Virus record (IMG/VR): IMGVR_UViG_3300022538_000981
Coordinates: 1 to 25,040 of that record
From: a virus
Length of the DNA: 25,040 nucleotides
Direction: 5' to 3' (one strand)
The position numbers and the translations under genes were made by a program. The notes beneath the pieces were generated by a model. It did not search any database and had not been told where the DNA came from. It saw only the letters and a list, made by a program, of their open reading frames with translations. Positions within the stretch are counted from its first letter, which is position 1; each line of letters opens with the position of its first letter. Positions 1 through 25,040 of the stretch are shown here, piece by piece.

Positions 1-891
1 CCTGATAGATTCGATATTAAATTCATCGATTCCTCGAGACTATCAACAATCGCTCGATGCGAGACTCGGTTCGTTTTCAAATGCCTCTATGGATTTGTAC
101 ATCCCGAAGAGAACACACTTCCGATGGATTATGGATCAGTAATGCATCTTGTGCTCCCTCATATGTACTCCGGGCAGACGGCGAAAGCTGTTGAGGTTTT
201 CAATGAAGCGTGGGGGAGGTATGAGTATGGGGAAGGGGATCAGAAGAGGAATACAGCGCTTTCGATTGCGAGAATAATGGATTTTGTATCTAATCATTCT
301 CCGGAGAATTGCCCGTATGAGATTCTGCACTTTGACTTCTCATCTCCGAGTGAGCTTATTAGTAAGAATGAGATCCCGTTTCTTATTGATATTGGAGCGA
401 TTTATCCATTTTGCGGGAGGATTGATGCAGCAGTTTTTCATAAGATTCTGAAGGCTATTTTCGCGTATGACTTCAAAACCAGTTCGGAAATATCTGCTCG
501 GTATTTTGATGGATTTTGGTTTTCAAATCAAGCTGTCGGATATACCCTCGCACTTTCGCAGATATCAAGGAAGAAGATAACGGGGATGATGTATGAGGCA
601 ATGAGGGTTAGTAAGACAAATATTGAGAATCAAATGGGATTTGTTTATGTGAGTGATACGAATGTCAGGAAGTTTATTGAGGAAGCAAAGCTTACGAGCG
701 CGAGGATTGAGGCGGCTAATGAGGCGAGGGTATGGAGGCAGAACAATGCGTTATGTTCTTCTTATGCAGCGTTTGGATTTCCATGTAAGACTTGTGAGTA
801 TAAATTGCTATGTGATTCTCCAGATTGGACGGATAGTGTAAGATTCTATCGAAGGCGGAAGCCGTTTGATCCGCTTGATGTTAAGGAGTAG
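1..891 (+). CDS. Cas4/RecB-like PD-(D/E)XK exonuclease with Fe-S cluster motif (5' end cut off)
   Basis: The frame is open from base 1, so the gene begins outside the window; the first ATG, at 124, is internal. The 296 visible residues carry the full motif order of the RecB/Cas4 nuclease family: an N-terminal SRL..C segment (C20, with C28 nearby), G45-x3-H49, the GRID motif (D142), D157-F-K159 and Q177-x3-Y181. The C-terminus has C252, then C262-x2-C265-x5-C271, which is the AddB/Cas4-type spacing for a 4Fe-4S cluster together with an N-terminal cysteine. Known family members resect DNA ends 5' to 3'. With the AAA_24 ATPase and DUF669 protein downstream, it probably supplies single-stranded DNA for phage recombination. 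No Cas1 or Cas2 is present, so a CRISPR role is unlikely. The next ATG follows the stop codon directly. Confidence 0.85.
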   Translation, partial: PDRFDIKFIDSSRLSTIARCETRFVFKCLYGFVHPEENTLPMDYGSVMHLVLPHMYSGQTAKAVEVFNEAWGRYEYGEGDQKRNTALSIARIMDFVSNHSPENCPYEILHFDFSSPSELISKNEIPFLIDIGAIYPFCGRIDAAVFHKILKAIFAYDFKTSSEISARYFDGFWFSNQAVGYTLALSQISRKKITGMMYEAMRVSKTNIENQMGFVYVSDTNVRKFIEEAKLTSARIEAANEARVWRQNNALCSSYAAFGFPCKTCEYKLLCDSPDWTDSVRFYRRRKPFDPLDVKE

Positions 892-1164
892 ATGATAAAA
901 GAACTCTTCTATCTCGCAAAGAATAACATCAACGGAGGTATTGATGTGTATCGAGAGCCTCCGATTAAGATACTCCATGTTCGAGATGCGTGTGTTCACT
1001 GGAATGGGGAAAGCGTGATGAGGTTTTATCATCTTGAAAGGTTTATCCCAGCGCTCGAGCAGCCTCCAGGGACTTGTATGAAGGTGGAGGTAGAGAGTGT
1101 CGATGGTATGATTGTTATTAAAGTGCTTGATGAGAATGTTGAATGTAAGGTGAGTTATCACTGA
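892..1164 (+). CDS. hypothetical protein, 90 aa
   Basis: I do not recognise this protein. Its ATG abuts the stop codon of the nuclease, and an AAGGAG ribosome site lies inside the end of that gene, so the two are probably translationally coupled. The protein is a small soluble mix of predicted beta strands, with a K/V-rich alternating C-terminal half (around residues 58-88) and no membrane segment or clear metal motif (two isolated cysteines). Its position between nuclease and ATPase suggests an accessory role in recombination, but that rests on context only. Confidence 0.7.
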   Translation: MIKELFYLAKNNINGGIDVYREPPIKILHVRDACVHWNGESVMRFYHLERFIPALEQPPGTCMKVEVESVDGMIVIKVLDENVECKVSYH

Positions 1165-1182
1165 AAAGAAAGGAGAACGATA

Positions 1183-1992
1183 ATGAAACCATCAGACCTT
1201 CTTAAACTAAACTTCCCTCCAGTTATCCTCATCTACGGCCCGGCGGGAAGCGGAAAGACAGCTCTCGTGACGCAACTTACAGGAGCCTATGTATTTGATT
1301 TTGATGCCGGAGTCCGAACGGCGGCGACACTTAAGGATAAATTCTTCTCCGCTCGGCAGGGGAGAGATGATGATTTCTTTGATATCTATAAGGATCGGAA
1401 TCCTCTCGAGCCAACTAAGTATTTTGAGGCGATGAAGAAGCTTAAGGAGATAGTTGAACTATGTGCGAAAAGAAAGTGGAATCACGATGCATGTATTCTT
1501 GATTCCCTCACGGGCTTATGCACAGCTGCGCAGCTTTATGTCCAGAGTCTTGGGGATAAAAATAATCCTTACAAGAATCCTCTTGCTCACATGGAGATTC
1601 AAAACTGGGGATCGTTAGTGGCAGAGGTGGATCGATTTCTTTTGCTTCTTCAAGCTCTCAACGTGCCTGTTATTGTGACCGCTCATGTTGATATGATTGA
1701 GAAAAGGAAAGATAACAAGATTACAGGAGAAACTGTTATAACGGATATGTTTCCATCAAGCGCGACCAAGAGACATGGGAGCAGGAAATTAGCAAGCCAT
1801 TTTGATGAAATGTGGTATGCCAAGGAAAAGCCAGCAGGAGCGAATGCTATCAACTATACCGTTACCGGAAAGCCGACGGGGATTATCAGAGCTCGTACGA
1901 GGAGCTCTTTTGAGACGGTCGTGCATAATGAATGCGGGATGGTGGGGCTGTTGAAGATGATAGGGTATGAGTATGGAAAAGCAAGAACATAA
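1183..1992 (+). CDS. AAA_24 / Sak4-like RecA-fold ATPase
   Basis: A 269-residue protein with a clear Walker A motif, G19-PAGSG-K25-T26, and a Walker B strand ending at D107 (ACILDSLTGL). The order and spacing match the phage AAA_24 nucleotide-binding family, which includes Sak4, a short RecA/Rad51-like core that promotes single-strand annealing. The segment ..HVDMIEKRKD.. (near residues 168-177) and the ..MFPSSATK.. region are also typical of this family. A good AAAGGAGA site precedes the ATG. It sits between a Cas4-like nuclease and a DUF669 protein, a common phage recombination layout. The call as a RecA-fold ATPase is secure; the annealing role is inferred. The last 20 bases overlap the next gene. 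Confidence 0.85.
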   Translation: MKPSDLLKLNFPPVILIYGPAGSGKTALVTQLTGAYVFDFDAGVRTAATLKDKFFSARQGRDDDFFDIYKDRNPLEPTKYFEAMKKLKEIVELCAKRKWNHDACILDSLTGLCTAAQLYVQSLGDKNNPYKNPLAHMEIQNWGSLVAEVDRFLLLLQALNVPVIVTAHVDMIEKRKDNKITGETVITDMFPSSATKRHGSRKLASHFDEMWYAKEKPAGANAINYTVTGKPTGIIRARTRSSFETVVHNECGMVGLLKMIGYEYGKART

Positions 1993-2245
1993 AATAGGTT
2001 GGATAAAAAAGGAAGATGAGACACCGGAAATTGGGCAATTAATCTTAGTATTCTGGCCCGCCAGTGTGCATCCGGTAAGCAAGGAGAGACACGGAGCAGA
2101 AATTGCTTGCTTCAGATATGCAGAGAGTGAGGAATTTGGAAAGTGGTATCCTAAGTTTCTTTGGGGAAGTGGAAGATTTGGTCACAGCAGCACAAGTTTT
2201 GCAACTCACTGGATGCCTATACCATCATTTCCAGGAGAGATTTAA
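1973..2245 (+). CDS. DUF551-domain protein
   Basis: About 90 residues with the DUF551 signature: an N-terminal W-I-K-x4-TPE-x2-Q-L-I-L-V-F block and a C-terminal THWMPIP motif. The family is widespread in phages and prophages and has no known function. Two ATGs, six bases apart, could start it (1967 and 1973); I chose 1973 because an AGGG site lies 7 bases upstream of it. It overlaps the end of the ATPase gene and is followed by about 100 non-coding bases holding a small hairpin. Confidence 0.7.
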   Translation: MEKQEHKIGWIKKEDETPEIGQLILVFWPASVHPVSKERHGAEIACFRYAESEEFGKWYPKFLWGSGRFGHSSTSFATHWMPIPSFPGEI

Positions 2246-2272
2246 AAATAGTATGAGGAACAAACTCAAATC

Positions 2273-2294
2273 GAGCGCGAGCGAGCAAGCGCTC
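2273..2294 (+). other. small hairpin in the 106-bp gap before the DUF669 gene
   Basis: GAGCGC at 2273-2278 pairs exactly with GCGCTC at 2289-2294 across a 10-base loop. No T run follows it, so it is not a standard terminator. It lies 57 bases before the next start codon and could shape the leader of that gene. The rest of 2246-2351 shows no promoter boxes that I can recognise and no gene. Confidence 0.35.
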
Positions 2295-2351
2295 TAACAA
2301 TCGATGCTCACGATTCTCGCTCATCGGAGCTACAAAAAGAAAGGAATAAAG

Positions 2352-2861
2352 ATGATGTTGATTAAGATAACTGCTGAGGATCCGGAGGAGCTATTCAAGG
2401 CTCCGGAATTTCCTGTTCTACCTGCCGGGAAGCATCTCTTTCTCGTCGCTAATCAGATGGAGATCACGCAAACAAACACTGATCCTCCAAAAGATCAAAT
2501 TCGTCTTGAGGCGAGGTGTCAGGACGATGATGAGAGCAAAGGAATGGTTGTGTTTGATGGATTTTTACTGTATAAGGATGCAATTACAGATAAGGAAATC
2601 ACATCAAAGAAAATCAACGACGCCGCGCTTGCTCAGTTTGTCTGCGCGTGCGGAGTGCTCACTGTTGATCAGATGAAGGCTGGAGAAGAGTTTGATATTG
2701 AGGATCTCAATGGAAAGTTCTTCAATGCAGAGAGCGTCGTGAGGCTTGAGAATGTTTATCCAGAAGAGCTTGATGAGAATGGGAAACCGAAGAAAGCTCC
2801 GAAGGCGAGCATTAAGAAGTATCTGGTTCCGGCAGAAGAGGCAGCGGAGGCTACAACGTAG
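2352..2861 (+). CDS. DUF669 family protein, probably a single-stranded DNA-binding partner
   Basis: Start set at ATG 2352 because AGAAAGGA lies just upstream; a longer reading from 2304 has no ribosome site. The 169 residues fit the DUF669 pattern: LPAGKHLFLVANQMEI near residue 24, a beta-rich core, the EDLNGKFFNAESVV block near residues 117-130, and a Lys-rich tail ending in KYLVP plus an acidic/Ala end. DUF669 proteins regularly sit beside AAA_24/Sak4 genes in phages and are suspected of binding single-stranded DNA, though this is not established. The acidic, flexible C-terminus (EEAAEATT) resembles SSB tails. A strong terminator follows at once, so this is likely a high-output transcript end. 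Confidence 0.75.
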   Translation: MMLIKITAEDPEELFKAPEFPVLPAGKHLFLVANQMEITQTNTDPPKDQIRLEARCQDDDESKGMVVFDGFLLYKDAITDKEITSKKINDAALAQFVCACGVLTVDQMKAGEEFDIEDLNGKFFNAESVVRLENVYPEELDENGKPKKAPKASIKKYLVPAEEAAEATT

Positions 2862-2883
2862 GCATAGTAGTTCTCCTTTAGTT

Positions 2884-2931
2884 CTCAGGGAGGCTTTTTA
2901 TGAGTTTTAAGCCTCCTTGAGGATTTTTTTT
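2884..2931 (+). terminator. intrinsic terminator after the DUF669 gene
   Basis: CTCAGGGAGGCTT (2884-2896) pairs with AAGCCTCCTTGAG (2909-2921) as a 13-bp stem with one G-U pair and a 12-base loop. Eight T residues follow at 2924-2931. This is a textbook rho-independent terminator on the + strand. The next gene starts only 17 bases later with no visible promoter between, so it probably lowers rather than stops downstream transcription. Confidence 0.9.
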
Positions 2932-2947
2932 GAGAAAGGATAGGAAG

Positions 2948-3241
2948 ATGATTAAGAAGGATATCAGCACAGAGAGCTGGAGAAAGTATGAGTGGATTAT
3001 TCCTGAAACAGGATTAGAAAGTATTGTGCTTATCAAAAATCCTCGGACGCTTTATTATGAAAAGGGATCGTCTTGCCATGTGGTGACAGCGTTTGATCCG
3101 GACAAATCTACAATGGAACTGATAGCTTATTGCGTTCCATCGGTAGGTCGGTATGGATGTTTTCTTACATGGGGAAAAGAGGATGGAAGTGATCCTGTTT
3201 TATTCGTCAGCGCGTCGAAGGAGGAGGAAGATGAAAGCTAA
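2948..3241 (+). CDS. hypothetical protein, 97 aa
   Basis: I do not recognise this protein. I chose ATG 2948, preceded by GAAAGGATAGGAAG; a TTG at 2930 would start inside the terminator T run. The sequence is soluble, with a W-rich N-terminus (SWRKYEWIIPETG) and an acidic tail (SKEEEDES) that contains the ribosome site of the next gene. There are no visible catalytic motifs; two to three cysteines are scattered. It overlaps the following gene by 11 bases, indicating coupled translation. Confidence 0.65.
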   Translation: MIKKDISTESWRKYEWIIPETGLESIVLIKNPRTLYYEKGSSCHVVTAFDPDKSTMELIAYCVPSVGRYGCFLTWGKEDGSDPVLFVSASKEEEDES

Positions 3242-3467
3242 GATAATGGAGCTCGCGGATGTTGATGCGGGATACGTTTTTAAGTTTTTTAAGCATGGAA
3301 CAGAGAAGGTGATCAATCCCTTCATGCTTCGCCTCTCGGATTGCTATGCCGAGCTTGGAGGAGCTTTTGATGGGGTTGAGATGCTTGATAGGAAGCAGAT
3401 AAGTAGAAGTGAAGAGAAGGTAAAAGTGTATGGAAAGTTTAGTGAGCTATTTCATATTGTGAAATAG
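3231..3467 (+). CDS. hypothetical protein, 78 aa
   Basis: I do not recognise this protein. Start set at ATG 3231, where GGAGGAGGAAG gives a very strong ribosome site; the frame continues upstream but only as an Arg-rich artefact. It is a small basic soluble protein with a predicted beta-type N-terminal half (DVDAGYVFKFFKHG) and a Lys-rich end. Its position in a run of small genes after a terminator, before the ParB-methyltransferase, suggests an early accessory protein. Confidence 0.65.
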   Translation: MKAKIMELADVDAGYVFKFFKHGTEKVINPFMLRLSDCYAELGGAFDGVEMLDRKQISRSEEKVKVYGKFSELFHIVK

Positions 3468-3477
3468 GAGAAAACAG

Positions 3478-3963
3478 ATGAATAACGAAATAGATAACGA
3501 GCGCGATTACGTAGAAGATGAAGAAATAAAAAATGCGGATGATGTGATTGAGGAGCATCTCGATGATTCAGAAGAGGGATCGGCTGAGGAGTTACCTAAG
3601 GAGAAGCCTCTCCTAAATGCTTCTCGAATCTTCTCCTTCGGAACATACAAGCCTCTCTATGATATTCAATGCATAGATGAGGAGAGAAAGATATGGAAAG
3701 GACGTCCGATTGTTGAGCCTCTCGATAAGAAGGTTCCTGCTGCTATGGTTGAAAAGATGAGACAATCTTGGATATTCTTTCATCGAAATTATGATGATCG
3801 AAACGATTGGGACAGGTTTTATCGGGAGCATGAGATTGTCGATGAAAGCATAGCTGGGCAAAAGGTTCTGCTTGTTCCGAAAGAGAAGCTCTTATTCGCT
3901 TATGAGCCGCCGCCGGGGGCGGGGATTATAATCCCAATGGCGGGAGTGATTGGGAGGGGATAA
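3478..3963 (+). CDS. hypothetical protein with acidic N-terminal tail, 161 aa
   Basis: I do not recognise this protein. The first 45 or so residues are strongly acidic and probably disordered (many Glu and Asp). Residues 46-140 look folded, with several aromatic residues (WIFFHRNYDDRNDWDRFYREH). The C-terminus is Pro/Gly-rich and hydrophobic (EPPPGAGIIIPMAGVIGRG), too short and broken for a sure membrane helix. A GGAG site precedes the ATG. It ends two bases before the ParB-methyltransferase start, so the two are likely co-translated. DNA mimicry by the acidic tail is possible but unproven. Confidence 0.65.
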   Translation: MNNEIDNERDYVEDEEIKNADDVIEEHLDDSEEGSAEELPKEKPLLNASRIFSFGTYKPLYDIQCIDEERKIWKGRPIVEPLDKKVPAAMVEKMRQSWIFFHRNYDDRNDWDRFYREHEIVDESIAGQKVLLVPKEKLLFAYEPPPGAGIIIPMAGVIGRG

Positions 3964-3965
3964 GG

Positions 3966-5276
3966 ATGAAGATCAAAATCAAGGATATTAAGATTGAGCG
4001 CTCTAATCAAGATACTCAGCGAATCCGTAAGGACTTCGGAGACATCCAGGAGCTGGTTGAGAGCATCAAGAAGCATGGACTCATCCATCCGATTGTGGTT
4101 GATGAGTGTAAGGATGATTCTCAATATCTCTATACTCTTGTCGCAGGGGAGAGGAGACTGATGGCTCATCTTTACGCTGGATTAACCGAGATAGATGCTA
4201 CCATTCGATCTGAGCTATCATCTTTCGAGAGAAAAGAAATCGAGCTCGAGGAAAATGCTCGGAGAAAAGATCTCTCTTGGATGGAGAAGAACGAAGCTCT
4301 TCGGCAACTTGATGAGCTGAAGCGAGCTATTCATGGGACGAGACTCCCAGGGGATGCTGGAAAGGGAGGATGGACGATCCAAGATACCGCGAAGCTCGTA
4401 GGACTTTCTCTTGGAACGGTTTCGCAGGATATTAAGCTTGCAATTGATTTGAAAGATGATCCGGAGCTAAGGAAGAAAGTATCAGGGATGACAAAGCAGG
4501 TAGCGAGGAAGACGATTGAGAGAGAGAAGGATGCGAAGAGGATGAGGAAGAGGATTGATAGCGGAGAGATATCTGTTGGATCGAGGCTTATTCTTGGGAG
4601 GGCTGAGGAGAAGATTGTTGAGCTTGAGGATCAATCAGTTGATTGCTTGGTGACTGATCCTCCATTCGCGGTTGATGCGATTTTGGACGTTGAGAAAGGA
4701 GCGCTCAGCGGTAGTTATGCAGGAGAAGCAAATGTAGGAGATATAGATGTAATGCAGGCATGTTATGAAAAGTTATTTCCTCAGCTTCGACGCGTGATGA
4801 AACCAGGAGCGCATTTTTATATGTTCTTCGGAATCGATTGGTATAAGGAGCTGCTGGGAATGTTTAGTAAACATGGATTCATCGTTCATGCTGTGCCTCT
4901 TATATGGTCTAAAGGAAGGGGGACGATGATTCCGAACCCGTATCATTATATCCCATCCTATGAGTTTATTCTCTTCGGAATGAGAGAGCCAATGAAGAGA
5001 ACGCTGGCGCATCCGATCCGAAATTGCTTCACAGAGTTTCCAGCTGATGCTCCGCAGAAGCGAGTTCATCCGCTTCAGAAACCCTTTGAGCTTATTAAGA
5101 TGATGATCGAGAACTCAACTGTTCCGGGGGAGACTGTTCTTGATTGCTTTGCAGGATCGGGGATTGTGCTTAAGGTAGCGGATGCGCTTGGGAGGAAGGG
5201 AGTGGGGTTTGAGATGGATGAAGTTAATTATTATAAGGCTCAACAATTCCTTTGTGAGGATCAAAAATGCACATAA
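3966..5276 (+). CDS. ParB-domain / DNA methyltransferase fusion
   Basis: A 436-residue two-part protein. Residues 1-110 form a ParB/Srx-like domain (KKHGLIHPIVV, then G61-E-R-R64). Residues 136-162 look like a helix-turn-helix (IQDTAKLVGLSLGTVSQDI). From about 205 comes an amino-methyltransferase: catalytic motif IV D231-P-P-F234 precedes the S-adenosylmethionine motif D393-C-F-A-G-S-G399, the beta-class order for N4-cytosine or N6-adenine methylation. Phages use such orphan enzymes to mask host restriction sites or mark their own DNA. No restriction endonuclease lies beside it. The recognition site cannot be read from sequence. The ParB part probably binds CTP or DNA; its role here is unproven. 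Confidence 0.88.
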   Translation: MKIKIKDIKIERSNQDTQRIRKDFGDIQELVESIKKHGLIHPIVVDECKDDSQYLYTLVAGERRLMAHLYAGLTEIDATIRSELSSFERKEIELEENARRKDLSWMEKNEALRQLDELKRAIHGTRLPGDAGKGGWTIQDTAKLVGLSLGTVSQDIKLAIDLKDDPELRKKVSGMTKQVARKTIEREKDAKRMRKRIDSGEISVGSRLILGRAEEKIVELEDQSVDCLVTDPPFAVDAILDVEKGALSGSYAGEANVGDIDVMQACYEKLFPQLRRVMKPGAHFYMFFGIDWYKELLGMFSKHGFIVHAVPLIWSKGRGTMIPNPYHYIPSYEFILFGMREPMKRTLAHPIRNCFTEFPADAPQKRVHPLQKPFELIKMMIENSTVPGETVLDCFAGSGIVLKVADALGRKGVGFEMDEVNYYKAQQFLCEDQKCT

Positions 5277-5327
5277 ACACAGGCTTGAATTGGTCAAATG
5301 TCAGGAATTTTTAATGGGGAGAATGAA

Positions 5328-5486
5328 ATGGTATATAGGATGATAAAAAACTGTCTTGAGGTAGCAGCCGTTCTTGTGGCTCATGCATCAGGCCGCGAAT
5401 TGAAACAAGTTGAGTGGAAAATAGCTTTTAGTCTATGGATGAAGGTACATGATTTTCTTTGTGATATTAAACCGAAAGAAGAATAA
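5328..5486 (+). CDS. hypothetical protein, 52 aa
   Basis: Small protein of unknown function. I chose ATG 5328 because GGGGAG sits 6 bases upstream; an ATG at 5298 has no ribosome site. The sequence predicts as mostly helical (NCLEVAAVLVAHASG, then KIAFSLWMKVHDFL), possibly amphipathic. The stop is one base before the next ATG. Confidence 0.5.
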   Translation: MVYRMIKNCLEVAAVLVAHASGRELKQVEWKIAFSLWMKVHDFLCDIKPKEE

Positions 5487-5487
5487 C

Positions 5488-5607
5488 ATGTGGAAATGGA
5501 ATAAATACGATAGATGGTACTTGTGGCCTGAGCTATGGATGGTTGCGGCGTTTATAGGTTTTCTATGTATAGTCTTTATGCTATTAAGCAGGGCTTTGAA
5601 AGGATAG
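5488..5607 (+). CDS. single-span small membrane protein, 39 aa
   Basis: A very short gene starting one base after the previous stop. It encodes a Trp-rich N-terminus (five Trp in the first 20 or so residues) followed by one hydrophobic helix (LWMVAAFIGFLCIVFMLL, about residues 16-33) and a short basic tail. The ribosome site is weak (AAAGAAG), so translation may depend on coupling. It could be a membrane-active early protein; I see no grounds to call it a holin, because the other genes around it are replication genes. Confidence 0.45.
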   Translation: MWKWNKYDRWYLWPELWMVAAFIGFLCIVFMLLSRALKG

Positions 5608-5610
5608 AAA

Positions 5611-5787
5611 ATGGACTTATGCAAAGACCATGATGCTTGTATAGTAGTTTTTGATGAGTTAAGAATCTTGAAAGGATGTCCTCTATGCATTTTGGAGGGA
5701 AAGTTCATTGAGCTTGAAAAGAAGTTCGATGAGCTCGAGAAAGCAAGATCGAGGATGAGTTTTGCGTTGGCTGATAAGGAGAAATGA
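5611..5787 (+). CDS. zinc-finger-like plus coiled-coil small protein, 58 aa
   Basis: Short gene with a GAAAGGATAGAA ribosome site overlapping the previous stop. Residues 4-26 hold C4-x2-H7-x2-C10 and C23-P-L-C26, a likely metal-binding knuckle. The rest (about 30-48) is a charged heptad-like helix (KFIELEKKFDELEKARSRM), likely a coiled coil. Proteins with a CPxC knuckle and a coiled coil are frequent in phage early regions; their function is unknown. The stop lies three bases before the polymerase ATG. Confidence 0.6.
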   Translation: MDLCKDHDACIVVFDELRILKGCPLCILEGKFIELEKKFDELEKARSRMSFALADKEK

Positions 5788-5790
5788 GGA

Positions 5791-8202
5791 ATGATTTGTT
5801 CTGACATCGGGCCGCTTGACGCCTCTATGATGCTAATCGGAGAAGCTCCAGGTCGTGAGGAAGAGAGAGTCGGAACTCCCTTCATCGGCCAGGCAGGATC
5901 GCTTCTCAAATCAATCTGCATAGCAAGCGGTATCAATTTCTACAAATGCTATGTTACGAACATCTCTCCCGAGCGCCCTCCGAACAATAACTTCGGATAT
6001 TTTTATGAGGACGCTAAGAGGAATGTTCCGAAAGCGTCGCTCCGGAAATGCTGGTTTGATCTTGCGGATAAGATCAATCGATTAAAGCCTAAGGTTGTTG
6101 TATGCTTGGGAGATGAGCCTCTCCGAGCGGTCACGAATCTTAGGGGGATTGGATCATGGAGAGGAACAAGGATTGAGGCTCATGGAACTCGCGTGATAGC
6201 GACTTACCATCCAGCGAATGTCCTTAGGAATTATTCGAACCGAGTGATTGCGGAGATGGATCTCTCGAAAGCTCTTCGAGAATCGAAAGGACTTGATTAT
6301 CAGAAGCCTGAGACAATTATAGCTCCGACGATCTCTGATGTACTCAGTTGGATGCAAAGTGCTCGGATGAATGGATCTCGGATAGCGTTTGATATCGAGA
6401 CGTTCGGGACTCTCGTGAGAGCGATTTCATTTGCTCAGCGAAGCGGATATGGAATAACAGCTATCTCGATTCCTTTTATCAGGATGATATCATCTTCTCC
6501 AACATCCTTTGTATCCAATGGAACGATGCTGAAACAGATTGGAGGGAGATCTGAGATAAATTATTGGAGCAAAGGGGATGAGGAGCTTGTGTTACAGGAG
6601 ATAGCAAGTGTTCTTGAGCACAATCAAATCGAGAAAGTAGGCCAGAATTCAATCCACTTTGATTCTCCGCTAATCGAGCTCAACTTCGGCATCAAGACGC
6701 TTAATCACAAGATGGACTTAATGCACGCGTGGCATGTTCTCTATGCAGCGCTCCCAAAGAGCCTTAGCTTCATTTGCTCAGCCATCACTGATCATCCAAA
6801 CTATTGGACTCAGCATGATTCTCAGGTTGATGAGAGTGAGTGGTATTATAATGACATGGACTCTGTTGTTACTCTTGAGGCCTCAGAAAAGGTTGATGAG
6901 GAGTTGATCTCTGAAGGGCTCGCTGATTTTTATTACTCTCACGTTCATCCTCTTGTGGTAGCTCTCTTGAAAGCTGAGAAGCGAGGGATTCTCTTCGATG
7001 CCGAGGCAGCGAAAGGGATGAAGAAAAGACTCGAAGAGAAACTTGCTGAGACTCATGCTCAAATCAACACAATCACAGGACGAGACGTTAATCCAGCAAG
7101 CCCCAAGCAAATGAAGGAGCTCCTTTATGACGAGCTCAGGTTTCCGGTTATTCGGCATCATAAGACTAAGAAACCAACTACTGATGAGAACGCTCTCCAG
7201 AGGCTTCATGCTAAGTATCCTAAAGAAACTGTGCTGAGGCTTATTATCAATCATCGAAAGACTCAAAAGCTTATATCCACCTACGTTGATGTAAAGCTTG
7301 ATCCGGATGGAAGATGTAGATGTAGCTATAACGCGAGCGGAACGATAACAGGGAGGATTAGCTCATCTAAGACGCTCTTTGGAACGGGGATGGATCTTCA
7401 TAATATCCCCGTAGGCTATGTTCCAGGCTCCGAGAGTACTCGGCATCTTTATGTAGCAAGCCCGGGATGCTCGCTTGTGAAGGGAGATTTGAAGCAAGCG
7501 GAGGCTATGGTGGTTGCTTGGATTCTTAAGAGCCTCGGAGATCCGATGCTTTTTGATTATTATCACGATCCATCTTTTGATATCCATAAATGGTGCGCAG
7601 CAAATTTTGTGTATCTTATTCCGGAGGATCAGGTTACTCCGATACAAAGGCAGCAAGGAGGAAAGCTTGCTAATCATAGCGGAAATTACATGGCTGGGCC
7701 GGGAGTAATGGAGAGGAGAGCGCTTCAGATGGGGTATGAGGGGTTTACTTATCAATTCAGCAAAGCTGTTCTTAATAGAAGGATAGAAGGAATCCCGGGG
7801 CTGAGGGTCTGGTGGAGCGATGTAGAGAGGAAGATCAAGGAGACGAGGACGCTCTCTACATGCTTTGGTCGAAGGCTCCATTTCTTTGGAAGGCTCGAGG
7901 GAGAGGAGCTAAGGAGTGCTGTGGCGTTTGAGCCGCAATCGACAGTAGGAGATGTTTGTAATGAGATGTTTATTGAGCTATCAAAGGAGCCTGAGAAATA
8001 CCAACCTGTTTTGACAACTCATGATGAGATAGTCATTGAAACGAGGGATGAGCTTGTTCCCTGGGTAGCAAGAACGATGCAAAGAGTATCAGAAATTTCT
8101 CTCAATCTAAGGCCAAATGTGGAGCCGCTGATGATTCCAATTGAGATAGAGGTAGGTAAAAATTGGAAGGATACGAAAGAATGGTATGGCAAGATGTCTT
8201 GA
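5791..8202 (+). CDS. uracil-DNA glycosylase / family A DNA polymerase fusion
   Basis: An 803-residue protein with three domains in order. Residues 1-165: family 4-like uracil-DNA glycosylase (G17-E-A-P-G21, GTPFIGQAG near 28-36, and ATYHPA at 137-142). Residues 190-380: 3'-5' exonuclease with D201-I-E203, D291 (GQNSIHFD) and Y353-x3-D357. Residues 400-803: PolA-type polymerase with GTITGRISSS, motif A D566, motif B K625...Y633 and motif C H744-D745-E746. All catalytic acids are present. The glycosylase appears to lack Fe-S ligands: E61 stands where family 4 has the Cys of KCRPP, and the N-terminal CxxC is absent. The position equal to Phe762 of E. coli Pol I is His629. It is probably the phage replicase. 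An in-frame stop at 5785 fixes the start at 5791. Confidence 0.93.
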   Translation: MICSDIGPLDASMMLIGEAPGREEERVGTPFIGQAGSLLKSICIASGINFYKCYVTNISPERPPNNNFGYFYEDAKRNVPKASLRKCWFDLADKINRLKPKVVVCLGDEPLRAVTNLRGIGSWRGTRIEAHGTRVIATYHPANVLRNYSNRVIAEMDLSKALRESKGLDYQKPETIIAPTISDVLSWMQSARMNGSRIAFDIETFGTLVRAISFAQRSGYGITAISIPFIRMISSSPTSFVSNGTMLKQIGGRSEINYWSKGDEELVLQEIASVLEHNQIEKVGQNSIHFDSPLIELNFGIKTLNHKMDLMHAWHVLYAALPKSLSFICSAITDHPNYWTQHDSQVDESEWYYNDMDSVVTLEASEKVDEELISEGLADFYYSHVHPLVVALLKAEKRGILFDAEAAKGMKKRLEEKLAETHAQINTITGRDVNPASPKQMKELLYDELRFPVIRHHKTKKPTTDENALQRLHAKYPKETVLRLIINHRKTQKLISTYVDVKLDPDGRCRCSYNASGTITGRISSSKTLFGTGMDLHNIPVGYVPGSESTRHLYVASPGCSLVKGDLKQAEAMVVAWILKSLGDPMLFDYYHDPSFDIHKWCAANFVYLIPEDQVTPIQRQQGGKLANHSGNYMAGPGVMERRALQMGYEGFTYQFSKAVLNRRIEGIPGLRVWWSDVERKIKETRTLSTCFGRRLHFFGRLEGEELRSAVAFEPQSTVGDVCNEMFIELSKEPEKYQPVLTTHDEIVIETRDELVPWVARTMQRVSEISLNLRPNVEPLMIPIEIEVGKNWKDTKEWYGKMS

Positions 8203-8456
8203 ATGGAATATTTGAACTCGCCGGAGGTCTTTTTATTCTGCTGAGTATTTTCAAACTTCATAGAGAAAAAAAGGTGCGAGGAGTCAGCTACATACATGTA
8301 GGGTATTTCACCGCATGGGGATATTGGAATATTTATTATTATCCGTATCTTGATCAATGGTTGAGCTTTGTTGGATGCTTAGCCGTTGTAACGATCAACT
8401 CATTTTGGCTGGGGCAAATAATTTACTACACTATTATGGAGAAAAGAAATGATTAA
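8181..8456 (+). CDS. three-helix SemiSWEET/PQ-loop-like membrane protein
   Basis: Start set at ATG 8181, inside the end of the polymerase gene, behind a GGAAGGATACGAAAGA site. The 91 residues form three hydrophobic segments (about 5-24, 37-55 and 60-84). The stretch FKLHREKKVRGVSY between helices 1 and 2 resembles the KxxKSVxGLS loop of SemiSWEET sugar transporters, and the size is right for that family (half-SWEETs work as dimers). The PQ motif itself is missing. Transport of sugars or nucleosides is possible but unshown. It overlaps the next gene by 8 bases, so it belongs to the nucleotide-metabolism run. Confidence 0.6.
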   Translation: MVWQDVLNGIFELAGGLFILLSIFKLHREKKVRGVSYIHVGYFTAWGYWNIYYYPYLDQWLSFVGCLAVVTINSFWLGQIIYYTIMEKRND

Positions 8457-9396
8457 AAAAGTGTTTCTTGATATGGATGGAGTTCTCACAAATTTCCATA
8501 AGGGAGTATGTAAGACGTTTGATTATCCATACATACTTGACGAGATGATAAGGTACGATTTTTGGGAGGATTGGAAGGAAAAGAAAGTAACGAGACGAGA
8601 TGTCAATGATATATGTAATCAACTTTTCTGGGAGGATCTCGAGTGGATGCATGATGGAAAGGAGATTTTGAAGATTGTTGAAGAAGCTTATGGAAAAGAA
8701 AATATCTTTATTTTCACTCAGCCTATGCCTAATGTAGGATCCTGGACAGGAAAGAGGATATGGATTGAGCATATGGCTCCGGATTACAAGAAGCAATTGA
8801 TAGTGACTCAAGCCTCAAGAGCTTTCTTTGCATCGCCTGATACTCTTCTGATTGATGATAAACAAGAAAACGTGGATGAGTTTATCAAGGCCGGAGGGAA
8901 TGCGATTCTCATTCCTCGTCCTTGGAATCGATTGCTGAGGCATAAGGTTATTCCGCATTTGGAGAAAGAAATAAAGCATTATGCAACTCGAGATTTCCGA
9001 ACGGAAGCAACTTTTTCCGAGGCAGAAATAAGAACATTTACATCAGGAGCCACACGAGACACCGCTGAAGGAAAGCCTAGTTATATCAAAGCTTTATCTC
9101 CCATCGTATTACAAGGTTATGTGGAGTACATCGGCAGACATCGAACTCAATCAGATGGAAGCGTTAGGGATTGGGATAACTGGAAACAAGGAATACCTCA
9201 GGATGTATATCTCGATGGTTTGGGAAGGCATGAAATGGCTGTTTGGTTGCTGTGTCATGGGTTTCCTGCATCCGATAATCACGGCCCTGTGACGCTAAAG
9301 GATTCCCTTTATGGGATAATCTTCAATGCTCAGGGTATGTTGCATGAAATTTTGAAGAAAGAGATAGAATGCCTCGAAAATGCTCCTCAGGCCTAA
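8449..9396 (+). CDS. HAD 5'(3')-deoxyribonucleotidase fused to dATP/dGTP diphosphohydrolase (MazZ-like/DUF5664) domain
   Basis: A 315-residue fusion. Residues 1-175 are a HAD phosphatase of the NT5C type: D8-M-D10-G at the N-terminus, FIFTQP in the middle (Thr motif) and L-L-I-D136-D137 near residue 134. The NT5C family dephosphorylates deoxynucleoside monophosphates, with dUMP and dTMP favoured. Residues 196-310 match the former DUF5664, now dATP/dGTP diphosphohydrolase (S-2L MazZ family): TFTSGATRDTAEGKPSY, NWKQGIP and the GRHEMAVWL helix. This part lacks the usual E-x-x-D dimer acid pattern in the HE..D form I would expect (HEMAVWLLCHG), so activity is uncertain. It overlaps genes on both sides. 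Confidence 0.82.
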   Translation: MIKKVFLDMDGVLTNFHKGVCKTFDYPYILDEMIRYDFWEDWKEKKVTRRDVNDICNQLFWEDLEWMHDGKEILKIVEEAYGKENIFIFTQPMPNVGSWTGKRIWIEHMAPDYKKQLIVTQASRAFFASPDTLLIDDKQENVDEFIKAGGNAILIPRPWNRLLRHKVIPHLEKEIKHYATRDFRTEATFSEAEIRTFTSGATRDTAEGKPSYIKALSPIVLQGYVEYIGRHRTQSDGSVRDWDNWKQGIPQDVYLDGLGRHEMAVWLLCHGFPASDNHGPVTLKDSLYGIIFNAQGMLHEILKKEIECLENAPQA

Positions 9397-10577
9397 TCGA
9401 AGAAATCTGTAAGTTCTACGAGAACACGGAGGTTCCTGCGGTATTCGCTCTCTGGAGCGCTATCTTCGCCGTCAACGCGTGCTTGAAGAGAGATTGCTTC
9501 ATCGATCAAGGACATTTTACGGTCTATCCGAATCTCTATATCAATCTGACCGCTGGGAGTGGAGTATGTAGGAAATCCACAGCCGCGTATGTCCTGACAG
9601 ATTTATTACATGAAGTTAATCCTGCGATCAATATTCTTTCTCAAAGAATCACTCCTCAGGAGCTCATCGGAACGCTCAGCAAGAAGAACATTAAAGATAA
9701 AACAATCATCCTCAACGAAGCTGTAGGATGTTTTATCGCCGACGAGCTATCAACACTCATTGATAAATCAAACGAGATGAAGGTTCTTATTCCAATCCTT
9801 ACAAAGCTCTATGATTGTAAGGATTTTGATTACTCTACTCGAAAATACGGAAAGGAATTGGTGCAGAATCCGTGTCTCTCGATCTTCGGAGGATCGACGC
9901 TTGAGTGGATCAAGGAAGCCTTTCCTACCCACGCGATTGGAGGAGGCTTTACGGCGAGATTTATTTTTCCTTATCGAGAAGAAAGAGATAAAAGAATCGC
10001 ATGGCCGAGAGGGAATCCGGAGAACACAGAGAGATTTAAGAGGATCGTGCATGATTTAAATCAAGTAGCTTCGATGAGGGGATCAATGGGAGTCACCGAG
10101 GCCGCGATTGATTTGTATAGTGATGAGTATAATAGCTTCCTCGATGGAGACATGGCGAATCAGAGCTTGACATCTCGATATGCGGCAAGGAGACATGTGC
10201 ATTTGCTCAAAGTCTCAATGGCCGTTTCCTCATCCAGTCGGGATACTCGGGAGATTACAAAGGAGGACATGTGGAAGTCAATGAAGATAATTCGAGGCTC
10301 GGAAGCGAGGAGGAACGCGATTATGAGGAGAATAATCGCTGAGCCTATTGGAGACATGTGTGAGCATGTGATGTCGCTCATTATATCAGCGAAAGAGGTT
10401 AGGAGGGCGGATCTTATTTATGAGATGAGGCATCGGATTTCACATAAGGAGCTTGATGTGATTCTTGAGGGATTCAGTGAGAGCGGGAGGGTTAAGAAGA
10501 TTAGGAAGTCTGATGGATGGTGGTATAGACTGGTGATGAAGGAGAAGGAGAATGAAGGATCGAATGCTTACGTTTGA
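9369..10577 (+). CDS. DUF3987-like P-loop ATPase (primase/helicase-associated)
   Basis: 402 residues, starting inside the end of the nucleotidase gene with an AAGAAAGAGA site. It resembles the DUF3987 family found with phage primases and helicases: a helical N-terminus (ALWSAIFAVNACL), a P-loop G63-S-G-V-C-R68-K69-S70-T71, an acidic strand (IADELSTLI), and GGGFTARFIFPY, which looks like the sensor/arginine-finger segment. The usual Gly before the P-loop Lys is Arg, a variant I believe recurs in phage members. The C-terminal 80 residues look like a winged helix (ISHKELDVILEGFSESGRVKK). Probably a replicative helicase or loader. No separate primase is visible in the window. Confidence 0.7.
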   Translation: MPRKCSSGLIEEICKFYENTEVPAVFALWSAIFAVNACLKRDCFIDQGHFTVYPNLYINLTAGSGVCRKSTAAYVLTDLLHEVNPAINILSQRITPQELIGTLSKKNIKDKTIILNEAVGCFIADELSTLIDKSNEMKVLIPILTKLYDCKDFDYSTRKYGKELVQNPCLSIFGGSTLEWIKEAFPTHAIGGGFTARFIFPYREERDKRIAWPRGNPENTERFKRIVHDLNQVASMRGSMGVTEAAIDLYSDEYNSFLDGDMANQSLTSRYAARRHVHLLKVSMAVSSSSRDTREITKEDMWKSMKIIRGSEARRNAIMRRIIAEPIGDMCEHVMSLIISAKEVRRADLIYEMRHRISHKELDVILEGFSESGRVKKIRKSDGWWYRLVMKEKENEGSNAYV

Positions 10578-10591
10578 GGAATAGAAAGATG
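10576..10591 (+). repeat. 16-base gene-junction motif, copy 1
   Basis: GAGGAATAGAAAGATG: ribosome site GAGGA, spacer, and ATG of the next gene. The stop codon of the upstream ATPase gene (TGA) overlaps its first bases. Identical copies stand at 11075-11090 and 11274-11289. Confidence 0.8.
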
Positions 10592-11083
10592 ATATACAAT
10601 ATTCATACAATAATCATTGATCCAAAATTTCAGGATTTATGTAAAAAAGCTTATTATAATCATCCAAAAGGATGTCCAAATTATGGAAGAAAGAAAGAAT
10701 GTCCTCCGAAGCAAAAAATGTTTTTTGATGTTTTTGATTCAATCTTTTATTTGATTTTCATAGAATTTGATTTAGGAACTCATGTGAAGAGGATGCAAAG
10801 TTTGCATCCAGAATGGACAGATAGACAGTTGAGGTGCTGCCTGTACTGGCAAGGCACAGCAAGGAAAATGCTTAAGGAAGAAATCATCAGATTCAAAAAG
10901 CTTTTTCCTAATCACCATGTCACCGATTGTCCCGAAGCTATGGGAGTGAATGTCACGGATTTGATGAAGGATAATGCAGATATTGATTTAGAATGGCCTC
11001 CGGTTGCATGCGTGAGAAAAGTGGCCATCGGAGGATTGATAAAATTAAATAAAGCTATTTCAAAAAGTGAAATGGAGGAATAG
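10589..11083 (+). CDS. DUF2284-like cysteine-rich metal-binding protein
   Basis: ATG 10589 is chosen because it sits in the repeated GAGGAATAGAAAG leader; the longer TTG start at 10574 overlaps it. The 164 residues show the DUF2284 pattern: HPKGC29-PNYGRKKEC38-PPK, a hydrophobic beta core (IFYLIFIEF), then C114-PEAMGVNV and EWPPVACVRKVAIGG. The cysteines likely bind a metal. The function is unknown in the family. The gene is clearly more AT-rich than the replication genes before it (about 27% GC by hand count over 10621-10680). Confidence 0.7.
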   Translation: MIYNIHTIIIDPKFQDLCKKAYYNHPKGCPNYGRKKECPPKQKMFFDVFDSIFYLIFIEFDLGTHVKRMQSLHPEWTDRQLRCCLYWQGTARKMLKEEIIRFKKLFPNHHVTDCPEAMGVNVTDLMKDNADIDLEWPPVACVRKVAIGGLIKLNKAISKSEMEE

Positions 11084-11090
11084 AAAGATG
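11075..11090 (+). repeat. 16-base gene-junction motif, copy 2
   Basis: Exact second copy of GAGGAATAGAAAGATG. The TAG inside it ends the DUF2284-like gene (11081-11083) and the ATG starts the zinc-ribbon gene. Confidence 0.85.
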
Positions 11091-11282
11091 GGTAATAATG
11101 ATGAGAATGAAATAATCAAACTCTTGTGCTTAAGCTGCAAGGAGAGCTGCGAGGGAACTTACAGAGAACTCTTTGGAGATCTACCAAGTCTCGCGGGAGC
11201 GCCCAAGACGGTCTGTAAATGCGGAGGAAGAATTTGCTTGGAGATGACGGGGAAGTATCGAGAAGAAAAAAGAGAGGAATAG
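11088..11282 (+). CDS. zinc-ribbon-like small protein, 64 aa
   Basis: ATG 11088 follows the repeated leader. The protein has two cysteine groups, C14-x2-C17 (with C21) and C43-x-C45-G-G-x2-C50, suggesting one zinc ribbon; the CKCGG form is a common ribbon knuckle. Both ends are charged. No other domain is seen. It could bind nucleic acid or an early-gene partner. Its stop codon is shared with the next copy of the junction motif. Confidence 0.6.
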   Translation: MGNNDENEIIKLLCLSCKESCEGTYRELFGDLPSLAGAPKTVCKCGGRICLEMTGKYREEKREE

Positions 11283-11289
11283 AAAGATG
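11274..11289 (+). repeat. 16-base gene-junction motif, copy 3
   Basis: Exact third copy of GAGGAATAGAAAGATG. The TAG within it (11280-11282) ends the zinc-ribbon gene. Confidence 0.85.
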
Positions 11290-11472
11290 AAAAATGAAGA
11301 AACTTTAATAATAAATGATCCAAAAGATCGAATAACAGTTGCAGGTATCTTAGCTGAGAATAATTACATTGTAACAGTCAGGGATTTCTATGAGCCCGAC
11401 ACATGCACACCTTTTTATTTTATATTCTATGTTAAAAGGAATATACCTAAGCATCTTAAACCCTCAGGATAA
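11287..11472 (+). CDS. hypothetical protein, 61 aa (last gene of the + block)
   Basis: I do not recognise this protein. It starts within junction copy 3 and is AT-rich. It has a predicted beta-alpha-beta look: ETLIINDPKDRITVAGILAENN, then YIVTVRDFYEP and FYFIFYVKR. This pattern would suit a small ferredoxin-like fold, but that is a guess. The + block ends here, and convergent terminators follow. Confidence 0.6.
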   Translation: MKNEETLIINDPKDRITVAGILAENNYIVTVRDFYEPDTCTPFYFIFYVKRNIPKHLKPSG

Positions 11473-11501
11473 TTAATTACAAGAACTTTGATGAAAAAAG
11501 A

Positions 11502-11534
11502 GATGGGAAGGGAGCTTAGCTCAACCTTCCCATC
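11502..11534 (-). terminator. intrinsic terminator for the - strand structural operon
   Basis: GATGGGAAGG (11502-11511) pairs perfectly with CCTTCCCATC (11525-11534); inside the loop GAGC (11512-11515) pairs with GCTC (11519-11522). On the - strand the stem is followed by TCTTTTTTC (complement of 11493-11501). This ends leftward transcription after the lipoprotein gene; with no T run on the + side it is not a good + strand terminator. Confidence 0.85.
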
Positions 11535-11547
11535 TTGCGACAAAGCA

Positions 11548-11580
11548 GCAGAGAGCTAATAGCTCGTTGCTACGTCTTTT
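11548..11580 (+). terminator. probable terminator for the + strand replication operon
   Basis: GCA-GA-GAGCT (11548-11557) pairs with AGCTC-GT-TGC (11561-11570), leaving a 2x2 internal loop and a 3-base loop. TCTTTT follows at 11575-11580. Weaker than its neighbour but correctly placed to stop rightward transcription before it enters the convergent structural block. Confidence 0.6.
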
Positions 11581-11583
11581 GGC

Positions 11584-11817
11584 TTAATTACCTTCATAAA
11601 GATCATTCGGATCAAGGCCTCTGATCCAAATCACCGCTCCAGTAACCAGCGCCGGCTGTCCTTCCTCTATGTATGTCTCAGGCCCGACGTTGTAGCCTGC
11701 ATGCGGAGCCGGCTGCCCAGCGATTATCGGAGATATCCTGAAGTCACCTCTTTGACATCCTGACATCAACAACATCACAGCCATTGGAAGCAGGATTCTT
11801 TTAATTGCCTTTACCAT
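11584..11817 (-). CDS. small lipoprotein, 77 aa
   Basis: Start at 11817 behind AAAGGAGC. Residues 1-21 are a lipoprotein signal: basic start (VKAIKR), hydrophobic core, lipobox LMSG-C21. The mature part of about 56 residues is Pro/Gly-rich and lacks a second helix. It is the last gene of the virion operon and overlaps the end of the 1403-residue gene by 7 bases. Small phage lipoproteins act as outer-membrane spanins (Rz1 type) or block re-infection; the Pro content fits the first weakly, but no inner-membrane spanin partner is seen next to it. Its presence suggests a Gram-negative host. Confidence 0.7.
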   Translation of the reverse strand: MVKAIKRILLPMAVMLLMSGCQRGDFRISPIIAGQPAPHAGYNVGPETYIEEGQPALVTGAVIWIRGLDPNDLYEGN

Positions 11818-14800
11818 TTTTTGCTCCTTTCAAGATTAAATGATTTTTTCCATTCGATTTTCTTACCCTTTGGTTGCTCCTTTCCAAACACCATGTATTG
11901 GATTTTCTCATGGAGTTCTCGATTTCGATAATCAAAAGGCTTTTGATATTGCTTGAGATATTCTTCCTTCGCGTATTTGATAGCAAGATCATAAAGATAA
12001 ACCCCATCTCGATTCTTTTGAACTTCGTATCCTCGCTTCATCACCTCGGCGAGAGGAATGAACATCTCGAGATTCTTAGCTCCGTTTGCTACCATCTTCG
12101 CAGCGGTTGTATGGAAGTCCTCTCCTTTTTGTTCAGCTTGATGAAGAATAAAGGCATTCTCATCCAACAGCTCGACGACTTTTCCGAATCCAGGAGCAAG
12201 CAAGCTCGGCCCGAAGATGAGCTTCCACAGTCCATACGCACTTACTCCGGTGATAGCGAGGCTCAGGGATTGAGCTATGCTCGTCCCGGCGAAGAGTTTG
12301 ATGAGGGTTTTGAATCCATCGTATGCTCGGCGAGCGTTCTTAGATGTAGGATTGTGAGCGTAATCAGCGATCGGCTCGAGACCATTTTTAATCGCTATGT
12401 TCATAACTCCTCGAGGAAAGGTCAGGAGTCCGAGAGTCACTCGCCCCGTCGGAGTCATCTCTTGGAGGCTCCGGAGGAGAGGGTTGTATCGGAAATTAAC
12501 GTTCTCAGTCTTGTACTCTGCATATCGACTCATGAATTCCGAATAATCCTCATTCTCAAGAAGGCTCATCATCTCCATCGATTGACCGGGAGTAATGGTA
12601 TTGAGTGCTAATCGATTCCAGAGCCCTTGAGCACTAAGCTTTCCATCCCGAAATTGCTTAATATTTCTTTGAACTATATCATAAGCTAAAGGCCATACAG
12701 CTTTTCGATTACCCTTATCTGTGACACCGGGAGTGATAGCAAGCATATCAATAAGCGTTCCAGCCTTGCTTGTCATCTCGAGCCCTCCAGCCTCTTCAGA
12801 TTTCATAATGAAGTGTCGATAGAATGATCGATCTTCTGAGACGGTGCGATTCCAATAATCTATGAACTTCTCAGCGGCATCAGGATTGTTCTTCATCCAA
12901 TCTCGAGCTTTGCTCATGTCGCTGAATGATCGGATGGATTTTCCGAGCTCCACCATGTTGAACTGCGAAGGATCAAACGCTACATTCTGAAGAAGCTGTC
13001 TCCAAGCGAACCAGAGGGAGCCTGATGGATCAAACACGAGATGGCTTCTCCAGAAGAATCGATTGACATCTCGGAAGCTCTTGATAATCGGAAGTGTCTT
13101 AGGCATGATGCCTCGGAGAGCTCGATCAGCATCTCGCATCATTCCAAGATCCTCTTTATTCGGATTAGTTGATCGAAAAGCTTCCCAGAAGCTCATTCGT
13201 TGCTCGTATGTTGATGCGAAGGCGGACAGCCTATCAAGATGTCGAAGAACATCAAGAGCAGCGTTTGTGCTGATGATTGGAGCCCCCTTTGCTCTCCGCG
13301 CTTTTAGCTCACTCGGAGCTTCCGTCGTGAGCTCCCCAGCCTCAGGAGCTTTTCCGAAGATTTCCTCAGAGATTGATCCCTCATAGATATCACCAGCGAG
13401 CTCTCGTCCTTCACTCATGTAATACCGCTTTCTCGTCCCCCATTCTTGAGTATCAAGCCACTCAGCAAGCTGTCCAATATCTCGAGCGGCTCGTCCTTCA
13501 GAAAGTGCGCTCACCGGAGCATCCGGAGGTTTCTTCTCTCGCATTAGCTTCTGAGCTTTCGATATCTGCTTATCAGTCGGAGTCTTTCCCTCCCGATGGA
13601 GCTTGTTAAGAATCTCCTCCCCAATCCTCGCATGCCGATCCCATACAAGGAATCTTCCCCACCGGACGAGGAACGGAGCGTATTCTTGGAGCATGCTATC
13701 AAGTTCCACCGCAAGAGCTTGAGTCTTGGAGCTCATGTCATTCCACATGTTCAATCGGAGAGCTTCATCCTCCTCATTGAGCCAATTAGCAATTTTTGTG
13801 CTCTTAGCTTTATTCGTGACGATTCCAAGCCTATGGACTTTAGCATTTCGAATCGCGGTCCACATTTGCTCTTCGTTTTTGTAATTCCATCCTTTAACAG
13901 TGGATACCATGTTGCTCCATTGGCGGCGGAGAGGAATTCCTGTGCGTCGCTCGGCTTTGTCGAGAGCGTAGGAGATTGATTGATAAGGATTAAGAATGTT
14001 CGCTTCTCCCTCTTTTTTAATCTGACGAGCGGTCTCACGTCTCAGGTATCGAGAGTGATTAAGCATATCCCGATACCAAAGGGCTCTTCGCCCATCGATA
14101 TCAGGAACGTTTGGATTCTTGGGAACTCCTCCGAGCTTTTGAGAGTAAATCATGGATTTGTTATAAGCCTCGGTTGATCCTGCGGCCTTTCTAATTCCAG
14201 CCATTTGAGTTTTTGACATTGAGGGATCAACGAGCTTATCAGGCTCCTTTGTAATGCTCTCTGTTTTCCAGGTATCCATGTATCGATAATTATCGAGAGC
14301 TTTGAGGAGATCATCAGCATCCTCAGACGTGAGAGCGTCGATGTCCTCGATACCGGTTATCTGCTTGGAGAGAGCGATTAGATGCTTTTGCTCAAGACCT
14401 CTTCCTACAGCGGTTCGGATTATTTTATTCTTCTGCCCAATGGATGCGGGAGTCACAATTATCTCTTGGAGATCAATGAGAGCATCCTTCGCAAGCTTTA
14501 CGCCGTTTGCTGCATCTTCCTTCACGAGCTCGAGAGGCATTCGGAGGTAGGCATTAGTTGGCTCTGGCTCAGCCGGAGGCTTTACAGCTGTAATTATCCT
14601 TGTCTTTGCCCTTTGTTCAATCACGCGAAAATCGACATCTATCTTTAATCCTGCGTCCTCCATTTGCTTTATAATAGTATTATTGCCCTCTCTAATCTCC
14701 CAGTAATTATCAGTAGTTTCCCAATTTGCAGAAAGGTTATAATCCGCCCACTCCTTACCAGCAATTGAAATTGTCCTAATTACAGCAGGCACAATTTCTT

Positions 14801-16022
14801 TCGTATCTACCCAGTCCTTGATAGGAACTCCATCAACATATACTTGATTACCTCGATTTTTAATAAAAGCAACAACAGCTATTTCTTTCTCTGTAAAACC
14901 TAAGTTTTTTGCTATTGTTATCTCATCTTTCTCGATCTCTGCAGCAGCCGGAGCAATCTTTCCTGTTGCTTTCAGCAATCCTCTTCTGGCAATCACGAGA
15001 GAGCCATGCAGAACTTTATCATCCGGCTTCGCGCGGAGAGCTGATTCTATCTTCACTATCTTATCCTCATAATAAGCAGCGGCTATAATATCTTCCTCAG
15101 GAATTTTCGCTGCTCGAGCGGCAGGAGGTCTGGCTCCTGGAGCTTTCATCTTCGCAAGCGGATACTTCCCAAACTCCTTTACAGGAGGAGGAGCTTTCTT
15201 TACAATTTTTCCTCCAACGGATTCATAACCAAGAACTTCAGGTTTAATTCCTCCATATTTTATTCTCACAGCATCCCATCGCGTCCTATCTCCTGTTTTC
15301 GCATAATGCTTTGCCGCAGCATTCACCTCAGCTCGGGCAGGACGAACTTGAGCCTTTGGAAGAGCTCGGAATTTGCTAATAAACTTAACAAACTTCGATA
15401 CTCCAACTGCTCCTGCTCCAAAAAGAACTCCAATTCCCCCTTCAAAATGAATTCCCTCAATATCAATCGGATCACCTGTTGATATCTTCTGAGCAATTTC
15501 CTCAACGGTTGCTCGAGTACCAAATGTAACTCCGCTGGCTAAGATAGTCTTGAGAGCTATTTTCGCAGGAATTTTTGCTATCACAGGCCCGACTGCAGCT
15601 CCAACGGTGCTCAAGCTCGTGATGAATTTGGCAGCCTCTCCTGCTCCAACCTCTCTTGGCGTAGGAGTAAACCCTGTAAGGGTATCAAGAGCCTCAGCGA
15701 GAGTATCCTCTTCTGATATCTTGGATGCTATGATATCAGGAATATAAAGCCCCAGGCCTGATGCTGCCTCAGCTAAATAATGAATGCCAAGTTGTCCGAG
15801 CCTTTTTCCTGGCTCATAGAATGGAGATTTCTCAAGCACCTCAGTAATCTTGTTTCGAATCCTCTCCTTCAGCGAAGGACTCCATACCTCAAGAGAAGGA
15901 GCCTCAGGGAGAGTTGTCTTGACTGTAAGGTCATCGAACACACCCTCTCCTGTAGGCTCCTTTGTTAGATCATCAAAAACGCCAGAGCTTTTTTTCTCTA
16001 AATCTGTAAAGATTCCTGGCAT
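11811..16022 (-). CDS. very large virion protein, probable internal/ejection protein, 1403 aa
   Basis: The largest gene here, with its ATG overlapping the previous stop (TAATG), so translation is coupled. The N-terminus has three degenerate copies of a G-(I/V)-F-x-D-L motif (residues 3-8, 14-19 and 27-32), like the FDDL tags at the start of many podovirus ejection proteins. Residues about 130-230 hold Gly/Ala-rich hydrophobic segments that may insert in membrane. The middle is Pro/Ala/Lys-rich linker, and the C-terminal 700 residues are mainly helical with many Trp and Phe. I see no lytic transglycosylase or other catalytic motif. Position after the nozzle and two helical proteins matches T7 gp14-gp16 style internal proteins. 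Residues about 361-474 come from an AT-rich stretch that may be an inserted module. Confidence 0.65.
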   Translation of the reverse strand: MPGIFTDLEKKSSGVFDDLTKEPTGEGVFDDLTVKTTLPEAPSLEVWSPSLKERIRNKITEVLEKSPFYEPGKRLGQLGIHYLAEAASGLGLYIPDIIASKISEEDTLAEALDTLTGFTPTPREVGAGEAAKFITSLSTVGAAVGPVIAKIPAKIALKTILASGVTFGTRATVEEIAQKISTGDPIDIEGIHFEGGIGVLFGAGAVGVSKFVKFISKFRALPKAQVRPARAEVNAAAKHYAKTGDRTRWDAVRIKYGGIKPEVLGYESVGGKIVKKAPPPVKEFGKYPLAKMKAPGARPPAARAAKIPEEDIIAAAYYEDKIVKIESALRAKPDDKVLHGSLVIARRGLLKATGKIAPAAAEIEKDEITIAKNLGFTEKEIAVVAFIKNRGNQVYVDGVPIKDWVDTKEIVPAVIRTISIAGKEWADYNLSANWETTDNYWEIREGNNTIIKQMEDAGLKIDVDFRVIEQRAKTRIITAVKPPAEPEPTNAYLRMPLELVKEDAANGVKLAKDALIDLQEIIVTPASIGQKNKIIRTAVGRGLEQKHLIALSKQITGIEDIDALTSEDADDLLKALDNYRYMDTWKTESITKEPDKLVDPSMSKTQMAGIRKAAGSTEAYNKSMIYSQKLGGVPKNPNVPDIDGRRALWYRDMLNHSRYLRRETARQIKKEGEANILNPYQSISYALDKAERRTGIPLRRQWSNMVSTVKGWNYKNEEQMWTAIRNAKVHRLGIVTNKAKSTKIANWLNEEDEALRLNMWNDMSSKTQALAVELDSMLQEYAPFLVRWGRFLVWDRHARIGEEILNKLHREGKTPTDKQISKAQKLMREKKPPDAPVSALSEGRAARDIGQLAEWLDTQEWGTRKRYYMSEGRELAGDIYEGSISEEIFGKAPEAGELTTEAPSELKARRAKGAPIISTNAALDVLRHLDRLSAFASTYEQRMSFWEAFRSTNPNKEDLGMMRDADRALRGIMPKTLPIIKSFRDVNRFFWRSHLVFDPSGSLWFAWRQLLQNVAFDPSQFNMVELGKSIRSFSDMSKARDWMKNNPDAAEKFIDYWNRTVSEDRSFYRHFIMKSEEAGGLEMTSKAGTLIDMLAITPGVTDKGNRKAVWPLAYDIVQRNIKQFRDGKLSAQGLWNRLALNTITPGQSMEMMSLLENEDYSEFMSRYAEYKTENVNFRYNPLLRSLQEMTPTGRVTLGLLTFPRGVMNIAIKNGLEPIADYAHNPTSKNARRAYDGFKTLIKLFAGTSIAQSLSLAITGVSAYGLWKLIFGPSLLAPGFGKVVELLDENAFILHQAEQKGEDFHTTAAKMVANGAKNLEMFIPLAEVMKRGYEVQKNRDGVYLYDLAIKYAKEEYLKQYQKPFDYRNRELHEKIQYMVFGKEQPKGKKIEWKKSFNLERSKKW

Positions 16023-16939
16023 TATTTCTCTTTCTTCTCATTGTAATGATCAATCAATTCCTCAACCGTAAAGCCTTCAGCCAACCGCTCATGAGCACTC
16101 AATAGGTCTTCTCTATCGAGCTCCGGAAACATCTCTATGAGCTTCTGAACGCCTGCAGCGATATCCAATGGGCTGATGTCGTTCTCCCGAGCTTTTTCAT
16201 AAATAGCTGCTGTCTCATCTGTCGTTAACATAACGGCTCCAGGTTTTTCCTCTTTCTTCTCAGGAGCCTTTGCTGGAGCAGGCTTAGGCTTAGGAGCGAA
16301 GATTCCCTCATCAGGGAATCGATCCTTTCGCTTGAAGATATCCCAAAATCCGCCTTCTTTCTTCTCAGGAGCTTTTGCTCCTGTGAACTTTTCAACTGCA
16401 CCTTTTCTTACAGTATCAGCGCCTTTTTTTCCAAGCACTTCTGTAAAGAGAGTTCTTAGCTCCGGATCTGCCACAGCACCAAGAAGGCTCTCGGTAAGTG
16501 CTTGATTGAATTTCATAATTCCGAGCTGTTGATTCTGAGAAGAAATCATCGTTTGAAGCTGCTCGTTCTGAACTCGAATCGCGGCAAGTTGATCTCTGAA
16601 TGCTTGATTCTGATCAATCTTAAGCAGATAATTCCGTGCGATGTCCTTGTCCTCTTCACTTCCCCCTCGGAGTCTTTTAATCTCATCAAATGTCGCTTGA
16701 GTTATTCCAACTTCAGCCTCAGCTCCGAACACCTGAGCTCTCTTAAGGGCTTTCTCATATCCGAGGAGCTCCTCATTCTGCATCTTATCAATCATCGCGT
16801 TGTAGTAACCTGTGTATGCTTCCTTAAGAGGAGCCTCATACATCTTCTTAAACTCAAGCTCCTCCTTCCTCGCTTTTCGCTGCTCCGAGAGGCTCGAAAG
16901 CTGCATCAAAGTTTTTGCTAATTCAAACCCGTTTGACAT
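16022..16939 (-). CDS. coiled-coil internal virion protein candidate, 305 aa
   Basis: Start at 16939 behind AAAGGAGA. Residues 1-150 are nearly all helical and rich in Glu, Lys, Gln and Leu (SLSEQRKARKEELEFKKMYE, later QLAAIRVQNEQLQTMI), a strong coiled-coil look. Residues 185-240 form a Lys/Pro/Ala-rich linker with a repeated KAPEKKE motif, and the last 65 residues are acidic and helical. It lies next to the 1403-residue protein with one shared base between stop and start. Helical proteins in this place in podoviruses are internal core or ejection proteins; I cannot name the family. Confidence 0.6.
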   Translation of the reverse strand: MSNGFELAKTLMQLSSLSEQRKARKEELEFKKMYEAPLKEAYTGYYNAMIDKMQNEELLGYEKALKRAQVFGAEAEVGITQATFDEIKRLRGGSEEDKDIARNYLLKIDQNQAFRDQLAAIRVQNEQLQTMISSQNQQLGIMKFNQALTESLLGAVADPELRTLFTEVLGKKGADTVRKGAVEKFTGAKAPEKKEGGFWDIFKRKDRFPDEGIFAPKPKPAPAKAPEKKEEKPGAVMLTTDETAAIYEKARENDISPLDIAAGVQKLIEMFPELDREDLLSAHERLAEGFTVEELIDHYNEKKEK

Positions 16940-16961
16940 TTTTATTTATCTCCTTTCTTCT

Positions 16962-17624
16962 TCAATAACTCCAGGGATTAACATCCCAAGTCTGGCTTGG
17001 AGTGTATTGAGAAGGAAATGATGAAGGCGAGCTTTGCATAAAGCTGGCGAAGGAGCCAGCTCCAGCGCCTCCTCCAAATCCTCCCGCCAGGCTGAATCCT
17101 GCTACCGCTGGCGCAATAACACCTGCAAGCTCAGAGAATTCCGACGGCCCTCCAGGCGACATTACTCCTGATATCGTAGGCGCTGTAGCAAGAGATTGGC
17201 TGCCTGTTAGGATGTTCGCAATAATCGCTTGTCTCTGAAGATCCCGACCAAGCATTCCCTCCCTCGATGTCTCAAGAGAGCTAAAGAGAAGAGGATTAAC
17301 TCTCGTTGTAAGGAATTCTTCCCCCGCTCGCTGTACTCCTCTAAATCGATCCCTTGAATAAAATGCTCCAGGTAGATTAAACCCTTCTGTTACAACCGGA
17401 GCAATCACATCTTCCCACATCCTCATCGCGGGGGTAGCGAAGTAAATCTTGAAGTCCGCAAGGATATCTTCTCTATAATCCCCCTCTCTTTCGAAGATTC
17501 TTTTAAGCATCTCCGGAGCAGCTTCTCCGAAGATATCTGAGAGGCTTTCTCCGAACTCTCTCTGCCAGGGCTGTGTCGTCTGAAATGTCTTTAATTCTGG
17601 CTTGTCTCGAGTGAAAAATCCCAT
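16962..17624 (-). CDS. structural protein with Gly/Ser-rich C-terminus, 220 aa
   Basis: Start at 17624 behind AAGGGAT. Residues 1-150 are predicted helical and aromatic-rich (FKIYFATPAMRMWEDVIAP). The final 60 are Gly, Ala, Ser and Pro-rich (AGGFGGGAGAGSFASF), a flexible or membrane-seeking tail. No enzyme motif is visible. Its place between the fibre-like gene and two likely internal proteins suggests a virion part, perhaps in the ejection assembly. Family not recognised. Confidence 0.55.
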   Translation of the reverse strand: MGFFTRDKPELKTFQTTQPWQREFGESLSDIFGEAAPEMLKRIFEREGDYREDILADFKIYFATPAMRMWEDVIAPVVTEGFNLPGAFYSRDRFRGVQRAGEEFLTTRVNPLLFSSLETSREGMLGRDLQRQAIIANILTGSQSLATAPTISGVMSPGGPSEFSELAGVIAPAVAGFSLAGGFGGGAGAGSFASFMQSSPSSFPSQYTPSQTWDVNPWSY

Positions 17625-17654
17625 TTTTCTTTATCCCTTCTACTTAAAAAATAT

Positions 17655-18245
17655 TTAATCTTGATCAATCGGAGCCGCTCCGCCTACTATCTGAGGTGTC
17701 CAGATTATTGTTGGAGTCTGATTAATATGTGTTATTTCAAAATATTTTCCGTTTCCAACGAAGAAAGATACACCAGGCCAAGCGTTAACTCCAGCATTGG
17801 AATGTACATTTACACCTGCTCCAGCCGGATCATCGGTAGTATGAACATATCCTCTAAGCCAGGCACTGTTTTGAGTTTCAGTCCACGCTGTTACATAGCC
17901 AGCAGTTTGAGTGAGATAAGCGTGAGCCTTTAACATGGCATTAGATTCTGAATCTAGATTAGTCGGAACATCACCATCAAACAAAGCAATTTGGGCATCA
18001 ATATAAGCTTTAGTTCCTTGCTCGCTGTTAACAGCTTTATCAGAATCACTTGCCATGTCATCTTCATCAAGAAATCCTGCTCCGTCAGCTGAGAACTCCT
18101 GAAGTGTAACGGCTGATAAGTATGATGCTCCAAGCGAGACTTCTCGAAGTATCTCCTGCATCCTCAGCAGATAATTCCTTGTCTCCTCATTGATGGACTC
18201 CGGAATAATCGGAAACGAAATCTCTTTTTGCACTACATCAGCCAT
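17655..18245 (-). CDS. fibre-like virion protein B, shares C-terminal domain with the gene at 20306-20968
   Basis: Start at 18245 behind GAGGAG. Residues 1-45 are helical; 60-90 include a TKAYIDAQI helix typical of phage fibre necks. Residues 97-196 match residues 117-219 of the 220-residue protein on the other side of the nozzle gene: SNAMLK-HAYL, T-G-VTA, TDDPAGAG, GVSF-V, G-YFEIT, I-W and a PIDQ end. This is probably a duplicated beta-rich tip or attachment domain. The N-terminal parts differ, suggesting different docking sites on the particle. It could be a short tail fibre or head fibre. Confidence 0.6.
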   Translation of the reverse strand: MADVVQKEISFPIIPESINEETRNYLLRMQEILREVSLGASYLSAVTLQEFSADGAGFLDEDDMASDSDKAVNSEQGTKAYIDAQIALFDGDVPTNLDSESNAMLKAHAYLTQTAGYVTAWTETQNSAWLRGYVHTTDDPAGAGVNVHSNAGVNAWPGVSFFVGNGKYFEITHINQTPTIIWTPQIVGGAAPIDQD

Positions 18246-18247
18246 CT

Positions 18248-20305
18248 CTAACTCCTCGCTGTCTCCAACACGAACGATGTATGCATGTCATCTCGAACCT
18301 GGAGATCAGATGACGAATCCTGATGAAAACGATATCGAATCTTCCGGCTAACGTGATCAAGAGGAAGCCTGCTGACTGTCCATGCTGTTGTAAGAGTAAC
18401 TGGAGAATTATCAAACTCCGTCCACGTTACTCCTTCATCATCAGAATAAAAAACGCTGACGGTTCCACCTGCTAATATCGATTTCGCTGCAAACGTAAAC
18501 CACTCCCATCGACCGAAATGCTCTTCCTTATCAACCGTGATATCCTGTGTCTGATACTCGCACTCGATATCCGCATCATCATCTTTTCCAAGCGCCTCAT
18601 CATGCTGAAAAACATACCCATCGCTGCTTAGTGATATCATCAACGGATAACTAGATTCCCCAAGCGAAGCATCGCAATGAAATGCTCCTTCGTCACAATA
18701 GATCCCTGCCATTTGTGCGCTGTCGCAATAAAGAGTTACTTGATTCTCATGCATCGCAATGGATTTGATATCATCTTCAAACTCAAAATACTCCCAGGGC
18801 TGCTCAAGCTGTCCTCGGTTCAAACAATACGCAGCCTTGGCATAAGTATCCTGAGCCCTTGGAAATACAAAGTATGATCGATCTTTCCCCTCATCATATC
18901 CGCAGACAACCTGAGCTTTCTTCGAGCTATCGAGCTCGTTGAAGAATGATTTCTCAATGTTCTTTCCAATTAGATTTAGCTGCGATCCACCTATGTACTC
19001 GTATATCCTTTGATCAGTTCCAATAAATTGATGCCGATTTGTGAGCACAACGATTGCTTCTGCGACGAGCAATCCTGTTCGATAGATGAGCGTTGGATAT
19101 AGAAAAATTATGCTTGATCCATGATACCTGCAGGTCGTGATGCTCCTCGTTGAATAGAGGATCAAGTCCGCTCCGAGCTTGGATGCTTGGATGAGCTTTC
19201 CCACTGAATCTGTCAAATAGCTAAGCCCACTCGTTCCGCCGGAGAAATCATCGATATCTCCAACGTCAGCATGCGCAACGCTCCTTACATTCTGATCTCC
19301 GTTGTTAAAGTTGATGAGTATGAAGTGATTCCAGAATTCCGCAATCGCTACGCAATTTACGAAGCTCGAGTACCCATGGATAAGAGTAGCGAGGACATCA
19401 TCTGTGTCTCCCTCATAATAAAACAAGTCATCAACACCGTTTGATATAATTTGAGCAAGTCCTCCGTTACTTGTGAACTCGATGATATCGGTAGCAAGGG
19501 CGCAGGACACAGACTTCGCTACATCTCCCGCCATTTCATCGTAGGCTCGAATGTCATCGAGTCGAATGATCGCTTCATCCGCTATCGTAGCGTTTGCGTA
19601 GATTGAGCAGGAAATAACAGCATTAAAGTCCGTGAGAGTTTTTGCTAAGCATACGAATTTCCATGTATCAGCAACGAGAGCTGTCGTTAAGCACTCTACA
19701 TACGTTCCTGTTTTCTCCCCTGATGCGTGATTTGATTCACTCACGACTATCTCAAGAGCATTTGCTGCGAGATCGATGCTTGATTTGATCCAGAATCCGA
19801 TGTGAGTCATTAGATGTACATCAACAGAATCGATATCCTTATACGCAAGCTGATCACCATCAGAGCGCTCGGCATCAAGGGTCATCTTAGCAGATTTTGT
19901 TCCTCGAATCTTGTCGGTATCATCATGTGCAAGAGTAACATTCGTCCCAGCTGTCCATCCGGTGTTGCAATCATCAAGATCGATCGATGGAGTTATTTGT
20001 AGCCAGAGGTTATCATCCGTCTGATACTCATACGCATGCGAGGTCGTGATGGCGAGAGTATGAATGACTCCTCGAGCATCGATGTATTCGACGAGCTTCG
20101 ATCCCGTTCCGCTCAAGGGAAGGTTCGTCCCGAGCTTGCTGTACCCGAGCCTCTTCCTCACTCGTCTCGGCTCAATGATCATATTAAGCATAAAGGGCGT
20201 AAAGACTCCCTCCAGGCTCGTGGGCTCGATGTCTTTATTAATGCCTCCTCGAGCAATCGGGATTGGAATCGTTATTAGATCCTTGCTGACAGCGTTTATA
20301 TCCAT
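18248..20305 (-). CDS. tail nozzle / tail tubular protein B-like, with inserted carbohydrate-binding-like domain
   Basis: 685 residues. The N-terminal strip (ARGGINKDIEPTSLEG...FMLNMIIEPRRVRKRLG) and the WD-like beta repeats throughout fit the nozzle family of podoviruses (T7 gp12, P22 gp10), which close the tail and start DNA release. Residues about 108-256 look like an inserted jelly-roll domain of the galactose-binding type: DLDDCNTGW near the start, GTKSAKMTL, FWIKSS, TWKFVCL, and a closing RLDDIRAYD. Such an insert may touch cell-surface sugars. It abuts fibre-like genes on both sides with only 0-2 bases between. Confidence 0.75.
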   Translation of the reverse strand: MDINAVSKDLITIPIPIARGGINKDIEPTSLEGVFTPFMLNMIIEPRRVRKRLGYSKLGTNLPLSGTGSKLVEYIDARGVIHTLAITTSHAYEYQTDDNLWLQITPSIDLDDCNTGWTAGTNVTLAHDDTDKIRGTKSAKMTLDAERSDGDQLAYKDIDSVDVHLMTHIGFWIKSSIDLAANALEIVVSESNHASGEKTGTYVECLTTALVADTWKFVCLAKTLTDFNAVISCSIYANATIADEAIIRLDDIRAYDEMAGDVAKSVSCALATDIIEFTSNGGLAQIISNGVDDLFYYEGDTDDVLATLIHGYSSFVNCVAIAEFWNHFILINFNNGDQNVRSVAHADVGDIDDFSGGTSGLSYLTDSVGKLIQASKLGADLILYSTRSITTCRYHGSSIIFLYPTLIYRTGLLVAEAIVVLTNRHQFIGTDQRIYEYIGGSQLNLIGKNIEKSFFNELDSSKKAQVVCGYDEGKDRSYFVFPRAQDTYAKAAYCLNRGQLEQPWEYFEFEDDIKSIAMHENQVTLYCDSAQMAGIYCDEGAFHCDASLGESSYPLMISLSSDGYVFQHDEALGKDDDADIECEYQTQDITVDKEEHFGRWEWFTFAAKSILAGGTVSVFYSDDEGVTWTEFDNSPVTLTTAWTVSRLPLDHVSRKIRYRFHQDSSSDLQVRDDMHTSFVLETARS

Positions 20306-20968
20306 TTATGCTTCCTGATCAACTGGTTTGCTTAAGGCTCCAAAAGATTTCCAATAAATAGTTATAGCGCCCGTAGCAGGGGATGTTAGCTCAAAATATT
20401 CACCTTTCGATACCAAGAAGGAAATACCATGAACTGTACCTGCTGTACTATCATCATCGCGCCTAATTAGTGTCCCTTCACCTGCCGGGTTATCTGTAGA
20501 GCCAACAAAACCCTGTATATTCGTAGCTCCCGCCGTTACTGTAACATAAGCGGTAACGAAGCCATCCGTAGCCGCTAAGTAAGCATGAGTCTTCAACATC
20601 GCATTACCATCAGAATCCTCATTTGTATATGCGCTCAAGGACGGCCCAACAACTTCGAAGGCTGATCCTGTCCATCTTTTCAATAGCGGAGGATCAAAGT
20701 TATCATCAAGCCAAATCCTTCCTCTATCAATCGCATTATCTGCAAGAGCCGTTGCTCCATCAGGACGATTTGTAGGTGTGGATGATCCCTCATAAGCCAC
20801 AGCCGAGCCGCTCGAATGCTCACTCCCTGTAGCATCTCCATCTTGAGGAGTCTCGTGCTCCATATCAAGCTGATCTTTACAGCTATTTTTTAGCTTCCGT
20901 ATCTCCGTCGGAACATCGCTGATGAGCGTGTGATCCAGAGGATAGCTGATATTCCATTCGTTAGCCAT
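20306..20968 (-). CDS. fibre-like virion protein A, 220 aa
   Basis: Start at 20968 behind GAGGGATAAATA. The N-terminus (WNISYPLDHTLISDVPTEI, then KDQLDMEHE) follows a pattern common at the start of phage fibre and tail proteins: ISD-P-EIR followed by a helix ending in H. Residues 45-115 are Ser/Gly/Asp-rich with IWLDD and a TGSAFEVV beta segment. Residues 117-219 are the domain shared with the gene at 17655-18245. It lies between the adaptor side and the nozzle gene and may anchor near the tail. Confidence 0.6.
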   Translation of the reverse strand: MANEWNISYPLDHTLISDVPTEIRKLKNSCKDQLDMEHETPQDGDATGSEHSSGSAVAYEGSSTPTNRPDGATALADNAIDRGRIWLDDNFDPPLLKRWTGSAFEVVGPSLSAYTNEDSDGNAMLKTHAYLAATDGFVTAYVTVTAGATNIQGFVGSTDNPAGEGTLIRRDDDSTAGTVHGISFLVSKGEYFELTSPATGAITIYWKSFGALSKPVDQEA

Positions 20969-21198
20969 TATTTATCCCTCAAAGCAATCGCTGCGAGATT
21001 ATCAACTTGACCTAGAACCTGCCCGGCGTCACAAAACTTGCATGCGTAGTTTATCAACGGACGTAGCATCTGAAGCGCGGCCCTTGTATTTAGATTGGTA
21101 TCCTTCTCAGCATCATTCGCCCATTCATTGAAATGAACCATTAGATTTTTCTCAATGTGCTCTCCAGCGCCAGCACAGTTTACATCAGTCTCTGCCAT
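20968..21198 (-). CDS. hypothetical virion-region protein, 76 aa
   Basis: Start set at 21198 (MAETDVNCAGAGEHIEK), where GAAAGGAAAGAATA gives a ribosome site; a longer frame from 21264 would read through the hairpin at 21214-21238. The protein is helical and contains four cysteines, two close together (CKFC). Function unknown. It shares a base with the next ATG (20968), so translation of both is coupled. Confidence 0.6.
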   Translation of the reverse strand: MAETDVNCAGAGEHIEKNLMVHFNEWANDAEKDTNLNTRAALQMLRPLINYACKFCDAGQVLGQVDNLAAIALRDK

Positions 21199-21213
21199 TA
21201 TTCTTTCCTTTCT

Positions 21214-21238
21214 ATCTATTTCAAATGTTGAAATAGAT
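21214..21238 (-). promoter_or_regulatory. perfect 11-bp inverted repeat ahead of the 76-aa gene
   Basis: ATCTATTTCAA (21214-21224) and TTGAAATAGAT (21228-21238) are exact inverse partners around the 3-base loop ATG. Read on the - strand the hairpin ends 5 bases before the AGAAAGGAAAG ribosome site of the next gene. There is no T run, so it is not an intrinsic terminator. It may be an mRNA processing or stability element, or bind a regulator as DNA. Confidence 0.65.
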
Positions 21239-21251
21239 CTCTTACTTAACA

Positions 21252-21992
21252 TCATGTCCACCATCTCGTTTCCCCGTAATCATCATGCCCTGTTATTAAA
21301 TTCTTCACGCTCACTCCCGCCGCATGCTCCGACGGCCTATCATACGGCTCAGCCTTTATGTCGAGAGCTGGATCCTCATCCGATGCAATAGCATCCGCAA
21401 GTGCTCCTCCAACTGTTCCATCGATTAAGTATCGAATCCCCATTGCGCTCGCTATCCAATGCTTGTACATCTCATCATTCTCAATACTCTTAAAGACATA
21501 AGCTGTCACGTAATGTTCGACAAAGATATCAAGGACATCGATGGGGCATTCAGTGGAGTCTAACGCAAAGGTTTGATTTGTTGTAACTCGAAGCCTCAGC
21601 TCAAGTCCGCTTTCCGCAGGTCGATCAATCACAATAGTCGATCCAACTCGCATCCCATAAAGTGGCCAGCCTTGTTGATTGTCCTCGGAGTTGATAACAT
21701 GCTCATCCCACCAAGATCGAGTCTTGCATTTTAATATCATATTCCTCGATCCGCTTGCCTCAACAATTCGAGCAGTTATGATGTTCCGAAGGCCACTGAT
21801 CCCTGAGATATCCACCGATGTAGCACTCTCAGTTATCTCGATATCGCTTTCAACACTCTGAGCATCCTTAAATGGATGTCTCAGGAGCGCTACCTTGAGC
21901 GCTGTATCGCATAGCGAATTCTCAAGCGCTTCCTTCGTCCTCCCCGTATGCAATCTAACGAGAGTCTTAATCTCCGTCCTCGTCCGAGCCAT
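21252..21992 (-). CDS. head-tail adaptor / tail tubular protein A-like
   Basis: 246 residues, start at 21992 behind a strong GGAGGAG site. The N-terminus (RTRTEIKTLVRLHTGR, then CDTALKVALLRH) and the mid-protein beta block, followed by the helical pair YVTAYVFKSIEND and WIASAMGIRYL, suit the podovirus adaptor family (T7 gp11, P22 gp4), which links portal to nozzle. Gene order (capsid, adaptor, nozzle) supports this. Similarity is judged by layout, not alignment, so the exact family is not certain. Confidence 0.55.
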   Translation of the reverse strand: MARTRTEIKTLVRLHTGRTKEALENSLCDTALKVALLRHPFKDAQSVESDIEITESATSVDISGISGLRNIITARIVEASGSRNMILKCKTRSWWDEHVINSEDNQQGWPLYGMRVGSTIVIDRPAESGLELRLRVTTNQTFALDSTECPIDVLDIFVEHYVTAYVFKSIENDEMYKHWIASAMGIRYLIDGTVGGALADAIASDEDPALDIKAEPYDRPSEHAAGVSVKNLITGHDDYGETRWWT

Positions 21993-22005
21993 CAGCTATC
22001 TCCTC

Positions 22006-22287
22006 CTAAGCATTCATCTTTACAAAAGTTCCAGCTGTACCGGATCCCACAGAAACAGTGATGATATACGCATTCTCAGAGCCATCAGCGTAATCATACG
22101 CCAAATCTCCCGCCAGCGCAGGATAAGAAGCATAATCCGTGCTCGCAATCACAGGAGCTCCTGTGCAATACCACTTAGCTCGCTTTTTAAGCCCTTGACA
22201 TCCGCCTCTTGCCCATCCAAGCTTCCGACAAATACTATCAAAAACTCTTCCTTTATTCTCTGCTATTGATATATTAGTTACAGCCAT
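22006..22287 (-). CDS. hypothetical protein, 93 aa
   Basis: Start at 22287 behind AAAGGATAAAAA. The N-terminal half is basic with three cysteines (SICRKLGWARGGCQGLKKRAKWYC); the second half is acidic, Ala/Tyr-rich, ending in beta-like YIITVSVGSGTAGTFVKM. No family recognised. Its place before the adaptor suggests a small head or neck part. Confidence 0.55.
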   Translation of the reverse strand: MAVTNISIAENKGRVFDSICRKLGWARGGCQGLKKRAKWYCTGAPVIASTDYASYPALAGDLAYDYADGSENAYIITVSVGSGTAGTFVKMNA

Positions 22288-22301
22288 TTTTTATCCTTTC
22301 T

Positions 22302-22529
22302 TTACCAAATGTTACCATTGAATTTATCCTCATCAATCGATTCAGACGCAACGAGAACCTTATCATCATAAACATCTCCAGTTACCCAATCGCAATCAAT
22401 GAAGAACGAAATATCGTCAGGATCAGCAAATCCTACAACGGCCTTTGGAGATGCAACTGATTCGATTAGCTGAATCCCTTTCTTTCCCATTTCCTTATCA
22501 ACCAGCTCAAAGCTTATTGTCGCTTTCAT
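22302..22529 (-). CDS. hypothetical protein, 75 aa
   Basis: Start at 22529 behind TAAGGAGACGAA. The sequence is acidic (many Asp and Glu) and beta-like (KATISFELVD, KAVVGFAD, DDISFFIDCDWV). It begins 23 bases before the methyltransferase ends, so the two overlap. Function unknown. Confidence 0.55.
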   Translation of the reverse strand: MKATISFELVDKEMGKKGIQLIESVASPKAVVGFADPDDISFFIDCDWVTGDVYDDKVLVASESIDEDKFNGNIW

Positions 22530-23064
22530 TTCGTCTCCTTAAAGCCATGGATCGAATGCCTCCGGAATAAGTCACTCCGCCTATGGTGATCCAATCGGGA
22601 AAATATCGCTTCATCATCCCCATGTCACGAATTCTATCCGTATCATGACAGACTACCAAAGGAATCGAGCTATCAGCAACGTACCAATATGCGATATATC
22701 TGTCCATTGGACTCCCAGGCCCATCAATGAATGCCATATCAACATCAAACCTTGGAGGAAGATCAAACATATTATACGTAACGATCTTCGAGTTCTTAAG
22801 ATCAAGTTGAGGTAAATACTCAGGAAAGCTTTCAAGAGAGATTATCTCAATCCCGAGCTTATTCATCAAAACTGTTGATAGCCCTGAGCCGAACTCAACA
22901 ATACTCTTAACATCCCTTTGATCAGCAATCGAGGCAAGAAGAATCCATGTACCTACATCAATTCTATACGAAGAGCTAAACATCTCCTTATGCTCATCAT
23001 AAGCATCAACGCACCAATTCTCCCATTCCTTTGATGATAATCCTTTTTTCACGTCTAAGCTCAT
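22507..23064 (-). CDS. class I SAM-dependent methyltransferase-like protein
   Basis: ATG 23064 chosen because GGAGAG lies 6 bases upstream; a frame from 23145 only adds a spurious hydrophobic stretch. The 185 residues show a Rossmann-type S-adenosylmethionine site: V-E58-F-G-S-G-L-S-T, E78 at the end of strand 2, and D109/FIDGP (113-116) after strand 4, with CHDTDR near 139. This arrangement fits small-molecule or sugar methyltransferases better than DNA ones (no DPPY/PPC). It overlaps the deacetylase gene by 59 bases, so with the glycosyltransferase it forms one unit. A role in methylating a glycan is inferred from the neighbours. Confidence 0.7.
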   Translation of the reverse strand: MSLDVKKGLSSKEWENWCVDAYDEHKEMFSSSYRIDVGTWILLASIADQRDVKSIVEFGSGLSTVLMNKLGIEIISLESFPEYLPQLDLKNSKIVTYNMFDLPPRFDVDMAFIDGPGSPMDRYIAYWYVADSSIPLVVCHDTDRIRDMGMMKRYFPDWITIGGVTYSGGIRSMALRRRNESDNKL

Positions 23065-23635
23065 CAATTCTCTCCAGAAATTTGATGAAAGATGGATCAA
23101 ATGTATGCTGGCTATGATGAAAGTAAAATAGATAGATGTGATCATCCTTCATTGAATTCAGAATCTCAAACATTTTATTTACATTATCACCATAAGCGCT
23201 CAAGACATACTCCCAATCCTTTTCATTTTCTCCATCATCGCTTACATCTCTGACCATCCTGGTAGCAGCGTAGATTTCATCAAGATACTCCCCCCATCTT
23301 CCGCCAATAGATCCATAAGGAAGAGCAAGCAGACCAACGCCGTCATTGAATCCATGCTTAGCAAGCCACTCATCGGTTCTCTCTATACTCTTAAGCGTTC
23401 TCTTAAGACTAAGTGAGATCGCTGATGAATGTTTCCACATGTGATTTGCTATCACATGTCCCCACTCATCATGCATCTTCTTAAGCATCCAGAGATACAG
23501 CTTCCCAGGACGATCAAGCATCGAAGGATTAACAAAGAAAGTCCCTGGGATGTTGAATCGATACAATCCTCTTGCCCATTTGAATTGATCCAAGTTTCCG
23601 TCATCAAAGCTCAGTGAAATAATCGGCTTAACCAT
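23006..23635 (-). CDS. polysaccharide deacetylase-like (NodB/CE4) protein
   Basis: 209 residues with the NodB-homology motifs: SFD11-D12-G (motif 1), H65-x3-H69 (ANHMWKHS, the metal-binding pair of motif 2), PYG at 106-108 (motif 3) and FHHSQ near 173 (motif 4 His). The metal triad D12/H65/H69 looks intact. The Arg normally two residues before PYG is Ala104, which may change activity. CE4 enzymes remove acetyl groups from N-acetyl-sugars such as peptidoglycan or O-antigen. No signal peptide, so it acts in the host cytoplasm or sits in the virion. It overlaps the gene before by 8 bases and the gene after by 59. Confidence 0.8.
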   Translation of the reverse strand: MVKPIISLSFDDGNLDQFKWARGLYRFNIPGTFFVNPSMLDRPGKLYLWMLKKMHDEWGHVIANHMWKHSSAISLSLKRTLKSIERTDEWLAKHGFNDGVGLLALPYGSIGGRWGEYLDEIYAATRMVRDVSDDGENEKDWEYVLSAYGDNVNKMFEILNSMKDDHIYLFYFHHSQHTFDPSFIKFLERIDELRREKRIIIKGMGELVR

Positions 23636-24323
23636 CTGTTCTGCCCTCCGGTATAACGCACGTAGTTGGAATCACGGTCTCATTGAATCGCCGGCGTAGC
23701 AATCCTACGTTCTCCGGATAAACTATCTCCGACATCCCTACATGGCCAAGATGAATCCTGGTATCCACAAGAACCCTTGCTCCAAGCTCCGTCTTGAATT
23801 TTAAGCATAGATTGATATCATGCCTAAAATATCCATCGACGAAGTAAGGCATATTGATCAAATGAAGCTTCTCGAGATTGATGAGCGTACATCCCATCGC
23901 GCACGCATCAACCTTCACTACAGTTTTATCTTTCAAAAGTGCAGGCTGCAATTTACCTTCTTTATCAAACGCGAAAGCAACCTGCTCATAGGGATAGTAT
24001 CTTTTATGAATAAGGCCTGATACCATCGCAGCATCTCCATTCTCCATAAGAAGCTTCAGCATATTTCCTGGAACAATGTGATCGGAATCCACGAAAAGGA
24101 GATGTGTGCAATGCTGTCTCATCGCAGCACTTGCTATCACATTCCTTGCTCTGGTGATCTTGCAACCACAGACTCCAATCAACTCCAGCTTAAACTGAGA
24201 CTTCCAAGCAGCGATAGCTGCAAGGTGATTGTAATAAGCCGTAGGACTCACCATATCTGCTACAGGCAATCCTATCCCTATGAGAGGCTCTGCTTTCTCT
24301 TTCTTCTTCTTCTTTTTAACCAT
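23628..24323 (-). CDS. GT-A glycosyltransferase
   Basis: ATG 24323 chosen for its AAAGGAG site; the frame runs on upstream. The 231 residues open with a short poly-Lys run (residues 3-8), then IGIGLPVADMVSP, TRARN at 57-61, and the nucleotide-sugar site LLFVD79-S-D81-HIVP (DxD). VDACAMGCTLI and HDINLCLKF near 168-174 give the acceptor/catalytic half, followed by IHLGHVG, a likely metal His. This is the phage GT2-like pattern. The sugar and acceptor are unknown. It sits directly after the capsid decoration gene, so either host-surface or virion glycosylation is possible. Confidence 0.8.
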   Translation of the reverse strand: MVKKKKKKEKAEPLIGIGLPVADMVSPTAYYNHLAAIAAWKSQFKLELIGVCGCKITRARNVIASAAMRQHCTHLLFVDSDHIVPGNMLKLLMENGDAAMVSGLIHKRYYPYEQVAFAFDKEGKLQPALLKDKTVVKVDACAMGCTLINLEKLHLINMPYFVDGYFRHDINLCLKFKTELGARVLVDTRIHLGHVGMSEIVYPENVGLLRRRFNETVIPTTCVIPEGRTDG

Positions 24324-24345
24324 CTCTCTGCTCCTTTCGCATTGA

Positions 24346-24882
24346 TTAAAGACCTCTGATAAACACATTCAAAGCTGTAATCGCGGCCGCAGCCGTTGCT
24401 GCGTGATCCTCAAGCACAATTGCGTATGTTGGATACAACGGCCCAGTTCCGAGGCCTTGATCATCCGCGAACAGCGTTGCTGATGCGGCAGTCCCAGTAT
24501 TTGTGCCTGTTTGACACTTCATACATGCACCTGCAGTGAACGTATTATCAGTCCCTGCGAGGCACTTGCCATCCGCGTGGAATCCATAGATTTGTATCCA
24601 GCCGTAGTCCGCAGTCCCCATAGCTGCCATGGTGACTCCGGCGAACAAGCCGAGATTGGTATCAGATGCGTGGAGAATGGTGTGCTCGATAGTTGTCAAG
24701 CTACCGGTTCCGCCAGCAATGTCAAAGCAAACGGGCTGGTTTGCGAGGAAGTCTGTAGCCGTTTTAGCCTTGACCCATCGATAGACCTTTCCGTCAGCCT
24801 CGAATCTCAACGTCCCGACACCTTCGACATCAGAGGTTCTCGTTTCAGTCAGTTCTGTTTCAAATAAAGTTTTTATACTCAT
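24346..24882 (-). CDS. candidate capsid decoration or minor head protein, 178 aa
   Basis: Start set at 24882 behind AGAAAGGAGC; the longer frame from 25029 would run through the neighbouring gene. Residues 16-100 look like a beta sandwich (GVGTLRFEADGKVYRWVKAK); the rest is Gly, Ala and Thr-rich with cysteines in KCLAGTD and ACMKCQTG. Small beta-rich, Gly/Ala-rich proteins directly after the major capsid gene are typically decoration or spike parts. Family not recognised. Confidence 0.55.
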   Translation of the reverse strand: MSIKTLFETELTETRTSDVEGVGTLRFEADGKVYRWVKAKTATDFLANQPVCFDIAGGTGSLTTIEHTILHASDTNLGLFAGVTMAAMGTADYGWIQIYGFHADGKCLAGTDNTFTAGACMKCQTGTNTGTAASATLFADDQGLGTGPLYPTYAIVLEDHAATAAAAITALNVFIRGL

Positions 24883-24899
24883 TAAAAAGCTCCTTTCTA

Positions 24900-25040
24900 T
24901 TAGCCTGAGTACTCCATGCATCCATGTCGACGAGGCTGATCGGTGATCAATCCCGTGGTCATACATACGATGAACATAACGGATTCCAGTTGATTGGTTG
25001 TGGTTCGCCAGGTAGTCGGGCTGAACCATACGTCAGGATC
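24900..25040 (-). CDS. C-terminal end of a probable major capsid protein (cut off at the window edge)
   Basis: A frame open from base 25040 to a stop at 24900-24902 gives 46 residues, beginning DPDVWFSPTTWRTTTNQLES and ending in RRHGCMEYSG. It has no start in the window and ends 17 bases before the next start codon, with a shared AAAGGAG site region. The tail is beta-like with a basic end, as expected for a head protein. The competing longer frame of the decoration gene runs over it. Placing it as the major capsid protein rests on gene order only. Confidence 0.45.
   Translation of the reverse strand, partial: DPDVWFSPTTWRTTTNQLESVMFIVCMTTGLITDQPRRHGCMEYSG

Follow-up and report, generated by a model that had tools for sequence, protein, structure and literature searches.

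A phage family A DNA polymerase with an N-terminal uracil-DNA glycosylase domain that lacks iron-sulphur cluster ligands

The fusion gene and its neighbourhood

The stretch of DNA analysed here (the window) is a phage fragment of 25,040 bases, a complete IMG/VR record, in which the replication genes are located on the plus strand and the virion genes on the minus strand. The open reading frame (ORF) at positions 5791-8202 (plus strand) encodes an 803 amino acid protein, and Pfam matches, exonuclease residues and a fold match to the Klenow fragment bear out the sequence-only reading that it joins a family 4-like uracil-DNA glycosylase (UDG), an exonuclease and a polymerase in one chain. Its ATG start codon is preceded by AAGGAG at 5776-5781 and is well placed, and none of the three upstream frames that were read extends the ORF to provide an N-terminal CxxC motif. 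A 58 amino acid, Cys-bearing ORF (5611-5787) lies in frame with the polymerase, and its TGA stop codon stands one codon 5′ of the polymerase ATG; the ORF has no Pfam match and no relative in the 153 related loci whose UDG domains lack the cluster ligands (cluster-less loci). The full-length AlphaFold model (pLDDT 93.2, pTM 0.90) returned polymerase entries only among the fold matches listed, and phrog_17, a phage DNA polymerase family, aligned with residues 11-800 in a single stretch, indicating that the glycosylase belongs to a known polymerase type.

The UDG domain (residues 1-165; 5791-6285, plus strand) matched PF03167 over residues 6-150 (8.7e-24, 84.6 bits, cut-off 24.3). The 3′-5′ proofreading exonuclease (approximately residues 170-375; 6298-6915, plus strand) gave a weak Pfam match (0.079); its D201, E203, D291, Y353 and D357, the acidic and Y/D set expected of a proofreading PolA, are present in 50/50 aligned rows of the window's clade. 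The polymerase domain (approximately residues 380-796; 6928-8178, plus strand) matched PF00476 over residues 406-794 (5.8e-45, 154.3 bits), and residues 171-796 of the model, from the start of the exonuclease onwards, superimposed on the Klenow fragment (1kfs) with a Z score of 35.7. D566, K625, Y633 and D745 of polymerase motifs A, B and C are invariant in the clade and H744 is present in 49/50 rows; motif C reads HDE in the window protein, with the last residue (746) giving HDS in 38/50 rows. The protein does not belong with DpoZ, the aminoadenine polymerase (NF038380, 71.8 bits against a cut-off of 500).

H629 (7675-7677, plus strand) corresponds to the active-site position 762 of E. coli PolA, and K625 to K758. 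His occupies this position in the window protein and in all 54 cluster-less rows, whereas Phe is found in 13/14 rows from fusions that retain the cluster ligands (cluster-bearing). Viral PolA surveys report position 762 as Phe, Tyr or Leu, and one survey retained only F, L or Y (PMC9069017), a filter by which the His762 clade would have been removed.

Two neighbouring genes are conserved, each found near 126/153 cluster-less loci: a fusion of a ParB-N domain and an N6-N4 methyltransferase (3966-5276, plus strand), and a DUF3987/phrog_14296 'DNA primase' of the helicase-primase type (9369-10577, plus strand). Between the polymerase and the primase lies a gene for an NT5C-type pyrimidine 5′-deoxyribonucleotidase (8449-9396, plus strand; PF06941, 30.3 bits, cut-off 24.8) that is specific to the window, being found near 0/153 loci of the other clade members, and that could lower dUMP; its product has an extra C-terminal part of approximately 140 amino acids with no Pfam match. 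Nothing in the 25,040-base fragment was identified as an AP endonuclease. Genes for thymidylate synthase (TS), pyrimidine hydroxymethylase or dCMP deaminase were found near 7/14 cluster-bearing fusions (eight loci in all: L006, L009, L012, L016, L163, L166, L170 and L173) and near 0/153 cluster-less loci within the flanks examined. A link between the window's clade and thymine-modified genomes was therefore rejected, as these flanks give no sign of such a genome, unlike those of many cluster-bearing fusions.

Cluster ligands and uracil pocket of the glycosylase domain

AlphaFold modelling of the UDG domain yielded a confident family 4 fold (pLDDT 96.2), and the closest solved structures were family 4 UDGs and UdgX, with a Z score of 23.4 to both the Thermus enzyme (1ui0, rmsd 1.9 Å) and the Thermotoga enzyme (1vk2, rmsd 1.5 Å). 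The three motifs named by the sequence-only reading, GEAPG (residues 17-21), GTPFIGQAG (28-36) and ATYHP (137-141), are all present, and both family 4 signatures can be recognised, motif A (GE(A/G)PG) as GEAPG (5839-5853, plus strand) and motif B (HPA) within HPANVLR (residues 140-146; 6208-6228, plus strand). The domain thus shares the fold, GEAPG, TN, RPPxN, HPA and all pocket residues with family 4 UDGs, but differs in being fused to a polymerase, in having an insert where the cluster loop would be and in lacking both the [4Fe-4S] ligands and the N-terminal segment that carries some of them; its score against the family 4 model TIGR00758 (92.5 bits) is below the curated cut-off of 125.3. 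UdgX has the same fold and a loop expanded at the same place, but carries a cluster, GEQPG and KRRIH, none of which occurs in the window domain (TIGR03914, 73.3 bits against 189.95).

Four Cys bind the cluster of family 4 UDGs: two near the N-terminus, that of KCRPP and a fourth in the loop that follows. The model of the window domain begins at the equivalent of Thermus UDG residue 24, past the first two ligands, so that the N-terminal CxxC is missing as claimed. E61, within TNISPERPPNN (residues 56-66; 5956-5988, plus strand), stands where KCRPP has its Cys, and this position is hypervariable among the 50 clade rows (V, Y, I and others), none of which has Cys. The claim that C87 survives did not hold: the residue, near the place of the fourth ligand, is Arg in L099, whose UDG domain is 81% identical, Cys in 1/50 rows and mostly Gly. 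No four conserved Cys were found elsewhere in the domain, C53 being the sole conserved one (45/50 rows, compared with 5/50 for C3, 1/50 for C43 and 3/50 for C105), and the four-Cys [4Fe-4S] set of family 4 is truly absent, as had been suspected. A cluster held through alternative Cys was accordingly discarded.

The loop that carries the cluster in family 4 enzymes is replaced by an insert of 27 amino acids (residues 65-91; 5983-6063, plus strand) that is ordered in the AlphaFold models. Across the cluster-less clade the replacement is usually longer than the original loop, with a median of 38 amino acids compared with 18 in cluster-bearing fusions. Cys-to-Ser mutants of family 4 UDGs are reported to retain approximately 60% of activity (a loss of ~40%), and the cluster was reported to be non-essential for hydrolysis and mainly to stabilise the enzyme and its loop (PMC5295032). 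As these mutants stay active, exchange of the cluster and its loop for a longer insert is compatible with catalysis.

The substrate pocket, whose destruction would have refuted the sequence-only reading, is not destroyed. The pocket and catalytic residues of Thermus UDGa, E41, G42, E47, F54, N80, N89 and H155 (PMC5387724), map without gaps to E18, A19, E24, F31, N57, N66 and H140, the residues between E41 and N89 being spaced exactly as those between E18 and N66; by this correspondence E18 of GEAPG matches E41, N57 would bind uracil, N66 would position the water and H140 is the equivalent of the catalytic H155. These residues are kept in 45-49 of the 50 clade rows (E18 49, A19 46, E24 49, F31 49, N57 48, N66 45, H140 49). 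Across the wider sample, E/D18, F31, N57, N66 and H140 are all kept in 115/141 cluster-less domains, with the remaining 26/141 lacking at least one of the five.

The domain as a whole is also conserved. Mean identity between clade members is 45% for the UDG, 34% for the exonuclease and 37-38% for the polymerase, a pattern that holds for loci fetched by polymerase motifs alone. In pairwise comparison, conservation was higher for the UDG domain than for the polymerase in 433/496 pairs from loci found only by polymerase motifs and in 1305/1431 pairs from a wider set. No such excess was seen in six cluster-bearing fusions (UDG 48%, polymerase 49%). Comparison of the UDG domain with that of L099 gave a dN of 0.15 and a dS of 2.1, the latter being near saturation.

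Relatives and distribution of cluster loss

Several hundred relatives were recovered by scanning viral contigs; an initial scan of viral sequences with just this one protein as query and a search with a 68 amino acid motif B query each gave no match. Neither the CxxC nor the KC Cys is present in 141/157 distinct aligned UDG domains, a sample biased towards the kin of the query. The cluster-less state forms one well-sampled clade (54/54 sampled polymerases), mostly from phages of ~40-50 kb, and a quick exonuclease-polymerase tree places all 54 rows in a single branch (SH-aLRT 95), with the cluster-bearing vir526 and ctLwi270 as its nearest kin and SPO1 and SP-15 apart. This tree implies three losses of the cluster, in the main clade, SPO1 and SP-15. 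A low-resolution UDG tree groups the phage cluster-less domains (support 85) near three stand-alone UDGs of Rhodospirillales type, which have no cluster and an insert similar to that of the phage clade. Approximately 31/80 bacterial hits, some of them poorly aligned, are cluster-less family 4-like UDGs of other kinds, so that phages are not the only place where members of this family have lost the cluster. The stand-alone cluster-less family 4-like UDGs of L256, L221 and L228 carry an insert like that of the phages; of these loci, L228 and L256 lie amid bacterial genes. On the alignments and tree, cluster loss with the pocket kept is the property of a large clade, neither a broken gene nor a single odd protein.

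Microcystis phage Mel-JY34, ctMlz233, Caulobacter phage Kuura and Desulfofustis phage LS06 belong to the same clade, are cluster-less and in most cases have the same neighbours; their polymerases share 26-29% identity with that of the window, that of Kuura is divided into two ORFs and the LS06 pocket is degraded, and their proteins are annotated merely as DNA polymerase or hypothetical protein.

The fusion of a UDG to PolA was considered as a novelty and rejected, since it already occurs in PaBG gp205, SPO1, SP-15, phiLo and phrog_17. A 2020 paper attributes UDG, exonuclease and polymerase domains to PaBG gp205 and ten of its relatives (PMC7412058); compared by that description alone, gp205 has the same order in one chain, with the UDG at the N-terminus, although PaBG and its relatives are jumbo phages, much larger than those of the window's clade. 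No discussion of the cluster state of its UDG was found in the accessible part of that report. A search with the UDG domain only retrieved 44 phage records, many labelled DNA polymerase, including SP-15, Thermus phage phiLo and Rhizobium, Lysinibacillus and Brevundimonas phages. The polymerase of phiLo, found by both sequence and fold (9qhs), likewise has a UDG fused to PolA, but retains the CxxC as well as Cys at position 61, is 1,175 amino acids long and has Phe at 762. In SPO1 gp31 and the SP-15 polymerase, a UDG-like N-terminus on PolA has lost the cluster ligands as here, but by separate losses on the tree and, unlike in the window protein, together with the equivalents of F31 and N57. 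SPO1 and SP-15 are hydroxymethyluracil or hypermodified-thymine phages. The relation between UDGs and polymerases is reflected in the label 'phage SPO1 DNA polymerase-related protein' that is still attached to UdgX PDB entries. The metagenomic PolA papers make no mention of uracil or a glycosylase, and the cluster-free clade appears to be undescribed in the searchable part of the literature.

Damaged pockets were also found: LS06 has N in place of H140, SPO1 has lost the F and the N, and the LysYB1 pocket is degraded. As these relatives keep the domain despite a damaged pocket, it can serve without catalysis. In Gordonia phage GiKK (L259, 1303-3687), the polymerase N-terminus is a relic UDG in which GEAPG is gone and HP has become SP, and the gene adjoins thymidylate synthase and dCMP deaminase genes.

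Proposed role of the glycosylase domain

On balance, we regard the window protein as a phage replicative PolA whose N-terminal UDG descends from family 4, has dispensed with the [4Fe-4S] cluster and probably acts on uracil in cis. The N-terminal ligand segment would have been lost and the cluster loop swapped for the ordered insert, which may take over stabilisation of the loop and perhaps contact DNA. Because the pocket is kept, the most likely function of the domain is to flip out and remove uracil, or at least to bind it, in DNA on which its own polypeptide is working, and the glycosylase, presumably free of iron in vivo, is probably active and working in cis with the replicase. The uracil could derive from dUMP misincorporated by the polymerase or from cytosine deaminated near the primer-template, and incision and repair of the resulting AP site would fall to enzymes of the host or the phage. 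Two points weigh against this reading: the polymerase would be blocked on meeting an AP site made in the template in front of it, and the fragment yielded no AP endonuclease.

Archaeal PolB has a read-ahead pocket for uracil, and the UDG domain could by analogy be a sensor: having bound uracil in the template or in the product, it would halt or divert the polymerase and leave the base in place. We consider this role possible but unlikely. Conservation of the pocket is as expected of a sensor, binding without cutting would be safer at the fork, where cleavage at template uracil is harmful, and the insert occupies the site at which the R-loop that traps uracil arose in UdgX (PMC10359453). However, the KRRIH and GEQPG of UdgX are lacking, and a pure binder would let the residues of the chemical step drift, whereas H140 and N66 are conserved; in Thermus UDGa, H155S mainly lowers k2 (PMC5387724). 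Of the two roles that the sequence-only reading raised, a uracil sensor and a module removing uracil at the fork, this conservation and the published activity of cluster knockouts make an active enzyme likelier than a sensor alone.

Somewhat more doubtful still is a structural role, in which the UDG fold holds DNA or contributes to processivity and the conservation of the pocket is mostly inherited. SPO1, LysYB1, LS06 and GiKK retain the fold with degraded pockets, and the UDG domain in phage loci is always fused to a polymerase or directly adjoins one, but inheritance fits poorly with a pocket that is nearly invariant in a domain of such modest average identity, and a structural role fits poorly with a domain more conserved than the exonuclease and polymerase it accompanies. 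Retention of the cluster through other ligands (E61, C3, C43, C53, C87, C105) or by readthrough from ORF 5611-5787 is highly improbable, since, despite five Cys in the domain and a CPLC in that in-frame ORF, only C53 is conserved, position 61 varies freely, the Thermus segment bearing ligands 1 and 2 is absent, and the ORF is TGA-closed and without relatives in the 153 loci.

If an active, cluster-free UDG acting in cis is the correct reading, uracil excision is built into the replicase itself. More broadly, and more tentatively, the clade may represent a widespread, unrecognised group of replicases with an active, iron-free, family 4-derived UDG in cis, an insert standing in for the cluster loop, and a His762 site missed by surveys restricted to F, L or Y. 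As the His762 signature makes plain, entire phage groups can be lost in the metagenomic PolA screens now in use. Given that Cys mutants stay active, the clade bears on what the cluster does in family 4, offering a natural experiment in which cluster and loop have been removed and replaced while the catalytic pocket is still constrained. Through it, experiments can also address why certain phages keep uracil removal attached to the replicase.

Some loci depart from the single-ORF arrangement. In L007 (Kuura), L008 (ctLwi270), L054, L094, L102, L113, L114 and L150, the UDG-exonuclease part is encoded by one ORF and the polymerase part by another, with intervening small ORFs or gaps, and these loci are candidates for split genes, introns or frameshifts. 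The polymerase ORFs of L134, L135, L156, L160 and L169 start near the equivalent of residues 545-550 of the window polymerase, close to a conserved motif at which an intron or intein may interrupt the gene.
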